Part shown: positions 1 through 64,000 of the stretch, one piece after another
Layout: every line of letters begins with the position of its first letter
Numbering within the stretch: position 1 is the stretch's first letter
NCBI GenBank assembly: GCA_022824265.1
Contig: JAJEAG010000042.1
Span: 1 to 64,000 of the forward strand
Source: Candidatus Poribacteria bacterium
Lineage (GTDB): Bacteria > Poribacteria > WGA-4E > WGA-3G
Direction of reading: 5' to 3'
Length of the DNA: 64,000 nt
The notes under the pieces: model-generated
The model's database searches: none
The model's input: the letters and a program-made list of their open reading frames with translations, nothing else
What the model was told of the DNA's origin: nothing
Program-made: the position numbers and the translations under genes

Positions 1-99
1 CATGACCGAGATATAAACGCTGCTATAAATATTCATAAGGTTGGGGCATCAACCTTTTCAGGAGAAGACGTAACACCTGCTACGGCAGGCTGTCTTTGA
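1..99 (+). CDS. tnpB: IS200/IS605-family TnpB (OrfB), C-terminal end, truncated by window edge
   Basis: Reading from base 1 in frame gives 32 residues (HDRDINAAINIHK, then VGASTFSGEDV, then the C-terminus) and a TGA at 97-99. The 'RDxNAAxNI' motif is the C-terminal RuvC-III segment of TnpB/OrfB proteins, RNA-guided nucleases carried by IS200/IS605 elements. Only the last residues are inside the window, so whether the gene is intact cannot be judged. The hairpin that follows (111-132) is what is expected at the right end of such an element, which supports the call. Confidence 0.85.
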   Translation, partial: HDRDINAAINIHKVGASTFSGEDVTPATAGCL

Positions 100-141
100 T
101 GATAGAAGAATCCCATGCCTTTAGGCTTGGGAGTATGTCAA
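100..141 (+). mobile_element. IS605-type right end with hairpin; candidate 3' end of the TnpB guide (omega) RNA
   Basis: Directly after the tnpB stop lies an imperfect hairpin with arms tcccatgcc (111-119) and ggcttggga (124-132), one mismatch and a TTTA loop. It is followed by 'gtatgtcaag'. Subterminal right-end hairpins followed by a sequence of this type are common in IS200/IS605 elements. In described TnpB systems the guide RNA is transcribed from this end and its guide is the flanking DNA, here from about base 141 onward. The exact boundary is inferred, not seen. Confidence 0.6.
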
Positions 142-218
142 GTTATTCGGATAGGATATCAACGTGTTGGTTAAAATTCCCGTATCTACGAGGTTAATAG
201 GTTTGATATAAGAAATAA

Positions 219-246
219 CGCCAAATGCCTATTTGAACATTTGGCG
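219..246 (-). terminator. Hairpin downstream of leucyl aminopeptidase
   Basis: Perfect 9-bp inverted repeat cgccaaatg (219-227) / catttggcg (238-246), about 40 bases past the stop of the minus-strand aminopeptidase gene. No strong T-run follows, so it may be a weak or factor-assisted terminator. Confidence 0.5.
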
Positions 247-288
247 TATGCAATTGTATTGATCTTAGGAGTGAATAAAGAACAGATT

Positions 289-1776
289 CTACCAATCCTC
301 AACCAATTGGACTAACAACCGGACACCGTACCCAGATGCTCCTTCAGGAATATATGAAGATCCTTTCATTCCCCATGCTGTGCCTGCGATATCAAGGTGT
401 ACCCACGGGTATCCTTCTGCGAATTTCTTCAGAAACGCAGCTCCTGCAATCGTACCGGAAGTGCCGTCACCAATGTTCTGCACATCTGCAACTTTGCTTT
501 TGACACCTTCATCGTAATCATCCCAAAGCGGTAATTCCCAGACACGTTCATGTGTTTTCTCAGCAGCTTTCTTTATCTTTTCCATGAGAGCATCATCGGT
601 ACCCATTGCTCCTGCGGCGATATGTCCGAGGCACGTAATCACAGCACCCGTAAGTGTTGCTAAATCAACAACACCATTCGGATTATATTGCGCAGTCCAT
701 CCGAGTGCATCAGCTAAAATTAATCTTCCCTCGGCATCCGTATTCATAATCTCAATAGTTTTTCCGCCGTAGGAGGTCACAACATCTCCGGGCTTTATTG
801 CGGTTGAACCCGGCATATTTTCTGTTGTCGCAATTATTCCGATGACACGCACGTCCGGTTTGAGTTGTCCAATCACCTGCATTGCCCCTAATACAGCTGC
901 AGCACCTGACATGTCATGTTTCATCTCGTCCATACCTTTTCCAGATTTCAGTGAAATTCCACCGGTGTCAAAAGTAATGCCCTTTCCTACAAGTGCAACG
1001 GTCTCGTGTCCTTCACTTTCAGGCGTATATTCTAATATGATAAATCTCGGATCTTCTGCACTGCCTTGGGCAACCGCTAAGAGTGTACGGAAGCCTTTTT
1101 CTTCAAGTGTTGGTTTGTCAAAAACTGTGCAGTTAAGTCCTACTGCTTCTGCTACCTCTTCTGCTTTTTCCGCCAGTTGTGTCGGTGTTAGATGGTTTCC
1201 GGGTTGATTGCTGAGATCCCGAGCAAGGATGGTGCCGTTTGCAATGGTTTCTCCCCGTTCAACGATAGGTTCTATTTGCGACTTCTCTGCATCACTACCG
1301 ACCAAAAAAGTCATCGAGTCAAGTGATTTATTATCACCATCATCTTTATCGCTTTGTGTCTTGTGTTGTTTGAATTCATAGAGTGAGAGTAGACTGGCTT
1401 CAACAGCAGCCTGTGCCCAATCGTCTTGTGTTTCGGGTGGAATAGGAACCGTGACAGATTTAAGTCCCATATCGCGTAAATACCGAGCTGTGTGTCCAGC
1501 AATTTGACGAACCTTTTCCGCATTGAGTTCTGTGTATATGCCAAGACCAACTAATATAATACGAGGGGTTGTCATCGCACCGTTGGTATAGAGCACGCTT
1601 GTCGTCTTTGGTTTACCTTTGAAATCACCAAGGTTTAAAAATGCTTGAATACGTCCATCCAAAGATGCATCGGCAGCAAGGAATAGTTCATTATGGAAAT
1701 CGTCCTCAAGCATAGGGATAAGCACAGCATCAGTTTCTTTTTGCCGAAAGTCACCAGTTTCAACAGTTATTTTCAT
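289..1776 (-). CDS. pepA: Leucyl aminopeptidase (peptidase family M17)
   Basis: A 495-residue cytosolic M17 aminopeptidase that removes N-terminal residues, typically leucine, from peptides. The C-terminal catalytic domain is complete. VGKGITFDTGG supplies K265 and D270, MKHDMSG supplies D288, and the signature NTDAEGRL supplies D347, E349 and R351. ISLKSG carries the catalytic lysine K277. These numbers are a constant 5 below those of the E. coli enzyme, so no active-site residue is missing. The N-terminal domain is less conserved, as usual in the family. The ATG at 1776 has an AAGGA-type ribosome binding site. The cupin gene lies 114 bases upstream on the same strand and a hairpin follows the stop. 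Confidence 0.95.
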   Translation of the reverse strand: MKITVETGDFRQKETDAVLIPMLEDDFHNELFLAADASLDGRIQAFLNLGDFKGKPKTTSVLYTNGAMTTPRIILVGLGIYTELNAEKVRQIAGHTARYLRDMGLKSVTVPIPPETQDDWAQAAVEASLLSLYEFKQHKTQSDKDDGDNKSLDSMTFLVGSDAEKSQIEPIVERGETIANGTILARDLSNQPGNHLTPTQLAEKAEEVAEAVGLNCTVFDKPTLEEKGFRTLLAVAQGSAEDPRFIILEYTPESEGHETVALVGKGITFDTGGISLKSGKGMDEMKHDMSGAAAVLGAMQVIGQLKPDVRVIGIIATTENMPGSTAIKPGDVVTSYGGKTIEIMNTDAEGRLILADALGWTAQYNPNGVVDLATLTGAVITCLGHIAAGAMGTDDALMEKIKKAAEKTHERVWELPLWDDYDEGVKSKVADVQNIGDGTSGTIAGAAFLKKFAEGYPWVHLDIAGTAWGMKGSSYIPEGASGYGVRLLVQLVEDW

Positions 1777-1890
1777 ATAATTTCCTTTCTATTGAATTGA
1801 CAGTATAAATTTCTTTAGAATGTGAATTTTCGTAAACGTAATAAGAGATTAGGTCTTTTCTGATTGCTGATAACTGACATCAAAATGCTA

Positions 1891-2196
1891 TTATGATTTT
1901 CGCATGCCAGTCAATACAACGAGGGGGTCAGCACTTGTTACAGTTAATGAGTGATAGGTATTCGCGGGAACATCAATTCGGTCACCACGTTTAATAATGT
2001 CTGTGTCTTCATCAACTTTCACCTCCGCAGTGCCCGATAACACACATAGTACCTCGTCTTGCGTATGGATGTAATCAAGGTATTTGCCACCAGGACGTCC
2101 TGACCATTGGTATGCATCAAATCCCTCAGACTCTAACTGTTTCTTCAAATCATCAGTATCATCAGTTTTTTCTAACCAGTTTGTTTTCCATTCCAT
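1891..2196 (-). CDS. Small cupin-domain protein
   Basis: A 101-residue single-domain cupin. The barrel strands and the motifs GRPGGKYLDYIHTQDEVLCV and GDRIDVPANTYHS resemble the two cupin motifs, with H45-like, E48-like and C-terminal H residues positioned as possible metal ligands. It starts 12 bases after the formate dehydrogenase stop, so the two are probably cotranscribed. Small cupins of this kind are often metal- or small-molecule-binding proteins with no assigned reaction. I do not assign a substrate. Confidence 0.8.
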   Translation of the reverse strand: MEWKTNWLEKTDDTDDLKKQLESEGFDAYQWSGRPGGKYLDYIHTQDEVLCVLSGTAEVKVDEDTDIIKRGDRIDVPANTYHSLTVTSADPLVVLTGMRKS

Positions 2197-2208
2197 AAGT
2201 TATTCTCC

Positions 2209-4920
2209 TTAGAGTGGTTCCAATTTTACGGGACACACCTTCAACTCGGCTGTGTGTGTTACAGGATCGTATCCTGAACCAGTTAATAGATTTACGGGAA
2301 CATCCGCGAAACTAAAACTGGCAAAAACGGTGCCGCGTGGTGAGCGATTTGTGGATTTGACTTTGATATTGATACTTCCACGCGCACTGCTCATCTTACA
2401 CCATTCACCATCTGACAATTTCCATTTTTCAAGGTCTGCAGGATTTACTTCAAGTGATTCTTCAGGTAATAGATAATCAATACCTTGTGATCGTCCTGTT
2501 TGCGTGCGTGTATGATAAGATTGCAAACGTCTACCAGTTGTTAGCCACACAGGAAAATCGTCGCTGATTGTTTCTGCTGGGTCTCGATAATGAACATTAG
2601 AAAAAATACCCTTACCATTGACAAACGCCTCCTCGTGTAATCGAGGTGTCCCAGGGTGGTCTTTGTGTGGGACAGGCCATTGATTGTTTAATTCATCAGT
2701 GACACCATTCTCTATCCGTTCCCAATCTAATCCAGCATATATCGGTGAGAGTCTACAAAGTTCATTGAAAATTGGTTCTGGTGAATCGAATTCAAAACCT
2801 TTGATACCCATCCATTTGGCGATTTCAGAGATAATCCACCAATCAGGTTTGGCATTACCCGGAGGTTGAACGGCTGCACGCATACGTTGGACACGCCGTT
2901 CTGTATTTGCACAGACTCCATCCGTTTCACCCCAGGCTGACGCAGGTAATACAACATCAGCAAGTTCCGCAGTTTCAGTCAAAAAAATATCAATGACAAC
3001 GAGATGGTCTAAAGAACGGAGAGCATGTTCGCAATGCTCACGGTCTGGATCGGACAACAACGTATTTTCTCCATCAATAAGCATCGCATGAATGCTGTCA
3101 CCACAGAGTTCTAAAGCAGTGACTTTTGTGATGCCTTTCTCAAGATCAATTGTCCTGCCATATTCTGCTTTGAACTTTTCCTGATTTTTGGGATCGGTGA
3201 CAGATTGAAATCCCGGATAATTATTTGGTAAAGCACCGCTATCTCCCGCTCCTTGGATGTTGTTTTGTCCCCGCATCGGGTTAATACCGGTTCCCTCGCG
3301 CCCAATATTACCTGTCATTAGCGCAAGATTGCATAGACTTTGAACATTTTCCACACCGCAGATATGCTCTGTAATTCCAAGTGTGTAGTAGATAGCTGCT
3401 TTGTTCGACGTACCATACCACACCGCTGCAGTTTCAATGTCTTTTGCAGGGACACCTGTTATCGTCTCTGCCCATTCTGGTGTCCATTGACTGATATGTT
3501 CAAAAAAGTCGTCAAACCCAGTTGTGCGATTTTCAATGAACTCCTCATCAATCATACCTTCGCGAGCAATGACGTGTGCCATTCCAAGAAGTAGTGCAGT
3601 GTCAGATCCGACACGGAGTGGTAGATAGAGATGAGACATTTCTGCTAATCCGATTCGTCTCGGATCGGCAACAATAAGCTTGGCACCACGTGCGATTGCT
3701 TTTTTTAACCCAGTTGCTGCTACAGGATGGCACTCTGTCATGTTTGTGCCGATACAAAATATAACATCGGGTTTCTGCATATCAACGAGAGGGTTCGACA
3801 TTGCCCCACGTCCGATTGTCGCTGCCAGACCGGCAACGGTCGGTGCGTGTCAGGCACGGCTGCAATTGTCTATATAATTCGTGCCAAATCCCGCACGTAT
3901 AAACTTCTGCATTAGATATGCTGCTTCACTCGGTGCACGTCCAGATGCAATACCGTAGATACTATATCTACCATGCTCAGCGTGTACTTTTTTGAACCCA
4001 TCTGCAGCTTTGTGAAGGGCATCTTCCCATGTGGTTTCATGGAATTTACCGTCATCTCCACGAACCAGTGGTGTTTTCAATCTGTCAGGGTGTTGTACAA
4101 AGTCGTAAGCAAATTGTCCTTTTACACAGAGCGCGCCCTGATTAGCAGGTCCATCCATGGCTGGGTGGATACCGACTATTGTATTCTCATTCGTAAGCAC
4201 ATCAACAGAACAACCTACACCACAATATGGACAGATAGTGCGGGTTTTGTTCAGTGGGGTATCAGCGACCTCATCAACAGCGCGGAGTGCTTTCTTGTCG
4301 GCAAGGGCACCGGTAGGACAGGTCTGGATACATTGTCCACAAAAAGTACAAGCGGAATCTTTGAGGAGTCCATCAAATTCTGTCGTAATTTGTGTATGGA
4401 AGCCACGATTCATCACATTGATGGCATGGTCACCTTCCTGTTCGGCACAGACCCGTACGCACCGATAGCAGGAGATACAGAGTTCGTAATCCCTTAGTAT
4501 AAACGGATTATCATCTTCTTTGCTTATGCCAGATTTCGCGCCTGTAATTTCTGTTTCATGGATTTCATACTTGTTACAGAGATTTGCAAGTTCACCGGAG
4601 GCATAACCGCGTAACGGGTGGACATCTATCTCACGATTCTCACTTATCACCATTTCAAGTAATGTCTTCCGATAGGTCTCAATTTCATCGGTTGTTGTTT
4701 CAATGACCATCCCTGATGTGGCTTTCGTTGTACAAGATGCCACCGGATTACGTGCACCTTCTAACGCCACGATACACAGACGACACCCGCCAAATGGATC
4801 CAGTCGAGGGTCGTAACAGAGTGTTGGAATTTCTTTTTCATACCTTTGTGCTACTTCAAGCACAGTTTCACCCTCTGTAAAGGTGACTTCAATTCCATCA
4901 ATCTGCATTATATTGCTCAT
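2209..4920 (-). CDS. fdhA: Formate dehydrogenase alpha subunit, selenocysteine-containing (UGA at 3850-3852)
   Basis: One 903-residue gene that naive ORF calling splits at an in-frame TGA (3852-3850). The reading is NCSRA-U-HAPTVAG, which aligns with the active-site Cys/Sec motif of molybdopterin formate dehydrogenases, so TGA encodes Sec357. Domains in order: 2Fe-2S ferredoxin (C35, C46, C49, C63); two 4Fe-4S sites (C148, C151, C154, C158 and C191, C194, C197, C201); the 4Fe-4S of the molybdenum domain (C230, C233, C237, C265); the Mo-bisPGD catalytic domain; and a C-terminal molydopterin dinucleotide-binding domain. This multi-cluster N-terminus is typical of soluble NAD- or ferredoxin-linked enzymes that oxidise formate to CO2. 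No beta or gamma subunit lies nearby. The bmp gene is 52 bases upstream and the cupin 12 bases downstream. Confidence 0.93.
3807..3852 (-). promoter_or_regulatory. Bacterial SECIS element in fdhA
   Basis: Starting at the UGA, the sense strand folds into an apical stem GTTGCC/GGCAGC around a GGTCT loop (3821-3837). Lower stems CCGA/TCGG and CACG/CGTG extend to 3807 and 3849. The E. coli fdhF SECIS, as I remember it, has an AGGUCU apical loop on a GGUUGC stem at the same distance from UGA. The match in loop, stem and spacing makes recoding by SelB very likely. Confidence 0.9.
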
Positions 4921-4972
4921 GTCAAACTTCCATCTTTACAAAAATTACAGAAAACGCGTGTCGCGGACTAAG

Positions 4973-6010
4973 CTATTTCTCTTCGGTGAAATCAATTTGT
5001 GGCACTTCAAGTTCACCAGATAAGATTTTGGATTTTACCTCTTCAACTTTATCAAGCACTTCTTGAGGTATCTTATCTTTCAATTTTGGGTTGTAGACGA
5101 GAGTTATTGCTTGGTCCGTTAACATGTTGAAGGTGTAAATCTTTGGTTTGAATTTTCCATCCTTAACAAGTTTAGCGATCTTCACGAATGCCTTAGGTGT
5201 AATCACTGCATTTGCGAGAACAGTAGTTTCGGAAATCTCACTTTTGTCTTTATTTGCCCCAAATGTATATACCATATTTCCTTCAGCTTGAGCGTTTTCG
5301 GCAGCGTGAAAAGCACCAAGTCCTGCGGCATCGGCATTCGGAAAGATAAAATCTACACCTTCATTGATAAGTGCCAATGAAAGTTCTTTCCCTTTCACAG
5401 CATCTTCCCAATTGCCTACCCATACCTGTCTGACATCCACATCTGGATTAACACTTTTTGCCCCCTCTTCAAAGGCAATAAAAGTGCTTTTTACCGATGG
5501 TATCTCATCACCACCGAGAGCACCGAGTTTGTTCCCTTTTGTCATCATACCTGCTATGATTCCTAAAAGGTAAGCGGGTTGTTCTACGCGGAAGTTAGCC
5601 GGTGAGATGTTGTCAGCTCTGGTACCACCAGAAGATGTAATAAAAATAGTGTCTGGAAAATCAGATGCAACCGCTTTCGCAGGACCTTGGAATTCGTAGC
5701 CATGTCCAAAGATGAGATCAAACCCTTTTTCTGCGTAATAACGGAAGTGTTGTTCCTGTTCGGTAGAAGTTCTACTTTCAACATCCATTATTTTTGCGCC
5801 GAGTTCTTCTTCAATAGCAAGTAGTCCTTCATAAGCTAAGGCGTTCCAACCAGCATCAGTTTTTGATGCTGGCAGCAGCATTGCAACCTTAAATTCCTCT
5901 TTCGTGTTTGTATCTGCACAACCCGTTAATAGACACCCAATTGCAAAAAGACACATTAAACTTAGTACAACTGATATGTTAACCTTATTTGACCAACGAA
6001 CTTGTTTCAT
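4973..6010 (-). CDS. BMP-family (PnrA/Med-like) substrate-binding lipoprotein
   Basis: A 345-residue exported lipoprotein: basic N-terminus, hydrophobic segment, lipobox LLTGC with the lipidated cysteine at residue 31. The mature part is the basic membrane protein fold, with KVAMLLPASKTDAGWN at the start, IFGHGYEFQG, and ADAAGLGAFHAA in the second lobe. The family usually binds nucleosides or related compounds and feeds an ABC importer. No ABC permease or ATPase lies in this window, so either the transporter is elsewhere or the protein acts as a sensor. Its own promoter is at 6046-6075 and a strong Shine-Dalgarno (GGAGAAGG) precedes the ATG. Confidence 0.88.
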   Translation of the reverse strand: MKQVRWSNKVNISVVLSLMCLFAIGCLLTGCADTNTKEEFKVAMLLPASKTDAGWNALAYEGLLAIEEELGAKIMDVESRTSTEQEQHFRYYAEKGFDLIFGHGYEFQGPAKAVASDFPDTIFITSSGGTRADNISPANFRVEQPAYLLGIIAGMMTKGNKLGALGGDEIPSVKSTFIAFEEGAKSVNPDVDVRQVWVGNWEDAVKGKELSLALINEGVDFIFPNADAAGLGAFHAAENAQAEGNMVYTFGANKDKSEISETTVLANAVITPKAFVKIAKLVKDGKFKPKIYTFNMLTDQAITLVYNPKLKDKIPQEVLDKVEEVKSKILSGELEVPQIDFTEEK

Positions 6011-6045
6011 TATACCTTCTCCTCTCTATTATTGAAACTGTAACA

Positions 6046-6075
6046 ATTATAGCACATATTTCACAGAGTTGTAAA
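6046..6075 (-). promoter_or_regulatory. Sigma70-type promoter for the bmp lipoprotein gene
   Basis: On the minus strand TTTACA (6075-6070) and TATAAT (6051-6046) are separated by 18 bases, with an extended -10 TGC just upstream. It lies about 36 bases before the bmp ATG, so it would give a short leader containing the ribosome binding site. Confidence 0.7.
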
Positions 6076-6184
6076 TTATTTCGTTATGTATGGACATGTA
6101 AAGTTTTTCGCACTAAAAATATTACGGAATAATATACAAATATTAAAAAAATACAAAAAAATAACATAAAAGCATAATTTTAAC

Positions 6185-6214
6185 TTGACATTTACTATTT
6201 GCTTATGTTATAAT
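6185..6214 (+). promoter_or_regulatory. Consensus sigma70 promoter facing a gene-less region
   Basis: Perfect TTGACA (6185-6190) and perfect TATAAT (6209-6214), spacing 18, reading away from bmp. No recognisable gene follows on the plus strand for more than 7 kb except antisense to dctM. A 16-codon ORF (6244-6294) and a weak hairpin with a T-run (6339-6355) come right after it. Confidence 0.6.
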
Positions 6215-6952
6215 ATATGTCACATATCGTTTTCAGGTTGAAAATGAGACAATTGTGTTCAAAAATACGATACGCAATAAACCCGGAAGTATAATATAGG
6301 CAAAATCAACAATTATCTTGAAGCGCGTTGATTCCACCAAAACAGGTGTGTTTTTAAAATTGACACTTATATGTTGAATAAAACAGAACCAAAATGGAGC
6401 AAAAAAAAAAAAGCGAAAATCGCGTCACATTCCTTGTCCTGACTGGATTCATCACGTCACTGTGACGTAAAAAAAGTCACAATTTCAGGAGGTAATTCAG
6501 ACTCAAACCCGGTAGATGCGGTTTCCTAACCAATGCAGAATACCAAACGCGTATTCTGCAATAAGCATCAATTTTAGGAGGAGATACGTCTGTAGTCGCG
6601 CAATTCATTGCCAAATCCACGCCAAACGCGCCAAATCAACGGTATGAATGCCATTGGCATTCCCGTATGGCGTTTGTCGCCTCTTACATTCCGTAGGGGC
6701 GAGGTTTCCTCGTCCGTATTCTCACATACAGTCCGTAGATCGGAGCGAGCAAAGTAGCATCCGACATGGATACCAAAGCATCGGAGAGGCGACAGGTGTA
6801 TAGTAAGCGTTAATCCTGCTAATACAAGTTCCAGAGGGGCAATAGGTATATCAGTTACATTTACGGTACATACTAAATTGACGCTTATGGGCACGCTTGG
6901 AGAGCGCACCTACTGGAATATATGATGATGTGAATTAATATGCATTAACAGT
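6215..6952. other. Gene-poor intergenic region with hairpins and repeat fragments
   Basis: No convincing protein gene. Contents seen: a weak hairpin AAAACA-GGTG-TGTTTT with T-run (6339-6355); a CACGTCACTGTGACGT palindrome near 6450-6470; 'GGTTTCCTAACC' (6519-6531), also found at 45.6 and 48.8 kb; a perfect 10-bp inverted repeat tgcagaatac/gtattctgca (6534-6560); and a 24-bp block (6628-6651) identical in reverse to the inside of the 16.6-kb MITE. A hairpin with arms CGAGG/CCTCG lies near 6700. The 111-codon ORF at 6574-6909 (minus) overlaps these repeats and is probably spurious. Confidence 0.6.
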
Positions 6953-8236
6953 TCACAACAGTGGTTCTGATATTTTTCCAAGCGCGCGCGGAAGCCAAAG
7001 ACTTAAGTCAGGGATATAGGTTACAAGTATCAATGCTATCAACAACAAAGCAATAAATAACAGCACAGACTTGTATAGTAGTACCACTGATTTATCAAAC
7101 TTTAAACTTGAAATAAACAAGTTCATACCTACAGGGGGTGTGAGATATCCGATCTCAAGATTGGTTAGCACGATAATACCGAGATGCGTTTTGTCAATAC
7201 CAAGTTGATCAGCAATCGGAAGGAGTAAAGGCACAACAATGACGACTGCAGAAAAAATGTCCATCAAACACCCAATGATCAGTAGGAAAATATTGAGACC
7301 GATAAGTGTTATGATCTTGTTTTCTGTTATTGACTGAATCCAATCAAGAACAATAATAGGTACTTCAAGATTATTGAGATAGCCTGTTAATCCTAAAGCA
7401 ATGCCAAGAATGATAAGGATTGCACCTACAAGAAGCATGCTCTCTTTGACAAGACGCGGCAGTGTTTTTATGGAAATAGACCGGTGAATGCAGATTTCTA
7501 CGATACAGACATAGATTACTGTAAGTGCTGCGACTTCATCAAGACTAATCCCTTTGAAGATACCACCTAATACAAGAATGGGTAACAAGAGTTCCCATTT
7601 TGCTTCCCAAAATGTACGTGCAAAATCAGGAAAACTAAATGATGTCGTTTCCGCACGTTTGATGAGACTCCATCCACTACAATACGAACCAAGAATAACC
7701 AGAATAAGCACACCTGGAATAATCCCAGCAAAGAACATGGTGGCAATTGGCACAGAGGCAACAATAGCATAAAGGATTAGTGGAATGCTTGGAGGGAAGA
7801 GGAGTCCAATGCTGCCTGAGGCTGTTATCAAACCGAGGGAAAAATTTTCGTTATAAGTTTGCCGTAGGATAGGGTAGACCAAACCACCGAGTGCGATTAT
7901 GGTTACACCCGACGCACCGGTAAAAGTGGTGAAGAAAGCACATGTGGTGAGTACAACGACAGCAATACCACCCGGTAACCATCCAACACTTGCACGGGCG
8001 AACGCGACCAACCGTTTCGGTGCATTACCTTCTGCAATGATATATCCCGCCAGTGTAAAGAGCGGGATAATAGGAATTGTCGTGTTTTTAATTATGCTGT
8101 TAAAGTCTATTAGGATTGTTGTAAGTGGTAGACCTGCAGTAGCGTATCCAAGAATTGATGCTCCACCGAGTAAGACAAAGAGCGCGCCTCCTAATAGTGC
8201 AAACGCGACTAAGCCGATGCCGATTAACAATCCCAT
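6953..8236 (-). CDS. dctM: TRAP transporter large permease subunit
   Basis: A 427-residue, almost entirely hydrophobic protein with about 12 membrane segments, the usual size for DctM. Family features are visible: a glycine-rich hydrophobic N-terminus, 'GASGVTIIALGGLVYPIL' in the first half and 'NLEIGYLTPPVGMNLF' near the C-terminus, the typical TPPVG motif. It would form the channel of a sodium-coupled high-affinity importer for a carboxylate or similar solute. Its start overlaps the dctQ stop by one base (TAATG), so the two are translationally coupled. No DctP-type binding protein is next to it. Confidence 0.92.
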   Translation of the reverse strand: MGLLIGIGLVAFALLGGALFVLLGGASILGYATAGLPLTTILIDFNSIIKNTTIPIIPLFTLAGYIIAEGNAPKRLVAFARASVGWLPGGIAVVVLTTCAFFTTFTGASGVTIIALGGLVYPILRQTYNENFSLGLITASGSIGLLFPPSIPLILYAIVASVPIATMFFAGIIPGVLILVILGSYCSGWSLIKRAETTSFSFPDFARTFWEAKWELLLPILVLGGIFKGISLDEVAALTVIYVCIVEICIHRSISIKTLPRLVKESMLLVGAILIILGIALGLTGYLNNLEVPIIVLDWIQSITENKIITLIGLNIFLLIIGCLMDIFSAVVIVVPLLLPIADQLGIDKTHLGIIVLTNLEIGYLTPPVGMNLFISSLKFDKSVVLLYKSVLLFIALLLIALILVTYIPDLSLWLPRALGKISEPLL

Positions 8237-8763
8237 TAGTTCGCATCTCCTTCGGTTTTATCCGCGGCGTGTTCACTACCTGTTAAATTGATGCATATCT
8301 GAAGTATCAAGTGAATTCCGATGAGAACAAACCCTAACGGAATAATGGTCTTTGCCCACCATAGTGGTATATTTCCTATTAGTATAGCAGAACTCTGCTG
8401 TTCCTCTATCAGAAATACAAAACCGAAATAAGCTAAAATACTTACGACTACCAGACTCAACACATCAATAATATAGGCGGTGTAACGTGTAATGTTATCG
8501 GGTAAAATTCTGGTGAGTACATCAATACTGATGTGTCGCCTTTCAGAAGACGCAAGGGCAGCACCAAGAAAACACATCCAGAGTGTCAAGTTCTGAAGCA
8601 TCCTATGTTTCCACATGAAACTGGTTTTAAAGACATAACGCAAAACAATTTCAAGCACTGCAAGTCCAATCATCATCGCAACAATCAGACATAATAAACC
8701 AGTTTCAGTTTTGCCGAGGAACGTATTGATACGCTGCAAGCTGTTTCTGATAGAAGATGCCAT
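8236..8763 (-). CDS. dctQ: TRAP transporter small permease subunit
   Basis: A 175-residue membrane protein with four predicted transmembrane helices, the standard DctQ topology. The MWKHRMLQNLTLWMCFLGAA segment and the following SSERRHISIDVL stretch correspond to the conserved region after helix 2 (E/W...G, then R-H-I). It partners DctM, whose ATG overlaps this gene's stop codon. Eleven bases upstream is the end of a LarA-like gene on the same strand, so permeases and racemases probably share a transcript. Confidence 0.88.
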   Translation of the reverse strand: MASSIRNSLQRINTFLGKTETGLLCLIVAMMIGLAVLEIVLRYVFKTSFMWKHRMLQNLTLWMCFLGAALASSERRHISIDVLTRILPDNITRYTAYIIDVLSLVVVSILAYFGFVFLIEEQQSSAILIGNIPLWWAKTIIPLGFVLIGIHLILQICINLTGSEHAADKTEGDAN

Positions 8764-8774
8764 AGGATGTTCTG

Positions 8775-10034
8775 TTATCCTTCCTGTGCTAATACTTGAA
8801 TTCCCGCAGAAGGTAAGACTGCGACTTTTGCGTTTGAAGGTAGTTTTTCAGCAAATAGTTGAATCAACTGTTCAAGGTCTCGGAAGAGAATGCCGTTGGA
8901 ATGCTTCTTGTAAAAGTCATCTACTAAAAAATGTTCTGACCAGACGTGAATCTGGTCCAAGTTTCCGAGTTTTGGTTCGGGTAGTTCTGGAGGGATTCTT
9001 TCGGATCTCTGTTCAAGAAAACGGGTATAATCAATTTGATCAAATAAACCATGGTAGCAGATACCATCACTTGCAGGGTTAAGCACCATCTTATATGCTT
9101 TTTCAAAGTGACTGGATGCCCACAACGCTTTGCCAGTTTGAATAGGATCACTATCAAGCGGATAGCAATTTAGCACAACCAGATCAGTTTCTTTACGGGA
9201 CTGCAAAGGTATTTCTGTGCCATAAGTTTCCAATGCGAAATGTGCACCTGCACGGTGTGCCTGCACATAATCGCCAACAAATAACCCGCAAATCTCTCGA
9301 CGGGAATTAAGAACGGTATTTGCAATAACATCAAGTCCAATGACAGCAGCTACCTCTTCTGCAAAATCGCGATGGTCGGGAGTACTCCCCTTCTTTTCAA
9401 TAACAGCATGTCCACGACTCGGCGAAAAGGTGTGGAAATAGAACATTGTCGCAAAACCAGAAATCCCAGGAACAATCAACTTTGCACCACCACCAAATCC
9501 AACTGCGCCATGCGGATAAATTCCGCCCAAACATATTTTAAAATCCGCATCAGCAACAACACTATTGATATAGATAGGCATTCCATTGTCAAGACTGCCG
9601 TACCCACGTAGGTCTCCACTCATAAAGTCGTGGCATGTGACCTCATATTCGGTAGCGATGTCAGCACCAACTTTTTTTGCCATTTCCTCGTTTGTGAGGG
9701 GTCGGTGTGATCCCCCACCAACTACAAAACGGATTTCTGAATTTGGAACACCTGCTGCGGTGAGTTCACGCAACAGAAACGGAATTACTTTAGCTGCAGG
9801 GGTAGGACGACTTAGATCATCAACGACTATGGCAGCACTCTTTTTACCTTTTGCGAGTTCCGTAATTCGGGGTGTGCCGATAGGGTCAACAATGGCACGT
9901 TCAATTTGTTGGTCAGAGAGTGCAGGGGCATCTTTCGGTCCAAGCATTTCTACTTCCCAACCGGTAGGGAAATTCAGTCTCAGTTCGTTATCTCCATACC
10001 AAGCACGGGAATGGATTGTTGCAGTGTTGTTCAT
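8775..10034 (-). CDS. larA: LarA-like nickel-dependent racemase (DUF2088), copy 1
   Basis: A 419-residue protein of the lactate racemase domain family. The N-terminal domain contains VDDLSRPTP and GGGSHRPLT. The residues that coordinate the nickel-pincer cofactor in L. plantarum LarA are matched by H110, H175, K185 and H201, so it is likely catalytic. The family racemizes or epimerizes 2-hydroxy acids, and the substrate here is unknown. It lies between its paralog (37 bases upstream) and the TRAP permeases (11 bases downstream), which suggests that the imported solute is the substrate. LarB, LarC and LarE, needed to make the cofactor, are not in the window. Confidence 0.88.
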   Translation of the reverse strand: MNNTATIHSRAWYGDNELRLNFPTGWEVEMLGPKDAPALSDQQIERAIVDPIGTPRITELAKGKKSAAIVVDDLSRPTPAAKVIPFLLRELTAAGVPNSEIRFVVGGGSHRPLTNEEMAKKVGADIATEYEVTCHDFMSGDLRGYGSLDNGMPIYINSVVADADFKICLGGIYPHGAVGFGGGAKLIVPGISGFATMFYFHTFSPSRGHAVIEKKGSTPDHRDFAEEVAAVIGLDVIANTVLNSRREICGLFVGDYVQAHRAGAHFALETYGTEIPLQSRKETDLVVLNCYPLDSDPIQTGKALWASSHFEKAYKMVLNPASDGICYHGLFDQIDYTRFLEQRSERIPPELPEPKLGNLDQIHVWSEHFLVDDFYKKHSNGILFRDLEQLIQLFAEKLPSNAKVAVLPSAGIQVLAQEG

Positions 10035-10070
10035 GTGTTCTCCAATTCGCTAAACGGTAGATATGTGCAA

Positions 10071-11330
10071 CTACGTTGATGTCAATACTTGAATGCCAGC
10101 AACAGGTAAAATTGCAACTTTAGCACTTGCAGGAAGTTCCTCAGTCATCAGTTGAATTAGTTGGTCTAAGTCACGGAAGAGAAGAGATGATGGATATTCC
10201 TTGTAAAAATCATCTCTATCAAAATGCTCAGACCAAACATGAAGTTGAGATTGTCTCCCAAGTTTTGGTTCAGGTGTTGGTTTTGTAGGTAACCTATTTA
10301 CTTTCTGTTGCATATAACATTCGTAATCAAGTCGGTCAAAAAGTCCGTGAAAACATGAACCGTCGGTTGCAGGATAAAGTGCAATCGTATAGGCGTCTTC
10401 AAAATAGGAAAACGCCGCGAGTGCCTTATCAAGTTGAATTGCATCAGCATCAAGTGGGTAGCAGTTAATTACAACAAGATCACTCTTGGTTCGAGTTGTC
10501 TCAGTAATTTCTGTCTTGTAGGTTTCCAATGCAAAATGTGCACCTTTACGATGTGCCTTTATAAAGTCACCCACGAACAATCCTGCAATTTCACGTTGGC
10601 TATTCAGCACGACATTTACGATAGCATCAAGTCCAAGCAACCCCGCTGCCATTTCAATGGTGTCACGACGATCTGGTTCATCACTCTGTCCTTCAATCAC
10701 TGCAGGACCACGACCTTGAGGAAAGGTATGGAAATAGTACATCGTGGAGAAACCTGCGGTGCCAGGAACAATAAGTTTTGCACCTCCGCTGAAACCGACA
10801 GAACTATGAGGATAGATACCACCAAGGCATATCTTGAAATCAGAGTCCGCAACAGTCCGGTTGATATAGACAGGTGTACCGTTATCCAGTTTTCCGAGTG
10901 CACGCAGGTCTCTACTTAAGAAGTTATGATTAGTAACCTCATATTCTGCGGCGATATCTGTGCCAACTTTCTTTGCTATCTCTTCCTTGGTAATGGGACG
11001 ATGTGCCCCAACACCAACCACAAATCGTATCTCAGATTTCGGAACACCTGCAGTGGTAAGTTCACGCAATAGATATGGAATTACATTGTATGAAGGGGTC
11101 GGACGGCTTAGGTCGTCTACAATGATGGCAGCACTCTTTTTGCCTTTTGCAAGTTCTCTGATTGGTGGGGTACCGATAGGTTCTGCGAATGCTTGTTCAA
11201 TTTGTGCTTCGGTCAGTGCAGGTGCATCCTGTTGATTCAGCATCTCCACTTCCCAACCGGTAGGAAAATTCAGTGTCAGTTCGTTATCTCCATACCAAGC
11301 ACCAGAGCGAACTGTTGCTTTGTTGGTCAT
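10071..11330 (-). CDS. larA: LarA-like nickel-dependent racemase (DUF2088), copy 2
   Basis: A 419-residue paralog of the adjacent gene, same length and without large gaps: RSGAWYGDNELTLNFPTGWE here against HSRAWYGDNELRLNFPTGWE there. The pincer ligands H110, H175, K185 and H201 are again present. The copies diverge most in the last third, around the sugar-acid or hydroxy-acid binding lobe, which would fit different substrates. The ATG at 11330 overlaps the pyrG stop by four bases (ATGA), so it is coupled to pyrG and kdsB upstream in the same operon. Confidence 0.88.
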   Translation of the reverse strand: MTNKATVRSGAWYGDNELTLNFPTGWEVEMLNQQDAPALTEAQIEQAFAEPIGTPPIRELAKGKKSAAIIVDDLSRPTPSYNVIPYLLRELTTAGVPKSEIRFVVGVGAHRPITKEEIAKKVGTDIAAEYEVTNHNFLSRDLRALGKLDNGTPVYINRTVADSDFKICLGGIYPHSSVGFSGGAKLIVPGTAGFSTMYYFHTFPQGRGPAVIEGQSDEPDRRDTIEMAAGLLGLDAIVNVVLNSQREIAGLFVGDFIKAHRKGAHFALETYKTEITETTRTKSDLVVINCYPLDADAIQLDKALAAFSYFEDAYTIALYPATDGSCFHGLFDRLDYECYMQQKVNRLPTKPTPEPKLGRQSQLHVWSEHFDRDDFYKEYPSSLLFRDLDQLIQLMTEELPASAKVAILPVAGIQVLTST

Positions 11331-12955
11331 GATCCGTCTCCCAATTCAGTCCTTTCCTGTTGATAACGCAGAACCGCTGCTATAAAATCTCGAAATAGCG
11401 GGTGTGGTGTAAGAGGTTTAGATTGAAATTCTGGATGGAATTGCGAACCGACCATCCAAGGATGATCAGGTACCTCTGCAATTTCAACAAGACTTCCATC
11501 AGGTGACACCCCACTAAAAGAGAGTCCTGCCTCTTTTAATTGAGAACGATGGTTATTATTCAATTCATAGCGATGTCTATGTCGTTCTAAGATGATAGGC
11601 TGTTGATATGCTTCGTAACTTTTTGTGTTTTCCTTAAGAACACATGGATAATGTCCAAGCCTCATTGTTGCACCTTTGTCTGCTATTGCACGTTGTTCTA
11701 ACATTAAATCTATGACAGGGTACGGCGTATTTTCATCAACTTCAGTGGTGTTTGCATCTTTTAGATTAGCGATGTTACGAGCAAATTCAATTACAAGGCA
11801 CTGCATTCCGAGGCATAAACCAAAGTAAGGGATACGATTTTCACGGGCGTATTTAACTGCCACTATCATTCCTTCAATACCACGATCACCGAATCCACCG
11901 GGTACCAATATTCCGTCAATATTCTCAAACAATTTATCAATATCCGGATGATCTGTCAACATTTCAGCTTCTATCCATTCAATATTAACATCTGTTTCAT
12001 TGGCAATTCCACCATGTTTAATAGCCTCTTGAACGCTGATATAGGCATCGCTACCAGTTGTATACTTCCCTACAATTGCAATGTTAGTGGTATGTTTAGG
12101 ATTTTTTAGTTTGTCCACCATCGCAATCCATTCGGCATCCATCGTTGCGCGTCGTTCAAGACCTAATTTTTTAGAAACAAGATGTCCCATACCCTGTTGT
12201 TCAAAATTAAGCGGTATTTCATCTACGCATTTTGTATCCAAACCTTCCAGAATAAATTCCTCACTGATACCGCAAAGGAGTGAAATCTTCCTACGAACAC
12301 TATCATCAAGGTGTTGACTTGTACGGCATAATAATAAATCGGGGTGGATACCAAATTCTTGCAGTTTCCTGATACTGTGTTGGGTAGGTTTACTCTTGCT
12401 TTCACCGTTGGGTAGGGTATAGATAAGTGAAACGTGTAGAAATAGAGAATCTCCTCGTCCTACTTCCATAGTCATTTGTCTGATAGCTTCAATAAAGGGC
12501 AGCATTTCAAAATCACCTACGGTGCCACCAATTTCCGTGATGACGACATCCACATCTGTATCTTTTCCAATCTGGTAGATACGCCTTTTTATTTCATCTG
12601 TAATATGTGGAATGAGTTGAACCGTTTGTCCAAGATAATCACCTCGCCGTTCTTTTTGGATCACTTCATTATAAACAGAACCAGTTGTAAAGTTTGATTG
12701 TTGATTTAAGTCAACTCCGAAAAAACGTTCATAATTGCCAACGTCTAAGTCGGTCTCAGCACCATCGTGTGTAACAAAGACCTCACCGTGTTGGAAAGGG
12801 TTCATCACACCTGCATCAACATTGAGATATGGGTCAATTTTTACGACATTCACTTTGAAGCCGCGGTTAATAAGTAATCTACCGAGAGATGCGGTTGTGA
12901 TTCCTTTGCCTATTCCTGATATGACGCCGCCTGTCACAAAAATATATTTTGTCAT
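11327..12955 (-). CDS. pyrG: CTP synthase
   Basis: A 542-residue bifunctional enzyme that makes CTP from UTP, ATP and glutamine. The N-terminal synthetase begins TKYIFVTGGVISGIGKGITT with the P-loop-like GIGKG. The C-terminal class I glutamine amidotransferase has the nucleophile in FGLCLGMQ (C381) and the H507-P-E509 pair. Length and all motifs match the family. The ATG at 12955 overlaps the kdsB stop by four bases. Coupling to kdsB makes sense because KdsB consumes CTP. Confidence 0.97.
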   Translation of the reverse strand: MTKYIFVTGGVISGIGKGITTASLGRLLINRGFKVNVVKIDPYLNVDAGVMNPFQHGEVFVTHDGAETDLDVGNYERFFGVDLNQQSNFTTGSVYNEVIQKERRGDYLGQTVQLIPHITDEIKRRIYQIGKDTDVDVVITEIGGTVGDFEMLPFIEAIRQMTMEVGRGDSLFLHVSLIYTLPNGESKSKPTQHSIRKLQEFGIHPDLLLCRTSQHLDDSVRRKISLLCGISEEFILEGLDTKCVDEIPLNFEQQGMGHLVSKKLGLERRATMDAEWIAMVDKLKNPKHTTNIAIVGKYTTGSDAYISVQEAIKHGGIANETDVNIEWIEAEMLTDHPDIDKLFENIDGILVPGGFGDRGIEGMIVAVKYARENRIPYFGLCLGMQCLVIEFARNIANLKDANTTEVDENTPYPVIDLMLEQRAIADKGATMRLGHYPCVLKENTKSYEAYQQPIILERHRHRYELNNNHRSQLKEAGLSFSGVSPDGSLVEIAEVPDHPWMVGSQFHPEFQSKPLTPHPLFRDFIAAVLRYQQERTELGDGS

Positions 12956-13707
12956 TTGCCTTCAATGCCTCTCTTTTTTAAAATCTGTTTTACCCGTTCC
13001 AAGTCTTCAGGCACATCTACGCCAATAAGGGGGGTGTCGGTTTCAACGACATGGATGGGAATGCCATGTTCCAAAAAACGTAACTGCTCTAAACCTTCCG
13101 CAATCTCATAGGGGGTGCGTTCCCAAGATGTGAAGGCAAGAAGTTGTTCTTTCCGGAATGCATAAAGTCCTATATGTCTATATACCAGCGTGTCATTTTG
13201 AAAATTATGCTGTTTATTTATCGGTGTGCTGGGTATAGATCCTCTTGAGAAGTACAACGCATCCCCGTGAATATTAGTAACAACTTTAACTATGTTCCTG
13301 TCACGATAATCTTCAATATTAAAGATCCGTTCTTTCAAGGTGCATACTTGCACAGAAGGTCTTTCAACAAAAGGTCTAAGCATCAGATCTATCTGTTCCG
13401 GTTCAAGCAACGGTTCATCACCTTGAATGTCTACGACGACATCACAGGTAATCTCTTTTGCAACAATCGCAACACGGTCTGTTCCGGTAGCACACTCTCC
13501 TGTCATCTGCACGTTACCACCAAAAGCTTGAACAGCATCGTAGATTCGCTGATCATCAGTAGCGACAATAACTTGACTGAGCATTTTTGCTTTGCTTGCT
13601 CGTTCATATACATGCTGAACCATCGGTTTTCCCAAAATATCTGCCAAAGCTTTTCCTTCAAAACGACTTGAAGCATAACGTGCTGGGATTATTCCTATAC
13701 TTTCCAA
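12952..13707 (-). CDS. kdsB: 3-deoxy-manno-octulosonate cytidylyltransferase (CMP-KDO synthetase)
   Basis: A 251-residue enzyme activating KDO with CTP for lipopolysaccharide inner-core synthesis. Visible motifs: IIPARYASSRFEGKAL (nucleotide-binding, with F in place of the usual L), GKPMVQHVYERA, VATDDQRI, and VVDIQGDEPLL. The apparent start is TTG at 13707. No ATG lies between there and the conserved IPAR motif, so TTG is the best start. It implies a Gram-negative outer membrane with KDO. First gene of the kdsB-pyrG-larA-larA-dctQ-dctM run. Confidence 0.95.
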   Translation of the reverse strand: MESIGIIPARYASSRFEGKALADILGKPMVQHVYERASKAKMLSQVIVATDDQRIYDAVQAFGGNVQMTGECATGTDRVAIVAKEITCDVVVDIQGDEPLLEPEQIDLMLRPFVERPSVQVCTLKERIFNIEDYRDRNIVKVVTNIHGDALYFSRGSIPSTPINKQHNFQNDTLVYRHIGLYAFRKEQLLAFTSWERTPYEIAEGLEQLRFLEHGIPIHVVETDTPLIGVDVPEDLERVKQILKKRGIEGK

Positions 13708-13964
13708 ATGTAGTTTCTCTCTTTGTATGGTAAATTGCTGGACATAATCACTGCAATCATTGTTATTTTTTCTTATAATTCTTTTGATATTCTTGAATTA
13801 CTCTATCTTAATATACCGTAATATTCAAGGAAAAACTGTCGCTATTTCAATTGCGGGAATTGTGTGAGAATGATATACTTAATCTGATAGAGAAACGTTC
13901 TGGAGTAGAGTAACATTCAGGAGATAATGTAAACTAACATGTAAATAAAATAGGAGCATCTAAA

Positions 13965-14759
13965 ATGAAACACAGTATAGTTGTTCTCGTATGTCTATTA
14001 TTGACATCTCAAATATGCATTTTTGCCGCAGATGTGATAGATCCTGATTTAGTGCTTTATTTCGATTTTGAAGAGTTTTCGGCAACTAAAGTTGTTGAAA
14101 AATCTGGTAATGGTTATGACGGTAGAATAAACGGAAATGTGAAACAATCTAACGATGGAAAGTTTGGTAATGCAGCGAAATTTGCTGCTGGTAGTTTTCT
14201 TGATTTGGATGGACCTAACGTTGATCCGGATCACATACCGACTGAGGGAATGAGTGTTGTCGCGTGGATCAATGTTGAATCTATTGCGGACATGGCGATT
14301 TTCAATGCTCGCGCAAAAGATGGGACCTGGCTTGTGCATCCAGAAGCACGGGGAGACGGTAATTATCGTTGGCTCAATCGAGGACATAATCCAGATAAAA
14401 CGTTATTTGATATCAAGGCTGGGGTAAACAAGGCAAAGGAATGGGTACATTATGCTGGCACGTTTAGTCGTGAAGAAGGAATGGCTTACTTATATATCAA
14501 TGGTAAAAAAGTAGGTGAGGAAAAAGCAAGGCTACCAGACCCGATTGCAGGAGATTGGGGACAAGGTGCACGGGTAGGTTATAATATAAACGACAACCGT
14601 CCTTTTACCGGTTTAATGGATGAACTAAACGTTTGGAAACGTGGACTAACAGAAGAAGAAGTCAATTCTATAATGAATGAGGGTATTATTGAATTTCTTA
14701 GTGTGGAAGCACAAGGCAAATTGACAACCACATGGGGAAAACTGAAAACTTCAAAGTAA
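13965..14759 (+). CDS. Secreted LamG/concanavalin-like lectin protein with C-terminal KLTTTWG tail
   Basis: A 264-residue protein with a signal peptide (about residues 1-21, ending IFAADV) and one LamG-like jelly-roll domain: LVLYFDFEE at the start, GMSVVAWINVES, WVHYAGTFSREEGMAYLYIN and FTGLMDELNVWKRGLTEEEV near the end. Such domains bind carbohydrate or act as adhesion modules. The last 20 residues contain GKLTTTWGKLKT, almost the same as in the unrelated exported protein at 28471-29163, so this looks like a shared C-terminal signal. RBS TAGGAG precedes the ATG. A strong terminator follows. Confidence 0.85.
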   Translation: MKHSIVVLVCLLLTSQICIFAADVIDPDLVLYFDFEEFSATKVVEKSGNGYDGRINGNVKQSNDGKFGNAAKFAAGSFLDLDGPNVDPDHIPTEGMSVVAWINVESIADMAIFNARAKDGTWLVHPEARGDGNYRWLNRGHNPDKTLFDIKAGVNKAKEWVHYAGTFSREEGMAYLYINGKKVGEEKARLPDPIAGDWGQGARVGYNINDNRPFTGLMDELNVWKRGLTEEEVNSIMNEGIIEFLSVEAQGKLTTTWGKLKTSK

Positions 14760-14774
14760 GAATTACAACATAAT

Positions 14775-14805
14775 AAAACGGGACAGTTCTGAACTGTCCC
14801 GTTTT
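14775..14805. terminator. Bidirectional terminator between convergent genes
   Basis: Perfect 15-bp inverted repeat aaaacgggacagttc / gaactgtcccgtttt with a one-base centre. A-run on one side and T-run on the other give a textbook intrinsic terminator in both directions, shared by the LamG gene (plus) and the methyltransferase gene (minus). Confidence 0.92.
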
Positions 14806-14839
14806 ATTTGTGCATGAGGGTAATTTTCGAAGCAAAAGG

Positions 14840-15700
14840 TCAGGATCCTAAACGCGCATGTGCTGTAACATGCAGTGGCAGAAAGAATGGTCGCTTGGAT
14901 AAAAGCACTTCATTATGGAGCCTTTCCGCTAAGGTATCTACATCTACCTCTTCCGCAGTAGCAATCCCGTATTTCTCTATGAGTGGAAGAAGACTTTGAA
15001 AGATGGTCACCATATAACGATAACCAGTCCAATCTCCTTCAGCACCAATGGGTGCATGAAGATGCATCTCTGGTGGAGGCAAACCTATCTCAACAAAAGC
15101 ACGGTAAAGTCCAATACCCATATCAAGATGTGCCCCTGAATGTTGAAACACATCCAAAATCCACTCGTAAAGTTGACTCATTAGAGGTGTACTTGGATGT
15201 GAGACAGCGGGATAGAGTGTATATTCCGGTTCCTGAAATGCAACAATCCCATCAAGCTTTAAATGGGTGATGAGTTTTTTCAATGCTGTTACAGGATCAG
15301 CCATATACATCAATACAAATCTACCAACAAGTGCGTCAAATTTATCTTCAAAATGCAATGTTCTCGCATCACCAGCGATAAATTCAACGTTTTTTAATCC
15401 GACATTCGCTGCTCTTTGTCGGGCAGTTTCAAGTATTGCTGGATTGACATCAACTCCCACAACCTGTCCAGAGCTGCCAACTATTTCAGCAATCATAAGA
15501 CTAACATCCCCCGCACCGCTGCCAATGTCAAGTACACGCATCCCTTTATGAATACCTGCCCACTCACAGAGAAGTCTCGTTGACTCTCCGTAGATTTTTG
15601 ATTGCTCAATGAGACGCTTAGTTTCGTGTGAAGTGCGTCCTAAGGTGTAGTTTGCATCGCGATGTATAGGATGCAAACTATCTGAACTATTTTTCGTCAT
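14840..15700 (-). CDS. Class I SAM-dependent methyltransferase, copy 1
   Basis: A 286-residue cytosolic methyltransferase. Motif I is VLDIGSGAGDVSL (about residues 55-67), motif II GVDVNP, and the post-motif 'FDALVGRFVLMYMADP' is followed by 'GIVAFQE'. The substrate is not evident; the resemblance is to ubiquinone/arsenite-type methyltransferase-11 domains. It lies 11 bases after a clear paralog on the same strand with the same layout (YTLGRTSHETKRLIEQS here, YTMGRSESETDRLIEQS there), so the pair arose by tandem duplication. Confidence 0.85.
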   Translation of the reverse strand: MTKNSSDSLHPIHRDANYTLGRTSHETKRLIEQSKIYGESTRLLCEWAGIHKGMRVLDIGSGAGDVSLMIAEIVGSSGQVVGVDVNPAILETARQRAANVGLKNVEFIAGDARTLHFEDKFDALVGRFVLMYMADPVTALKKLITHLKLDGIVAFQEPEYTLYPAVSHPSTPLMSQLYEWILDVFQHSGAHLDMGIGLYRAFVEIGLPPPEMHLHAPIGAEGDWTGYRYMVTIFQSLLPLIEKYGIATAEEVDVDTLAERLHNEVLLSKRPFFLPLHVTAHARLGS

Positions 15701-15711
15701 GTGTTAAGGTA

Positions 15712-16548
15712 TTATGATGGGAGGGTCGCGTGTCCTGTAACATGTGGAGGTAACATAATTGGACGTTTTGAAGCAGCAACTTCTGCCTGTATTCGTTCTG
15801 CAAGGGTATCTACATCAACCTCTTTAGCAGTTGCAATCTCGTAAGCCTCTATTAATGGTAGGATACTTCGAAAACTGTTCTCAAGATATGCAAATCCGGG
15901 CCAATTTTCTGGACCACCCATCGGTGCTTCAAAATGCAGAGAGGGTTCAGGTAAACCAGCATCAACAAATGCTTTGTAAAGTTCCATTCCCATTTCAACA
16001 TGTGCCCCAGAACGTTCAAATACCGTACGTCCCCATTTAATTAGATCGTTTATCAAAGGTGTGTCAGCGTGTACAGCAACACTATACGGTGAAAAATCTA
16101 CCTCCTGAAATGCTACGATGCCGCCAGGCTTTAAATGCGATGCCAAATGTTTGAGCGCATCAGCAGGATCCGACATATACATGAGAACAAGCCTACCTAC
16201 AACAGCATCAAAATCGTTTGGTAGTTCAAGTGTTCGTGTATCACCTGCAATAAATTCAATGTTTGTTGCACCTGCTGCTTTTGCTCTTTCTCGTGCTGTT
16301 TCAAGAATTTCAGCGTTCATATCAACACCAACAACGGTTCCCTCTGAACCAACAAACTCCGCAAGCGTAAGGGCGACATCACCAGCACCACTCCCCACAT
16401 CAAGTACTTTCATACCCTTAGCGATACCGCTTCTCAACAAAAATCGTCGCGTTACATCGTCGTAAAGTACGGATTGTTCAATCAGACGATCCGTTTCAGA
16501 TTCACTCCTACCCATTGTATACTCTGCATCTCTGCTTTGATTGCTCAT
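15712..16548 (-). CDS. Class I SAM-dependent methyltransferase, copy 2
   Basis: A 278-residue paralog of the next gene downstream. Motif I VLDVGSGAGDVALTLAE, motif II GVDMNAEILETA, then FDAVVGRLVLMYMSDP. The open frame continues upstream to 16713, but those 55 codons overlap a MITE-like element and read as nonsense. The ATG at 16548 has GGGAG at suitable spacing and aligns with the paralog's start, so I use it. Substrate unknown. Confidence 0.85.
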   Translation of the reverse strand: MSNQSRDAEYTMGRSESETDRLIEQSVLYDDVTRRFLLRSGIAKGMKVLDVGSGAGDVALTLAEFVGSEGTVVGVDMNAEILETARERAKAAGATNIEFIAGDTRTLELPNDFDAVVGRLVLMYMSDPADALKHLASHLKPGGIVAFQEVDFSPYSVAVHADTPLINDLIKWGRTVFERSGAHVEMGMELYKAFVDAGLPEPSLHFEAPMGGPENWPGFAYLENSFRSILPLIEAYEIATAKEVDVDTLAERIQAEVAASKRPIMLPPHVTGHATLPS

Positions 16549-16608
16549 GTTAATCTTACTCCCTTTCAAAGTGTATATGAGGCCAGATACCTCGCATTGT
16601 AATATAAC

Positions 16609-16762
16609 AGGACTTACGCAAAAGCGGTAGGCGGGGAATGCTAAAAAGCATTCATACCGTTGATTTGGCGCTTTGTAAGCGCGCTGGAAACTCAGAATTC
16701 TGCTAAAAAACACACCATTTTAGTCATAATTATTGAAAAATCGTGAAAAGTGCGTAAGTCCT
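16609..16762. mobile_element. MITE-like element with 12-bp terminal inverted repeats
   Basis: Ends are aggacttacgca (16609-16620) and tgcgtaagtcct (16751-16762), a perfect inverted repeat 154 bp apart, with no coding capacity inside. The flanks read AATATAA on both sides (16601-16607 and 16763-16769), a plausible target-site duplication. The interior holds a GGAATGC/GCATTC hairpin and a 24-bp block also present in reverse at 6628-6651. Confidence 0.75.
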
Positions 16763-16778
16763 AATATAATTAGAAATA

Positions 16779-17954
16779 TTACGGTGCTATAAATTGATGG
16801 AATTGTATCTTTCCATCTTTGACTGTATTGATAACTAAATCCTTGATTGCATATCGGTTTTCATCAAAATGAGACACCATCAATGCCCCGTTGTAGTTCT
16901 GTGTTGCTTCAATTTCGTCTCGGATTGTGGCTGGTGTCAAATCAGTTGTTCTACGCATTGCTTCAATCACAATATTCGTAGCATCAAAGCCGAGGGCAGC
17001 AGGTCCATTGGGAGCAAAACCGAATTTTTCTGTATATAAACTAACAAATTGATTTCCAAGATTACTTAATTCACCTTCGGGTGAAAAGTGATTTGCAAAG
17101 AAACTACCTTCAAGGGCAGCTCCACCGATGTCCACTAAGTCAGGACGATCCCAACCATCTCCACCGAGAAATGTTGCTGTTATATTGAATTCTGCAGATT
17201 TAGCTTGTTTAACTGCTAATGGAAATTCGGAACCTAATCCAGCTAAAAAGACAATGTCTACAGCAGGATCTACTGTATTTATTGCCGTAAGTTGTTCAGT
17301 ATAATCAGTCGCACCCATTTCATAAAATTGTTGTGTAGCAACCGTGCCACCTTGTTCTGCAAAATATTTAATAAATGCCTCCGACAGTTCTTCAGAATAA
17401 CTATCACCTGTTTCTGTAAGCACGGCAGCAGTCATCGCGTCCAATTCTTGTATAGCGAACTTAGCCATTATTCTTGCTTGGTCTGGATCACGGATAGCAC
17501 TTTGGAATGAGAAATTCCCGTTTTGTGTAACCTTCGGATTCGTTGGATAGGTTGTCATCATTGGAATGCCATATTCTTGGGTAACCGCACCGACTTCTAC
17601 AGCCTCATCACTGTAATCTGGACCTAATATTGCTAACACGCCAGCATCGATCAGTTCTTTGGCATATTGGGTGCTGAGTAAAGGTTCTCTATTACTTTCT
17701 CTAAAGAGAATCTCAATTGGTATACCGTTGATTCCACCTGCTTCATTCGCAAGTGCAACTGCTAACGCTACACCGTTCTGAGTTGTTCCTGGATCAGTAG
17801 GACTATAGATTAAACCGATTTTGATTGTTGTTTCTAAATCCTCTGGTGGGACGATAGGTTGAATCCGTTCACAACCAAAAAAGAGAATACTTGTGACGAG
17901 GAATGTGATAAGAGAGACAAAAAACGGAATACGATTAAACACTGTTCTGTTCAT
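16779..17954 (-). CDS. Leu/Ile/Val-type (Peripla_BP_6) substrate-binding lipoprotein 1
   Basis: A 391-residue exported lipoprotein, lipobox LFFGC with cysteine 28. The mature part follows the branched-chain amino acid binding-protein fold: IKIGLIYSPTDPGTTQNGVA, AILGPDYSDEAVEVGAVTQE, MMTTYPTNPKVTQNGNFSF and FLAGLGSEFPLA. In the family it hands amino acids or related solutes to an ABC importer or acts as a sensor. No permease or ATPase genes are nearby. A second member of the same family is at 42444-43598. It lies just downstream of the TonB receptor pair on the same strand, behind a hairpin. Confidence 0.88.
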   Translation of the reverse strand: MNRTVFNRIPFFVSLITFLVTSILFFGCERIQPIVPPEDLETTIKIGLIYSPTDPGTTQNGVALAVALANEAGGINGIPIEILFRESNREPLLSTQYAKELIDAGVLAILGPDYSDEAVEVGAVTQEYGIPMMTTYPTNPKVTQNGNFSFQSAIRDPDQARIMAKFAIQELDAMTAAVLTETGDSYSEELSEAFIKYFAEQGGTVATQQFYEMGATDYTEQLTAINTVDPAVDIVFLAGLGSEFPLAVKQAKSAEFNITATFLGGDGWDRPDLVDIGGAALEGSFFANHFSPEGELSNLGNQFVSLYTEKFGFAPNGPAALGFDATNIVIEAMRRTTDLTPATIRDEIEATQNYNGALMVSHFDENRYAIKDLVINTVKDGKIQFHQFIAP

Positions 17955-17988
17955 TTGAAATTTATTTATTCCTTTCGTTTCTACGTTT

Positions 17989-18026
17989 CTTGTTAGGGAG
18001 AGGCTTCAAAACCACTCCCTAACAAG
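17989..18026 (-). terminator. Hairpin downstream of TonB receptor 1
   Basis: 12-bp perfect inverted repeat cttgttagggag (17989-18000) / ctccctaacaag (18015-18026), starting 12 bases past the receptor stop. No long T-run, so it may terminate weakly or protect a 3' end. Confidence 0.6.
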
Positions 18027-18037
18027 AGGCAAGAGCC

Positions 18038-20638
18038 TTAGAAATTGTAACCAATTTTGGTGTACCAGAATGCACCACCAAATCCGTAAGGACTATATTC
18101 TCCAAATGGTCTACCGACGATTGAGCCTGTAAAGTTTTCAATATTCGGGTCTGACCATGTTACAGTATCAGGTTCAACGCTGAATATATTATTTACACCA
18201 ACTGTCACACCTATATTATCAGCAAATGCGTAGTTAAATTCCAAGTCAATCAAAAATACATCATCGTATATTTGCGCACCTACTGCTTCCTCATACCACG
18301 GACCGTAGTAATTAACACGTCCCAAAACACCTAAGTTTTCGGTGATATTTTGTGTTAACGTTACATTGCCGCGGTGTTTCGGCAGTCCTTCTTCCAAGAG
18401 ACGGACACGTAGGTCATCTAAGATGTCAGCATTGCGTTTCGTAACTTCAGTAGCGGTGTAATTATATGCAAGACTTACCGCGCCTTTAGCAACAGGTGCT
18501 GTAATAACGATGTCAATCCCTTGCGTACTCGTTTCGAATTCGTTTGTAAAGAATCTAAACTCCTGAAGATTACCAGCACTTGTAATGCCTTCATCAACGA
18601 GTTGTTGGATCTGTTCCTCAGTAATATCTTCACCGCGTTGGAAATCTTTTGTAGGTGCTAAACGATCTTCAACCTTGATATTGAAATAATCTATTGTAAC
18701 ACTAACAATATCGTCGCTAATAACAGTTCCTACAGAGATGTTTCTTGACTTTTCTGGTTCAAGTTGCTTTCCGCCTACTAATTCTGCAGCAGCATGCGTT
18801 GAAGGGATAGTTCCCTTATTGACTAACGTATTGTTTTCACCGAATTCCGTGGTGACGTTAAATGCATTTTGCTGTCCTGGAGTCGGTGCTCTGAACCCGG
18901 TACTATAACTACCACGTAGTCTCAGGTCTACCATAGGATCAATTGAGAGGAATTCCTTGACCGTGTCATCAAAAGCATAACTCGTTGCAACCTTGTAGTT
19001 GATAGTGCTACCAAAATCCTCAAAGTTTTCAGCTCGGATAGCGGCATTGATAACCCACGGGTCAATCGGTGTTAATTCAGTTTCCAAATATCCACCCACA
19101 TTAGAACGTGTCCAATCACCCTGTGCAATATCACTGAAACCGGGAAACCCGTTAGAACCTGAACTAAATCCTTGGCTTGCAAGTGGACCAATTTCCCAAG
19201 ACTCCTTTTGTCCTTGCACAATTTCAAATGTCTCTGTTCGGTATTCTGCCCCTGCAGCGAGGAACACCAGTTCGTGCAGTGGATAGGTTAAGTCAAGGTT
19301 TATATTCGTATCTGTTTGGATATAATCACCCGGATCAAAATCTGTAGGGGTATCTGGACCGAGTGAAGCGTTCACAGTGTTATTGATAAAGAAATCAGAA
19401 CTGTGTTGACCGTAGGACGCACTCAGATCCCAACCTAAATCCTCAGCGACTGATCCTTTCAACCCGATTACACCAGAAAGGTCTTGAGTATCAGCACCGA
19501 AGCGAGGTGTGAACCCGCCCGGAAAAAGTTCTTGGAATGTGAAAAGATCAGGATCGTCAATGACCTGTTTTAATGCCTCTGGGTCAGGAACGTTATCGGT
19601 AATTGTAACTACAGGCACTTCACCCTCTCCTGCTATGCGTCCCACAAGCAAAGTTTCTCCGCCATCATTACTAAATACTGCAGGTCGTGTGTTTGGATTT
19701 CGGAAATAGAACCCACCTTCTACCTGCTTCTGTGCGTAATTTGCATGACCGTAAACTTGAATGTTTTCAACGATATCAACACCATAGTTAGCAAAGAACT
19801 TGATATCATCTCTAATAATAGGGTGTCCCCACGGTTGAGCTGGATTTGCAACTTCGCTATTCCCCGCTCCTCTAAGTGCAGCAGCATCGTCTCGTTGGAC
19901 AGAACGATCAGTTTCATCAGTGTTACCGTATTCCAAACTAAGGTTTGCCCAAATGTCTTCTCTTCCTAATCCGATATTGCCAGCAACAGAATATGTAAGT
20001 CCATCACCAACTTGGTAAATACCTGGTTTAATTTCTAAAGATCCGCCTCTATGGCTGTCTTTCAATTGCAAATTCATCACACCAGCAATCGCATCAGAAC
20101 CGTATTGTGCAGAAGCACCATCTCGGAGTACTTCCATCTGTTTAATCGCAATGGAAGGTATTGGTGAGAGATCCGCACCTTGCGAACCATCGGATAATCC
20201 GTTGCCAAGCCAAGTAATTACAGATGCACGGTGACGACGTTTACCGTTGACAAGTAACAACGTATGATCTGGAGCTAAACCTCGTAGATTGGCAGGACGA
20301 ACAACAGTTGCAGCATCAGCAATAGGTTGAGCGTTCACATTGTAGGAAGGAACTAAATTTCTCAGCAGATCGGGTAAATCTGCGCCACCCTGTTTAACAA
20401 AATCATCGCTGAGCACAACATCAATTGGCACAGCGGATTCAAGAACAGAACGCGGTTTCGCTCGGGTTCCGACAATAACTAATCCCTCAAGTTCAACAAC
20501 TTCTTGATCAGACGCTTCTTGACTTGATTCAGTTTCATTACCATGGTTATCTGCAAATACAAGTGAAAGGATCATAAACGCTGCTAATGCTATGAAAGAT
20601 GTGAGTATAAGCAGCTTATTGTTAACTATGTCTTTCAT
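18038..20638 (-). CDS. TonB-dependent outer membrane receptor, copy 1
   Basis: An 866-residue receptor: signal peptide (ending SLVFAD), an acidic linker, a TonB-box-like stretch EGLVIVGTRAKPRS, a plug domain (PIDVVLSDDFVKQGGADLPD, RGLAPDHTLLLVNGKRRHR, VEVLRDG-like MEVLRDGASAQYGSDAIAG), then a 22-strand barrel ending in phenylalanine (IGYNF). It imports a large or scarce solute across the outer membrane. The ligand is unknown. Paralog of the gene directly upstream; both resemble the 'iron complex outer membrane recepter' branch with LAPDHTLVLVNGKRRH, often found with non-siderophore ligands. Confidence 0.93.
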   Translation of the reverse strand: MKDIVNNKLLILTSFIALAAFMILSLVFADNHGNETESSQEASDQEVVELEGLVIVGTRAKPRSVLESAVPIDVVLSDDFVKQGGADLPDLLRNLVPSYNVNAQPIADAATVVRPANLRGLAPDHTLLLVNGKRRHRASVITWLGNGLSDGSQGADLSPIPSIAIKQMEVLRDGASAQYGSDAIAGVMNLQLKDSHRGGSLEIKPGIYQVGDGLTYSVAGNIGLGREDIWANLSLEYGNTDETDRSVQRDDAAALRGAGNSEVANPAQPWGHPIIRDDIKFFANYGVDIVENIQVYGHANYAQKQVEGGFYFRNPNTRPAVFSNDGGETLLVGRIAGEGEVPVVTITDNVPDPEALKQVIDDPDLFTFQELFPGGFTPRFGADTQDLSGVIGLKGSVAEDLGWDLSASYGQHSSDFFINNTVNASLGPDTPTDFDPGDYIQTDTNINLDLTYPLHELVFLAAGAEYRTETFEIVQGQKESWEIGPLASQGFSSGSNGFPGFSDIAQGDWTRSNVGGYLETELTPIDPWVINAAIRAENFEDFGSTINYKVATSYAFDDTVKEFLSIDPMVDLRLRGSYSTGFRAPTPGQQNAFNVTTEFGENNTLVNKGTIPSTHAAAELVGGKQLEPEKSRNISVGTVISDDIVSVTIDYFNIKVEDRLAPTKDFQRGEDITEEQIQQLVDEGITSAGNLQEFRFFTNEFETSTQGIDIVITAPVAKGAVSLAYNYTATEVTKRNADILDDLRVRLLEEGLPKHRGNVTLTQNITENLGVLGRVNYYGPWYEEAVGAQIYDDVFLIDLEFNYAFADNIGVTVGVNNIFSVEPDTVTWSDPNIENFTGSIVGRPFGEYSPYGFGGAFWYTKIGYNF

Positions 20639-20693
20639 TTTATCCTCCCCTTATGTTAAAAAAATTCTCGTATTAACATCGGAAGAAATAAAT

Positions 20694-20745
20694 TAGGTAG
20701 ACGTGATTGTATACTTTTGTCAAGTAACTACAATCTGTCTACCTA
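20694..20745 (-). terminator. Stem-loop downstream of TonB receptor 2
   Basis: Nested inverted repeat: taggtagac (20694-20702) / gtctaccta (20737-20745) outside and gattgta / tacaatc inside. It lies between the two receptor genes, 17 bases after the stop of the upstream one, so the receptors are probably separate transcription units or attenuated between them. Confidence 0.65.
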
Positions 20746-20761
20746 TGTTTATGTATCAATC

Positions 20762-23482
20762 TTAAAAACTATAACCGACTTTTGCATACCAAAATGCACC
20801 ATCAAATCCGAAGGGACTGAATTGACCATATTTATTCCCAACAGAATCGGCACCATTCGGATTTTCATCGGGATAGGTATCAAGGATATTTCTTCCACCG
20901 AGCGTGAGTGCCAATCCGGAGTCCACGGTGTAAGTGGTTTCCAAGTCGACAGTAAACTTTCCAGTGTATTCTCCAGTGCCTTCTACATCTGGATTCTGTA
21001 AGTAATCTTCAGAATCGAACCAACCGCTGAAATAATTGGCACGTCCGATTACTCCCCATGCGTCCGTTATGGATTGAGCGACAGTCAGACTGGCGCGGTG
21101 TTTGGGTAAATTCTCTTGCAGTTCCCTTCTTCGATGTGCGTCCAGAGTGGCACCATCCCAACCATCATAATCAGGATCATCAAAATCATCAGTTAATTCG
21201 ATGAGTTCTCCGTCGACTACGATATGGGTAACATCAGTTGATGTCCAGTTATACACGGCAACGAGCGTCCCATTCGGTATTGGTACTGTGGTGACAAAGT
21301 CAATACCTTGGGTTTTGGTATTGAAGTCATTGATAAAGAACTGGAATGTTTCCAGATTCGCTGCACTGGTTACACCTTCCTCGATGAGCTGCGCCTTCTG
21401 CGTGTCGGTCAATGTAAAGTGTTGTGACACCGATAACCGGTTTTTCAACCGAATATCAAAAATATCAGCGGTGAAGTTTACCCCCAGAATATCGACGGTA
21501 AACCCAGCAGTGAGGTTATTTGATTTTTCCGGGTCAAGCGAGTTATCTTCCTCGCCTGTCACAACACCAACAGCAGCGTTGGTGGAAGGAATTGTTCCTT
21601 TATTAACGAGATCCCCCTTCGCAAAATCGTATTCAGTGGTAATATTGAACGTGTTTTGCTGTCCGGGTGTCGGTGCGCGGAACCCGCTACTATAACTTCC
21701 CCGCAACCGCATCGTTTCCGTAACCTTGTAGTTTGCAGCGGCTTTGTAGTTCAGGGTGCCACCGAAAATCTCAAATTGTTCACCGCGCACAGCCAGCGCA
21801 AGCAGGAGCGGATCAATCGGTCTGATTTCAGTTTCCAGATAGGCAGCAACGTTGTAACGGTGCCACTTGCCTGCTGCAACTGGACTAAATCCTGAAAATC
21901 CGTTGGAGGCAGCCGTGAAGCCTTGTGCTGCGAGAGGACCAATCTGATGCGACTCGCGTTCGCCCTCTATGATTTCAAATCCTTCGTCCCGATATTCCAA
22001 ACCAGAAGCGAGGAACACCGTGTCACTGAGCGGATAGGTTACATCAAAGTTGAGGTTATAATCCGTCTGGATATAGTCGCCTGGATCAAAATGGGTCGGT
22101 GTATCCGGACCGAGCGAAGCATTAACGGTATTGAAGATAAAGAAATCGGCATGGTTGCGTCCAAAAGAGCCGCTCAGATCCCACGTTAAGTCCTGACCCA
22201 AGGTGTCTCCGAGCGCGGTGCCTTTAACGCCAATGACGACAGAACTATCCCACATGAATGCACCAAATCTGGGTGTGAACCCGCCTGGGAACATCTCTTG
22301 AAAATTGAATAGATTCGGGTCATTCTTAACGGCTTGCAACTTTTCGGGATCCGGAACGTGATCAATTATCGGGATATCGTCAGCATCGTGAGGCGAGAGT
22401 TCGGTAAACTCCTCCCCAGCAGCTTCCGCTGCTTCCTTTCGGGCTTCCCAATCTGCCATTTCCGCTGTCAAACCTCGCAAATCCCCGACGAGCAACGTAT
22501 CATCCCGCCCGGTTGGGCTAAACACGCCATTGCGAGTGTTCGGATTTCGGAAATAGAATCCACCTTCAACCCGCTTGCGGGCGTAGTTGGCATGCCCATA
22601 GAAATCGATGGTATCCGTGAGGGTAGCACCGTAGTTGGCAAACAATTTGACATCACCCTCTATAATCGGCTGTCCCCAAATTTGCGCGGGGTCTTTCACA
22701 CTGAAATTGCCTGCGTTAATCAAGTTTATCGCATCAGTGCGTTGCACAGAACGGATGGTCGGATCTGCGCCACCGTATTCAACACTGAGGCTACTCCACG
22801 CGTCTGGATTTCCTAAACCGATGTTGCCAGCGAGCACAAATTGCCTGCCGTCGCCGTGTTGGTAGATACCGGGTTTAAATTCAATACTTCCACCTTCAAA
22901 ATTGTCTTTCAATTGGAAGTTCATCACGCCTGCAATCGCATCGGACCCGTATTGTGCCGAGGCACCGTCGCGTAGCACCTCAACCTGTTGCAGGGCAATC
23001 GCCGGAATAGGCGACAAGTCAGGTCCCTGTGAACCATCAGACAAACCGTTCCCGAGCCAGTGAATCACTGCAGCACGGTGGCGCCGCTTACTATTGACGA
23101 GCACCAGTGTATGGTCTGGGGCAAGTCCCCGTAAATTCGCCGGACGGACAACTGTTGATGCATCACTAATCGGCTGTGTATTGACGTTATAAGATGGAAC
23201 TAAAGTTCTCAGCAGATCCGGCAGATCCGCGCCACCCTGTTTTTCAAAATCCTTACTCGAAACTATATCAATAGGTACCGCAGATTCAAGGACCGAACGC
23301 GGTTTTGCCCTACTACCAATGACAACGACACTCTCGAGCTCGGTTACACCCTCTTCAGAGCTTGCCTCGGTTTCTCCTGCGTTTTCTTCCTGCGCTACTA
23401 CTGTCGGCAAAAATACCATAGAAACAGCAAAAGCGATACATATCGCAAGCAGAACAGTCTGAAAAATATATGTGACTTTCAT
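20762..23482 (-). CDS. TonB-dependent outer membrane receptor, copy 2
   Basis: A 906-residue paralog of copy 1 with the same order: signal peptide (ending PTVVAQE), ESVVVIGSRAKPRSVLESAV, plug with RGLAPDHTLVLVNSKRRHR and VEVLRDGASAQYGSDAIAG, barrel ending VGYSF. It is 40 residues longer, mostly through an acidic loop around residues 345-370 and another near 755-785, positions expected for extracellular loops that contact ligand. GC content by eye is a little higher than in copy 1. A palindromic operator-like site lies 57 bases before the start. Confidence 0.93.
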   Translation of the reverse strand: MKVTYIFQTVLLAICIAFAVSMVFLPTVVAQEENAGETEASSEEGVTELESVVVIGSRAKPRSVLESAVPIDIVSSKDFEKQGGADLPDLLRTLVPSYNVNTQPISDASTVVRPANLRGLAPDHTLVLVNSKRRHRAAVIHWLGNGLSDGSQGPDLSPIPAIALQQVEVLRDGASAQYGSDAIAGVMNFQLKDNFEGGSIEFKPGIYQHGDGRQFVLAGNIGLGNPDAWSSLSVEYGGADPTIRSVQRTDAINLINAGNFSVKDPAQIWGQPIIEGDVKLFANYGATLTDTIDFYGHANYARKRVEGGFYFRNPNTRNGVFSPTGRDDTLLVGDLRGLTAEMADWEARKEAAEAAGEEFTELSPHDADDIPIIDHVPDPEKLQAVKNDPNLFNFQEMFPGGFTPRFGAFMWDSSVVIGVKGTALGDTLGQDLTWDLSGSFGRNHADFFIFNTVNASLGPDTPTHFDPGDYIQTDYNLNFDVTYPLSDTVFLASGLEYRDEGFEIIEGERESHQIGPLAAQGFTAASNGFSGFSPVAAGKWHRYNVAAYLETEIRPIDPLLLALAVRGEQFEIFGGTLNYKAAANYKVTETMRLRGSYSSGFRAPTPGQQNTFNITTEYDFAKGDLVNKGTIPSTNAAVGVVTGEEDNSLDPEKSNNLTAGFTVDILGVNFTADIFDIRLKNRLSVSQHFTLTDTQKAQLIEEGVTSAANLETFQFFINDFNTKTQGIDFVTTVPIPNGTLVAVYNWTSTDVTHIVVDGELIELTDDFDDPDYDGWDGATLDAHRRRELQENLPKHRASLTVAQSITDAWGVIGRANYFSGWFDSEDYLQNPDVEGTGEYTGKFTVDLETTYTVDSGLALTLGGRNILDTYPDENPNGADSVGNKYGQFSPFGFDGAFWYAKVGYSF

Positions 23483-23538
23483 AAATAAGACTCCTTAGGT
23501 TTCTTGAATAACTGTTCCCCGTATGTGGAAAACATAGT

Positions 23539-23561
23539 AAATTTAGGAAATTCCTAAATTT
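23539..23561. promoter_or_regulatory. Palindromic operator-like site upstream of TonB receptor 2
   Basis: AAATTTAGGAA / TTCCTAAATTT, an 11-bp perfect inverted repeat around one base, in the gap between the minus-strand receptor and the plus-strand ZIP-like gene. Size and position suit a dimeric repressor (a metal-responsive regulator is one possibility), but the AT-rich sequence does not identify one. Confidence 0.5.
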
Positions 23562-23709
23562 TATTCCAATTAGACATAAAAAGACATAACAAGTTTAATT
23601 CAAAATACTAAACCTTGCAAATACCAAATATGAATTTGGCAAAGAAAGTTAGGAAAAGTATAACATAGTTACACTTGAAAACAAAATATTTTTTTGATAT
23701 ATTTAAATT

Positions 23710-24459
23710 ATGCTCTTTATTTTTTTGGTGATTGCCACGATTACAGTGGTGTTTGGTGCAGCAATAGCAATACTTTATCGAGACAGACAAACTGAGTTTC
23801 GTATTATATTCGGTTTTACTGCTGGGGCAGTTCTCGGTTTTGTGTTGATGTTGATGGTCCATCTTTTCACTGAGGTCGGTTATCTCACAATTATCGTGAT
23901 GTGGGGAGGATTCCTGTTTATATGGTTATTGGAGCAATTTACACATCAGTTGCGCGCGCGTTTTAGCAATAATGCAGAAGAGAAAAGGAGTTCTATTTGG
24001 GGAGTTACCATATCTATAATTGGGTTGTCAATCCACTCAGTTATGGATGGAGTCAATCTAAGTATTGCAGCAGAAAAGCAGACTGTTGGTATTGCCCTTG
24101 CAGTTAGCGTGATCCTACATCGATTACCGGTAGCAACCGTGATAACCACAGCATTACGTAGAGATTACGGATTGGCAAAGACAATGTTGTGGCTTACACC
24201 GCTAATAATTACACCGTTTGTTGGAGCATTCATAGGAGAACGTCTAATCCATAGTGTCTTTAAGGATTTAGCAGATTATTTATTTCCTTTTGCTTTAGGC
24301 ACTTTGTTACACGTTGTTATGGATGGATTGAAAGGTGACTGCGTTCCATCGGAAGATAAAATGAGTAATACTACCAAGATAGCATTTGTTGTGGGAGTTA
24401 TGTTAACGCTATGTGTAATGTATTTTATTCCTGAGTTAGGACATGAGCATGCACACTGA
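23710..24459 (+). CDS. ZIP-like divalent metal transporter, divergent
   Basis: A 249-residue membrane protein with about eight hydrophobic helices. The helix-4 motif SIHSVMDGVNLSIA and helix-5 motif VILHRLPVATVI match the ZIP metal-site pattern HSxx(E/D)G and HRxP, giving H109, D113 and H137. The usual Glu after the helix-5 Pro is missing, replaced by V/A. LLHVVMDGL (H201) and a C-terminal GHEHAH offer more possible ligands. It could move Zn, Fe or Mn, or be a divergent relative with another role. No clear ribosome binding site. It overlaps the next gene, so the two are coupled. Confidence 0.75.
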   Translation: MLFIFLVIATITVVFGAAIAILYRDRQTEFRIIFGFTAGAVLGFVLMLMVHLFTEVGYLTIIVMWGGFLFIWLLEQFTHQLRARFSNNAEEKRSSIWGVTISIIGLSIHSVMDGVNLSIAAEKQTVGIALAVSVILHRLPVATVITTALRRDYGLAKTMLWLTPLIITPFVGAFIGERLIHSVFKDLADYLFPFALGTLLHVVMDGLKGDCVPSEDKMSNTTKIAFVVGVMLTLCVMYFIPELGHEHAH

Positions 24460-26968
24460 TATTGCATCAATTCAACTTGGGACAAAGGTATATATACTTA
24501 TTTTCACTGTATTTTGGATATTAATATCAGTAATACAAGCGAATGCAGCAGATATACCAATAGTTGTATCAGGTGAATCCAGAGCAACCTTACAAATCGG
24601 AGCAAATGCATCAGTCCAAGAAAAGTTTGCTGCATCCGAAATTCAAACCTTTATTGACAAATTCACAGGTGTACAACTTGCACTTCACACCAACCAACAA
24701 CCTACCACAACACAGACAGTTCTTGTCTTAGGAACACTCAATTCAAACCCAACAATACGTTCCCTTCAAACGAAAGTAGAAATAGAATTACCTAATGCCT
24801 TAGGCGATGAAGGATATGAAATTAAATCCGCTGATCTTGGCACCGAAATCGTAATCGTGATAGCAGCGCGCACACCCCGCGGTGTGATATATGGTGCTTA
24901 CGGTTTTATAGAGGCATGTATCACTGCATTGACGGGACTCAAACCTGTTCATCCAGAGATAGTCGTAGAGCCAACCAAAACACTGCGTGTGCCATTTATT
25001 GACGAAACATCCCGTCCTTTTTACCCAATAAGAGCCGTTTTAGAAATAGATGACCCAGATTGGCTCGCACGGCAACGAGTGAATATGAGTGGTGGGGAAG
25101 GTGTTTGGACAGGAACTGGAATAGAGGACGGATTCGGTACTGCTTTCAAATATGTTGACACGCCAACTTTTTCTGCACTTCAAGATGAACCACGTTCACA
25201 ACGATTGCAACGGATAGAGACTCTCCAAAATCGCTTCACTGCACTCAACAACCGAGGTATTGACGCTTATCTATTTATGTATCTGACTGGTGAACCGACT
25301 GAAGCATTGATTAAAGCACGTCCTGACCTATTGGGACCAGAGGTGCTATACGGGGCATCAAGGAACGAGTTTTCTTATCGTCCATTTTGTTGGTCAAAAC
25401 CTGAATTTCATACACTTGCAAGGCAATTGACTCAGGAAATCGTAAAGACTTATCCCGCCCTTGCTGGATTCCATCTACGATCTTGGGGACATGAGACGCG
25501 GTCATGCAACTGTCCTGAATGCGGTGACCGATCACCACAAGGACAAGCGAAACTCTGGGAAGTATATTACACGGTTATTGAAGCAGCACGAGAAGTGCGT
25601 CCTGATTTTAAATTCTACATTTCTGGCTACAATAGAAGTTGGTTACAAGACCCAGATGGCACCCATGCACGTCAATTACCAAAAGGCACTATTTTTTCTC
25701 AAAAATGGGGTGCAGATGGGGAACCTGTTGTAGATCCAAATATACCGTTTGAACAAATAAACGCGCTCGGAGAGATGGGACACCGATTTATTGTGCTTTC
25801 ACATGATGTTGAAGAGGTAATGCCGTTTTGGATGCTTGAAAGTGATATGTTTGTCCAAGGTGTCCGAAAGCTCGCGAACTCACCTGAAGTGGTTGGATTG
25901 AGCGGATTTACTGTTCAGGGGGCAGCAGAAGGACTGGGATATCTCGACCGACTTGTGAGCGCACGTATTAATTGGGATGTCCAAATTGATTATATTCAGC
26001 TGTTACACAATGAGCTAACAACTCGCTATGGTAACAAACAAGCAGCAGAATTGATTCTGAGTGCTCTACGCGTGAATGGATGGACTTTGGCAAGTTATTT
26101 TTCTGATTATGCAAGTTCCATCTCCATTGGTGGCAGCTACGGCACGGGTTCTGCTGGTTTAGCTACACGGTTTTGGAACCTTATCGGTAGCAGAGCAGTT
26201 GAAAATACACTTGCAATTCCAGAATTGAAAATTGCCCAGACTGCTGTCAGTCGTTTCACTGCCCTGTTGTCACCCCAACAACGCGCTGCGAATGAAATGT
26301 GGCAAGCACAGGAACTCGCTGAACCCGTTGACCTTGAAGCATCACAGGATTTGAGCGATGCTGTACACCTGATGAATCTGTGGGTCCTACTTTTTCAGAG
26401 TCGTGAAAAACTCGTTGAAGCCATTGCTCTTGGCTATGAAGTCGGCACCAGCAGTGCTATCAACGCTAAACTTGCAAGTGCAACAGAGTTCTCAAAAGCG
26501 ATGCAGCCTATAATAAAACAGTTTGAGGAATTTGGTCCGCTTTTCGGCTATTCACATCAGACAAATGAGGTGGAACTGACGAATACTTTACAAGCAGAGG
26601 CAGCATGGTTATCCAAGTACGACTATCGTTTGCTGCAAAAACATGACGAAAGTTTTACACCCGATGAGACTGAATTCCGCATCAGAGAAGTCCATAATTA
26701 TCCTAATCCATTGAAACGGAAAACGACTTTTACCTATCTATTGACACTTGATGCAGATGAGGTAAATATAACGATTTATACCTCTTCAGGACGACGGATT
26801 CAAACGTTGAAAGGTATTTCAGCAAAAGAAGGCTATAATGAGGTGATGTGGAATGCACAAGATGCTGAAGGCTTACCGCTCGCGAACGGGGTTTACTTTT
26901 ACAGAATCCGTGCTATTCTGGGTGACAAAAAGATTGAAAGTATCCATCGTTTGGCTGTGATAAGGTAA
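24449..26968 (+). CDS. Secreted glycoside-hydrolase-like protein with C-terminal sorting-type domain
   Basis: 839 residues from the ATG at 24449, chosen because AGGA sits 7 bases before it; the ATG at 24443 is also open. Signal peptide ends near NAADIP. Residues about 35-150 resemble the alpha/beta N-terminal domain found before GH20 and GH67 barrels (AASEIQTFIDKFTGVQL, ARTPRGVIYGAYGFIE). A barrel-like region follows with HLRSWGHETRSCNCPECG, whose cysteines could bind a metal. The last 90 residues (VHNYPNPLKRKTTFTY to the end) are a FlgD-like/type-9-style C-terminal domain, more divergent than in the other exported proteins here. Substrate not assigned. Confidence 0.75.
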   Translation: MHTDIASIQLGTKVYILIFTVFWILISVIQANAADIPIVVSGESRATLQIGANASVQEKFAASEIQTFIDKFTGVQLALHTNQQPTTTQTVLVLGTLNSNPTIRSLQTKVEIELPNALGDEGYEIKSADLGTEIVIVIAARTPRGVIYGAYGFIEACITALTGLKPVHPEIVVEPTKTLRVPFIDETSRPFYPIRAVLEIDDPDWLARQRVNMSGGEGVWTGTGIEDGFGTAFKYVDTPTFSALQDEPRSQRLQRIETLQNRFTALNNRGIDAYLFMYLTGEPTEALIKARPDLLGPEVLYGASRNEFSYRPFCWSKPEFHTLARQLTQEIVKTYPALAGFHLRSWGHETRSCNCPECGDRSPQGQAKLWEVYYTVIEAAREVRPDFKFYISGYNRSWLQDPDGTHARQLPKGTIFSQKWGADGEPVVDPNIPFEQINALGEMGHRFIVLSHDVEEVMPFWMLESDMFVQGVRKLANSPEVVGLSGFTVQGAAEGLGYLDRLVSARINWDVQIDYIQLLHNELTTRYGNKQAAELILSALRVNGWTLASYFSDYASSISIGGSYGTGSAGLATRFWNLIGSRAVENTLAIPELKIAQTAVSRFTALLSPQQRAANEMWQAQELAEPVDLEASQDLSDAVHLMNLWVLLFQSREKLVEAIALGYEVGTSSAINAKLASATEFSKAMQPIIKQFEEFGPLFGYSHQTNEVELTNTLQAEAAWLSKYDYRLLQKHDESFTPDETEFRIREVHNYPNPLKRKTTFTYLLTLDADEVNITIYTSSGRRIQTLKGISAKEGYNEVMWNAQDAEGLPLANGVYFYRIRAILGDKKIESIHRLAVIR

Positions 26969-27357
26969 TACTTTCCACCATCTATAAAAGATAATAAAAT
27001 TAACGTGAATTCGGAATAGTTAACTTTTGGAAGCGGCTGAATCCACATCAAAAAATCCGTTGCATTTGCTTTGGTAGAATATTCAGAATTTTCAGAGTCA
27101 TTCTTGACTAAATAAGTCATAATAGCCCTATAAATATATACAGAGTATAGGTTCGTAGCACGATATAAAATCGCGCTATTTTCCCGTTGACTCTGAAAAC
27201 TCTGAATCTTTAGATCGTAAGTAATGTAAAAATTATCCCATTTTCCAGCGTGATTATACCACCACTTTTGGTATTGAATCAAAAAAGGAATACCGTTGGA
27301 AATGGATTTGTTTTTTATTATTCAAGGTTCTCCTTCAGTCACACAATTTGTACCGAC
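26969..27357. repeat. Intergenic region holding dispersed repeat, copy A (27001-27231)
   Basis: A stretch of about 230 bp matches, in reverse orientation and at roughly 80 percent identity by eye, the sequence at 48571-48803. Inside are inverted segments attcagaattttcagagtca and gactctgaaaactctgaatc about 110 bp apart, so the copy can fold on itself. A minus-strand frame of 127 codons is open through it, but only because the repeat is open; it is not counted as a gene. The remaining bases between the convergent genes show nothing recognisable. Confidence 0.7.
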
Positions 27358-28467
27358 CTACGGTGTACTACTTGTTTTTAAACCAATACCCGTTAGAATA
27401 GATACTGCCACATCACCTTCTCTGATAATTCCGTTTTCCTTAAACCTATCGTATCCCTTGATGACTACAGCAGATGTTGGTTCCACGTAGATACCGTTTT
27501 CCGCAAGTGTTTTCATACCTGCTTTGATATCAGTGTTGTCAACAGTGGTAAACGCGCCATTTGTGTAAAGAATAGCATCCATAATCTTATCAGTTCTGAT
27601 GGGTAGTTCAGCAGTAATACCTTCAGCAAGCGTTTTTTCGGTTTGTGTCATTCTTGAGATGCTGGATGATTTGTCACGATAGGCATTGTAAATCGGACAA
27701 CAAGTTTCGGGTTGCACACCTAATAGACGCGGAACACTATCAATCATACCTGCTTCGTGCAGTTCCCGAAACCCAGTATACAATCCCAGATAGATACTTC
27801 CAAACCCAACAGGACAGATTACGTGTGTAGGTACATGCCCCTCAAACTGTTCAATGATTTCATAAGCAATCGTTTTTGTGCCTTCTAAGAAAAACGGGTG
27901 CCAATTGTGCGAAGCATAACATATATTTTCCGCAGCTATTTTTACTGCTTCAGTTGTTGCCATACGATTTCCTGGGACCAGTTTTAGTTCAGCACCGTAA
28001 GCAGCGATCTGTTTCAACTTGCCTTTTGAAGTGGTTTCAGGACAGTAAATTGTGCAGCGGATACCTGCCCTCGCGCTGTATGCAGCAATTGCCGCACCTG
28101 CGTTACCAGAGGAATCCTCAACGACTTCTGTAACACCAAACGACTTGAGATGTGTTAGTAAAACGGATGCCCCTCTATCTTTATACGAACCAGTTGGACA
28201 GAGGTAGTCAAGTTTGAGATAGTGCTTTTCGTTTCCTGTTGAGTCTAACGGAATAATGGGTGTCATCCCTTCACAAAGGGTGACAATTTCTGTGTCTGTG
28301 GGAATAGGTAATGCCTCGACGTATCGCCAAAGGGAACGGATAGAGAAATCCCATTCATAGCAACGCGAGGCATCATTTTCCAAAATTAGAGGGGAACCAC
28401 AATCACACTTATAACGTAAGGGTTCCACTTTATAAGTAACATTACATTTATTACATAGATATTGCAT
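27358..28467 (-). CDS. thrC: Threonine synthase (PLP-dependent)
   Basis: A 369-residue fold-type II PLP enzyme that makes threonine from O-phosphohomoserine. The N-terminus is a small zinc-ribbon (C5, C8, C21, C23), as in archaeal-type threonine synthases. PLP lysine K96 lies in PTGSYKDRGAS, followed by VVEDSSGNAGAAIAAYSARA and the phosphate-binding PVGFGSIYLG. The C-terminus has VSILTGIGLK. Three bases separate it from the upstream secreted-protein gene, so the pair is likely cotranscribed although the functions seem unrelated. The aspartokinase at 60999-62369 belongs to the same pathway. Confidence 0.9.
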   Translation of the reverse strand: MQYLCNKCNVTYKVEPLRYKCDCGSPLILENDASRCYEWDFSIRSLWRYVEALPIPTDTEIVTLCEGMTPIIPLDSTGNEKHYLKLDYLCPTGSYKDRGASVLLTHLKSFGVTEVVEDSSGNAGAAIAAYSARAGIRCTIYCPETTSKGKLKQIAAYGAELKLVPGNRMATTEAVKIAAENICYASHNWHPFFLEGTKTIAYEIIEQFEGHVPTHVICPVGFGSIYLGLYTGFRELHEAGMIDSVPRLLGVQPETCCPIYNAYRDKSSSISRMTQTEKTLAEGITAELPIRTDKIMDAILYTNGAFTTVDNTDIKAGMKTLAENGIYVEPTSAVVIKGYDRFKENGIIREGDVAVSILTGIGLKTSSTP

Positions 28468-28470
28468 TGT

Positions 28471-29163
28471 TTATTCAGTATGAGTCTTAAGTTGTCCCCA
28501 TGTTGTCGTCAACTTTGATTTAGGGTCAACAGAATATGGCATACCAAACAAACCTTCCGGATCAAAATTCTCTGGTGGTTCAATAGTACCTACCCAAACA
28601 CGATTGAGCCAAATCGGACCCTTACCGTGTGATGTGATTCTGAAATCTGAACCATTTGCACGATTCTCAAAACGACCGTCTTTGATTACCCATATATGAA
28701 TGCGCCATTTATCTGTTCCTTCAGGTTTTAAAATTGGAAAAGCACCATCGCCTGCTCCCCGAAACGCACCGTCAACAGGACCAGCACCGTTGCTGTCGTA
28801 TTGACAATTAATCTCTTCTGCCTGTTTTGAGTCAAAATATTCCATGACAATCCATGCTTCATGGTCTCCACCAAATATAAATGAATCGTCAATTTTGAAA
28901 TACATGTGGTTGTGTCCCGGACCATTATAGGGCCAAGGGTTTTCTAAACAGTCCACTTTATCCTGCACGGCAGGTTCGGTGATTCCATCACCCTGTTCGC
29001 TTTGGGTTAATAATACACCTTCGCTTTCCTCACCGAGGTCTACCCAAATAAAGTTTTCGCCTTCAATAGGTTCTTCTGCAGCAAATACGCTTACGCTAAA
29101 TGAAATCAGAGTGCATTGTATCAGAACAATTATTATTGTTCTCCACCGTATATAACGTATCAT
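28471..29163 (-). CDS. Secreted protein of unknown function with C-terminal KLTTTWG tail
   Basis: A 230-residue protein with a signal peptide (about residues 1-28, ending VFAAEE) and no domain I can name. The body is rich in Gly, Asp and Trp: ENPWPYNGPGHNHMYFKID, HEAWIVMEYFD and KGPIWLNRVWVGTIEPPENF suggest a beta-sandwich of the carbohydrate-binding kind. Two cysteines could form a disulfide. The last 20 residues include SKLTTTWGQLKT, nearly identical to the end of the LamG protein at 13965-14759. An AGGAGG site precedes the ATG. It may be lectin-like, by inference only. Confidence 0.7.
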   Translation of the reverse strand: MIRYIRWRTIIIVLIQCTLISFSVSVFAAEEPIEGENFIWVDLGEESEGVLLTQSEQGDGITEPAVQDKVDCLENPWPYNGPGHNHMYFKIDDSFIFGGDHEAWIVMEYFDSKQAEEINCQYDSNGAGPVDGAFRGAGDGAFPILKPEGTDKWRIHIWVIKDGRFENRANGSDFRITSHGKGPIWLNRVWVGTIEPPENFDPEGLFGMPYSVDPKSKLTTTWGQLKTHTE

Positions 29164-29279
29164 TTTTTCCTCCTAAAAATTAAAGTTTAAGTGAGTTAAA
29201 AATATGGAAATTGATAATACATTAACAAAGTGCGTATACAAGATGGTGAACGTAGCTTGGAGAAAGTACTTAGGTAAAT

Positions 29280-31133
29280 TTATTTTAGAATAATCATCCG
29301 GCGTGTTTGCTGGAAAGATGGTGTTTCTAAACTATAAAAATATACACCACTTGCAACGCTTTCACCTAATGTATTCTTACCATCCCAATAAGCAGCACGT
29401 TCTCTACTATTATAGAAACCAGCAGATTGATGACCGAGTGAAAGTTCGCGAACCAGCTTACCGGTCGTCTCATATATGGATATTGATACAGTACTGGCTT
29501 CAGAGAGTTGATAAGGAATCCACGTCTCCGGGTTAAACGGGTTCGGATAATTCTGTAATAGGAAGTTCCCCTTTGGTTTGCCAATGCCATCAAGGTTAAC
29601 AGTTAACAGGGCTTTTTCTAAACTGTTAGGAGTTACCTCAAAACTGAATTTATCTGAAGCGAGATTCCCGTTTTTATCGGAGACCGTTACTTCCAAGATG
29701 TCACCAGCTTGCACAACACTCTTCCGTGCCAAGTCGGCAGTTGCAACAGCGAAGTAATGATCTTTTACTTGTGCTGTCATGACGGAGTTTGTTCGTAAGT
29801 TTCGGACTGTGATAAGGTACCCATCGTAATTCTGCATCCCTTTCAACTGACCACTTACAACGAATGCCCATGTCTCACCTGATGTGGTAGTCGTTATAGA
29901 ATTCGGTGCTGCAGACACGGGTGATTTATTCATCCACTGTGCACCGACAATAATAACTTTACGTTCTTGTGGCACATTAACTATATAACCTTGTCCACCT
30001 TCAATTGGAAAACCATCGTTAGGAGCGTTTGGTGTCCATCCGAGGAAACGTTGATTGTCTGCATCAAGTGCTATGACAACTGTCGCACCTGTCAAACCCG
30101 CAAGTGATTTTGCGTTCATCGGTTCAGATGATTCTAAAGGCATAGAGAGCATGTTCAATCCTTTTGTGAGATCGGAGAGGAAAACATTGCTGTATCTTTC
30201 TGCTTCCTCTTGTGAGACAGGTTTGATCTCACATCCGTGTCTGCGACCATCTGGCATATCATAGTAACCGGTAATCTTTCCAGACATATCAATATCGCGT
30301 AACACTGTTTCAACACTACCGGGGTACCGCAGTTCAATCGGTTGACTATTCGGGTGGAGAACGTAAGAACGTTCTATATCGTCTTTCGCTTTTGCTCTAA
30401 ATACTATGACACCCGCATCGTTGATAGCATTCACAAACAGATATTCGGGGTTCGGTAATCCCGGAACATCTATATTAACAATACTGCCATCAGGATATTT
30501 TATGAAGCCGTGATATATTTCGTCAGCACTAATGTAACTTCCAACGCTGACATCCGATGCATTGATATGATCAACAAAAGTCGTAGTTGCACCAGGGACA
30601 TCAAATTGCATTTCTCCAACAAACCCGTTTACGACCTCGTTTGCGTCAATGATGTCACCCACTACTTGTCCGTCTTCAGTAATACCGAAGATTTGTGTAT
30701 TCATTGCTTCTGGAAAATTCCACTCTACTAACTCACTATCTTGCAAGATTATACCGTGAGAAATATTGTCCTGATCTATGTAAAAGCCTACTGCTTGTCC
30801 AACGTTATTGAGTCCATAGAATGTGGTTTGAAGAGAATTTGGGACATCATAAGTGGTTAGTTTTCCATTAATTAGCGTGAATCCGATAAGTTTCCCATCT
30901 GTGTTCTTAGTATTGCCAGCATAATGTCCGTGGTCATTGTTTGATGTCACCTCCAGAAAATCAACACCGGGAACATTAATTGTCTCATATATATAATGCT
31001 CGGTGTATGTTTCGGATATAAGGACAGGAACAGGCGGTTCTGGGAATGTTACACCATGGGCAGCAGTGTTCCATGTGAAACAGATAATTAGACTTATGAA
31101 CAAGGGGAGTTTCGTTTTTATGTTGTGATTCAT
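29280..31133 (-). CDS. Secreted HAF-like repeat protein with C-terminal sorting-type module, one repeat block
   Basis: 617 residues. Signal peptide, then about 290 residues of repeats of the form DVPG...GxNNxGQxVGxYxDxxxxxHG, close to the 'HAF' extracellular repeat type and probably folding as a beta-propeller. Next a 210-residue region (LTKGLNMLSMPLESSEPMNA to the DILEVTVSDKNG stretch), then the 95-residue C-terminal module with QNYPNPFNPETWIPYQL and a closing FQQTRRMIILK. It is the last and most divergent of four tandem paralogs. RBS GAGG lies 6 bases before the ATG. The likely place is the cell surface or outside. No enzyme motif is seen. Confidence 0.8.
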   Translation of the reverse strand: MNHNIKTKLPLFISLIICFTWNTAAHGVTFPEPPVPVLISETYTEHYIYETINVPGVDFLEVTSNNDHGHYAGNTKNTDGKLIGFTLINGKLTTYDVPNSLQTTFYGLNNVGQAVGFYIDQDNISHGIILQDSELVEWNFPEAMNTQIFGITEDGQVVGDIIDANEVVNGFVGEMQFDVPGATTTFVDHINASDVSVGSYISADEIYHGFIKYPDGSIVNIDVPGLPNPEYLFVNAINDAGVIVFRAKAKDDIERSYVLHPNSQPIELRYPGSVETVLRDIDMSGKITGYYDMPDGRRHGCEIKPVSQEEAERYSNVFLSDLTKGLNMLSMPLESSEPMNAKSLAGLTGATVVIALDADNQRFLGWTPNAPNDGFPIEGGQGYIVNVPQERKVIIVGAQWMNKSPVSAAPNSITTTTSGETWAFVVSGQLKGMQNYDGYLITVRNLRTNSVMTAQVKDHYFAVATADLARKSVVQAGDILEVTVSDKNGNLASDKFSFEVTPNSLEKALLTVNLDGIGKPKGNFLLQNYPNPFNPETWIPYQLSEASTVSISIYETTGKLVRELSLGHQSAGFYNSRERAAYWDGKNTLGESVASGVYFYSLETPSFQQTRRMIILK

Positions 31134-31179
31134 AGCGATCCTCTAATGAACTTGCGTTCGTGAACCGTTATTAAATAGT

Positions 31180-31218
31180 CTTGTATGTCGGAGTGCGTAA
31201 TGACCTCCGACATACAAG
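31180..31218 (-). terminator. Terminator hairpin between HAF-like genes
   Basis: 14-bp perfect inverted repeat cttgtatgtcggag (31180-31193) / ctccgacatacaag (31205-31218), just past the stop of the 889-residue protein gene and before the next start. It should reduce read-through into the last paralog. Confidence 0.75.
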
Positions 31219-31229
31219 AATGATTGACA

Positions 31230-33899
31230 TTACTTCATAATAACCAGTCGACGTGTCTGCTGGAAGAAGGGTGTTTCCAACTTATAAAAATATACACCAC
31301 TTGCAACGCTTTCACCTAATGTATTCTTACCATCCCAATAAGCAGCACGTTCTCTACTATTATAGAAACCAGCAGATTGATGACCGAGTGAAAGTGTGCG
31401 AACCAACTTACCGGTCGTCTCATATATGGATACCGATACAGGACTTGCTTCAGAGAGTTGATAAGGAATCCACGTCTCCGGGTTAAATGGATTCGGATAA
31501 TTCTGCAACAACTGATTCTGATTCGGTTTACCGATGTCATCAAGGTTGACAGACAGAACCGCGTTTGCCAAGTTCTCAGAAGTCACTTTAAAGCTTATGT
31601 TCTGTGATTCAATATTGCCGTCTGGACTAATAACGCGTAATTCAATAACGTCCCCGACCTTGACAACACTTTTACGTGCCAAGTCGGCGGTTGCAGCAGC
31701 GAAGTAATCATCTTGTACAGGAGCAGTTAAAATGCTGTTAGTTCTCAGATTGCGGACAATTACCTTGTAACCATCGAACGCTGGTCTGCCTGCCAAGTGT
31801 CCATTGACAACAAACGCCCACGCTTCCTGTTTCTGGTTGAAGATGGAAGGTGCTGAAGCCTGTGTTCTATTTGTCCAACGTCCACCGACGAATGCAAAAT
31901 TGCGTGTTTGTGGGACATTGACAATATAACCTTTTCCACCTTCAATTGAGAATCCATCGTTTGGCGCACTCGGTGTCCACCCGACGAAACTTTGATTGTC
32001 CGCGTCAAGTGCTATGACAATTGTCGCACCGGCTATACCGGCAAGTGATTTAGCGGTCATCGGTTCAGACGAGGCTAATGGTAAAGAAAGCATGTTCAAA
32101 CCTTGCGTTAGCGTGACGTTGAAGACATTGCTAAAATGATCACTCACTGGCTTAGTAGCAAGTTTGGCAATAAACCCGTGTCTGCGTCCATCGGCTGATA
32201 CATAGTTTCCAACAACAGAACCGTCCTGATTAATATTCCAACCTTCAGTGCTAACGCTACCCGGAAACCGCAACTCTTGTAGACCGTGCTGGACTGTCCC
32301 GGCATAGGTGCGCGGGATATCATCAGACTTTTTGGCTCTTCCAACGAGAGCTCCGACATCGTTGATACCATGTATGAAATAGTATTCAAACTTGGCAGCT
32401 TGTGGAAGTTGAATTGTTAAAAATCTACCTGCAGCGGTACGGGTGTATGGAAAATATGTACCATCAGCATCCACGTAGCTACCAACCAGACGTCCACTCG
32501 CGTTGATAAAAGTTGCATAAGTTGCTGATGCCCCAGGTGCTTCAACTATTGTATCACCTGAGAAACCTCGACGAACACCAGAAGTATCTATAAAATTACC
32601 TGTTAAGTCACCAGTCGCATCACTAATACCGTAGATTTCCGTTTGAACTGCCCCTGGAAAATCGTATTGCTGTAACTCACCATTTTCTAATACAACACCA
32701 TGCAACATACCATCACTATCTTCGTAGTGTCCTGCAGCATTCCCATTATTATCGAGCGCATAGAAATAAGTGTTCTTTGAACCGAGGAAATCATAAGTTG
32801 TAAAGACACCATCAATAAGTGTAAATCCGACTATTTTTTCACCATCAGCACTTCGTGTGTTTCCTGCGTAATCTTCAAAGTCACTACTTGCTGTCAACTC
32901 CAAAAAATCCACACCCGGAACATCAATGCTCTGAAAAGTATAACTTGGGATAACGGGAACGTCAATGGGTTCATCAATGTCCATGGGTCTGGCAATGAAA
33001 CCGTGTCTGTTCCCATCTGCTGTGTCATAGTGTCCGACGATAGAACCGTCTTGGTTAATATTATAACCCTCCGTGCTAACGCTTCCTGGAACCGTAAATT
33101 CTTCAAGTCCGTCCCGGAATGTACCCACAAAAGTGCGTGGTATGTCGCCTACCCCTTTAGCGCGTGCAACGACAATATTTTCGTCGTTGATACCGTGCAC
33201 AAAAAAGTATTCCAACAGTGCTGCTCTTGGAAGATCCAGAGATACGAATCTACCATTCGGGGTGCGAACATAAGGATGAAAAAGTCCGTCAGCATCAACA
33301 TAACTACCCACCATACCACCACTCGAATTCACAAAATCTGCATAAGTTTCCGTTGCACCGGGGAACTCAATTATTTCGTCTCCTGAGAATCCACGACGTA
33401 CGCCAGCAGCATCTATATAATTACCCGTTAGTGCCCCTGTAGAATCACTGATACCGTATAGGAACGTTTGAACGGAACCGGGAAAGTCATATTGACGTAA
33501 CTCACCATTTTCTAAGACGACTCCATGGAACAAACCGTCACTATCTTCATAGTGTCCGGCGGCTTGCCCGTTATTACCGAGAGCAAAGAAGTAGGTGTTT
33601 TTTGATCCTGGGAAATCATAAGTCGTAAAGACACCATCAATTAGCGTAAATGCGACATCTTTTTCACCATCAGCACTCCGTGTGTAGCCTGCGTAATCCT
33701 CAAAGTCGCTACTCGCAGTCAACGCTAAGAAATTTACACCCGGAACATCAATTGTCTCAAAAGTATAGTTCGCACTTGCAGGTGCGGAACTGGGTTCATT
33801 GTTGTCTTGTGCAGCAGAATTCCAAAGAAAAAGAGAATTTAGAAACATCAACAACGTAATCACGTAAAAAAAGAAAATGTTCTTAAACCGAATAGGCAT
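31230..33899 (-). CDS. Secreted HAF-like repeat protein with sorting-type module, two repeat blocks
   Basis: 889 residues: signal peptide (ending AAQDNN), first repeat block (about 40-305), second block (about 320-590) that repeats the first almost motif for motif (YTFETIDVPGVNFLALTASS, then YTFQSIDVPGVDFLELTASS), the shared 210-residue region with GLNMLSLPLASSEPMTAKSL, and the C-terminal module (NYPNPFNPETWIPYQL ... QTRRLVIMK). Each block has the pattern GISDSTGxLTGNxIDxxGVRRGF. Compared with the one-block paralogs it gained a whole block by internal duplication. GGAGG precedes the ATG. Likely exported and surface-bound. Confidence 0.8.
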   Translation of the reverse strand: MPIRFKNIFFFYVITLLMFLNSLFLWNSAAQDNNEPSSAPASANYTFETIDVPGVNFLALTASSDFEDYAGYTRSADGEKDVAFTLIDGVFTTYDFPGSKNTYFFALGNNGQAAGHYEDSDGLFHGVVLENGELRQYDFPGSVQTFLYGISDSTGALTGNYIDAAGVRRGFSGDEIIEFPGATETYADFVNSSGGMVGSYVDADGLFHPYVRTPNGRFVSLDLPRAALLEYFFVHGINDENIVVARAKGVGDIPRTFVGTFRDGLEEFTVPGSVSTEGYNINQDGSIVGHYDTADGNRHGFIARPMDIDEPIDVPVIPSYTFQSIDVPGVDFLELTASSDFEDYAGNTRSADGEKIVGFTLIDGVFTTYDFLGSKNTYFYALDNNGNAAGHYEDSDGMLHGVVLENGELQQYDFPGAVQTEIYGISDATGDLTGNFIDTSGVRRGFSGDTIVEAPGASATYATFINASGRLVGSYVDADGTYFPYTRTAAGRFLTIQLPQAAKFEYYFIHGINDVGALVGRAKKSDDIPRTYAGTVQHGLQELRFPGSVSTEGWNINQDGSVVGNYVSADGRRHGFIAKLATKPVSDHFSNVFNVTLTQGLNMLSLPLASSEPMTAKSLAGIAGATIVIALDADNQSFVGWTPSAPNDGFSIEGGKGYIVNVPQTRNFAFVGGRWTNRTQASAPSIFNQKQEAWAFVVNGHLAGRPAFDGYKVIVRNLRTNSILTAPVQDDYFAAATADLARKSVVKVGDVIELRVISPDGNIESQNISFKVTSENLANAVLSVNLDDIGKPNQNQLLQNYPNPFNPETWIPYQLSEASPVSVSIYETTGKLVRTLSLGHQSAGFYNSRERAAYWDGKNTLGESVASGVYFYKLETPFFQQTRRLVIMK

Positions 33900-34247
33900 A
33901 ACAGATATTCCTCCATAGATAACTAATAATAGAAAGATAATACAATATTAGATACCAATCCTAAATAATAATGTTTTTGTTTAGCAAGAGCGAAAGCCAA
34001 GGACTGGATATTCTGGTGCATCCATATTGAAAGTATACAACAATCCTTAAATAAAGCAAGTTAAATCTTTTCTCTGTCTTAATTTATTTGAATTGGTTAT
34101 CTAAACTGTTAAGGGGAACAGATTGTTGCTTATAGCAAGGTAGGTAATTCGTTTGATTGGGGTTTGAGTGAAATTTATTCGAACCAAAAGAAAACCACAG
34201 TTAGCGATAGCAAAACTGTGGTTTTTATTATTTTCTATACATTGACT
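33900..34247 (-). promoter_or_regulatory. Leader of the 889-residue protein gene with paired inverted motif
   Basis: No gene in this 348-bp gap. A motif reading TTTAGGATTGGTATCTAA on the minus strand (33948-33965) faces a related TTGAATTGGTTATCTAAA on the plus strand (34088-34105). The same pair flanks the leaders of two other paralogs (36129-36306 and 39206-39298). It may be a binding site or structured RNA. The far end of the gap holds the terminator of the next gene (34191-34225). Confidence 0.45.
34191..34225 (-). terminator. Intrinsic terminator after the 611-residue HAF-like gene
   Basis: 12-bp inverted repeat aaaaccacagtt (34191-34202) / aactgtggtttt (34214-34225), with A- and T-runs, 22 bases past the stop. 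Nearly the same sequence ends the next paralog (36392-36424), so it was duplicated with the gene. Confidence 0.85.
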
Positions 34248-36083
34248 CTACTTCAAGATGACGAGTCGACGTGTTTGATTGGAAGAAGGGGTTGTTAACT
34301 GATAAAAATAAGTGCCACTTGCAACTGGTTCCCCGATCGCATTACGTCCATCCCAATAAGCAGCACGTTCCCGACTATTATAATAGCCTGCGGATTGATA
34401 ACCGAGTGAAAGTGTGCGGATCAACTTACCGGTTGCATCATAAATGGATACCGATACAGGACTGTCTTGCGAGAGTTGATAGGGAATCCACGTCTCTGGA
34501 TTAAACGGATTCGGGTAGTTTTGTAACAACTGATTCTTACTCGGTTGACCGATACTATCAAGATTAACAGACAAAACAGCGTTTGCCAAGTTCTCTGGGG
34601 TTACCTTAAAACTCAGTGTTTGTGATTCAACATTGCCACCTGGACCGATGATGCGTAATTCAATCACGTCTCCAACTTGGACAACGCTCCTACGTGCTAA
34701 ATCAGCAGTTGCAGCAGCGAAGTAATTCCCTTGTACCGAGGTAGTTATCACGCTATTTGTTCTCAGGTTACGGACGATTACCTTGTAGCCGTCAAACACG
34801 GATTTACCTTTTAAGTGTCCATTGACAACAAACGCCCATGCTTGTTGTGTCTTGGGTATGGCTGGTGCAGCAGTGTTTTCTTCTTGATTTGTCCAGTGTG
34901 ATCCGACAAATGCAAAATTGCGCGTTTGTGGTACATTGACGATATAGCCTTTTCCACCTTCAATTGGAAATCCATCGTCAGGTGCACTCGGTGTCCACCC
35001 AATGAAACGTTGACTATCGGCATCAAGTGCGATAACAACAGTCGCACCTGCAATGCCTGCAAGTGATTTTGCTGTCATCGGTTTTGGTGATGATAAAGGT
35101 AAAGATAGCATGTTCAAACCTTTCGTCAACGTGATATTGAAGACGTTACTAAAATAATCACTCATTTCCTTAGTAGTGGGTCTACCAAAAAATCCGTGTC
35201 TTCGTCCATCTGCTGAGTCATAGTAGCCGATAATACTCCCGTCCTGATTAATATTTCGCACAACAGTGCTAACACTGCCCGGGAACCGCAATTCATAAGG
35301 TATTCCGCCTGGAAGAAGGATGTAGGAACGTTGAATATCACCAACAGCTTTAGCTCTAAAGATTACAACACCTTTATTGTTGATAGCGTTCACAAATAGA
35401 AAATCCAAATTTGGCAATTCTGGAACGTCTATAGTTGTAAAACTGCCATCTGGGGCACGCATGAATCCATGAACCGTGCCTTCAGCAGTTATGTAGCTGC
35501 CAACGACAACACCGACAGAATTGACAAAGTCCGCATAAGTTTTGACTGCACCAGGGAATGTGATAGACATATCTCCCGAGAATCCATGGGTAACTCCATC
35601 TGCGTCAACGATGTTACCGCTCAGTGCCCCTGTTTCATCACTAATACCGAAGATGAACGTCTGGACTGCCCCTGGAAAATCGTATTGTTTCAACTCACCA
35701 TTTTCGTCTAATACGACACCATGGTAAAGCCCATCACTATCCTTGTAGTGTCCTGCAGCAACACCATTATTACCGAGAGCAAAGAAATGCGTTTTCTGTG
35801 ATCCAGGAAAATCATAGGTCGTAAAAACACCGTTTATAAGGGTAAAGGCGATTTCCTTTCTGCCATCAGCACTTTTCGTAAAGCCAGCGTAATCTCCAAA
35901 GTCGCTACTCGCAGTCAACGCTAAAAAATCTACACCGGGAACATCAATACTCTCATAAGTATAGTTAACCTCAACAGACTGATTCTTGTCTTGCGCCGCT
36001 GTGTTCAATATGAAGATAAAATTGAGACACACAAACAGTGTAAATACGTTAAAAAAAGAACTTATTCTAATTTGTGTAAACAT
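34248..36083 (-). CDS. Secreted HAF-like repeat protein with sorting-type module, one repeat block
   Basis: 611 residues: signal peptide (ending NTAAQD), one repeat block (about 38-305) with VPGVDFLALTASSDFGDYAG, TYDFPGSQKTHFFALGNNG and GISDETGALSGNIVDADGVT, then KGLNMLSLPLSSPKPMTAKS, the 210-residue linking region, and the C-terminal module ending NQTRRLVILK. Its repeat block is closest to the first block of the 889-residue protein, while the second half of the block (SYITAEGTVHGFMRAPDG) is closer to the 617-residue protein, hinting at recombination between paralogs. AGGGAG precedes the ATG. Confidence 0.8.
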   Translation of the reverse strand: MFTQIRISSFFNVFTLFVCLNFIFILNTAAQDKNQSVEVNYTYESIDVPGVDFLALTASSDFGDYAGFTKSADGRKEIAFTLINGVFTTYDFPGSQKTHFFALGNNGVAAGHYKDSDGLYHGVVLDENGELKQYDFPGAVQTFIFGISDETGALSGNIVDADGVTHGFSGDMSITFPGAVKTYADFVNSVGVVVGSYITAEGTVHGFMRAPDGSFTTIDVPELPNLDFLFVNAINNKGVVIFRAKAVGDIQRSYILLPGGIPYELRFPGSVSTVVRNINQDGSIIGYYDSADGRRHGFFGRPTTKEMSDYFSNVFNITLTKGLNMLSLPLSSPKPMTAKSLAGIAGATVVIALDADSQRFIGWTPSAPDDGFPIEGGKGYIVNVPQTRNFAFVGSHWTNQEENTAAPAIPKTQQAWAFVVNGHLKGKSVFDGYKVIVRNLRTNSVITTSVQGNYFAAATADLARRSVVQVGDVIELRIIGPGGNVESQTLSFKVTPENLANAVLSVNLDSIGQPSKNQLLQNYPNPFNPETWIPYQLSQDSPVSVSIYDATGKLIRTLSLGYQSAGYYNSRERAAYWDGRNAIGEPVASGTYFYQLTTPSSNQTRRLVILK

Positions 36084-36448
36084 AAAAACTCCCTAAAGTT
36101 AATTTCTTTAAAGATCATTAGCAATATGTTAGATATCCTGTCTAAGAAGCGATGTATGTAGTTGAAGTTTCGTTAGTTTACGTTCAACTGTTCTCATATC
36201 ACAATGATTTGGAATCACGTTCATGTAATGTTAGTATGTAGCATTTCCCATTAAAAGGCAAGAAAAACCTTATTTTATCTTTGATTTTATAGATTGGATA
36301 TCTAAACCTATTTTTAAGGAGGTGGTTTGTCACTTACACCATTGGAGGCAATTTGTTTGGTAGGAATTTACAGGTGATTAGTTTTAACAAAATGCCACAG
36401 TTAGCGAGAGCATAACTGTGGCATCTGTGAGTTCTATATTGATTGACT
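36084..36448 (-). promoter_or_regulatory. Leader of the 611-residue protein gene with hairpin and paired motif
   Basis: No gene in this 365-bp gap. The minus-sense motif CTTAGACAGGATATCTAA (36129-36146) and the plus-sense TATAGATTGGATATCTAAA (36288-36306) form the same inverted pair seen in the other leaders. Near 36160-36187 is a hairpin with gttgaa / ttcaac arms, also present at 39240-39267. The terminator of the next paralog is at 36392-36424. Confidence 0.45.
36392..36424 (-). terminator. Intrinsic terminator after the 902-residue HAF-like gene
   Basis: 12-bp inverted repeat atgccacagtta (36392-36403) / taactgtggcat (36413-36424), 25 bases past the stop, homologous to the terminator at 34191-34225 but with one arm base pair changed on both sides (compensated), which supports function as a stem. 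Confidence 0.8.
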
Positions 36449-39157
36449 CTACTTTAGGATGACAAGCTGCCGTGTTTGCTGGAAGGATGGTGTCGTCAAC
36501 TGGTAAAAATAGATACCACTTGCAACTGGTTCCCCAATTGCATTACGTCCATCCCAATAAGCAGCGCGATCCGGACTATTGTAGAAGCCAGCGGATTGAT
36601 AACCGAGAGAAATTGAGCGAATCAACTTACCGGTAGAATCATAAATTGATACTGATACAGGACTGTTTTCAGAAAGTTGATAGGGAATCCACGTCTCTGG
36701 ATTAAACGGATTCGGGTAGTTCTGCAGCAACTTATTCTGATACGGTTTACCGATGTCATCAAGTTTGACAGACAAAACCGCATTAGCAAGGTTCTCTGGG
36801 GTCACTTTGAATCTTTGGGTTTGAGATTCAACATTGCCATCTGGTCCGATGACACGTAGTTCAATCATGTCTCCAACCTGGACAATGCTCCTGCGTGCCA
36901 TATCTACACTCGCAGCAGCGAAGTAATCCCCCCGCACTGAGGTAGTTATCACGCTATTTGTTCTCAGGTTATGAACGATTACTTTGTATCCATCAAATGT
37001 CGTTCTACCTGCCAAATGACCACTTACAATGAATGCCCACGCATCTTTAGGGGTTGCCTTGGATATAGCAGTGGGTGCTGCAGTTGTCTCCATTTCATTT
37101 GTCCAAGGTGCTCCGACGAATGCGAAATCGCGTGCTTGTGGCACATTGACAATATAGCCTTGTCCACCTACAACAGGAAACCCATCATTGGGTGCGCTCG
37201 GTGTCCAACCAATAAAACGTTGACTATCGGTATCGAGGGTTATCACCATAGTTGCTCCGGTTATTCCCGCAAGAGATTTTGCAGTCATCTGTGTAGGTGT
37301 TGCTAATGGGACAGAAAGCATGTTCAATCCTTTAGACAGTTTGACAGTATAGGCATTGTCAAAAAGATCACTTTCTTCTTTTGTGCTGAGTCTGGCGATA
37401 AACCCGTGTCTGCGCCCATCTGGTGAGTCATAGTAGCCTACGACAGAACCGTCTTGGTTGATATTCCAACCCTCTGTGCTAACGCTACCCGGAACTCGCA
37501 ATTCATGGAGTCCACGCATGATTGATCCGACATACGTGCGTGGGATATCACCTTTCGCCTTGGCTCTGGTAACGAAAAGGACACCGCCTATGTCATTAAG
37601 ACCGTGGACGAAAAAGTATTCCAACGTTAACGGGTCAAGATAGTCGAAAATTGCTAGCCTGCCACTCGGGTTCAACGCGTATCCGTGATATAGACCTCCA
37701 CTATCTATGTAAGAGCCCATGATAACGCCTGTCGCGTTGACAAAATCGGCAGAAGTTTCCGATGCCCCGATTATCTCAATGATTGTCTCTCCAGAGAACC
37801 CGCGACGAACACCGGAAGTGTCTATAAAACTACCCGTCAATACGCCGGTAGAATCACTATAACCGTAGATGAAGGTTTCGACTGCCCCCGGAAAATCGTA
37901 TTGTCGCAATTCACCATTTTCCAAGACGACTCCATGGTGGAGTCCGTTACTATCCTCATAGTGTCCTGCAGCTAATCCATTATTACCAAATGCAAAGAAA
38001 TAAGTGTTTTTTGAACCCGGGAAATCATAAGTCGTAAAAACGCCATCAATAAGCGTAAATGCGATCATTTTTCCCCCATCTGCACTCCGAGTATTCCCGG
38101 CGTAGTCCTCAAAGTCGCTACTTGCCGTCAACTCTAAAAACTCTACACCCGGAACATCAATCGTCTCAAAAGTATAGTTTACGTCAATAGGTGGGATAGC
38201 ACCAGGTGCATCGCTGACGTATGCCGCAGCATCCTCCGTGGGTTTTGCGATAAATCCGTGTCTGCGACCATCAGGTGTGTCATAGTGACCTACGACTGAA
38301 CCGTCCTGATTGATATTCCAACCCTCTGTGCTAACGCTGTCCGGAACCCGCAATTCATGGAGTCCGCGTAGGAATGAACCGACGTATGTGCGCGGGATAT
38401 CACCTATCGCTTTGGCTCTACCAACGACAATCCTTACATCGTTGATACCGTGGAGGAAAAAGTATTCAAGCGTTGATGGGTCGAGATAGTCGAAAATTGC
38501 AAGCCTTCCCTCTTTAAGACGTATGTATAACCGATATAGACCGTTAGCATCTATGTAGTTGCCTACGACGCTACCTTGCGCGTTGACAAAATCGGCAGAA
38601 GTTTCCAATGCCCCGGCTACCTCAATGATTGTCTCCCCTGAGAACCCACGGCGAACACCGGAGGCATCTATGAAACTACCGGTCAACACGCCCGTGGAAT
38701 CACTATAACCGTAGATGAATGTTTCGACTGCCCCCGGAAAATCGTATTGGCGCAGTTCTCCATCTTCCCCTAAGATGACACCGTGGTAAAGTCCGTTGCT
38801 ATCCTGATAATGCCCAGCGGCTACCCCATTATTACCCAGCGCATAGAAATAAGTGCCTTGTGCCTCAGGGAAATCGTAGGTTGTAAAAACGCCATCAATG
38901 AGTGTAAAACCGACCATTTTTTTACCATCAGCACTCGGGGTGTTGCCGGCGTAGTCCTCAAAGTCGCTACTTGCCGTCAACTCTAAAAACTCTACACCCG
39001 GAACGTCGATCGTCTCAAATGTATAGTTCGGATCAACAGGTAGTGAAGTGGGTTTATTATCGGCTTGTGCAGCAGTGTCCCTTATGAAAAAGGAATTGAC
39101 GCACATAAACAAAGTAAACATATATAACCAGAAATTATTTCTAATCTGTATATGCAT
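36449..39157 (-). CDS. Secreted HAF-like repeat protein with sorting-type module, two repeat blocks
   Basis: 902 residues: signal peptide (ending DTAAQADN), repeat blocks at about 40-308 and 325-605, then KGLNMLSVPLATPTQMTAKS, the linking region, and the C-terminal module ending QQTRQLVILK. The two blocks are very alike (TFETIDVPGVEFLELTASSD occurs in both), so the internal duplication or gene conversion is recent. The block boundary carries a short linker AAAYVSDAPGAIPPIDVN. First gene of the four-paralog run. GAGGAG precedes the ATG by 9 bases. Surface or extracellular location is inferred from the signal peptide and tail. Confidence 0.8.
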   Translation of the reverse strand: MHIQIRNNFWLYMFTLFMCVNSFFIRDTAAQADNKPTSLPVDPNYTFETIDVPGVEFLELTASSDFEDYAGNTPSADGKKMVGFTLIDGVFTTYDFPEAQGTYFYALGNNGVAAGHYQDSNGLYHGVILGEDGELRQYDFPGAVETFIYGYSDSTGVLTGSFIDASGVRRGFSGETIIEVAGALETSADFVNAQGSVVGNYIDANGLYRLYIRLKEGRLAIFDYLDPSTLEYFFLHGINDVRIVVGRAKAIGDIPRTYVGSFLRGLHELRVPDSVSTEGWNINQDGSVVGHYDTPDGRRHGFIAKPTEDAAAYVSDAPGAIPPIDVNYTFETIDVPGVEFLELTASSDFEDYAGNTRSADGGKMIAFTLIDGVFTTYDFPGSKNTYFFAFGNNGLAAGHYEDSNGLHHGVVLENGELRQYDFPGAVETFIYGYSDSTGVLTGSFIDTSGVRRGFSGETIIEIIGASETSADFVNATGVIMGSYIDSGGLYHGYALNPSGRLAIFDYLDPLTLEYFFVHGLNDIGGVLFVTRAKAKGDIPRTYVGSIMRGLHELRVPGSVSTEGWNINQDGSVVGYYDSPDGRRHGFIARLSTKEESDLFDNAYTVKLSKGLNMLSVPLATPTQMTAKSLAGITGATMVITLDTDSQRFIGWTPSAPNDGFPVVGGQGYIVNVPQARDFAFVGAPWTNEMETTAAPTAISKATPKDAWAFIVSGHLAGRTTFDGYKVIVHNLRTNSVITTSVRGDYFAAASVDMARRSIVQVGDMIELRVIGPDGNVESQTQRFKVTPENLANAVLSVKLDDIGKPYQNKLLQNYPNPFNPETWIPYQLSENSPVSVSIYDSTGKLIRSISLGYQSAGFYNSPDRAAYWDGRNAIGEPVASGIYFYQLTTPSFQQTRQLVILK

Positions 39158-39466
39158 ATCGCAAATCTCCTCTAAAATATATTACCCTTAGATCAAAACA
39201 GTACGTTAGGATATCCAATCCTAAAGGACGATTTTTATAGTTGAAGTTTCGCAAGTTTGCCTTCAACAGTACTGAAATAGTTAGAATTGGGTATCCTATT
39301 CCATTGAAAAATCGTAATAGTATGTAACATTTAGATAAGAAATGCAAATTAATATTATACTTTTAAGTATGTATAATATTAATTATAAACAATGATAAAG
39401 AATTGAATTGGCGTGCTGATAAAACGCTCCTTCAAGGGAGGATAAAAGTGTTTTAGCCAAAGTTAA
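39158..39466 (-). promoter_or_regulatory. Leader of the 902-residue protein gene with hairpins and paired motif
   Basis: No gene in this 309-bp gap. It contains TTAGGATATCCAATCCTAAA (39206-39225), a near-palindrome, the hairpin gttgaagtttcgcaag / ttgccttcaac (39240-39267), and the opposite-facing TTAGAATTGGGTATCCTA (39281-39298). The same three parts occur in the same order at 36129-36306. The far part (39350-39400) is very AT-rich and would suit a promoter. Confidence 0.45.
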
Positions 39467-40474
39467 CTATTCATCCCAGGGCAGCGGAATACCAAGTCGT
39501 TCACTTGCTGCACGTGCGGATGACTGTTCCATTTCACCATAACGGATGCCATTACGTCGGTGTAACGCTGTGCGTTCCAATTCAATAGCACCGGGAAGCA
39601 ATGCTTGGTCAGTTCCTGGCATCGGTTCGTAAGTTTCACGAATATCTCGGACTAATCGATCTACCTCTGCATGAAAGACATCAGGTGGGACAACAGATTC
39701 AATATGAATAGCAAGTACCATTCCGCCATGTCGTTTTGCACCGCTCCATTTTGCAGTGTCTTCTGGTGCTGGTTCAGTGAAACCAGTTAATGCACCGCCA
39801 AGTAGGCAAGCAACTGCGGTATAACCGATACTCTTAAAGAATGCTGCAGGAATAATGGTAAGCAGTTCATCAAATTCTGGACCGCGTTGATAATCAGCCA
39901 TAATACATGTCGCTGCATCAAGTACGACTGGAGGTTCGTCGCCTGATGGGATAGCGAAACAGATAGGAGGATTGCCATAGTAACCGAGTTGTGGTTTTGG
40001 ATCCTGACCGCTCGCGTTTCCATGGTTCTGATACCCTTGCACCGAAAAACCGATACAACCTTCCTCGTTACACATACGTGCATAGTGTCCCGCAGAACCG
40101 TAGTGACCGATATAGCGGACGAGTCCCATACCGATACCTACCTCTTTTGCTTTAGCAATTGCGTGTTCCGTAGCACGCACCATCGGAAGGTAACCGAGTG
40201 TACCATCTCCATTAAGCACAACAGTTGTCGGTGTTTCATGAATCACACGGATATCAGGATTGGGATTGAGACTGCCATTTTCAAAGCCACCGCAATAACC
40301 ACTAAGCGTCCGTGTTCCATGGCTACGGACACCCCGTAAGTCGGAGTTCACAAGCAACCGACTGATAAGCGCGGCATGGTCATGGGAAATCCCCGCTTTT
40401 TCAAAACATGCAGTACTGAAATTGAGCAATCGTTCTTCGTCTACACGGATAAACTCTTCTGGTGGTCTATTCAT
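39467..40474 (-). CDS. Malate/L-lactate dehydrogenase family oxidoreductase (Ldh_2)
   Basis: A 335-residue NAD(P)-dependent enzyme of the Ldh_2/MDH2 family, distinct from classical LDH. Conserved features: SDLRGVRSHGTRTL near the N-terminus, YIGHYGSAGHYAR with the catalytic histidine, and the C-terminal sugar/keto-acid lobe. Members reduce 2-keto acids or ureidoglycolate-type substrates to the L-2-hydroxy acid. The substrate is not evident. It may connect with the LarA pair at 8.8-11.3 kb, which act on similar compounds, but they are 28 kb apart. AGGAG precedes the ATG. It stands alone in its strand context. Confidence 0.85.
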   Translation of the reverse strand: MNRPPEEFIRVDEERLLNFSTACFEKAGISHDHAALISRLLVNSDLRGVRSHGTRTLSGYCGGFENGSLNPNPDIRVIHETPTTVVLNGDGTLGYLPMVRATEHAIAKAKEVGIGMGLVRYIGHYGSAGHYARMCNEEGCIGFSVQGYQNHGNASGQDPKPQLGYYGNPPICFAIPSGDEPPVVLDAATCIMADYQRGPEFDELLTIIPAAFFKSIGYTAVACLLGGALTGFTEPAPEDTAKWSGAKRHGGMVLAIHIESVVPPDVFHAEVDRLVRDIRETYEPMPGTDQALLPGAIELERTALHRRNGIRYGEMEQSSARAASERLGIPLPWDE

Positions 40475-40571
40475 ATTTTCTCCTATTTAAACTATAGTAA
40501 ATTTTTCCAGTAATTGATTTGATTAGGTGCGCTTACAAGGCATAATAAGGGTTTGATTAAAGATAGTGATG

Positions 40572-42287
40572 CTATTCTTTCTGTGAGGTAGCATCTCTTT
40601 TACGAATTATCACAGTACCATTCTGCTCCACATGTGCGGTTTTTGTACCATCGGGAGAATACGATAGTTTGCTGGAACTACTTGGAATATCGGTGGGTAT
40701 CGTCCTGAGTTCTTTCCCTGCCTTGGCATCCCATACCCGCGTCTTCTTACTCCAATCCCCAGTAGCAATTATTTTTTCACCATTCTCTGAAAACACTACA
40801 TCCCGGACACCACCTGCACCTTTGAATAATGTTCTTTTTCGTCTTCCTGTCTTCGTATTCCACAAAATTACCGTCCCTTTTTCATGTGTATAACAATCTA
40901 ATCCTGTAACGAGTGTACTACTATCAGGGGAATACATCAGAGCAGTTATATCATACTCACGATCCTGAATTACATTAAAAATCTCATCAATCAAACCGAA
41001 ATGTTTGAGTGTGCCTTTACGTTTTCCGGTTTGTGCATCTAACAAGAAAACTGTACTAAAAGGTCTCGCGACAGCGATGGTTTTACCATCGGGAGAATAG
41101 GTTACTTTTGTAATTCTTCCGTAACCAGTAGAAGCAGTAAAGGTGTTTTTTATTTTCGCTGTTTTTGCGTCCCACAATCGCACCTTGTTATTTTTACTTC
41201 CAGTGGCAATCGTAGTGCCATCAGGAGAATATGCAGCGGTGTTAATACGATGATATCCTGTGAGAATAGCTTTAGTTTCACCAGTAGCAGCATCCCACAA
41301 TCGCACTGTTTCATCTCTACTTGCAGAAGCAATAGTATTTCCATCAGGAGAGTAAGCGATAGATCTAATTCTATTTGAGTGTCCAGTGAAAGTGGTTTTA
41401 AGTTGCATTGTTTGTGTGTCGATTATTTCCATATCACCGTTTACTGTTCCACTGACGATTGTCCTTCCATCAGGAGAGTATACGATTAACCTGGTACTTT
41501 CTTTGTCCGAGGTGAATGTAGCTTTGTGATTTCCTGTGGTAGTATCCCATAACTGAATCGTTCCATCCCTACTACCTGTCGCAATATTTTTGCCATCTGG
41601 AGAATATGCGACAGAAGAAACTTGTTCTGCATGTTCAGGAAGTGTGAGTTTATGATTACCCGTTTTTCCATCCCACAGATATGCTGCTTTGTCGTACCCC
41701 ACGGTAGCAAAAGTTGGTCCATCCAAAGATGGCAAAACTAAACTGACACCTTTTGAATGCATTCTTTTTATGGAAATGTTTTCTCCTGTTTGTGTGTTCC
41801 ATAAACGACCGATGTTGGCAAACCCTCCAACGGAAGCGACATAAACGCCGTCAGAAGAAAATGCAATGGACCTAACGTTGTGCAAGTGTCCAAGAGACAT
41901 TTCTTTTGCTTCTCTTGTAGTGAAATTCCACAATGCTACTGAGTACCTAGTACTTCCGCTTGACTTTTTCTTTTTCTCTCTAACACCTATAGCGATTGTA
42001 TTGCCATCAGGAGAAAAGGCAAAAGCGTATGGGTATCTTATATTTGGACGTTGTAGCAATTCCAATTCTTTACCTGTTTCCGGATCGTGGAACCAGATTC
42101 CTATTGAAGTTGAAACTGCAAGTTTGCTACCATCTGGAGAAAAATGTATTATACCAAGGGAACCTTTGCCAAGTCGTGCTATTGCCCCTTCAGGTAAACC
42201 GATTTGTGCGTTATCTTGTGCAGTTAAAGGCAAGCAATAACTAAAAATTAAAATTTGTGTCAATATCAAGAAAAATGAAGTTTTCAT
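40572..42287 (-). CDS. Secreted WD40 beta-propeller protein, no C-terminal module
   Basis: 571 residues from the ATG at 42287. An in-frame ATG at 42305 exists, but GAGGAG lies inside those six codons, 10 bases before 42287, so the later start is right. Signal peptide ends LPLTAQD. The mature protein begins with GLPEGAIARLGKGSLG, a sequence conserved in all five WD40 proteins of this window, then about ten WD40 repeats (SPDGxTIAxGSxDxTVxLWDxxTG). It ends in a charged KRDATSQKE and lacks the NYPNPFNP module found in three of its relatives. Function unknown; probably a periplasmic or surface scaffold. Confidence 0.82.
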   Translation of the reverse strand: MKTSFFLILTQILIFSYCLPLTAQDNAQIGLPEGAIARLGKGSLGIIHFSPDGSKLAVSTSIGIWFHDPETGKELELLQRPNIRYPYAFAFSPDGNTIAIGVREKKKKSSGSTRYSVALWNFTTREAKEMSLGHLHNVRSIAFSSDGVYVASVGGFANIGRLWNTQTGENISIKRMHSKGVSLVLPSLDGPTFATVGYDKAAYLWDGKTGNHKLTLPEHAEQVSSVAYSPDGKNIATGSRDGTIQLWDTTTGNHKATFTSDKESTRLIVYSPDGRTIVSGTVNGDMEIIDTQTMQLKTTFTGHSNRIRSIAYSPDGNTIASASRDETVRLWDAATGETKAILTGYHRINTAAYSPDGTTIATGSKNNKVRLWDAKTAKIKNTFTASTGYGRITKVTYSPDGKTIAVARPFSTVFLLDAQTGKRKGTLKHFGLIDEIFNVIQDREYDITALMYSPDSSTLVTGLDCYTHEKGTVILWNTKTGRRKRTLFKGAGGVRDVVFSENGEKIIATGDWSKKTRVWDAKAGKELRTIPTDIPSSSSKLSYSPDGTKTAHVEQNGTVIIRKRDATSQKE

Positions 42288-42443
42288 GGTCAGAAATCTC
42301 CTCAATGATAGATAACCAGTATATTTTTAAAGTAATCTTTTGTGCTGTTATTGATTAACTTTTGTTGTATACGATTTTGGTTTTCTTCAGAATACATAAA
42401 ATTAATTTTGACCATGAAAACTTCTCATATAGATTTTTTATAT

Positions 42444-43598
42444 TTAAGGATCAATCTGTTGATAGAACTGCTTTTTACCGTCTTTGATAGTGAAAATGAC
42501 TGCACTTTTCGTAGGATGGCGATTTTCATTATATCTCGCTATGTTCGTTGCCCCGATATAATTTTCTGTTGCAGCAAGTTGATCGCGTATAGCATCTGTA
42601 TCCGGACTACCAGCGCGTTCAATTGCTTCAAATAGTAGTTTAACAGCATCGTAACTCACAGCGACTCCCCCAGTAGGTGTGGATTCATAGATAGACATGT
42701 ATGTGTCAACAAATGCTCGTCCTATCGGTTCATCTGTCTCAGGTGAGAAGTGTCCGCTGAAGTAGCTACCCTCAACTTCCGCATTTTCGTCTCCAAAGAC
42801 GAGTTCACTGTCCCATGAATCTGCGCCAAGGAATATAGTAGGTTCACCGTCTGCATTTAGCAACGGTATTGCGCGTGCTTGTCCTGTTATATTTACAATA
42901 TCTTGTGCAAAACCAGCAGTGAAAAGGACATCGGGTTTCATTTCAGCAATCTGTGTTAACTGTTCCATGAAATCTTCCGTGCCACCTTCGTAGAACGCAT
43001 GTGTTGCAACATTTCCTCCAAGCGAATCGAAATTAGTGGCGAAAAATTCGGATATCCCTTCTGTGTAGAGGTCCCCACTTCGTGTCAAAATTGCAGCCGT
43101 TGAAATACCGAGTTCCATCTTCGCAAATTGTGCCATTACAGCACCTTGAAAACTATCCGTGAAAGATGCCATAAAAACAAAATCACCTGCATTTGTAACA
43201 TTAGGGTTTGTGGCAGTTGTGGTAACCATAGGTATTCGATGTTTCTGTGCTACAGGACCAACCACTGCAGCATGTGAAGAACGATTTGGTCCAATCAATG
43301 CGACAATACCCTCATCAACAATAAGCGATTCGGCGAGTTGGACAGAGGTTTCCAAAATCGCCTCTGAATTAATATGACCAATTAATTCAACTTGCATGCC
43401 AAATAGTCCACCTTGCTGGTTGATTTCTGTCACTGCTAATTCTGCACCATTCGGATAGGTTACACGTTGACCTGCCACGATAAAACCGATTTTCACAGTC
43501 GGTTCAGGTTTCGGGGTAAGCACTTTTTGCACATTATCACATCCGATGAATATTAACACTAATAAACTTAAATAAAATAAACTTGCTGATTTCTGCAT
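42444..43598 (-). CDS. Leu/Ile/Val-type (Peripla_BP_6) substrate-binding lipoprotein 2
   Basis: 384 residues from the ATG at 43598, which has AAGGAAA 7 bases upstream; the frame is open to 43628 without one. Lipobox IFIGC gives lipidated C20. Fold motifs: TVKIGFIVAGQRVTYPNGAE, ALIGPNRSSHAAVVGPVAQK and VTTTATNPNVTNAGDFVF. Same family as 16779-17954, with which it shares the closing 'K.GK.QF.Q.I.P'. Neither has an ABC permease next to it. It is divergently placed to the sulfotransferase gene across a 227-bp AT-rich gap. Confidence 0.88.
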   Translation of the reverse strand: MQKSASLFYLSLLVLIFIGCDNVQKVLTPKPEPTVKIGFIVAGQRVTYPNGAELAVTEINQQGGLFGMQVELIGHINSEAILETSVQLAESLIVDEGIVALIGPNRSSHAAVVGPVAQKHRIPMVTTTATNPNVTNAGDFVFMASFTDSFQGAVMAQFAKMELGISTAAILTRSGDLYTEGISEFFATNFDSLGGNVATHAFYEGGTEDFMEQLTQIAEMKPDVLFTAGFAQDIVNITGQARAIPLLNADGEPTIFLGADSWDSELVFGDENAEVEGSYFSGHFSPETDEPIGRAFVDTYMSIYESTPTGGVAVSYDAVKLLFEAIERAGSPDTDAIRDQLAATENYIGATNIARYNENRHPTKSAVIFTIKDGKKQFYQQIDP

Positions 43599-43825
43599 AT
43601 AAATTTCCTTTATCTTTATATAAGCCATTCTATTGTAAAAAAGCCCTTTTCTTTGTTATAGAATTTTGTTAAAATGAAAAAAGTTGTTGATAGCATTCCT
43701 ACTTTGGCATTCTTAAAATATCCATTGGGAATAAGTGCTGTCAACACGTGATCTTATAATTATTATCATTCAATTAGATAAAATTATCAAGTTATTTCTA
43801 AGTCAGTTAGATAGGTAAAATAATA

Positions 43826-44548
43826 ATGGAAAACTTAATCACAGTGATTGGTCGAGGGCATTCTGGGACGCGTGCTATTTCACATACGTTGTACGCCAGT
43901 GGTGTCTACATGGGCAGTCAACTAAATCCCTCTGGCGATAAGATTCCACCGTTTGCAATGTATGATGCATGCCGAGTGATGGCAAAATACGTCAAATGGA
44001 AAGGTGGGTTAACCTGGAATTTCGATCCCTTGTTTACAATGCCAATTGATCCTGAGTTTGAGCAACTGATCAACACTTATTTGACTGATGTGTTAAAGGA
44101 CGAATCTGAGAACAAAGGATGGAAAATACCTGAGACGACGCTTGTATATCCTTGGATAGTACGCATGTTTCCCGATATTCGCTACATTCATTGGATTCGT
44201 GATCCAAGAGATTGTATCCTTGGTAGCCATAAAACTGATAATTTACGCGATTTCGGAATTGATTACCAACAGACTGATGACATTTACGAAAGACGTGCCA
44301 TTTCTTGGTACTATCAATATCAATTGATGAAGGCAACACCGAAACCTGAACATTTTATTCAAATTCGTTTTGAGGATTTTGTGCTTAAACAGGAAGAAAC
44401 ACTCAAACGTCTTGAGATGTTCTTAGGTTTTTCATTAGGTCGTATTATCGTGCGACCAGAAGCAGTTGCACGTTGGAAGAGAGTTGAAAATCCCTGTGAA
44501 CTTCCTTTTGATTTTTTACGAGAGGCAATAGTTGAAAACGGTTATTAA
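43826..44548 (+). CDS. Sulfotransferase-family protein
   Basis: A 240-residue P-loop protein. GRGHSGTR (residues 9-16) matches the 5'-phosphosulfate-binding loop and HWIRDPRDCILGSH (122-135) the 3'-phosphate-binding motif, so it probably moves sulfate from PAPS to a small molecule or glycan. LVYPWIVRMFPDIRYIHWIRDP has the typical beta-strand before the second motif. Shorter than most family members but intact. First gene of a plus-strand run with a Gfo/Idh/MocA oxidoreductase and a HAD hydrolase, which points to sugar or cyclitol chemistry by inference. Confidence 0.78.
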   Translation: MENLITVIGRGHSGTRAISHTLYASGVYMGSQLNPSGDKIPPFAMYDACRVMAKYVKWKGGLTWNFDPLFTMPIDPEFEQLINTYLTDVLKDESENKGWKIPETTLVYPWIVRMFPDIRYIHWIRDPRDCILGSHKTDNLRDFGIDYQQTDDIYERRAISWYYQYQLMKATPKPEHFIQIRFEDFVLKQEETLKRLEMFLGFSLGRIIVRPEAVARWKRVENPCELPFDFLREAIVENGY

Positions 44549-44592
44549 GTTAATCTCTGAACACCTATAATCAATATTAGTGAGGAACAAAT

Positions 44593-45621
44593 ATGCCCAA
44601 AAATGGAATATACCAAGTTGGTTTGGTTGGAACAGGTGGAATTGCTCGTGCTCATGGTGGTGCTTGTCAACATGCACCGAGTGCTGAATTGGCAGCAATT
44701 ACTGATGTGTCGGAAGGTGCATTAAAAGGCTTCGGTGAGCAGTTTAATGTTCCTGAAGAAAATCGGTATCTTTCTTTAGAGGAGATGTTGGAAACTGAGG
44801 ATTTGGATATTGCAGTCATCTGTACGTGGGGTGCGTTTCACTCAGAGGTAGGCATACAAATATCCGAATCCCGTCAGGTTAAAGCGATATTGTGTGAAAA
44901 ACCCTTCACATCAACCGCAGCAGAGGCAGAGGCTTTCGTTGGTGCTGCCTTGGAGAACGATGTTCTTGTTGCGGAAGCGTTTAAGTTTCGCCATCATCCG
45001 ATGCACATCAAAGCGAAGGAGTTAGTGGATTCTGGTGCAATCGGTGAGTTTATGACACTCCGCAGCACTTTCTGCACAGGAGGAGGTGGAGGCAGTCCCG
45101 AAACCCGTAAACCTGAAGCGAACTGGCGATTTAACAAAGCCAAAGGTGGAGGTAGTATCTACGATTTGGCTTGTTACAATATCCACCATGCAAGGTTTAT
45201 GTTCGGTGCTGAACCGATACGGGTTTCTGGTGTATCACAAGCGGGGTTAGAAGTTGACGACGGTTCCTATCTATTGTTAGAGTTCCCCGGTGAAAAGACC
45301 GCACAGATTTCTACAGGATTTAATTGTGCTGGCGGACAGTATGCGGAAATGGCTGGTTGGGGAGGCATGCTTAGAATTGATGCCGCGTGGAATAATGGAG
45401 GTTCACCTGTTAATATAGTCGTCCAAAATAGGGATGGTCATCAAGTGATTGATATTGATCCTTGTAATCAGTTCGCAATGCAACTTGAGCACATGTGTGA
45501 ATGTTTGAAAACAGGACAACCGCACCGTATCTCACCCGAAAGTTGTATAAACCAGATGCGTGTGATTGATGCTGCTTTTGAGGCAATGGCAACTGGCAAA
45601 ACTGTTGAGGTAAAAACATAG
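44593..45621 (+). CDS. Gfo/Idh/MocA-family oxidoreductase 1
   Basis: A 342-residue NAD(P)-dependent oxidoreductase acting on sugars or cyclitols. The N-terminal Rossmann fold has GLVGTGGIARAHGGA and the catalytic-site ILCEKPF (E102-K103-P104). The C-terminal alpha/beta domain holds the sequence GGSIYDLACYNIHHARFMFG, typical of the family. Substrate not predictable. GAGGAAC lies before the ATG. It is followed by a palindromic repeat that can act as terminator (45637-45660). Confidence 0.9.
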   Translation: MPKNGIYQVGLVGTGGIARAHGGACQHAPSAELAAITDVSEGALKGFGEQFNVPEENRYLSLEEMLETEDLDIAVICTWGAFHSEVGIQISESRQVKAILCEKPFTSTAAEAEAFVGAALENDVLVAEAFKFRHHPMHIKAKELVDSGAIGEFMTLRSTFCTGGGGGSPETRKPEANWRFNKAKGGGSIYDLACYNIHHARFMFGAEPIRVSGVSQAGLEVDDGSYLLLEFPGEKTAQISTGFNCAGGQYAEMAGWGGMLRIDAAWNNGGSPVNIVVQNRDGHQVIDIDPCNQFAMQLEHMCECLKTGQPHRISPESCINQMRVIDAAFEAMATGKTVEVKT

Positions 45622-45636
45622 TTTGTAAATCCTGGT

Positions 45637-45660
45637 TGGTACGGTTTCCTAACCGTACCA
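45637..45660 (+). repeat. Palindromic GGTTTCCTAACC-type repeat, also a likely terminator
   Basis: TGGTACGGTT-TCCT-AACCGTACCA, a perfect 10-bp stem with a TCCT loop, 16 bases after the oxidoreductase stop. The core GGTTTCCTAACCG also occurs at 48851-48863, in reverse at 48881-48894, and partly at 6519-6531. It therefore belongs to a dispersed palindrome family, and stems differ by compensating changes. Confidence 0.7.
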
Positions 45661-45705
45661 TATACATATATTTATAAGGTAATTTATCTTCACATAAGGT
45701 TGTCC

Positions 45706-46404
45706 ATGGGAAATATCACTAATACAAAAGCACTCACTTTTGACCTATTCGGCACAATTTTAGATTTAGGTAGCAGCCTTACGCCATTCATCAGTAAATC
45801 GCTAGATGCACGCGGTGTTACCAATATTTCCGCAAATGAATTGTGGGAACAGTGGCGTTACAGGCAGCGAATTGAACAGTATCAGGATACGATACTAATG
45901 CTTGGACATAGTGGTTATCTGGAAACAGTACGACGTGCACTGCATTACACGTTAAGACTGAACGGTATTGATGCTTCACCTGAAACTGTAAAAGAATTTA
46001 TGCAGGGTTGGCAACATTTATCTCCCTTTCCAGAAGTGTTGCCAGCACTCAATCGGCTTAGGTCAAGGTATCAGTTAGTTGTGCTATCTAACGGAGATCC
46101 AGAGTTTTTGGAATATCTCGTCACACAACGTGTTAAATGGAATTTTGATGATGTAATTTCTGTTACATCAGTGGGTGCGTTTAAACCGCATCCAGCAGTT
46201 TATCGTGGTGCAGCAGGTAAACTCGGTCTTGAAGTTGGAGAATGCTTGATGGTATCTGCGAATTCGTTTGATATCATGGGTGCGCGGGCGTGTGGGTATC
46301 GTGGTGCGTTTGTCAATCGCTACAATTTACCTTATGAGGATACGCAGTTTCAACCCGATGTGACAGTGAAAGATTTCACGGAATTAGCAGGCGTTTTGCT
46401 ATAG
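45706..46404 (+). CDS. HAD-superfamily hydrolase, 2-haloacid dehalogenase type
   Basis: 232 residues from the ATG at 45706, which has AAGG 6 bases upstream; a TTG at 45700 is open but lacks spacing. HAD motif I is FDLFGTILD with nucleophile D13, motif II VVLSNGDP, motif III lysine in GAFKPHP, motif IV MVSANSFDIMGARACGYRGA. The closest pattern is the type II (L)-2-haloacid dehalogenase / phosphatase branch; a sugar phosphatase role would fit the oxidoreductase and sulfotransferase upstream. It ends 14 bases before the convergent WD40 gene. Confidence 0.85.
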   Translation: MGNITNTKALTFDLFGTILDLGSSLTPFISKSLDARGVTNISANELWEQWRYRQRIEQYQDTILMLGHSGYLETVRRALHYTLRLNGIDASPETVKEFMQGWQHLSPFPEVLPALNRLRSRYQLVVLSNGDPEFLEYLVTQRVKWNFDDVISVTSVGAFKPHPAVYRGAAGKLGLEVGECLMVSANSFDIMGARACGYRGAFVNRYNLPYEDTQFQPDVTVKDFTELAGVLL

Positions 46405-46417
46405 ATACTAATTTCTA

Positions 46418-48358
46418 TTATTCTGTGCTATCAGCAGCAGTGATGTTCCATAATAGGATTGTCCCATCATTACTACCGCTTACGAGTGTTTTCCCATCTC
46501 TACTATAGACAACACTATTCACATTTCCGTTGTGTCCCTTTAACGTCCGTATGTGCTTGCCTTTAGTAACATCCCATAGACCAATGGTATTATCCGAACT
46601 CCCACTCGCAAGTGTTTGACCATCTGAATTGAAAACTATACTATTGACACTTCCTTTATGTCCTTTTAGGATATGCTTAGGTTTCCCAGTTTCCACATCC
46701 CAAAGATAGATTGCGTCCATCTCTTCATTCCATACTTTATCACACCCTCCTGCGAATATTTTTCCATCTGGACTGAACGCTACACTGTTGATGTCTCCCA
46801 TATTCCCTGCAAGTGTTTGCTTGTGTTCACCTTTTACAATGTCCCAGAGATGAATTGCTTTATTACCAAAATTATCTTCACCATTATAAGATGCCTTACC
46901 ACCACTTGCGAGTATTTTTCCATCTGGACTGAACACTATACTATTGACTTTCTCTTCATGCCCTTGGAGTGTAAGTATGTGTTCACCCTTCATAACATTC
47001 CAAAGAAGAATGTCAGTATAACTCCCGCTTGCAAGCATGCTACCATCCGGACTGAATGTGAGACTGTAATGACTGCTTGAATCGTGTTCGATTGACTGTT
47101 TGATTTCACCAGTTACGACATTCCATAGACGGATATTTGTATCGTAACTTCCACTTGCTAATGTGCTTCCATCTGGACTGAATACTACACTGCTAATTTC
47201 ACGGTCATGTCCCAAAAGTGAATGCTTGTGTGTTCTTGAAACCACATCCCACGCATGTATTACATAACTGCCACTCACAAGGATATTTTTTTCAGAATTA
47301 TACGCAACACTATAGACCGGATTTGTAAACCCTGTTAGTGTGTGCTTGATTTTTCGCGTGTTAACATCCCACACACGGATAGTGTTGTCGGAACTTGCAT
47401 TTGCAAGCAATTTTCCATTAGGAGTAATAGTAATGTTGTGATTGTTTCCCGTATCTGTCAACATGTCTTTTTGTTCACCGATTCCAATATCCCAAAGACG
47501 AATGGAATTATCTCTTCCTCCGCTCCATAATGTTTTACTATCTTCTGCGAAAACAAGACTCTCAACGGATCGTGTGTGCCCAGTGAGAGTGTGTTTCAGT
47601 TGACCTGTGTCAACATCCCATACACGAATGGTTTTATCATTACTGGCACTAACCAGAATTCCATTGTCATGTCCGAATGTGACACTATTTACCCAATCTG
47701 TATGTCCTGTTAGGGTGTGTATGTTATTACCTGTGTCAGCATCCCACAAACGGACTGCGTACTCGGACCAGCCTTCACCACTTGTGATAATTTTTCCATC
47801 AGCACTAAACGTAAGAGAATTGACTTGTCCTTGTGCTTTAAGTGTCCGTATGCGATTCCCTGTGACAGTATCCCACATTAGGATTTGTGCACCAAATATT
47901 TGATCACCGTCACGTTCCCCCGTACTTCCTCCTACGATTGTTTTTCCATCCGGACTGAAAGCAATACTGTAGATTCCATATAAATGTCCTGTGAGTGTTC
48001 GCTTGTGTTCTCGTGTCATCATATCCCATAGACGAACGGTTTTGTCAGTACTTCCACTTGCTATTGTTTTTCCATCCGGACTGAAAGCAATACAATTAAC
48101 ATCTTCTGTATGTCCAATAAACAGAGCGATTTCTTGATAGGTTGCCGTATCATAAAGCCAAATGCCGATGGAACTCGCTACAGCAAGAAGTTTGTCATCG
48201 GGTGAATACTGTATCTGATTTAGTTTGCCTTTTCCAAACCGCGTTTCAGCTCCTTCAGGTAGACTGAATTGTGAGGGATCCAGCGCGAAAGTGGACGGTA
48301 TATATAATGTTGCAATTATCAGTAAGAGTATATAGAGTGATAATTTTTGCTTTATCAT
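46418..48358 (-). CDS. Secreted WD40 beta-propeller protein, no C-terminal module
   Basis: 646 residues from the ATG at 48358. The frame is open to 48484, but the promoter at 48428-48456 lies inside that extension, so the shorter form is right. Signal peptide ends STFALDP. The mature start is FSLPEGAETRFGKGKLN, followed by a first sheet with SSIGIWLYD and about 13 WD40 repeats (FSPDGKTIASGSTDKTVRLW and similar), enough for two propellers. It ends at the last repeat (LLWNITAADSTE), with no dockerin or NYPNPFNP module. Likely periplasmic or released. Confidence 0.82.
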   Translation of the reverse strand: MIKQKLSLYILLLIIATLYIPSTFALDPSQFSLPEGAETRFGKGKLNQIQYSPDDKLLAVASSIGIWLYDTATYQEIALFIGHTEDVNCIAFSPDGKTIASGSTDKTVRLWDMMTREHKRTLTGHLYGIYSIAFSPDGKTIVGGSTGERDGDQIFGAQILMWDTVTGNRIRTLKAQGQVNSLTFSADGKIITSGEGWSEYAVRLWDADTGNNIHTLTGHTDWVNSVTFGHDNGILVSASNDKTIRVWDVDTGQLKHTLTGHTRSVESLVFAEDSKTLWSGGRDNSIRLWDIGIGEQKDMLTDTGNNHNITITPNGKLLANASSDNTIRVWDVNTRKIKHTLTGFTNPVYSVAYNSEKNILVSGSYVIHAWDVVSRTHKHSLLGHDREISSVVFSPDGSTLASGSYDTNIRLWNVVTGEIKQSIEHDSSSHYSLTFSPDGSMLASGSYTDILLWNVMKGEHILTLQGHEEKVNSIVFSPDGKILASGGKASYNGEDNFGNKAIHLWDIVKGEHKQTLAGNMGDINSVAFSPDGKIFAGGCDKVWNEEMDAIYLWDVETGKPKHILKGHKGSVNSIVFNSDGQTLASGSSDNTIGLWDVTKGKHIRTLKGHNGNVNSVVYSRDGKTLVSGSNDGTILLWNITAADSTE

Positions 48359-48427
48359 TAAGAGTTCTCGTGGATACGGTAATATGGTGCAGTCTAAAGA
48401 AGCATAGATAATAACACTATTGTTACG

Positions 48428-48456
48428 AATATAACCAAACAGGATAAGAATGTCAA
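48428..48456 (-). promoter_or_regulatory. Sigma70-type promoter for the 646-residue WD40 gene
   Basis: On the minus strand TTGACA (48456-48451) and TATATT (48433-48428), 17-base spacing. It would start transcription near 48421, giving a leader of about 60 bases, and it fixes the downstream ATG as the real start. Confidence 0.75.
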
Positions 48457-48508
48457 CTTTAATTAACAAAAAATGGACAGACACAAAGTTCTGACCATTT
48501 CAATTACC

Positions 48509-48803
48509 TAACGTGAGTTTGAGTAATGAATAGTATTGTGTGACAGAATGAGAACCCTTTTATTTTATGATATTTACATTACTTACGTTCTAAAGATTCA
48601 GAGTTTTCAGAGTCAGAGGGAAATTTTCACAATTTTGTCATGTGCCACAAACCTATATTCTGTATGGTTTTATAGGGTAATTATGACTTATTTGGTCAAG
48701 AATGACTCTGAAAATTCGGATTATTCTACCAATGACAATGACAATGGAATTCAGGATGTGGATTCAACCGATTCCAAGAGTTACTTATCCCGAATTCACG
48801 TTA
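48509..48803. repeat. Dispersed repeat, copy B, with short terminal inverted repeat
   Basis: The part 48571-48803 matches copy A at 27001-27231 in the opposite orientation. This copy is bounded by TAACGTGA (48509-48516) and TCACGTTA (48796-48803), an 8-bp inverted repeat over 295 bp. Inside, agattcagagttttcagagt and actctgaaaattcggatt form a second inverted pair. The open frame at 48536-48814 is not regarded as a gene because it differs from copy A by indels and keeps no codon pattern at its end. Non-autonomous element is the best description. Confidence 0.65.
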
Positions 48804-48844
48804 ACCTATTATAGTAAAATTCGTAATTCCTTGGACACTTTGGT

Positions 48845-48900
48845 AGGTTCGGTTTCCTAACCGAACCTGTGTAAATAGTGCGGTTAGGAAACTGAACCTA
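48845..48900. repeat. Two GGTTTCCTAACC palindromes in opposite orientation
   Basis: AGGTTCGGTT-TCCT-AACCGAACCT (48845-48868, perfect 10-bp stem) is followed 12 bases later by the reversed unit CGGTTAGGAAACTGAACCTA (48881-48900). Both belong to the family seen at 45637-45660. They lie in the 641-bp gap between two WD40 genes. The rest of that gap (48804-48844, 48901-48999) shows nothing recognisable. Confidence 0.7.
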
Positions 48901-48999
48901 TCGGATTTGGGAAAATTAGAATTACCGAAATATTTTCTTAATCTTCATGAAACCGCACCTACCATGGCGTGTGAAGATATTTTTGGATTCGCTATAATA

Positions 49000-51552
49000 C
49001 TATTTCAGAATCAACATCTTGCGCGTGGCAGTAAAATCGCTTGCTGTCAACGTATAGAAATACACGCCGCTTGCGACAGGTTCCCCAACCTCGTTTTTCC
49101 CGTTCCAATATGCTGCGCGTTCCCGACTTTGATATAGTCCGGCAGGTTGATGTCCTATATCAAAGGAACGAACCAATTGTCCATCAGATGTGTAAATTTG
49201 GAGGGAAACATCCGCTGCTTCTGACAACTGATACGGTATCCAAGTTTCAGGGTTGAATGGGTTCGGATAGTTCGGGAGAAGATTGGTCTTTTCTGGTGAT
49301 AAGGCAAGTAAGAGCTGCTCAAGAAAACGGATACCTTTTTGTGATGTTGTATCGGTTAGGTTCAATTGCTGTGCTTTGGTAATCCAATTCTGTATATCAG
49401 TTTTTGAAGGTAGTGATTCCAGATTATGATTATATGCTAAAGGTGCAGCGGCTGCGTCACCTATTGCAGATGCTACTATCAAAAGGTCAGCAATATCCAC
49501 TTTACCGTCGTCATTTACATCGGCAGCATTTGGTCCTGTTTGTCCAAAGTTGGTGGAAACCGCAATTAGATCATTTATATCAACCACGCCATCACCATTT
49601 ACATCAGCCTTAATTCTTATGGATTCAATAATATTAGCATAATCCCATAAGAGGATTGTTCCTCCACCACCTAATGTAGCGAATGTTTTCCCATCAGAAC
49701 TAAACTTCAGACTATATACGCCTGTAAGCATACCTTTAAGACTATGTTTGAGTTTGAGACTAATCGGATCCCAAAACCGTATGTGTTCGTTTCCGGCTGT
49801 TGAGGCAGTTACGAGTGTTTGTCCATCTGGACTATAAGAAAGGGGGACATGTCTACCTTTATGATGTGTCTGTATTGTTTTTTCCTCACCTGTTGCAATA
49901 TCCCACAAAAGGACATCGTTTCCGGATATCACGGTCGTGAGTGTTTTACCATCTGGACTGAACACAATGTTACCATATCCAACCGAATGTCCGGAAATCG
50001 TTGCTATTTGCTGCTTACTGGTAATATCAAATAGCCGTATTTTTGTACCATCTCTGATAGCGAATGTGCGATTATCCGGATTGAAAGCAGCTAATGATGT
50101 TTGATTCTTACCTATATCAATCGTCCATAGCGGATTTTCCGTTGCTGCATCCCAAAGTATTGCTCTTTCATCACCTCCGAGGCTTATGAGATAGCGTCCA
50201 TCAGGACTATAGTCAACAAAGTAGACTTGCCGATCATGTCCAAATAGGATTGATTTTTGTGTGCCAGAGACAACATCCCATATCCTTACCGTATAGTCAT
50301 CTGCGTACCAAAAATTTTCATTATTATAACTGCTGCCACTTGCTATGGTGTTTCCATCCGCGCTATACGCGACAGATTCAATTGCACCTATATGTCCTGC
50401 GAAGTTATTTATGTTTTTACCTGATGTTGTATCCCACAGACGCACCAATTTATCATAACCGCCACTTACAATAGTCCGTCCATCAGGACTGAAATCAATC
50501 TCTTCAATCCATGTGACATGTTCAGTGATTGTAGCTCTGGGTAGTAAATTCTTTGCATCCCACAGAACAATTGTGCCATCGGTACTTGCACTTGCGAGTG
50601 TATTTCCATCCGGACTAAATGCCAGACTTACGATGTCGTCAGTATGTGCTATGAGTGTCTTTTTATAACTACCTGTAGCAGTGTCCCATAGTACTACCGT
50701 TCGGTCATCACTTCCACTTGCAAGCGTGCGGCTATCAAGACTAAACGCAATATTATTAACACTATCCGTATGTCCTTGAAGGTTAGTTTTCAGTGTGCCA
50801 GCAGCCACATTCCATAATTGCACCGTTTTATTAGTCCATCCACCACATATTGCTATAGTGTGTCCATCTGGACTGAATGCGATATTTGGCTGAAAGACGT
50901 TGCTGCTATCTTCTAATATAATAGTTGTTTTTAGTTCACCAGTGTCAACATCCCAAAATTTCATCGACCAGACTTCCTCATCCTCACCAACACTAACGAG
51001 AAAGGTTCCATCTGGACTGAATGCGATTGTTTCAACACCATTTTCATGCCCAATTATTGTTGTTATTAGTCTTCCTGTAGACACATCCCACAACTTGATT
51101 GTTCCGTCTTTATAGTATCCACTGCATGTAGCGATTATATTTCCATTTGGGTGGAATTTTGACATATTGAGATATTTGAGATGCGCTGAAACAGTAAGCT
51201 TGAGATTACCTGTAGAAACATCCCATAGATAGAATTCGTTTCCACTACAACTTGCAAGCGTGTTTCCATCCCGGCTGAATTCTACACTTGACACATAGTT
51301 GGAATTGTTTGTGAGTAAATTACGTTCTTGACCCGTGTGTCCGTCGTATAGCCAAACCCCTATAGTACTGGCAACTGCGAGCAGGGAACTATCTGGAGAA
51401 AAGGCGATATTTCCATCATATATAACACCTTTTCCAAGACGCATTTTTGCCCCTTCTGGCAATGCCCATTGCGTGTATTCTTGTGCAAACGAATTTGGTG
51501 AAGATAGAATACAAAACAATAATATATAAACCGAAAGTCGCATAGTTTTCAT
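49000..51552 (-). CDS. Secreted WD40 protein with dockerin-like repeats and C-terminal sorting-type module
   Basis: 850 residues from the ATG at 51552 (AGGAG upstream; a TTG three bases earlier is also open). Signal peptide ends NSFAQE, followed by WALPEGAKMRLGKG and about 13 WD40 repeats to residue 640. Residues about 650-700 hold two calcium-loop repeats, DVNGDGVVDINDLIAVSTNF and DVNDDGKVDIADLLIVASAI, the dockerin pattern. A helical linker follows, then the 95-residue module (757-851 region, LLPNYPNPFNPETWIPYQL to RKMLILK). Nine bases after the next gene's end, so cotranscribed with it. Suggested role: calcium-dependent surface scaffold. Confidence 0.85.
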   Translation of the reverse strand: MKTMRLSVYILLFCILSSPNSFAQEYTQWALPEGAKMRLGKGVIYDGNIAFSPDSSLLAVASTIGVWLYDGHTGQERNLLTNNSNYVSSVEFSRDGNTLASCSGNEFYLWDVSTGNLKLTVSAHLKYLNMSKFHPNGNIIATCSGYYKDGTIKLWDVSTGRLITTIIGHENGVETIAFSPDGTFLVSVGEDEEVWSMKFWDVDTGELKTTIILEDSSNVFQPNIAFSPDGHTIAICGGWTNKTVQLWNVAAGTLKTNLQGHTDSVNNIAFSLDSRTLASGSDDRTVVLWDTATGSYKKTLIAHTDDIVSLAFSPDGNTLASASTDGTIVLWDAKNLLPRATITEHVTWIEEIDFSPDGRTIVSGGYDKLVRLWDTTSGKNINNFAGHIGAIESVAYSADGNTIASGSSYNNENFWYADDYTVRIWDVVSGTQKSILFGHDRQVYFVDYSPDGRYLISLGGDERAILWDAATENPLWTIDIGKNQTSLAAFNPDNRTFAIRDGTKIRLFDITSKQQIATISGHSVGYGNIVFSPDGKTLTTVISGNDVLLWDIATGEEKTIQTHHKGRHVPLSYSPDGQTLVTASTAGNEHIRFWDPISLKLKHSLKGMLTGVYSLKFSSDGKTFATLGGGGTILLWDYANIIESIRIKADVNGDGVVDINDLIAVSTNFGQTGPNAADVNDDGKVDIADLLIVASAIGDAAAAPLAYNHNLESLPSKTDIQNWITKAQQLNLTDTTSQKGIRFLEQLLLALSPEKTNLLPNYPNPFNPETWIPYQLSEAADVSLQIYTSDGQLVRSFDIGHQPAGLYQSRERAAYWNGKNEVGEPVASGVYFYTLTASDFTATRKMLILK

Positions 51553-51564
51553 CAATTTGGTCTC

Positions 51565-54153
51565 CTATTTTCGTATTACCATTCGATTCGTTGCTGTCCA
51601 ATTCCCGGCAGTCATTGTATAGAAATAGACCCCGCTGGCAACATGTTCTCCGAACTCGTTTTTACCGTCCCAATATGCTGCATGTGTCCTGTCCTTATAG
51701 ACACCAGCGTTTTGATGTCCTAACTTTAGGGTGCGTACTAATTGTCCATCAGACGAATAGATATGGAACATAACGTCAGAGGGTTTTGCTAACTGGTAAG
51801 GTATCCATGTTTCAGGATTGAAAGGATTCGGATAGTTAGATAATAGCACAGTTTTTCTTGGCGTTAACTGAGTCAATATCTGTTCAAGTTTGGCAATACC
51901 CTTCTGATAAATAGGTGTCTTATTGTAAATTAGCCGCGCTTGGTCTAACCACGTTTGTACTTCAGCAGTGGTGAGTAATTCTATAGATCGCATATATTTT
52001 GATGGTGCAGCATTTCCATTTTCAAGAGCAGCAGCCACTAACAAAATATCTGCGATGTTGACAATACCGTCACTGTTTATATCAGCAGGGTTTTCATCTC
52101 CGATCTGCCCATATTGTGTAGCAACATGAATTAGATCTTGTATGTCTACTGTACCATCATGATTCACATCTTCAGCGAGTTGTGCTGGTTCCTCTGTGGT
52201 GTCTAAATATGGGGTGTAATCCCATAACATGACTGTTCCGTCCGAACTTGCACTGGCAAGTGTTTTACCATCCGGACTAAAGTCAATATTGTATGTGCCA
52301 GACGTATGTCCTATAAGGGTGGTTATTAATTCCCCCGAAGCAACATCCCAAATCTGTACGGTATTGTCATCCCAATAGTCTGCACCACTACTAACAAGTG
52401 TTCGACCATCAACACTGAAAAGGATTGAACTTACCCCATTAGTATATTCAGTATGTATGGTTCTCGGTTCCCCTGTTGCAATATCCCATAAAATAATAGT
52501 ATTATCCTCACTACTACTTGCTATGATGTTATCTCTTGGGTGAAATGCAACACTAAACACTTTCCCTGTATGTCCGGTGAAAGTTAATGTATTTAATTCA
52601 GTTGCAACATCCCACAAACGGACTGTATGGTCATTACTTGCACTTGCGAGGGTGCTACCATCATGATTTAGTGCGATAGAGTTGATACCTTCTGTATGTC
52701 CGATTAGAGCTGATTTTTGTGTTCTACCGCCATACCATATATGGATTGCCGTGGAATATCTATTTCCACTAAAAAGTAATTTCCCATCAGGACTAAAGGC
52801 AATGGATGCAGATCCCCAAGTAAGGCTTCCTCCACCTTGTCGTGGTGATCCGCCAAATTTTGAGAGAGTGACAATGTGTGTGGCACTTTCAACATCCCAT
52901 AAAAGGAGACGTGATACTTCCCAAGTAGCAAACGTGTTTCCATCTGGACTGAATGCAATATCATAATAAAATGACCAATGCCCTCCAAATATCATACGTT
53001 TGTATTCACCCGTGTTAGGATCCCAAAAATGAAATTTCTCCCTTGTAATAGTAGCAAGCATGTTACCGTCAGGTCTGAATGCCATTGCATATACTGATGT
53101 AGTATGTCCGGTAATAGATAGCATTCGTTCACCGCTTCCAATATCAAATAGATACAGTTCATCGCCTCCGCCACTTGCAAGGGTGTGCCCGTCCGGACTG
53201 AATGCAACAGAACTTATTCCTCCAAGATGTCCACCGAGTTCAACTTTGTGTGTCCCTGTGGCAACATCCCATAGATGTAATCCTTCGTATCCACCAGAAG
53301 CAATTGTGGTTCCATCCGGACTTATTGCCATAGATGTCATGGATGGTGTTCTAATTTCATATTTCCTTTGTCTGTTGTCAAGATTCCATACTTGTATGTC
53401 GTCGGATGTTCCACTTATGAGTGTATTCCCATCTGGACTGAACATGAGATAACGTATACCGCGGGCATACTCGGATAAAGTAGTTTTGTGCGTAGCATTA
53501 GCTACATCCCATAGTTGTAAGGTGTTATCCGAACTTTCACTGGCAAGTGTTGAACCATCAGGACTGAAGACGATTGTGCCTACCCAAGCTGTATGCCCTT
53601 TGAGAGTTGCTTTATGTTCTCCAGTTGTAAGATCCCAAAGATGAATATCTTCCTCACTTGTCCCAGCAAGCATCTGCATATCTGGACTGAAAGCGATACG
53701 GTAAATATCCTCTGTTTCACCATTCAGAGTTACTTTAACACTTTTATCAGTCAGGTCTCGCAATTGGACTATGTTGTTTTCGTCCGATGTAACATAAAGG
53801 CTTGTATCAGGACTTACTCCCAAAATGTTATTTGGAGTTTCTGCAATAAAGTCCAGTTCATCACCCGTGTATGCATCATATATCCAAATACCTATAGAAC
53901 TTTCAACTATGAATCGATTGCCATCTGGTGAGAAGGTTATATTATTTACACTACCTTTGCCAATACGTAGTTTTGCACCTTGCGGTAAATCCCATTGTGT
54001 CCAGTTTTGAGCAAAGACACTTGGTAGAAAGATAGCAGAAAACACCCAGAACGAGATTAATAACCTTTGTATGGAAAGGACAGAATGAAATTCTTGTGAT
54101 AAACAGTCTATCCAAGTTTTCTGTACTATTTTGTGGTTTTTCGCTGATCCCAT
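51565..54153 (-). CDS. Secreted WD40 protein with dockerin-like repeats and C-terminal sorting-type module
   Basis: 862 residues. The N-terminal hydrophobic stretch LLISFWVFSAIFLPSVFAQN is the signal peptide after an unusually long 30-residue polar leader; GGGAGG before the ATG supports this start, though a later one is possible. Mature start WDLPQGAKLRIGKGSVN, about 13 WD40 repeats, then dockerin-like DVNHDGTVDIQDLIHVATQY and DINSDGIVNIADILLVAAAL, a helical linker, and the C-terminal module with LLSNYPNPFNPETWIPYQL ending TNRMVIRK. Same architecture as its downstream neighbour, with which it forms an operon. Confidence 0.85.
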   Translation of the reverse strand: MGSAKNHKIVQKTWIDCLSQEFHSVLSIQRLLISFWVFSAIFLPSVFAQNWTQWDLPQGAKLRIGKGSVNNITFSPDGNRFIVESSIGIWIYDAYTGDELDFIAETPNNILGVSPDTSLYVTSDENNIVQLRDLTDKSVKVTLNGETEDIYRIAFSPDMQMLAGTSEEDIHLWDLTTGEHKATLKGHTAWVGTIVFSPDGSTLASESSDNTLQLWDVANATHKTTLSEYARGIRYLMFSPDGNTLISGTSDDIQVWNLDNRQRKYEIRTPSMTSMAISPDGTTIASGGYEGLHLWDVATGTHKVELGGHLGGISSVAFSPDGHTLASGGGDELYLFDIGSGERMLSITGHTTSVYAMAFRPDGNMLATITREKFHFWDPNTGEYKRMIFGGHWSFYYDIAFSPDGNTFATWEVSRLLLWDVESATHIVTLSKFGGSPRQGGGSLTWGSASIAFSPDGKLLFSGNRYSTAIHIWYGGRTQKSALIGHTEGINSIALNHDGSTLASASNDHTVRLWDVATELNTLTFTGHTGKVFSVAFHPRDNIIASSSEDNTIILWDIATGEPRTIHTEYTNGVSSILFSVDGRTLVSSGADYWDDNTVQIWDVASGELITTLIGHTSGTYNIDFSPDGKTLASASSDGTVMLWDYTPYLDTTEEPAQLAEDVNHDGTVDIQDLIHVATQYGQIGDENPADINSDGIVNIADILLVAAALENGNAAPSKYMRSIELLTTAEVQTWLDQARLIYNKTPIYQKGIAKLEQILTQLTPRKTVLLSNYPNPFNPETWIPYQLAKPSDVMFHIYSSDGQLVRTLKLGHQNAGVYKDRTHAAYWDGKNEFGEHVASGVYFYTMTAGNWTATNRMVIRK

Positions 54154-54605
54154 TTGTCAAGCCTCCCGTTTACTTCATTATTATGAATCAGTTGAAGCAA
54201 ATTTTATGCCATAATCAGGGATGAGTTGAAACTAAGCAATTATGTTCTGTATACAACAAAATATTTGTTTTTCTGTTCTTATATTGTCAGAAAATAAACA
54301 TTGCTGTCCACAATTTGAACAATTCCAGAGAAGATATTGCAATTGTTTGATGTTGCGGGGGTTGAAGTAAATTGAACAACTGTACCTAATCGTGCATCCA
54401 TATTTCATAATGCACGATATTGTACATTTGACTTCATCACATTGAACCATTAGGATTAAGTTTAAAGGAATGTGACTTGAGTTACAGTCAATAGGAAGGT
54501 TGAATTAGAGAAGAGATTGAAATTGGCAATATAATAGGACAATACACCGTAATCACCTGAAATGATAGGTAATCGTGGTACATTGCCCTAATGTGTGAAT
54601 ACGAT
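54154..54605. other. Intergenic region between WD40 genes; hairpin and a doubtful Cys-rich ORF
   Basis: A long imperfect hairpin (54536-54589, with acct / aggt at the tip and agggca-like ends) lies just past the 54606 stop and may terminate it. A minus-strand frame of 72 codons (54232-54450) is cysteine-rich (KCTISCIMKYGC, NCSNCGQQC) and faintly recalls a transposase zinc ribbon, but it lacks a ribosome binding site and ends early. I treat it as a possible relic only. Confidence 0.4.
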
Positions 54606-57494
54606 TTACTTCAAAATCAACATCTTGCGGGTGGCAGTAAAATCGCTTGCTGTCAACGTATAGAAATACACGCCGCTTGCGACAGGTTCGCCAGCATCGT
54701 TTTTACCATCCCAATATACTGCATTTGCGCGGTTGTGATATAAACCTGCAGGTTGATGTCCTAACACTATAGTCCTAATCAGTTGTCCATTTGTGGCATG
54801 GATACTAAGTGACACATCCGCTGCTTCTGACAACTGATAAGGTATCCATGTTTCAGGATTGAATGGATTCGGGTAGTTTGGTAAAAGAACTGTTTCTTGA
54901 GGGGTTAATGCTGCAAGAAGTTGCTGAAGAACAAATATACCACTTTGGAAAGTAGGATCTGTCAATGGTAATTGTTGTGCCTGATGCAACCACTGTTGTA
55001 CTTGTGCTCTTGTCAAGCCATGTTCTAAGTCGTGTGAGCTGATGATAGGCGCAGCACCAGAGGAACTTGCCATAGCCGCAGCAACTAAAGTGAGGTCTAC
55101 AATATCAACAACTTCATCCCCGTTGACATCTGCCAAATTATCCCCTTCTTCTCCGAAGTTAGATGCGACTAAGGTCAAATCTTGTATGTTGACGAAACCG
55201 TCTCCATTGATATCACCTTGTTGGAGTAAAGGTTTTGTAATCTGCGCTGCGGCAACACGTGCATAAGAAACTCTACCTAAATTGTCAGTCAATCGCACCT
55301 TAGAAACAGTTATGCTGGTATTCTTGAGGGAGACAACTTCGAAGGTAAGGTTAGCGAGTGTTCCGGCACCAAAATTTTGTCCTGAAAGAGATGTTGCTGC
55401 AACAGTAACAGTGTTATCTGTGGTAATGGGGTTCACAGAATATGCACCTGTCGGCAGGAAATCAGCATTAGAACTTCCAACATAACTGAGTGCAGATTCA
55501 TCATACCTAACGGTTGCCTGATAACCGAATACATTTCCCGCATCTTCAATATTAAGGGAGAATGTTAACTGCCCACCAATCGCAGGAGACTGTATTGAGG
55601 ATGGAGAAAGACTCACTGTAGCATACATTGTTGAAGGAGGTGTGAAGTTCCATATTAGCACAGTGCCATCAGAACTACTGCTTGCGATTTTGTCTCCATT
55701 TGGACTGAATGCAACATCCAAAACTCCGCTTTTATGTCCAGTAAATGTTTGTAGATGTTGACCGGATATAGTATCCCATACGCGAACAGTGCCATCATTA
55801 CTTCCGCTTGTAAGAATATCTCCATTGCTACTAAAAGCAACATCCCAGACATAATCCGTATGTCCTCTAAATATCTCAAGTTCAACACCGAAGACAATAT
55901 CCCATAAACGAACAGTGCCGTCATCACTTCCACTTGCAAGAACATTTCCATTTGGACTGAATGCAACGCTCCTTACAAAATCTTCATGCCCAAATAAGGT
56001 CTGTTTATGTTCACCTGTCCACACATCCCAAAGTCTAATTGTACCGTCAGCACTACCACTTGCAATTGTGTTACCATCAACACTGAAAGCAACACTCAGT
56101 ACTGAATTACTGTGTCCAGTGAATGTTTGTATGTGTCCTCCATAGATTGCATCCCATAATCGAATAGTTCCATCTTCACTACCACTTGCAATTGTGTTAC
56201 CATCTGGACTATATGCCACGCTCCAAACCCAATTCGTATGTCCTTCATAAGTTCGTTGGTGTTCACCTGTAGTACTGTCCCATAACCTGATGGTGCCATC
56301 GTCACTACCGCTTGCGATAGTACTACCGTCCGGACTGTATACTACACTCCAAACCCAGTCTGTATGTCCAATCAGCATTTGCTGATGTTGACCTGTTGCA
56401 GCATCCCACAGATTAATTGCATTGTCGGAACCACTGCTTGCAACGACACTACCATCATTACTAAACGTTACACCCAAAATGTAGTTGGTATATCCTGTAA
56501 GTGCCTGACGTTGTCCACCGAAAACAGCGTCCCACAAGCGGACAGTACCATCAATACTACCACTTGCAATTGTTCCGCCACTTGTGCTGAATGCAACGGT
56601 CAAAACAATATGTGTGTGTCCTGTAAGGACTTGCTGTGGTTGACCTGAGACAGCATCCCATAAGAGGACTGTTCCATCACCGCTGCTGCTTGCAATTGTA
56701 TTCCCATTTGGACTAAATGCGACATCGTACACTGGACCTTCATGTCCGATGAGGGTTTGTTTGATTATCCCAAACGCCGTATACCATAGACGAATAGTGC
56801 CATCACGACTTGCACTCGCAAGTGTTCCTTCAGTTGGACTGAATGCGATACCATAAACAGCATCTTCATGCCCAAATAGGATGTGTAATTGTTCACCTGT
56901 TTGAATATCCCATAGTTGGACAGATCCGTCCAAACTACCGCTTGCCAACATTGCACCTGTTGTGCTGAATGTAACGCTCGTTACGGTGTCAAAATGTCCG
57001 AGAAGTGTTTGCTGAGTTTCACCCGTTGAAGTGTCCCATAGTCGTATAGACCCATCAGCACTGCCACTTGCTATCATTTGTCCATCTGGGGAGAATGCAA
57101 CACTTTGAACTGAGTTCGTATGTCCCGATAGATTTCGTACCAGTTGACCTGTTGAAGTGTTCCAAAGTTGTATAGACCCATCAGCACTACCACCTGCTAT
57201 CATTTGTCCATCTGGGGAAATGGCAACACAATAGAAGGTTTGCGTATCTCCTGTTAGTAGGGCAGTTTCTGTATAGGTTTGCGTGTCATAGAGCCAAATT
57301 CCAATAGAACTGACTACTGCCAGATATGTTCCATCTGGTGAATACTGAAGTTCGCTTAACCTACCTTTACCAAGGCGCGCATTTGCGTTATCAGGCAAAC
57401 TAAATTGTGCGGAAGTTTGTGCAAAGGTGTTAGTTAGGTATAACGAGGAAGTAAAAAGTAGGGTGAAAAAAAATAAATATACTGTTTTCTTCAT
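54606..57494 (-). CDS. Secreted WD40 protein with cohesin-like and dockerin-like domains and sorting-type module
   Basis: 962 residues. Signal peptide ends TNTFAQT; FSLPDNANARLGKGRLSE follows, then 14 or so very regular WD40 repeats to about residue 615. Residues 625-750 resemble a cohesin fold (VSLSPSSIQSPAIGGQLTFS, FGYQATVRYDESALSYVGSS, GAGTLANLTFEVV). Residues 758-808 are two dockerin-like loops (DINGDGFVNIQDLTLVASNF, DVNGDEVVDIVDLTLVAAAM). A helical segment leads to the C-terminal module (about 869-962, RKMLILK at the end). Cohesin plus dockerin in one chain could allow head-to-tail assembly. Promoter at 57569-57597; AGGAG before the ATG. Confidence 0.85.
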   Translation of the reverse strand: MKKTVYLFFFTLLFTSSLYLTNTFAQTSAQFSLPDNANARLGKGRLSELQYSPDGTYLAVVSSIGIWLYDTQTYTETALLTGDTQTFYCVAISPDGQMIAGGSADGSIQLWNTSTGQLVRNLSGHTNSVQSVAFSPDGQMIASGSADGSIRLWDTSTGETQQTLLGHFDTVTSVTFSTTGAMLASGSLDGSVQLWDIQTGEQLHILFGHEDAVYGIAFSPTEGTLASASRDGTIRLWYTAFGIIKQTLIGHEGPVYDVAFSPNGNTIASSSGDGTVLLWDAVSGQPQQVLTGHTHIVLTVAFSTSGGTIASGSIDGTVRLWDAVFGGQRQALTGYTNYILGVTFSNDGSVVASSGSDNAINLWDAATGQHQQMLIGHTDWVWSVVYSPDGSTIASGSDDGTIRLWDSTTGEHQRTYEGHTNWVWSVAYSPDGNTIASGSEDGTIRLWDAIYGGHIQTFTGHSNSVLSVAFSVDGNTIASGSADGTIRLWDVWTGEHKQTLFGHEDFVRSVAFSPNGNVLASGSDDGTVRLWDIVFGVELEIFRGHTDYVWDVAFSSNGDILTSGSNDGTVRVWDTISGQHLQTFTGHKSGVLDVAFSPNGDKIASSSSDGTVLIWNFTPPSTMYATVSLSPSSIQSPAIGGQLTFSLNIEDAGNVFGYQATVRYDESALSYVGSSNADFLPTGAYSVNPITTDNTVTVAATSLSGQNFGAGTLANLTFEVVSLKNTSITVSKVRLTDNLGRVSYARVAAAQITKPLLQQGDINGDGFVNIQDLTLVASNFGEEGDNLADVNGDEVVDIVDLTLVAAAMASSSGAAPIISSHDLEHGLTRAQVQQWLHQAQQLPLTDPTFQSGIFVLQQLLAALTPQETVLLPNYPNPFNPETWIPYQLSEAADVSLSIHATNGQLIRTIVLGHQPAGLYHNRANAVYWDGKNDAGEPVASGVYFYTLTASDFTATRKMLILK

Positions 57495-57568
57495 TTATGA
57501 AGATGCTCCTTTTACGGTGATAGACAAATACATTTTGGAAGTAATCAACTGAAATAATTTCTTTTTAC

Positions 57569-57597
57569 AGTATACCATAAGACTGTAGTAGTGTCAA
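57569..57597 (-). promoter_or_regulatory. Sigma70-type promoter for the 962-residue WD40 gene
   Basis: On the minus strand TTGACA (57597-57592) and TATACT (57574-57569) with 17-base spacing, about 75 bases before the ATG at 57494. Confidence 0.75.
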
Positions 57598-57666
57598 TAT
57601 CATAGTAATACATTGTAAGATTATTTTAAATCGGAATTTTATTGGTGCAAATGTGTTTATTTGAGA

Positions 57667-60174
57667 CTAAGACCATACATATATTTCGTTATCGTCTGGG
57701 GAGTATCCGATGAATACTGCTAAAACTATTCTTGCACGTGTGCCTTGAACAGCAGGCACTTCGTGGATACAACGGGTGTTGAAAAAGTAGAGGTCTCCTT
57801 GTTCCAAATTGACTGTACAGTTCTCTATTCCATTCTCTAAAGCATACTTGTCAAACGTTTCTTCAGCAATATAAGGTTGAATGTCTTCCGACCAGAGACA
57901 CCGATGGAGTATGGCTTGTGTTCCTTTTCCATTTTCATCAGCATTTTGGAAGAGTAACACACCTGCAAATTGATGTTCAAAGCGGTATACTGCATAATCG
58001 GTACGTTTCTCACGGTATTTGACACTGTCAATATGTGGTTTATAACTATGTGTTTCGTAATGGACGCGAAATATTGCTGGACCATATAGTGCACTGTCAT
58101 CTTCACGAGCAATTTTTACCTCTTTTCCAGGTGATAATGCAGAAAGAGACTCATATATCAGGTCAACGGGATTATCAAATCCATCAAAAAGGAATCTAAA
58201 GAGGTTATGTGTTTCTTTCGCATGTGCCAAAAAACCAGTTTTATCACTACCTCGATTGCCTAAACTTGTTCCGATATCAATACGTGTCCGTTTGTCAGCA
58301 GAGTTAATGTCTGTTTCATCACGCATCAATCCCATATTTGTAAACCGATTGATAAGACCTTGACACTGTTCAGGAGAATATGCATTGCGTAGAATGATGG
58401 CAGGTATTTCTGCTTGTGAAAGGGAGTATATCGGGTTACTGTAGGCTTCATAAATCGTCTTTAGGTCAGGTTCAGCAGGAAGCCAACTGGATCGATGTTT
58501 CATAGTGGTCTCCAAATGTTGTGGGGAATCAGGAGTATACATGAACTGTCGTTCTGCTAATACTTGAGAAGGACGTTTTTGTAGAACTGGAATGACATAA
58601 CTCCGAATCGTTAGGTCATCATAAATGTCTGTTTCAACTAATGGATTCGAATTTTCGCGGTGGTCAAACACAACATAGTATCCTTCAGTAGTCCTTTCCG
58701 ACTTTAGGTATTCAGCAAGTTGCTGCTTTCCCGCTTGATACCGACGTTCACTTCGCCATATCTTCGTTTCAATTATATATTGCGTTCCATTATGTGAAAT
58801 GATGATGTCTGCTCTACCTCTTCCAGTTTGAACTTCTAAACGTATTGATGCTCCTATAGTTTGTACAAACTGATCTAAGTATGCTGATAAGAGATATTGT
58901 CCGATGAATTCTTGTGGTGTGTCTGGTACTTGAAGGATTCTATATCCTACCCTCGCAATAAAATTCTTGAAATTGTCTATCAAAGCGTGCATCTGTATTG
59001 TGCCTGTAGGTGTAATATATCCAGAAAAATTAATTGGACCGTCATCTGAAAAGTATTCGTCTTCAAGACCATTACCGGGAGGTTGAAACGCTTGGATAAT
59101 ACAATGCATATAAATCGGATTTAATATTTTACACAGACCGTCTTTACCTTTTGTTATGACTCCGTACGTTACCAGTTCACTAATGCTCTCGTTACGGAGG
59201 TTAAAACGTTTGCCTTCCTCTGTAAATGCGATTTGCATAAGAAGCGAAGCGTATTTGTGATCCCTACGGATATTTGTGATTAAATGATCAATGTTTGTGT
59301 TCCGCTCCTCAAGGAGACATGCATGTGCTTGTAAAAAGTGTGAAATATCAATGGTTTCGTTTTTTGGGATATTGAGTTCGTCTGTTAGAATTTGGGCAAT
59401 TCTATTAACGAGGAAAGGTTGTCCAGCAGTCTGCAGATGAAGTATCTCAAGGACTTCTGGAGAAGTATGTTGTCCGACTTCGTCCGTGTACTGCTGGAAT
59501 AATTCATGAATCTGCTGTAACGTGAAGTTTGGGAGTGTAAACTCATCTTGTATGTTAAATGGAGAAATTGAACGGTCGTAGTTTAGTTGTGTGATGCTTT
59601 TAACACCAACTATGCTGACGCTATACGGGGATCGGACATGGCTATCGGTAAGATATATTCTACGGAGTGTATGCAGAAAATCGCTCACGACGGTTTGTGG
59701 AATTCCATCAAACTCGTCAATGTTTAGAACAATACGTGGAACTTCAGATGGGTCATTCTCATGAATTAGCAAACTTGGTAATTGCCTGAAAAAACTCCTA
59801 AGTGCAACATGATCAGTAATTTCAGTGTTGTCTAAGAATTCTATAAGTTCTTGTGTTAGTACAAGGTTTCTTTTCTCACAGACCTTTTCTATTTCTTCAC
59901 AGATATCATCAAAGATGTCTCTGTAAAAGGCATCCGATGTGCGATTTTTATACATCTCAAAATTGAGCTGAATTGGAAAAAAGTTGTTGTCTTCTTCTAC
60001 GAGTATTTTGAGAGCATCTTTGAAGAATGTGGTTTTTCCTGTTTGTCGTGGAGCAAAAAGTACGATGTATCGTCCTTGTTTTACGCGGTTTATGTAATCG
60101 GCAATTTCTTCCCTACGCGTGACGACATAATGGTCTCTGATATTAACTGGTCCGTATGTGCCAAATATTCTCAT
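57667..60174 (-). CDS. Fusion protein: AAA-type ATPase + PD-(D/E)XK nuclease-like domain + 2OG-Fe(II) oxygenase
   Basis: 835 residues with three parts. Residues 1-370: P-loop ATPase with Walker A APRQTGKT (41-48) and Walker B IVLNIDEFDG (148-157), like the AAA-like ATPases often seen beside nuclease domains. Residues 390-530: PD-(D/E)XK-type core with D456 and E469-T-K471 (RGRADIIIS, YIIETKIW). Residues 590-835: 2-oxoglutarate/iron oxygenase with H714-I-D716 (YKPHIDSV), H804 (RCIHEVP) and R813 or R815. An internal ATG (M558, at 58503) has GGAG 6 bases before it, so the oxygenase may also be made alone. Function unknown; a phage-defence or DNA/protein-modifying role is speculation. Confidence 0.8.
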   Translation of the reverse strand: MRIFGTYGPVNIRDHYVVTRREEIADYINRVKQGRYIVLFAPRQTGKTTFFKDALKILVEEDNNFFPIQLNFEMYKNRTSDAFYRDIFDDICEEIEKVCEKRNLVLTQELIEFLDNTEITDHVALRSFFRQLPSLLIHENDPSEVPRIVLNIDEFDGIPQTVVSDFLHTLRRIYLTDSHVRSPYSVSIVGVKSITQLNYDRSISPFNIQDEFTLPNFTLQQIHELFQQYTDEVGQHTSPEVLEILHLQTAGQPFLVNRIAQILTDELNIPKNETIDISHFLQAHACLLEERNTNIDHLITNIRRDHKYASLLMQIAFTEEGKRFNLRNESISELVTYGVITKGKDGLCKILNPIYMHCIIQAFQPPGNGLEDEYFSDDGPINFSGYITPTGTIQMHALIDNFKNFIARVGYRILQVPDTPQEFIGQYLLSAYLDQFVQTIGASIRLEVQTGRGRADIIISHNGTQYIIETKIWRSERRYQAGKQQLAEYLKSERTTEGYYVVFDHRENSNPLVETDIYDDLTIRSYVIPVLQKRPSQVLAERQFMYTPDSPQHLETTMKHRSSWLPAEPDLKTIYEAYSNPIYSLSQAEIPAIILRNAYSPEQCQGLINRFTNMGLMRDETDINSADKRTRIDIGTSLGNRGSDKTGFLAHAKETHNLFRFLFDGFDNPVDLIYESLSALSPGKEVKIAREDDSALYGPAIFRVHYETHSYKPHIDSVKYREKRTDYAVYRFEHQFAGVLLFQNADENGKGTQAILHRCLWSEDIQPYIAEETFDKYALENGIENCTVNLEQGDLYFFNTRCIHEVPAVQGTRARIVLAVFIGYSPDDNEIYVWS

Positions 60175-60196
60175 CTCTTATACCTTGAGAATTCTA

Positions 60197-61021
60197 TTAG
60201 AATTTCGGATTGAACAGATAATCATCCAACTTCTCTTGGACAAATTCAGCATTATGGTCAAGTTCGCTGTTTTCAAAAGCAGCTTCACAACCTGTTTGGT
60301 ATTTCAAACGTCTTCCTGAACGGAGCCAACGTATGCGGTGAATCATTGCTATCATGTGTCGTGGTTCGTCAGACTGGTTTGGGACTCCACGGTGCCAAAG
60401 TCGCATGTCTCGAATTAAGGCACTGCCTTTCTTGGCATTGCCTCGGATCGGTGGAGCGATTTCACGACGTTCTGCTTCATGTTCATCATCAATGTGTCGT
60501 CCACTGACATCCAGATGTGATCCAGGCCACAGTTCTACACTACCGTTTTCCTCAAGTGTATCTTGAGGAGAGATATTGACAACTACTTCAGATGCGGGGT
60601 GTGCCACTTCCTGATTCAGCCACAGATGATCACCGTCTCTATGGAGCGGTTGTGTGCCACTACCCGGACAGTTCGTGTTGCCGTTGTAAAAATTATTATA
60701 GACTCCCTCTCCAAGCAGAGCCTTCGTTACCTGCACAATGAAAGGATTTGCAACTATGTCCTTGAAGATATAAGGTGCAAATGGAGGCGGTCCCTGCTGA
60801 AGATGTCCTTTGAGCATTCCCGCCCCACCCCAACGTTCGGCTTTAATCAACTTTCGTGAATCGTCATCCATACGTTCTCGCAATATATCCAAATGATCAT
60901 GGCTGATGATGTTCTCTAAAACAACATATCCATCAACGCGTATTGCTTCAACTGCTTGATTCACATGTTTATCTGATAGTTTACCTGAGGATAATTCTTT
61001 AGGTCTTACTGTTATTTCCAC
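60197..61021 (-). CDS. Phytanoyl-CoA dioxygenase (PhyH) family protein
   Basis: A 274-residue non-heme iron 2-oxoglutarate-dependent oxygenase. Iron ligands are visible as H127-R-D129 (QPLHRDGDHLWLN) and H210 (RLWHRGVPNQS); R221 (EPRHM) should bind 2-oxoglutarate. Substrate unknown; the family hydroxylates lipids and diverse small molecules and is expanded in Poribacteria. The start is GTG at 61021 with AAGGA 8 bases before it. It overlaps the aspartokinase gene by 23 bases and ends 22 bases before the fusion gene's start, so three genes form one transcript. Confidence 0.88.
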   Translation of the reverse strand: MEITVRPKELSSGKLSDKHVNQAVEAIRVDGYVVLENIISHDHLDILRERMDDDSRKLIKAERWGGAGMLKGHLQQGPPPFAPYIFKDIVANPFIVQVTKALLGEGVYNNFYNGNTNCPGSGTQPLHRDGDHLWLNQEVAHPASEVVVNISPQDTLEENGSVELWPGSHLDVSGRHIDDEHEAERREIAPPIRGNAKKGSALIRDMRLWHRGVPNQSDEPRHMIAMIHRIRWLRSGRRLKYQTGCEAAFENSELDHNAEFVQEKLDDYLFNPKF

Positions 61022-62369
61022 TGAAAAATTCCTTATAGAGTGCTTGAACTGCAGTATCCATATCTGTTGACTTCACACCGAACATCATGCTAACCTCATT
61101 TGAACCTTGGTTAATAATCTCTATATTCACATCAGAATTTGCCAACGCGCTTGTTGCTCGTGCTGCGACGCCAACGGTGTGCTGCATACCTTCACCTACA
61201 ACCATAATGAGAGATAACTCACGTTCAACAGATACATCTTCTGGGGCAAGTGTTTGTCGAATCTTTTCAACAACTCTTTTCTCTTTATCTGCAGGTAAGT
61301 TTTCTTCTCGGAGGATGACAGACATATTGTCTATACCTGATGGGACATGTTCGAAAGAGATATTTTCACCTTCCAATATCTGCAATAGTCGTCTACCAAA
61401 ACCGATCTGTCGGTTCATGAGATATTTGCTGAGATAAACACAACAGACATTGCTCATGGCTGCGATGCCGACTACTGGGGTTTCCCTTGAGTTGCAGTGA
61501 GGGACAATCAATGTTCCAGCAGCTTTGGGATTATTAGTATTTTTTATATGCACAGGTACCATTGCGCGATACACAGGTTCAAGAGCTTCATCGTGAAATA
61601 CTGAGAAACCAGCATAAGAGAGTTCGCGCATCTCACGGTAGGTTAGTTCTGAAATCGGCGCGGGATCCGATACAATAGATGGATTTGCTGCGAACACAGA
61701 GTCAACATCAGTGAAGTTCTCATACACTTCTGCTCTAACAGCACCCGCAAGAATCGCACCGGTAATGTCGGAACCACCACGCGAAAATGTTACAACGTGA
61801 CCATCCTTTGAATAACCAAAAAAACCTGGAAAAATCGTAATTCCTTGACGTTCCCTAAGATGACGTAAGCGGTTGTACGCTTCAGGAAGAACTTGTGCGT
61901 TTCCCGGTTCATCAGAAAGGAGTAATCCAGCGTCCTTTGGGTTGACATAGTGTGCCTCTACACCGCGTCCCTGCAACACCTGTGCAATTAAACGGGCACA
62001 ATTGTCTTCGCCACCTGCTTTCATTGTGTCCATATAGAGATCAGCATCATCTATGCTGTTTTCAAGACGTTCTGTGAGATCAAGGGCAATAGGTTCAATG
62101 ACCTCGACGGGTAACTCCAATTCAGTAGCGATATTTCGATAACGTTCAATAGCTTCTGCACACTCAGATGCCCCAATTTTTCCCATCAACCGTTCGGATG
62201 CAGCTGCTATGAGTAGATCGGTTACTTTGATGTCTTGGCTGTGACGTTTACCGGGTGCTGATACTACGATTATACGCCGTGACGGATCAGCGGTGATGAT
62301 GTCGCACACTTGGCGAACTTGATCTCCTGTCGCAAGGGAACTCCCACCAAATTTAGATACTTTTAACAA
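60999..62369 (-). CDS. lysC: Aspartokinase
   Basis: A 456-residue kinase for the first step of the Lys/Thr/Met pathway. The N-terminal kinase domain has KVSKFGGSSLATGDQV and FSRGGSDITGAILAG; the C-terminal half has two ACT domains (for example ISFEHVPSGIDNMSVIL and VGVAARATSALANSDVNIEI), the usual place of feedback control by lysine or threonine. The start is TTG at 62369: GGAGG lies 7 bases upstream and no in-frame ATG is nearby. Works with thrC at 27.4 kb. Its association with two oxygenase genes downstream has no obvious reason. Confidence 0.93.
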   Translation of the reverse strand: MLKVSKFGGSSLATGDQVRQVCDIITADPSRRIIVVSAPGKRHSQDIKVTDLLIAAASERLMGKIGASECAEAIERYRNIATELELPVEVIEPIALDLTERLENSIDDADLYMDTMKAGGEDNCARLIAQVLQGRGVEAHYVNPKDAGLLLSDEPGNAQVLPEAYNRLRHLRERQGITIFPGFFGYSKDGHVVTFSRGGSDITGAILAGAVRAEVYENFTDVDSVFAANPSIVSDPAPISELTYREMRELSYAGFSVFHDEALEPVYRAMVPVHIKNTNNPKAAGTLIVPHCNSRETPVVGIAAMSNVCCVYLSKYLMNRQIGFGRRLLQILEGENISFEHVPSGIDNMSVILREENLPADKEKRVVEKIRQTLAPEDVSVERELSLIMVVGEGMQHTVGVAARATSALANSDVNIEIINQGSNEVSMMFGVKSTDMDTAVQALYKEFFSGNNSKT

Positions 62370-62510
62370 TCCTAATCCTCCATTAACAATTAAATTTGTT
62401 GGTGATAATTATAACACAGTTCTAATTAATAGTGAAAGGGATTCATGAATCATAATGATTAGAGATTAGGTTTTATGCCTGAAGTGAACGGGATGTTTGA
62501 TAAAATGGAA

Positions 62511-62540
62511 AAGCAGGTACCGCTATAGTGGTACCTGCTT
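62511..62540 (-). terminator. Intrinsic terminator after Gfo/Idh/MocA gene 2
   Basis: Perfect 11-bp inverted repeat aagcaggtacc (62511-62521) / ggtacctgctt (62530-62540), 56 bases past the stop of the minus-strand gene. Confidence 0.75.
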
Positions 62541-62595
62541 GTAAGTATCAATTAGTTGTGTTTTTGATTATAATGTGTTCACGGGTACGCCAGAA

Positions 62596-63663
62596 CTATC
62601 TCTTTCGTGTTTGCCCTTCAAACGGAGTACGTAGATCGTATTTTCCTTCTTCAAGGACAGGGAGGGTTCCATCATTAACCATCAATTCCAATGGCAATTC
62701 CTTAGTCTCAAGCGGCATGTTGACGACATTTTTAATACGCAAAGATTCATAAATCGCCATCATAATCTCAATTGTATATCGAGCTTGTTCACCTCTGCCT
62801 CTATGAGTCGGAATTTTTCCTTCTATCCACTCAATGAGTTCTTGGAACTGATTTTTAGGTTCAGGTGGTGGAGTAATTGTCTGCCAACCTTTGGCATCTC
62901 CGTTTTGGAGCAGCACCGTTCCGTTATCACCGTTGCGAATTTGTCCTTCCGTTCCAGCAATTACAGGCATAGGGACAGGTGGTTCAGGTAGATCGCCTTC
63001 ATAGATAGCACGCGCGCCACCTTCAAAACAGACTAATCCCATACAGAGGTCCTCACAAATCGTGCGACGTTCCCACCGATCTGTTGTGCGAGATGTAGTC
63101 CCGACAACCCAGAGTGTTTCGGGATCAGACAATTGAAAACGCCAACTATCAATCGCGTGAGTTCCCGTATTAAGTAGACCTGCATGTGATTTCCCACGAT
63201 GATGAAGTGTTGTTGGTGTCCCGACTGCACCTGCTGCAACAAGTCTACGAATCTCAATGTTTGCAGGACTGTATCTGCGTTGGTGTCCGATGACAAGTTT
63301 GACATCATTCTCTTCACATGCTTCCAGCATGTCATCTGCCTGACCAAGTGAAGCGGACATCGGTTTTTCACCCATTATTCCCTTCACACCAGCCTTCGCT
63401 GCAGCAACCGTGGCTTCAGAACGAGGTCCTTGCCACGTTGTAATACTGACAATGTCAAGATCCTCTTTTGCCAACATTTCATCAACATCAGTATAGGTAG
63501 CAGGTACATCAAATTCATCTGCAAGACGTTTTGCGGATTCTTCATAGATATCCATTGCTGCTACGATATTAATATTTGGTTGTTTTTGCCAGGATCTTGA
63601 ATGGGAACGACCCATTCCTCCACAACCAATAATCCCAATACGATATGTCTGATTCGTTGCCAT
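62596..63663 (-). CDS. Gfo/Idh/MocA-family oxidoreductase 2
   Basis: 355 residues from the ATG at 63663, which has AAGGAG 8 bases upstream; the frame continues to 63696 without a better site. Rossmann motif IGIIGCGGMGRSHSRS, catalytic-site GEKPMS (E99-K100-P101) and substrate-side NTGTHAIDSWRFQLSD. Sugar or cyclitol dehydrogenase of unknown specificity. It differs clearly from the 44593-45621 protein, so the two are not recent copies. Aspartokinase lies 227 bases downstream on the same strand behind a terminator, so this is a separate unit. Confidence 0.9.
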   Translation of the reverse strand: MATNQTYRIGIIGCGGMGRSHSRSWQKQPNINIVAAMDIYEESAKRLADEFDVPATYTDVDEMLAKEDLDIVSITTWQGPRSEATVAAAKAGVKGIMGEKPMSASLGQADDMLEACEENDVKLVIGHQRRYSPANIEIRRLVAAGAVGTPTTLHHRGKSHAGLLNTGTHAIDSWRFQLSDPETLWVVGTTSRTTDRWERRTICEDLCMGLVCFEGGARAIYEGDLPEPPVPMPVIAGTEGQIRNGDNGTVLLQNGDAKGWQTITPPPEPKNQFQELIEWIEGKIPTHRGRGEQARYTIEIMMAIYESLRIKNVVNMPLETKELPLELMVNDGTLPVLEEGKYDLRTPFEGQTRKR

Positions 63664-63853
63664 AATTTGTCTCCTTAGATTCTGTTGAACATACACTCAG
63701 ATGAGTTTAGCATAATGTATCAATTTCTTCGGTCTACGTCAACATGTTTTCACAGCACAATTCTGTATTGACGGTATCACTGTTATCTGATAAAGTGAAA
63801 CCCAATGAATACATATCAAGTTTTCAGAAATAAATATACTAAGTAGTGAGTGA

Positions 63854-64000
63854 ATGTTAAATACGTGTCTGATAGTTTTTGCTAAAAATCCAGTACCGAA
63901 CCAAGTAAAAACACGGCTGCTTCCACGGTTATCACCAGAACAAGCAGCATCGTTATACCGCGCGTTCCTACTGGATTGGTGCGAGTCTCTTACAGAACTT
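63854..64000 (+). CDS. DUF2064/TIGR04282-type glycosyltransferase, N-terminal part, cut by window edge
   Basis: ATG at 63854 opens a frame of 49 codons to the window end: LNTCLIVFAKNPVPNQVKTR and PRLSPEQAASLYRAFLLDWC. The pattern LIVFAKxPxPGxVKTRL...LYxAFLxD is characteristic of the small glycosyltransferase family TIGR04282 (GT-A fold), here with N in place of the usual G. It reads divergently from the oxidoreductase gene. Length and catalytic residues further on cannot be seen. Confidence 0.85.
   Translation, partial: MLNTCLIVFAKNPVPNQVKTRLLPRLSPEQAASLYRAFLLDWCESLTEL

Follow-up and report, generated by a model that had tools for sequence, protein, structure and literature searches.

Does a chain that joins an ATPase, a nuclease and an oxygenase in one reading frame represent an enzyme built for a joint function, or two genes whose products happen to be connected? 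The question arises from a single frame of 835 codons (AAA+ ATPase of the AAA_35 type, PD-(D/E)XK nuclease and WelO5-family 2OG oxygenase) in a Candidatus Poribacteria genome. The window (the whole 64-kb stretch of DNA analysed) comes from contig 56 of a 4.45-Mb draft genome (G000), and all relatives compared are Candidatus Poribacteria. We favor, at a probability of about 0.72, a stop-loss fusion in which the two halves work independently and a free oxygenase is made as a second product from an internal start.

Domains of the fused reading frame

A first-pass annotation of this DNA had proposed three possibly active domains in one chain, and the catalytic residues that it named are conserved almost throughout 91 copies of the ATPase-nuclease and 64 oxygenases. 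Coordinates are given in Table 1.

Table 1. Positions in the window of the fused reading frame, its parts and its operon neighbors.
Feature	Positions	Strand	Basis
Fused ORF, 835 aa	57667..60174	minus	Same 2505-nt frame without indels in five other species
AAA+ ATPase domain AAA_35, residues 16-343	59146..60129	minus	Pfam, conservation, AlphaFold model
Walker A APRQTGKT, residues 41-48; Walker B D153-E154	within 59146..60129	minus	
PD-(D/E)XK nuclease core (predicted), residues 421-529; D456, E469, K471	58588..58914	minus	Model topology, conservation, sub-threshold PDDEXK_9
Codon 546 TAT (Tyr), at TAA stop site of unfused copies	58537..58539	minus	TAT in six fused copies
Linker, 12 codons, former intergenic/leader DNA	58504..58539	minus	12 codons in all six, stop-free, fast-changing
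GGAG, putative internal ribosome-binding site	58510..58513	minus	Kept in 6/6 fused copies and in G002, 6-nt spacing
WelO5-family 2OG-Fe(II) oxygenase, 278 aa from internal ATG	57670..58503	minus	Pfam; separate single gene in most relatives
PhyH gene, same operon	60197..61021	minus	Pfam; synteny in relatives
Aspartate kinase gene, first of conserved trio	60999..62369	minus	Only copy in genome

The N-terminal domain belongs to AAA_35 (PF14516; 58.1 bits against a cut-off of 27). Its Walker A motif departs from strict GxxxxGK[ST] because residue 41 is Ala. The Walker A lysine and the Walker B DEF are invariant in 91/91 copies. For the nuclease, PDDEXK_9 (PF08011) matches residues 443-494 at 21.4 bits, which is under its cut-off of 25.5. 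An AlphaFold model of residues 1-545, built from a 48-row alignment (pLDDT 75.7), contains the AAA+ part, a winged-helix-like part (approximately residues 293-362) and a PD-(D/E)XK core made up of a helix (421-440), three strands (443-449, 454-461 and 464-472) and a further helix (476-492). The second core strand carries D456 and the third E469-x-K471; D456 and E469 are each retained in 90 of the 91 copies, and K471 in all. Model and conservation agree with the alpha-beta-beta-beta-alpha-beta core and D...ExK signature of the superfamily, and we class this half as a predicted PD-(D/E)XK nuclease. Foldseek returned Cdc6/Orc1 as the best match to the model (E 5e-7), but at a TM of only 0.2-0.3; further matches, to RuvB and clamp loaders (also TM 0.2-0.3), are useful only for the AAA+ call. 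As modeled, the protein resembles Orc/Cdc6-type AAA+ proteins with a nuclease tail. Searching the sequences of solved structures with the ATPase-nuclease profile yielded no convincing match.

Residues 576-835 are a member of the WelO5 family (PF22814; 85.3 bits against a cut-off of 27, profile positions 10-277 of 277). H714 and D716 occur in all 64 oxygenases and H804 in 63. Fe/2OG halogenases carry Ala or Gly at the Asp/Glu iron-ligand site, and hydroxylases keep the carboxylate. We rejected a halogenase identity, as D716, which occupies the position of WelO5 G166, is present in 64/64 sequences. Since this Asp ligand is absent from WelO5-type halogenases, the enzyme is expected to hydroxylate a small molecule. 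The location behind the sole aspartate kinase hints at the aspartate pathway, which is a guess. Neighbors of outgroup oxygenases vary by lineage (Gfo/Idh, sugar-isomerase-like, methyltransferase and enolase family) and provide no substrate clue. A model of the oxygenase alone, from 10 close sequences, was unusable (pLDDT 35). The oxygenase part is single-copy in G000, and we found no match to it in plasmid records. In one relative (G066), a further gene of the WelO5 family lies about 2.8 kb upstream of that genome's oxygenase ortholog (L155:747-1676, minus), and family f4 holds several WelO5-family paralogs.

Both parts were also found as free genes, as the first reading had suggested looking for. 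The G000 genome encodes eight further matches to the ATPase-nuclease part (56-62% identity; at least nine copies altogether), and every genome of family f1 has from 3 to at least 10. About 79 copies outside the operon slot described below finish near residue 530-551 with the motif SYVIPVxQxxPS, and none of these, in G000 or on the contigs of relatives, is fused to another domain. Other copies also occupy conserved slots. No match was found in phage records, and PADLOC defence models gave weak partial matches only (best E 3e-4), so that assignment to an anti-phage system is not made. In two pairs of copies (L044/L046 and L047/L048), a block approximately 200-500 nt from the start has 46-78% identity inside genes that are 80-97% identical; this looks like a segment swapped by recombination among paralogs. 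The ATPase-nuclease constitutes a large unstudied family in sponge symbionts.

The operon slot and the origin of the fusion

The usual gene order in family f1 is aspartate kinase-PhyH-oxygenase. The PhyH gene, correctly noted earlier as adjoining the fused ORF, ends 22 nt upstream of it. This neighbor is unremarkable by itself because the genome has 114 PhyH (PF05721) matches, which amounts to a very large expansion of oxygenases; what is conserved is the order of the trio. Downstream of the fused gene are two adjacent large WD40-repeat proteins (51565-54153 and 54606-57494, minus); they show a dockerin-like stretch and, at the C-terminus, the sorting-like motif NYPNPFNPET. Rfam identified no RNA in the 64-kb window.

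We searched 85 genomes of the phylum, and counted slot occupancy over the 57 family-f1 genomes that bear the oxygenase. The oxygenase was found in 70 of the 85, and is fused to the ATPase-nuclease in 6 only. Twelve genomes carry an ATPase-nuclease with PhyH on one side and the oxygenase on the other. Six of them, all of genus g2 (G025, G026, G035, G043, G045, G057), keep the genes separate, with a GGAGG dedicated to the oxygenase; in the other six, of genus g1, the genus of the window (G000, G005, G009, G010, G011, G016), they are fused. Eight genomes that lack the gene in this slot retain pieces of it: the 5' end in G006, G013, G015, G044 and G048, the 3' end in G029 and G041, and a linker of the fused type in G002. 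In the other f1 genomes the slot is cleanly empty, the neighborhood is rearranged or there is no oxygenase match (G004, G058). From these deletion scars it follows that the ATPase-nuclease was once commoner in the slot and has been lost repeatedly. In G015 (L150), seven codons of the deleted gene now begin the oxygenase frame and supply its start codon, and PhyH is also gone.

The g2 slot copies are approximately 90-96% identical between species, compared with mostly 75-90% for flanking genes, and their dS is 0.10-0.32 versus 0.35-1.7 for the adjoining oxygenases. This pattern, an ATPase-nuclease far closer between species than its flanks, is that of the g2 loci L047, L048, L049, L050, L123 and L127. 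These values indicate recent exchange of the gene between g2 species at one chromosomal site, for which homologous recombination through the flanks suffices.

Most separate slot copies finish TTC TCT TAA TAG (Phe, Ser, stop). At this site the fused copy of G005 reads TTT TCT TAT ACA, and TAT is found in 6/6 fused copies. Thus, relatives do carry a stop between residues 540 and 560, at codon 546, which the first-pass annotation had named as part of what would refute its reading; its interpretation as a sign of sequencing error fails, as six independent assemblies are open here. G043 has taken a first step alone (TAA to CAA), with readthrough caught by the second stop TAG, and G045 terminates a few codons before the usual stop. 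In the nuclease tree all 12 slot copies group together (SH-aLRT 98), with the fused six (99) and the separate six (100) as subclades. G005 belongs to the fused group in this tree, and its position is not resolved in the oxygenase tree; this placement may call for recombination or extra losses.

The same fusion, in the same frame, occurs in five other g1 species. It had been described as possibly a fresh fusion of two genes. Fusion is right, but it is old, given synonymous divergence of up to 1.3-2 among the fused copies of six species. The view that no named family has this domain order is incomplete: the three-part chain is restricted to this g1 clade among the 85 genomes, and the ATPase-nuclease half is a widespread architecture. 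Literature searches found no paper on the ATPase-nuclease-oxygenase architecture in Poribacteria.

We propose that an AAA_35-PD-(D/E)XK gene of the multi-copy family came to sit in the operon, behind the PhyH gene and ahead of the oxygenase gene. In the ancestor of part of g1 the stop would then have been lost (TAA to TAT), extending the frame via a 12-codon leader into the oxygenase. The direction of this change assumes that the separate state, which is that of all other family copies, is ancestral. In the 835-aa chain the halves would retain their old activities: the one would bind and cut DNA at the expense of ATP, and the other would hydroxylate a small molecule. A separate 278-aa protein would still start from the GGAG and ATG that belonged to the oxygenase gene and are now intragenic. 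The donor family, the slot, the stop loss and the shared descent can be read directly from the sequences.

The internal start and competing explanations

The first-pass annotation had also called an internal start with GGAG at 58503, and this is probably real. The ATG is codon 558 (58501-58503), with a 6-nt spacer after GGAG. GGAG-N6-ATG is retained in all six fused copies despite fast change in the linker (GAG makes up 22% of Glu codons), and in G002 as the seventh. The latter genome lacks the ATPase-nuclease, and the "internal" ATG is where its oxygenase frame now starts. In the oxygenase tree G002 is nested in the fused clade (support of 100/99 for its grouping with G000, G009 and G011), and it keeps the linker with one extra nucleotide (0/2000 shuffles match as well). 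This reversion to a free oxygenase is the best evidence for a working internal start. Two products, of 835 and 278 aa, are probably made.

Among fused copies, omega is approximately 0.08-0.17 in the ATPase-nuclease half and 0.03-0.11 in the oxygenase half (pairwise Nei-Gojobori, with dS near-saturated in some pairs). These values indicate purifying selection on both halves; like the kept start signal and the one reversion, this is read from sequence. We infer production of both proteins, their enzymatic activities and the absence of a joint function.

An alternative that we consider rather unlikely is a translational accident, in which stop loss was tolerated since the slot ATPase-nuclease can be dispensed with, the long chain makes no difference and only the oxygenase made from the internal start is of use. 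Repeated deletion of the gene, with scars left, is in keeping with this, and so is a simulation of neutral linkers, 5-23% of which stayed stop-free. The open linker therefore argues only weakly for selection on the long chain. What speaks against an accident is the purifying selection on the ATPase-nuclease half in fused copies, with its catalytic residues intact.

Less probable is a purposeful three-domain enzyme, in which nucleic acid or a partner is modified by the oxygenase and sensed or cut by the ATPase-nuclease, so that the fusion itself is the functional unit. It could explain a frame that is open and indel-free in six species when the non-coding linker of G002 has gained one base. However, the oxygenase is free in 51/57 family genomes and the ATPase-nuclease at every other locus, the WelO5 family acts on small molecules, the linker changes fast, and G002 lost the ATPase-nuclease yet retained the oxygenase.

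Two readings treat the ATPase-nuclease as mobile. It is quite improbable that the gene is a slot-specific, horizontally exchanged Poribacteria element whose fusion to a host gene resists loss; a fusion with a retained internal start could do so because a deletion must spare the downstream enzyme. We give still less credence to a selfish or homing-like nuclease gene that repeatedly re-enters the same slot. The low dS of g2 slot copies and the patchy presence would fit, but ordinary homologous exchange through the flanks accounts for the former, scars point to frequent loss, and other family copies are in conserved slots. Finally, although unfused relatives carry a stop at the junction, the chance that an error joined two genes is negligible, since the same 2505-nt frame is free of stops and indels in six separate assemblies (including G010, where it sits in a single-contig chromosome), which argues against sequencing or assembly error and against chance.

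On the favored reading, this is no new kind of system but a natural stop-loss fusion that can be dated well, in a single genus of sponge-associated Poribacteria. Its record is unusually complete: the unfused stop, six fused species, a kept start and one return to the free enzyme. It suggests that "new" multidomain architectures can arise without joint function, a caution for guessing function from domains.

Comparison with known systems

The closest parallel to the ATPase-nuclease is with DUF1703 proteins, which combine AAA-ATPase_like (PF09820) and PDDEXK_9 (PF08011) and are present as 25 paralogs in Cardinium cCpun (PMC6387759). Shared features are the N-terminal ATPase and C-terminal PD-(D/E)XK nuclease, the many divergent paralogs per genome, and recombination among paralogs. 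Unlike those proteins, the ATPase of the window is AAA_35 (PF14516), and the Poribacteria copies are slot-bound, with one clade joined to an oxygenase. Membership is not claimed because PF09820 has no match at E<=1 in the window ORF and PDDEXK_9 is below cut-off.

Proteins recorded as "AAA-like domain" or "AAA family ATPase" with AAA_35 align over residues 1-538 at 25-29% identity, and this full-length architecture occurs in cyanobacterial, Bacteroidetes, Marinitoga and actinomycete records. These AAA_35 records of cyanobacteria and others have no oxygenase match, unlike the fused ORF.

WelO5 is a carrier-protein-independent halogenase. The oxygenase of the window shares with it a full-length family match and a conserved C-terminus ending in VWS/YWS, but differs in having Asp716 where WelO5 has Gly166, which gives it a hydroxylase-type iron site.
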